DNA of 6,845 bases from Actinomycetota bacterium (GTDB lineage: Bacteria; Actinomycetota; Acidimicrobiia; Acidimicrobiales; AC-14). The notes under the pieces are model-generated. The model was not told the DNA's origin and ran no database searches. It was given only the letters and a program-made list of their open reading frames with translations. A program made the translations under genes and the position numbers. Location of the stretch: contig JAIVIH010000356.1 in assembly GCA_020200615.1 (NCBI GenBank), forward strand, positions 1 to 6,845, read 5' to 3'. Of this stretch, positions 1-6,845 are shown in pieces (within the stretch, counting starts at the first letter, position 1; the number at the start of each line of letters is the position of its first letter).

Positions 1-315
1 CTCGTCGTCAAGGAGGTGGAGGACCCCGAGACGGCCAGGCTGGTGATCGTCCTCGACCTCGGCCCGGGGGGCGTGGCCGCCGAGCGCGCCGCCGGCCGGG
101 CCGCGTGGTACGCCTTCGAGGCCCTGGGCCGGGGGTATGACGTGGTGCTGGGCACGGCCGAGGGGGCGCGTCTGGTCGTCGGCCGGGTGCGCTCGGGCTC
201 GGAGATCAACCGGCGCCTGGCTGCGGCCGCCCCGCCCGGGAGACCGAAAGTCAAGGTCGAGGGCGGCGCGGGCGGCATGGTTCTGGTGACCTACCGGGGA
301 GACTCATGGCACTGA
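1..315 (+). CDS. DUF58 domain-containing protein, C-terminal part (5' truncated by window)
   Basis: The frame is open from base 1 to the TGA at 313-315, so this is the 3' end of a longer gene. A GTG at 16 lies inside the conserved stretch and is probably not the start. The visible segment begins LVVKEVEDPETARLVIVLDL, which matches the DUF58 pattern of an acidic 'xVRExE' strand followed by a hydrophobic strand ending in an Asp (von Willebrand A-like fold). After it come a helix and a Gly-rich strand (AFEALGRGYDVVLGTAEG). DUF58 proteins usually sit between a MoxR-type AAA ATPase and a transglutaminase-like membrane protein and are thought to act in cell-envelope or complex maturation; the exact role is unknown. 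The next gene is such a transglutaminase-like protein and overlaps this one by 10 bp, which supports the call. The upstream ATPase, if present, is outside the window. Confidence 0.72.
   Translation, partial: LVVKEVEDPETARLVIVLDLGPGGVAAERAAGRAAWYAFEALGRGYDVVLGTAEGARLVVGRVRSGSEINRRLAAAAPPGRPKVKVEGGAGGMVLVTYRGDSWH
296..301 (+). promoter_or_regulatory. Ribosome binding site for the transglutaminase-like gene
   Basis: GGGGAG lies four bases before the ATG at 306, inside the end of the DUF58 gene. It supports that ATG, which is also the first start available in its frame. The spacing is a little short. The start overlaps the upstream stop, so coupled translation is likely. Confidence 0.5.
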
Positions 316-2354
316 CGGCGGCGATCGCCACGGCCGCGGCCGCCGTGTTCACGGTGGCTGGGTTGGGCGGCGCGGGCGCGGGAGGCGTGCTCCTACCGCC
401 GGTCGCCGTAGCCGTCGCCCTCCTGCCCGGACTGTTCCTCGTTGCCACCCGTCCCGAGCGCCGGGTCCTGGAGCCGGGGCGGGACCTCCGCCTCCTCATC
501 TTGCTCACCGGCGCGGGCGCGCTGATCTGGTACGTCACGAGCCAGAACCTCGGCACCGGCGGGCTGTCCACCACGGCCCGGCTGGCGATCCTCGCCGTCG
601 TGCCCCTCAGCATGCTGTGGCCGGCGCCCACCGTCGTCCGCTACTGCTTGTTGCTGAGCGCAGCCGGCATCGCTGCGGCGGGCCCGTCGCCGTCGCAGAG
701 CGCCTGGCCCCTTGCCGGCCTGGCCGCGGCGTCGGCCCTCGCCCTGGTGGCCCTCAACCGCCAGGCGTCGACGTCCGCTCCGTCACAACGTTCGGGCACG
801 CAGCCGTCACAACGTTCGGGCACGCAGCCGGGCCGCACCCCGGTTACGGGGGTTGGCCGTCGTCGGGTGGCGGGCGAGGCCACCACCGTCCTGGTGATCG
901 CCGGCCTGGCCGGCCTCGTCCTGGCCTCGCTGCTCCCCCCGCCGAAGTCTCCCGGCAGGCCCGAGCCCGGTGACGAACCGGGCGGGCAGGGCGCCACGTC
1001 GGCCTACCTCAACCCCAGCGACCGGCTCGACGCCGGCGGCAAGGGGTCAGGGCGCGGGAACCAGGTCATCCTCCGGATCACGGCCCCGGCCCCAGCCCTG
1101 TGGCGAGCGCAGACGTTCGACCGGTGGGACGGCAGGTCATGGGCCCGCAGCCGGGAAATCGAACGCGCCCTGGGGGGCTCCCCCGGCGGCCAGGCGGAAC
1201 AGCTCGCCTTCGTTCCCCCCGGCCTCGGTGACGGCCTGTCCGGCGGCGATCCCTTCGTCCAGCGGGTACGGGTGGAGGCGGCCTCCGCCGGCCTCCTCGT
1301 CGCCGCACCGCGAGCATATTCCCTCCGGCTCGCCCGGGGCCGGGTACAGGCGGCCGGCGACGGAACCGTCCGGGTCTCTCCCGCTCTCGGGAAGGGTGCG
1401 ACGTACGTCGTGACCAGCGTGCGGAGCCAGTCGAGCGACGACGACCTGCGGTCCGACGACCTCAGTTCCGGAGTTCTCCCGGAGGTCGCCCGGGCCTACC
1501 TCCAGCTCCCCGGGGGCGTTCCCGCTCCGGTAGGGGCCCTGGCGGCCGAGATCACCGCTGGCGCCCCCACGGGTTTCGACCGGGTCAAGGCCGTCGAGGA
1601 GTGGCTGGCCAACAACACCGAGGTCGCACCCGGCAGCCCGCGCCTGGCGCCCGGCGCCGACCCCATCGAGCACTTCCTGTTTACCGACCGGAAGGGATCG
1701 GCCGAGCAGGCGGCGTCGAGCATGGCCGTCATGCTCCGGACGCTCGGAATCCCGGCCCGGCTGGCGGTCGGTTTCCTGCCCGGTGACCGCTACCGCCTGG
1801 GCGGCGAGTTCGTCGTACGGGCCCGCCACGGCCACGCCTGGGTGGAAGCCTGGTTCCCCCAGGCGGGCTGGGTGGCCTTCGATCCCTCGGAACAAGCTCC
1901 CGAGCGGACGCAGGAGGCGGATTCGCTGCTCGACCGGCTCCGCCGCCTGCTGGCGGCCTTCTGGTGGGTCCTGGCCGTCACCTTGGCCGTCATCGTGAGA
2001 TGGCTGACCCTTCGTTCCATCCGGCGGTGGCAGCGCCGTCGCGCCCGTCCCTGGGTCTCGCGGTGCTACGAGCGCCTGCTTCGGGCCGGCCTCCGCCGCG
2101 GCCGGCCCCACGGCCGCCACGAGACGCCGGCCGAGTACTGCGCGGCGCTGGCCGACGAGGTCGCCGACGACCGGCTCGTCGAGGTGGGCCGCATGATCAC
2201 CCGGAGCGCCTATTCGGGCGGCGAGCCACCGGCGCCGGACCGGGCGTGGGCCGACAGCGTGGTGCGGGACACCGGCCGTCGATGGCGCCGCCGCCCGCCT
2301 TCGGGGAGCGACCGGACCGAGCACCTCCAGTCGGTAGGCTCCTCGGATGCCTGA
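306..2354 (+). CDS. Transglutaminase-like membrane protein (DUF3488 / transglutaminase core / DUF4129), catalytic Cys missing
   Basis: This 682-residue protein has the TgpA-type layout. Six or so hydrophobic segments lie in residues 5-152, then a loop with a tandem repeat (159-176) and another membrane helix near 195-213. An extracytoplasmic region follows, with the family's 'LWRAQTFDRWDGRSW' stretch. The transglutaminase core lies around 430-530, a last membrane helix near 548-568, and a DUF4129-like tail (ETPAEY near 610) ends the protein. Family members are thought to be papain-fold enzymes of the cell envelope. The catalytic His510 (GHAWVEAWF) and Asp526 (GWVAFDPS) are present. The position that normally holds the nucleophile (usual G-x-C-E-x-F-A) reads G-S-A-E-Q-A-A, with Ala466 in place of Cys, so classical transglutaminase or protease activity is unlikely. 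It overlaps the DUF58 gene by 10 bp and the transporter gene by 8 bp. The family is certain; the function is not. Confidence 0.9.
   Translation: MALTAAIATAAAAVFTVAGLGGAGAGGVLLPPVAVAVALLPGLFLVATRPERRVLEPGRDLRLLILLTGAGALIWYVTSQNLGTGGLSTTARLAILAVVPLSMLWPAPTVVRYCLLLSAAGIAAAGPSPSQSAWPLAGLAAASALALVALNRQASTSAPSQRSGTQPSQRSGTQPGRTPVTGVGRRRVAGEATTVLVIAGLAGLVLASLLPPPKSPGRPEPGDEPGGQGATSAYLNPSDRLDAGGKGSGRGNQVILRITAPAPALWRAQTFDRWDGRSWARSREIERALGGSPGGQAEQLAFVPPGLGDGLSGGDPFVQRVRVEAASAGLLVAAPRAYSLRLARGRVQAAGDGTVRVSPALGKGATYVVTSVRSQSSDDDLRSDDLSSGVLPEVARAYLQLPGGVPAPVGALAAEITAGAPTGFDRVKAVEEWLANNTEVAPGSPRLAPGADPIEHFLFTDRKGSAEQAASSMAVMLRTLGIPARLAVGFLPGDRYRLGGEFVVRARHGHAWVEAWFPQAGWVAFDPSEQAPERTQEADSLLDRLRRLLAAFWWVLAVTLAVIVRWLTLRSIRRWQRRRARPWVSRCYERLLRAGLRRGRPHGRHETPAEYCAALADEVADDRLVEVGRMITRSAYSGGEPPAPDRAWADSVVRDTGRRWRRRPPSGSDRTEHLQSVGSSDA
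780..827 (+). repeat. 24-bp in-frame perfect tandem repeat, two copies, inside the transglutaminase-like gene
   Basis: The 24-bp unit at 780-803 is repeated without change at 804-827, and the next three bases start a third copy. Each unit encodes PSQRSGTQ (residues 159-166 and 167-174) in the loop between two membrane helices. Three of the eight codons per unit end in A or T (TCA, CAA, CGT), unlike the nearly all G/C-ending codons around them. The unit contains the palindrome AACGTT. Its length is a multiple of three, so the frame is kept. It is probably a recent duplication or a short inserted repeat in a tolerant loop. Confidence 0.9.
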
Positions 2355-3489
2355 CCAGCGCCCGGTCCCGGTCAAGACGATCCTCGTCAGCATCGGGCTG
2401 GTCCTGGCCTCGCTGCTCGCCCTCTACCTCGCCTACCTCCTCTCGCACATCCTGGCCCTCCTGGTGGTGGCGGCGTTCTTCGCCATCGTCCTCAGCCCGC
2501 CCATCGACTTCCTGCGGCGCCATCTCCACCTGAGCACGGGTTTGGCCACCGCCGTCGTCTTCCTCGGCCTCATCGCGCTGATGACCGGGCTCCTCTACAT
2601 GTTCATCCGTCCTCTCGTCGACCAGACCGAGCAGTTCATCGACAACTTCCCCAAGTACGTGAGCGACGCCAAGGCCGGGAGGGGCCCGGTGGGGAGCCTG
2701 GTCAAGCGCTACGACCTCGACCAGAGGATCGAGGAGAACCAGGACCGGCTCGAGAAGTCGTTGCGCGACTCGGGTGGTAACGCCGTCAAATGGGTGGGGC
2801 GGATCTTCGCCGGCATCCTTTCCACCCTCACCGTGCTGGTCCTCGCCGTGCTCATGGTCCTCTACGGGCCCGACCTGTTGACCAGCGGTCTGGGTGCGCT
2901 GTCGCCACCAAAGCGCGACCGGGTGAAGGCGGTGGCCACAGACTGCGCCCGGGCCCTGACTGGCTACGTCATGGGCAATCTCCTGATCAGCGCGGTGGCC
3001 GGCACCGTCACATTCATCGCCCTCTCCATCTTCGGCGTCCCCTTCCGGGGAGTGCTGGCCCTGTTCGTGGCCTTCACCGACCTCATCCCTCTGATCGGGG
3101 CCACCCTCGGCGCCATCCCCACCATCGGCGTGGCCTTCCTCCACTCCACGACCGCGGGCATCGGGATGCTCATCGTCTACATCGTCTACCAGCAGTTCGA
3201 GAACCACGTCCTGCAGGTGGCGATCATGTCCAAGACCGTCCAAATCAACCAGCTCGTCGTGCTGGTCAGCGTGCTGATCGGCGTCGAGCTGTTCGGCATG
3301 CTCGGCGCCCTCCTCGCCATCCCCGTGGCCGGCGTCCTCCAGGTGGTGGTCCGTGACCTCTGGGACAACCGCAAGGGTCGCATGAAGGAGGAGGCCACCA
3401 TCGGCGCCGACGAGGTCCCCGTCTCCGAGGTGGTCGAAGACATGCGGGACGCGGAGGGGGCGGAGCCGAGCCTCCTCGATGGCTCGTGA
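2347..3489 (+). CDS. AI-2E family transporter (PF01594)
   Basis: This 380-residue integral membrane protein is of normal length for the AI-2E transporter family, which includes TqsA/YdiK-type exporters and some Na+/H+ antiporters. Two N-terminal helices (about 10-32 and 35-56) are followed by a third (65-88), then a charged soluble loop (about 90-150, 'LVKRYDLDQRIEENQDRLEK'). At least four further hydrophobic blocks run from 155 to 340. Family signatures are clear: TDLIPLIGATLGAIP from residue 244, QQFENHVLQ from 282, and a final 'GVELFGMLGALLAIPVAGVL' block. The tail (about 345-380) is acidic and cytoplasmic. The ATG overlaps the upstream stop by 8 bp, and the gene's end overlaps the cyclodeaminase start by 11 bp. 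The substrate cannot be read from the sequence. Its place before arginine-catabolic genes leaves room for an amino-acid or ion role, which is a guess. Confidence 0.92.
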   Translation: MPDQRPVPVKTILVSIGLVLASLLALYLAYLLSHILALLVVAAFFAIVLSPPIDFLRRHLHLSTGLATAVVFLGLIALMTGLLYMFIRPLVDQTEQFIDNFPKYVSDAKAGRGPVGSLVKRYDLDQRIEENQDRLEKSLRDSGGNAVKWVGRIFAGILSTLTVLVLAVLMVLYGPDLLTSGLGALSPPKRDRVKAVATDCARALTGYVMGNLLISAVAGTVTFIALSIFGVPFRGVLALFVAFTDLIPLIGATLGAIPTIGVAFLHSTTAGIGMLIVYIVYQQFENHVLQVAIMSKTVQINQLVVLVSVLIGVELFGMLGALLAIPVAGVLQVVVRDLWDNRKGRMKEEATIGADEVPVSEVVEDMRDAEGAEPSLLDGS

Positions 3490-4789
3490 GGTGGTCGAGG
3501 TCGGGGGGCACATCATCGATTCCCTGATCCTCGCCAAGATCCTGGACGTCATCCTCGACGCCGGCGCCGACTACGAGATGATGGACGTGGAGATCGGCCG
3601 GACCAACGCCGACCCCAGCCGGGCCCGGCTCGAGGTCCGGGCCGAGGACGACGAGACCCTGAGCCGGCTCCTGTCCGAGCTCCAGGTCCACGGGGCGAAC
3701 CGGGTGAACCAGTCGGACGCACGGGTGGAGGCGACGACCGTCGACGGCGTCCTGCCCGAGGACTTCTACTCCACGACCAACCTGCCCACCCAGGTCCGGC
3801 GGGACGGGCACTGGATCGACGTGGAGAACCCGGAAATGGACTGCGCCCTGGTCATGCGGCCCGACGGCCGGGCCCGCACGGAGCCCATGCACCGGGTCCA
3901 CGCCGGAGACCAGGTCGTGGTCGGTCGCGAGGGGGTCCGGGTTCAACCCCTGGACCGGCCGCGCGGGGCCAACCCCTTCGAGTTCATGACCTCGGAGGTT
4001 TCCTCGGAGAAGCCGAAGGACGTGCTGGTGGCGGCGGTGGCCGACCGCATCCGGCGAGCCAAGGCCGCGGGCGGAAAGATCCTCGTCGTGTGCGGGCCGG
4101 CCGTGGTCCACACCGGCGCCGCCCCCCACCTCGCCCAGCTGGTCCGGTCGGGCTGGGTCGATGTCCTCTTCGCCGGGAACGGCTTCGCCGCCCACGACAT
4201 CGAGTCCAACGTCCTCGGGACGTCCCTCGGGGTGTCCCTGGGCGGCGGGACTCCGGCTGACGGCGCCCGCTCGGGCCCTGTTTCCCGCTCAGATGGCCGC
4301 TCGGGCCCTGCTTCCCGCTCAGATGGCCGCTCGGGCCATGGCAACCATCTGCGGGCGATCAACGAGATCCGCCGGCGGGGCTCCATCGCCTCGGCGGTGG
4401 CCGACGGCTACCTCCGCTCGGGCGTCATGTACGAGTGCGTCACCCACGGCGTGCCCTTTGTGCTGGGTGGTTCGGTGAGGGACGACGGACCCCTCCCCGA
4501 CGTCTACACCGACGTGGTCGAGACCGCCGATGTCATGCGCACGCACGTGCCCGGGGTGGCGGTGGCGCTCATGCTGGCCTCGACCCTGCACGCCATCGCC
4601 ACCGGGAACCTCCTCCCGGCGGGGGTGGAGACCTTCTGCGTGGACATCAACCAGGCCGTCGTCACCAAGCTCGCCGACCGGGGCAGCCACCAGGCGCTGG
4701 GGATCGTGACCGACGTGGGCCTCTTCCTCCGTACCCTGGCCGACCACCTGGGGGAGCCGGCACCCGATCCGGCGGAGCCGCCCGGGTGA
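3479..4789 (+). CDS. TIGR00300/COG1915 protein, AgrE/ArgZ-type ornithine cyclodeaminase family
   Basis: This 436-residue protein belongs to the family long named TIGR00300 or 'LOR/SDH-like'. Its members include the archaeal ornithine cyclodeaminase and the C-terminal half of cyanobacterial AgrE/ArgZ; the known reaction is ornithine to proline plus ammonia, with NAD. The N-terminal LOR/SDH-like domain begins REVVEVGGHIIDSLILAKIL, the usual family start, which supports the ATG at 3479. The nucleotide-binding part follows, with KILVVCGPAVVHTG (200-213), FAGNGFAAHDIE, INEIRRRGSIA, DDGPLPDVYTD (335-345), MLASTLHAIATGNLLP and CVDINQAVVTKLADRG (387-402). These motifs look intact. An extra 23 or so residues of tandem repeat (about 263-286) split the segment that normally reads roughly G-x-P-x-x-GGHxNHLxAINEIRR. 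It overlaps the transporter by 11 bp and the amidinotransferase gene by 4 bp. The family is sure; the substrate is inferred from homologues. Confidence 0.88.
   Translation: MAREVVEVGGHIIDSLILAKILDVILDAGADYEMMDVEIGRTNADPSRARLEVRAEDDETLSRLLSELQVHGANRVNQSDARVEATTVDGVLPEDFYSTTNLPTQVRRDGHWIDVENPEMDCALVMRPDGRARTEPMHRVHAGDQVVVGREGVRVQPLDRPRGANPFEFMTSEVSSEKPKDVLVAAVADRIRRAKAAGGKILVVCGPAVVHTGAAPHLAQLVRSGWVDVLFAGNGFAAHDIESNVLGTSLGVSLGGGTPADGARSGPVSRSDGRSGPASRSDGRSGHGNHLRAINEIRRRGSIASAVADGYLRSGVMYECVTHGVPFVLGGSVRDDGPLPDVYTDVVETADVMRTHVPGVAVALMLASTLHAIATGNLLPAGVETFCVDINQAVVTKLADRGSHQALGIVTDVGLFLRTLADHLGEPAPDPAEPPG
4268..4337 (+). repeat. 30-bp in-frame tandem repeat, about 2.3 copies, inside the cyclodeaminase gene
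   Basis: Units lie at 4268-4297 and 4298-4327 and differ at one base (T at 4281, C at 4311; Val versus Ala). A third partial copy covers 4328-4337. Each unit encodes RSGPxSRSDG (residues 264-273 and 274-283), and the partial copy gives RSG. Four codons in unit 1 end in A or T (CCT, GTT, TCA, GAT), in contrast to the flanking codons. Removing about 23 residues would leave ...TPADG joined to GHGNHLRAINEIRR, which is the arrangement I expect in family members, so the repeat reads as an insertion. Confidence 0.9.
4774..4777 (+). promoter_or_regulatory. Ribosome binding site deciding the GTG start at 4786
   Basis: GGAG lies eight bases before the GTG at 4786, within the last codons of the cyclodeaminase gene. 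It favours this GTG over the in-frame ATG at 4816, which would remove the first conserved strand of the enzyme. Confidence 0.45.
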
Positions 4790-5604
4790 CGCTGGCCTGG
4801 GGAAGACGGTTCCTCATGTGCCCACCCGAGCACTTCGGGGTCCTGTACGAGATCAACCCGTGGATGCACCAGGAGGTGGCCGTCGACCTCGACGTGGCCC
4901 GTGCGCAGTGGGACGGTCTGGTCGCCATCCTGACCTCGGCGGGAGCGGAGGTGGAGGTCCTCGAACCCCAGCCCGGCCTGCCCGACCTGGTGTTCACGGC
5001 CAACGCCGGTGTGGTCAACCGGGGCTGCTTCATCCCCAGCCGCTTCCGTCACCCCCAGCGCCGGGGCGAGGTCCCCCACTACGTGGCCTGGTTCGAGAGC
5101 CACGGCTACCAGGTCGCCGAGCTGCCCGAAGGCGTGGCCCACGAGGGCGCCGGGGATGCCCTCCCCTTCGGACGCGTCCTGCTCTCCGGGTACCGGTTCC
5201 GATCCGACGCCGCCGCCCACGTGGAGCTGTCGCGGCTGGCCGGCGTCCCCGTACGACCGGTGGAGCTGTCGGACTCGCGCTTCTACCACCTCGATCTCAC
5301 GTTCTGCCCCCTCGACGAACGGCGGGCCCTCGTCGCTCCCGGAGCGTGGGACTCCTATGGGCGCCGGGTCATCGAGGCGCTCGTCCCGGAGCCTTTCGCC
5401 CTCGAGCCCGACGAGACGGCCGCCTTCTGCGCCAACTCGGTGGTCATCGGCACCACCGTGGTCATGCCCGTCTGCCCGGTCCGGGTCGGGCGGCAGCTGG
5501 AGCAGTGGGGGTTCGACGTCGTGGTGGCCCCGGTGGGGGAGTTCCAGAAGGCGGGCGGGGCCTGTCGCTGCCTCACCCTGGCTCTCGACGTGGCCGTAGG
5601 GTGA
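4786..5604 (+). CDS. Amidinotransferase-fold enzyme, probable stand-alone arginine dihydrolase (ArgZ/AgrE N-terminal domain type)
   Basis: This 272-residue protein has the pentein (guanidine-modifying) fold of arginine deiminases, DDAH and the N-terminal domain of cyanobacterial ArgZ/AgrE. It opens with RRFLMCPPEHFGVLYEINPW (7-26), very like ArgZ, followed by QPGLPDLVFTANAGVV (62-77). The catalytic set appears intact: Asn73 in FTANAG, acidic residues in HEGAGDAL (119-126), His168 in YHLDLTF, and Cys262 near the end in RCLTL. From memory of the published work, ArgZ uses an Asn, His and Cys at nearly the same positions, and the Asn distinguishes the dihydrolase (arginine to ornithine, two ammonia and CO2) from deiminases. 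The GTG start overlaps the upstream stop as GTGA. The ATG at 4816 is an alternative start but would drop conserved residues. Dimethylargininase or arginine deiminase activity remains possible. Confidence 0.85.
   Translation: MTLAWGRRFLMCPPEHFGVLYEINPWMHQEVAVDLDVARAQWDGLVAILTSAGAEVEVLEPQPGLPDLVFTANAGVVNRGCFIPSRFRHPQRRGEVPHYVAWFESHGYQVAELPEGVAHEGAGDALPFGRVLLSGYRFRSDAAAHVELSRLAGVPVRPVELSDSRFYHLDLTFCPLDERRALVAPGAWDSYGRRVIEALVPEPFALEPDETAAFCANSVVIGTTVVMPVCPVRVGRQLEQWGFDVVVAPVGEFQKAGGACRCLTLALDVAVG
5598..5603 (+). promoter_or_regulatory. Possible ribosome binding site for the reductase, start ambiguous
   Basis: AGGGTG overlaps the end of the amidinotransferase gene and lies six bases before a GTG at 5610. 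It would suit that start better than the GTG at 5601, which has no clear purine-rich site in front of it. The two choices differ by three residues. Confidence 0.3.
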
Positions 5605-6215
5605 CGCCCGTGCGCATCGCCGTCCTTGGAACCGGGCACGTCGGTCAGGCCCTGGGTCGGACGTGGACGGCCAAGGGCCACAACGTCGTGCTCGGGTCAC
5701 GACGTCCGGCTCAGGTCGACTGCTCCTTCGGCCAAGCCGACAGCCTGGCCGGAGCGGCCGCTCGGAGTGAGGTGGTCGTCCTCGCCGTCCCCTTCGCCGC
5801 CGTGCCTGACACCGTCGCCGCCGCTGGCGACCTCGAGGGCAAGGTGGTGGTGGATGCCACCAACCCCGTCGGTGTGGCCATCCCCGCGCCGCACCACTCG
5901 GGCGCCGAGCTGGTGGCCTCCCTCGTCCCGACGGCCCGGGTGGTGAAGTCGTTCAACACCATGGGCTGGGAGACGATGGCCAACCCGTTGCTCGAAGGAC
6001 GGCGGGCCCTGAACCTCATGTGCGGAGACGACGCCGGCGCCAAGGCGTCGGTGTTGACCTTGTCCGAGGACCTGGGGTTCGACACGGTCGACGCCGGCGA
6101 GCTCTCGGCCGCCCACCTGTTGGAGGCAGCCGCTCAGCTGTGGATTCACCTGGCCTTTCGGGCCGGGCTCGGGCGGGACGTGGCCTTCGCCCTCCTCCGC
6201 CGAGCCGCGGGCTGA
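5601..6215 (+). CDS. NADP-binding oxidoreductase of the F420-dependent NADP reductase family (PF03807 fold)
   Basis: This 204-residue protein is close to the length of Fno-like reductases. The dinucleotide-binding motif is GTGHVG (residues 10-15), and the second strand ends LGSRR (31-35); its basic residues favour NADP(H) over NADH. Further family marks are VVVLAVPF, VVDATNP (83-89) and VKSFNTMGWE (115-124). The FNTMG form is common in members annotated simply as NAD(P)-binding or NADPH-dependent reductases, so true F420 use is uncertain. The same Pfam family covers pyrroline-5-carboxylate reductase N-termini, but the dimerisation domain of ProC is absent. The gene follows the arginine dihydrolase-like gene with a 4-bp GTGA overlap, so a role linked to arginine/proline metabolism is possible but unproven. 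The GTG at 5610 is an alternative start. Confidence 0.82.
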   Translation: MTPVRIAVLGTGHVGQALGRTWTAKGHNVVLGSRRPAQVDCSFGQADSLAGAAARSEVVVLAVPFAAVPDTVAAAGDLEGKVVVDATNPVGVAIPAPHHSGAELVASLVPTARVVKSFNTMGWETMANPLLEGRRALNLMCGDDAGAKASVLTLSEDLGFDTVDAGELSAAHLLEAAAQLWIHLAFRAGLGRDVAFALLRRAAG

Positions 6216-6226
6216 GCCGGCAGCGG

Positions 6227-6845
6227 TCACCCGCCCAGGGCGCGGGCGATCTCCCCCTTCCCGTCGTGAAGCAGCGGCCGGACCCAGACCATGGACGGCC
6301 GTCGCGGCGGCTCGCTGAAGCCGAACCCACCTGGTGGCTCCACGGGGCCGAACCGGCCCAGGTCACTACCCCGGAGAACGGCCCGGGCCCCGTTGAGGGG
6401 GCGGTACCAGCGAGCGCGGTACCACTCGCGCACCCCGGTATTGGTGACCCCGTAGGTGCGGACGCCCATCAGCCGCCGGGCGACGGGGCCGGCCACGTGC
6501 CGGGTCAACCACGGCGCACCTGGAAGCGGGACGGCCCAACCCCGCCCGGCCCGGGCCGTCAGCTCGAGCTCCAGCTCGGGGGCGCTGACGACCAGCGAGC
6601 GGCCGTCGACCACGGCCGAGAGGGGCGTGACCACGACCTCGTCGAACCGGTAGACGGAGGACACGAACCGGGCCACTTCCTCGGTCGGAGCCACCAGGCG
6701 CCGCCGGCCGTCGGGGGTCGCCCACATGACGTCGGCCATGGGCCCGATCGGTGAGACCTCCCAGACCCCGCAGACGAAACGGTCGCCCGACGCAAAGCCG
6801 GCGCTGGTGATGACGCCTACGAGGGCGTACCAGCCCGCTCGCGAG
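6227..6845 (-). CDS. Hypothetical protein of a conserved-looking family, N-terminus outside the window
   Basis: The minus-strand frame is open from the window edge to the stop at 6227-6229, giving 205 visible residues. An ATG exists at 6739, but the 35 codons before it keep the strong G/C third-position bias and read as ordinary protein (GWYALVGVITSAG, GDRFVCGVWEVSPIGPMADV), so the true start is probably beyond 6845. Visible segments include SPIGPMADVMWATPDG, a VARFVSSVYRFDEV helix, a strand-rich middle, TYGVTNTGVREWYRARWYRPL, and a Pro/Gly-rich FGFSEPPRRPSM near the end. There is no membrane helix, signal peptide or catalytic motif that I recognise. The phrasing resembles an unnamed actinobacterial family, from memory only. 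It converges on the reductase gene with 11 bp between stops and is not part of the operon. No function is proposed. Confidence 0.75.
   Translation of the reverse strand, partial: SRAGWYALVGVITSAGFASGDRFVCGVWEVSPIGPMADVMWATPDGRRRLVAPTEEVARFVSSVYRFDEVVVTPLSAVVDGRSLVVSAPELELELTARAGRGWAVPLPGAPWLTRHVAGPVARRLMGVRTYGVTNTGVREWYRARWYRPLNGARAVLRGSDLGRFGPVEPPGGFGFSEPPRRPSMVWVRPLLHDGKGEIARALGG

Follow-up and report, generated by a model that had tools for sequence, protein, structure and literature searches.

The window analyzed here, a 6,845-nucleotide stretch of DNA from an uncultured actinobacterium, raises the question of whether two separate proteins could do the work of AgrE/ArgZ, the fused enzyme that converts arginine into proline (PMC8262935). 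We observed a run of five overlapping genes on the + strand at positions 306-6215. The run starts with a TgpA-like transglutaminase gene (306-2354) and an AI-2E family transporter gene (2347-3489; PF01594, 204.8 bits), the latter overlapping by 11 bp a TIGR00300-family ornithine cyclodeaminase gene (OCD; 3479-4789, 436 aa). This gene is followed by one for an ArgZ-type arginine dihydrolase-like amidinotransferase (ADH; 4786-5604, 272 aa, GTG start) and, after another 4 bp overlap, by a NADP/F420-oxidoreductase-like gene (5601-6215; PF03807, 61.4 bits). The original prediction had described a TIGR00300-type gene and an ArgZ-like gene overlapping by 4 bp, and this was confirmed: both ORFs lie on the same strand in different frames, and the OCD stop at 4789 shares the GTGA at 4786-4789 with the ADH start. 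We consider it likely that the pair is a two-protein arginine-to-proline module, whose activities, product, cofactor and coupling are predicted from sequence. This reading builds on what was observed of families, residues, gene order, conservation, trees and lar clustering. The two window proteins reached 396.5 and 250 bits with the bifunctional model NF052231, under its cut-off of 1025, and we infer that the pair works like AgrE/ArgZ without belonging to the fused family.

The OCD product is a member of TIGR00300, with 493.1 bits for a cut-off of 410.8, and PF21570, PF04455 and PF21571 were all found above their gathering scores. As judged by alignment, 62 of the 63 columns that are near-invariant in 102 other OCDs were intact in the window OCD. 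Its closest relative in the protein database, P0003, comes from an Acidimicrobiales MAG and is 97% identical. The structure matches listed were AgrE/ArgZ, 3c2q and 3mgj, then deoxyhypusine synthases, and the M. maripaludis crystal 3c2q was the top one by Z (37.1); LarA was absent among these listed matches, which is evidence neither for nor against its being a fold relative. From this archaeal-type TIGR00300 enzyme, the window OCD differs by a 23-residue insert and by the overlapping ADH gene. The archaeal relative MMP_1218 is reported to form proline from ornithine (PMC10809761).

The ADH half lies between two named families. It scored 246.5 bits with the Arg_dihydro model NF052232, about 200 under the cut-off of 450, and 243.4 bits with the Mtb-type dimethylargininase model DiMArgaseDdahMtb (NF045659), also under the cut-off, here 300. 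The NF052232 cut-off was missed as well by the other split ADHs scanned and by the fused protein L111 (346.2 bits), and members from Kitasatospora, Pseudonocardia and Streptomyces (L100) scored 387-438 bits with NF045659. The closest solved structures were AgrE and ArgZ (E 6e-63 and 5e-58; entries 6lrf/6jv0), with ADH matching AgrE residues 6-269. The predicted ADH structure (mean pLDDT 95) aligned with the AgrE/ArgZ dihydrolase domain at a TM of 0.86-0.94 and 38-44% identity (0.94 to 6lrf), compared to a TM of 0.77-0.83 and 15-19% identity with DDAHs in the structure alignment.

We then looked at individual residues, three of which, Asn73, His168 and Cys262, the original prediction had given as in place. 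The alignment agreed, pairing Asn73 (codon 5002-5004, + strand) with AgrE/ArgZ Asn71, His168 (5287-5289, +) with AgrE His168 and Cys262 (5569-5571, +) with the nucleophile, AgrE Cys264. In addition, Arg92, Glu120, Arg139 and Asp170 aligned with AgrE Arg90, Glu118, Arg139 and Asp170. According to PDB titles, ArgZ N71S is "covalently bond to a reaction intermediate" and ArgZ C264S and AgrE C264A are substrate-bound, which ties Asn71 and Cys264 to catalysis. From these titles and from general knowledge, we take the Cys, His and Asn of ADH to be catalytic. An Asn at the 71 position was found in 57/57 sequences labelled split (including L111, which is really fused), in 26/26 fused ones, in 29/29 ADHs without OCD, in 5/5 of the Mtb type and in one Halorubrum sequence, and an Asp in the Bacillus and Ruegeria sequences. 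Since the five Mtb-type sequences from Actinomycetes share these residues, residues alone cannot separate a dihydrolase from the Mtb type.

It is unlikely, in our view, that ADH is a dimethylargininase or deiminase yielding citrulline, with the OCD using ornithine from elsewhere. This alternative draws on the commonest name among the named ADH relatives listed, N-dimethylarginine dimethylaminohydrolase (P0169 is named arginine dihydrolase), and on the NF045659 score, which is about equal to that for Arg_dihydro. The Mtb type (NF045659; Rv2323c group) has a single domain of ~270 aa and agrees with ADH at each catalytic position compared; it formed a separate supported clade in the best ADH tree (100/97), and joining it with the window ADH clade was not rejected (p 0.064). 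However, the window ADH stayed under the Mtb-type cut-off, and the other two dimethylargininase models, NF045658 and NF045660, gave 32.7 and 63 bits for cut-offs of 450 and 340. Canonical DDAH (P. aeruginosa, human) and arginine deiminase have the superfamily fold and the His/Cys pair in common with ADH but differ by much lower family scores for the window protein and by the lower DDAH identity and TM given above. The Asn at the 71 position, where the Bacillus and Ruegeria sequences have Asp, and the recurrent pairing of ADH with an ornithine-consuming enzyme also argue against this alternative. For the five Mtb-type examples from Actinomycetes, 4 kb of flanking sequence on either side held no OCD match. 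Moreover, the Mtb-type gene is reported to be necessary in M. tuberculosis for arginine carbon to reach proline: with labelled arginine, the 13C excess of proline was 49.8% in the wild type and 6.4% when the gene was missing (PMC4569260). The dimethylargininase label of the Mtb type is itself doubtful, because such a drop fits a dimethylargininase poorly.

For the two-protein module, we propose that OCD and ADH are co-translated from the overlapping genes. In ADH, Cys262 would attack the guanidinium carbon of arginine, with His168 as acid/base, and Asn73 would assist two hydrolyses giving ornithine, two ammonia and CO2. OCD would then cyclise ornithine into proline, freeing a third ammonia, with either NAD+ or a nickel-pincer nucleotide as cofactor, the former suggested by the AgrE crystal and the latter by the NCBI family name and by lar clustering in relatives. 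The predicted overall reaction, arginine to proline, three ammonia and CO2, would be the same as that of AgrE (Alr4995, Anabaena) and ArgZ (Sll1336, Synechocystis), the NF052231 enzymes, which have both catalytic domains and the aligned residues in common with the pair.

We assessed how well the pair is conserved, starting with 80 related loci, the top-ranked ones among 148 confirmed. OCD lay within 250 bp upstream of ADH on the same strand in 49/80; it was further off in 2, no OCD was found upstream in 22, and 7 had too little upstream sequence. At an ADH identity of at least 60%, OCD was adjacent upstream in 36 of the 41 loci judged, and of the 51 loci holding an OCD, 24 had a start available that would allow the 4-bp overlap. 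Adjacent pairs occurred in six phyla as titled: Actinomycetota, Planctomycetota, Nitrospirota, Deltaproteobacteria (Myxococcota in NCBI ranks), Armatimonadota and Omnitrophota. Whole-genome surveys were run with the fused-enzyme HMM, contig ends being kept in the counts. OCD was detected in 24 of 118 Nitrospirota genomes, with ADH directly downstream in all 24, and eight more had ADH alone. In the survey of the Aquihabitans class, 4/119 genomes had OCD, adjoined by ADH in 3, and in Actinomycetota 28/198 had OCD, adjoined by ADH in 4; the 28 exclude four genomes with weaker OCD-like matches (192-236 bits, partial profile). The survey of Chloroflexota, the phylum of a Ktedonobacteraceae genome, gave OCD in 34/121 with ADH adjoining in none, and that of Planctomycetota gave an adjacent split pair in 2/119 and a fusion in 1/119. 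The pair is thus conserved, patchy, and rare across Actinomycetota: the adjacency of the two families recurs in most related loci but in few genomes of the phylum that holds the window. As 24 of the 28 Actinomycetota genomes with OCD had no adjoining ADH and ADHs without OCD were frequent, pairing is not obligatory. In a literature search with most subscription journals outside its coverage, none of the matches listed concerned a split arginine dihydrolase/OCD pair.

Ornithine aminotransferase was considered as a neighbour of OCD-free ADHs and rejected, with one aminotransferase class III among 51 flanking proteins scanned out of 124 listed; no Pfam family occurred in more than two of these 51. 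In the Aquihabitans class, many small genomes (0.7-1.1 Mb) gave no OCD match and encoded an ADH-like protein of 267-270 aa.

The window OCD carries a 23-residue insert (residues 263-285; 4265-4333, +), which lies just before the conserved GGHxxHL motif and is built by an in-frame 30-bp tandem repeat (4267-4337; 2.4 copies, 97% matches). The spacing between the flanking motifs was 34 residues, the longest among the sequences measured. It was 11 in 100 of the 102 other OCDs of the tree set and 13 in one (one not measured), and 11 in 120/120 fused proteins listed; among the 120 near OCD relatives listed, it ranged over 8-24 in the 116 measured (four not measured). Loops longer than the usual 11 were present in 15 of these 116, reaching 19 (P0020) besides the 24 of P0003, so the OCD loop evidently tolerates some additions. 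In P0003, 97% identical to the window OCD, the repeat is one unit (10 residues) shorter, which indicates that the array varies in length. The predicted OCD structure had a pLDDT below 50 at residues 257-284, with the insert predicted to be disordered.

The insert may disturb the active site. We weighed a second alternative, in which the pair works in relatives but the window OCD is impaired by the repeat, so that arginine would be taken to ornithine only. The position of 23 added residues beside GGHxxHL, the longest spacing measured, the predicted disorder and a repeat count that differs between near-identical sequences are all in line with it. Nevertheless, the reading frame is intact in both repeat versions, the near-invariant columns are kept with one exception, and longer loops occur in other relatives; we regard impairment as rather improbable, and a working OCD remains our preferred reading. 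A second in-frame tandem repeat was observed in the TgpA-like transglutaminase gene (780-830; 24 bp, 2.1 copies, 100% matches), and short repeats may tend to expand in frame in this genome.

To place the pair relative to the fused enzyme, we compared domain order and trees. OCD matches AgrE residues 286-692, ADH matches residues 6-269 and the OCD gene comes first, so the order is reversed with respect to the fusion, as the original prediction had it. AgrE/ArgZ is one polypeptide starting with the dihydrolase domain, whereas the window encodes two polypeptides from genes in the opposite order, and its OCD belongs to another branch of the family. A query with the fused L111 gave 4,040 matches, and all 120 relatives listed had the ADH-OCD order. 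Among the few named ones are Pirellulales, Planctomycetales, Phycisphaerales and one Verrucomicrobia, so the fusion also occurs outside cyanobacteria, a group represented here by two PDB sequences.

Careful trees were built from 45 of 103 OCD sequences and 48 of 121 ADH sequences; loci L082-L096, which come from genomes already represented, were omitted from domain extraction and 12 OCD sequences were trimmed at their stop codon. The careful trees replaced quick ones, of which those for ADH (without L102 and L103) were set aside with their tests, because a forced clade outscored the free search. In both trees, the fused proteins made up a single clade (ADH 100/98, OCD 100/99). In the OCD tree, the fused OCDs grouped with four planctomycete-phylum OCDs from genomes without an ADH match (100/98), and the split OCDs with unpaired OCDs from the Chloroflexota and Actinomycetota surveys (97/88). 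With groups defined after viewing a tree, a single clade of fused and split OCDs was rejected (p 6e-9; 0.017 in the earlier test on the quick tree), as was one of the fused and window clades alone (p 1.4e-6). For ADH, a clade uniting the window ADH clade with other split ADHs and leaving out the fused ones was not rejected (p 0.197). Taken together, these trees suggest that the split pair and the AgrE/ArgZ fusion probably arose independently, each by combining members of the same two families; on the simplest reading, ADH and OCD would have been joined in a single fusion and, one or more times, in an operon of opposite order. Direct descent of the fusion from the operon is very improbable: the joining of window, other split and fused ADHs in the ADH tree (92/90) would favour it but falls under the star limit, the OCD halves disagree and the domain order is opposite in every fused protein listed. 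Thus, the conserved overlapping pair with its catalytic residues kept stands as a two-protein counterpart of AgrE/ArgZ in opposite order, and the suggestion that it shows the ancestral unfused state is not supported.

A further question concerns the cofactor of the ornithine step. AgrE was solved with ornithine and NAD+, as its PDB title states, whereas the NCBI name of the TIGR00300 family includes nickel-pincer nucleotide dependence, which means that this cofactor has already been proposed by someone; no paper on a nickel-pincer OCD was among the matches listed in our literature search, most subscription journals being outside it. LarC was present in 24/24 Nitrospirota survey genomes with OCD compared to 52/94 without (Fisher p 7e-6, a test that ignores shared ancestry), and in 33/34 compared to 28/87 in the Chloroflexota survey (p 1e-11, with the same disregard of ancestry). 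In 21 of the 24 Nitrospirota genomes with OCD, a 10-kb range downstream of it held LarC, at a distance of 4-7 kb and in the same orientation. The two survey clusters examined, L132 and L133, had the order OCD-ADH-gpsA-larB-larC followed by a sodium/calcium exchanger-like gene; larB and larC scored above their cut-offs there, and some gaps held opposite-strand ORFs (one was scanned and gave no family). The acidimicrobial locus L017 had larB ~160 bp upstream of OCD-ADH, and Aquihabitans had larB and larC together, away from OCD-ADH. LarA was found in 6 of the 24 OCD-bearing Nitrospirota and also in 12 of 15 chosen OCD-bearing genomes outside that phylum. LarC with neither an OCD nor a LarA-type (PF09861) match occurred in 51 of the 118 Nitrospirota survey genomes, and 1 of 16 chosen genomes with OCD had no LarC. 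LarC therefore has other users, and another nickel-pincer cofactor user may exist in the Nitrospirota survey genomes. Overall, nickel-pincer nucleotide dependence of OCD appears likely.

More broadly, we see a little less than an even chance that one and the same arginine-to-proline machine came together on two or more occasions from the same two families, once as the ADH-OCD fusion of cyanobacteria and planctomycetes and, once or more, as the co-translated OCD-ADH operon of Acidimicrobiia, Nitrospirota, Myxococcota-type bacteria, Armatimonadota and others; that the ornithine step of the operon form, perhaps of all forms, uses the nickel-pincer nucleotide and not NAD+; and that Nitrospira-type nitrogen release from arginine would thus need nickel and the adjoining larB/larC. 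These results place arginine dihydrolase-type genes beside OCD in Nitrospirota, Acidimicrobiia and other groups, where current database names are commonly dimethylarginine dimethylaminohydrolase and saccharopine-dehydrogenase-like. Because the AgrE-like halves can be expressed apart, ornithine transfer between sites becomes testable with and without fusion, and the lar clustering makes the choice between NAD+ and nickel-pincer nucleotide directly testable.

Regarding the other genes of the run, the NADP/F420-oxidoreductase-like gene is no conserved partner of the pair: a homologue was found in 1/80 related loci (L003), and its product scored 74.4 bits with the npdG model, under the cut-off of 149.8. 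A homologue of the AI-2E transporter was present upstream on the same strand in 16/80 related loci. For some of the acidimicrobial clade, it probably belongs to the operon, and it is a possible transport partner in arginine use. In L039, ADH (2101-2925) comes immediately after an AI-2E transporter match (990-2081) and no OCD was detected, which looks like an operon from which OCD was lost or moved. Finally, L021, titled Acidobacteria, fell within the acidimicrobial clade in both trees and represents either a misbinned contig or a transfer.
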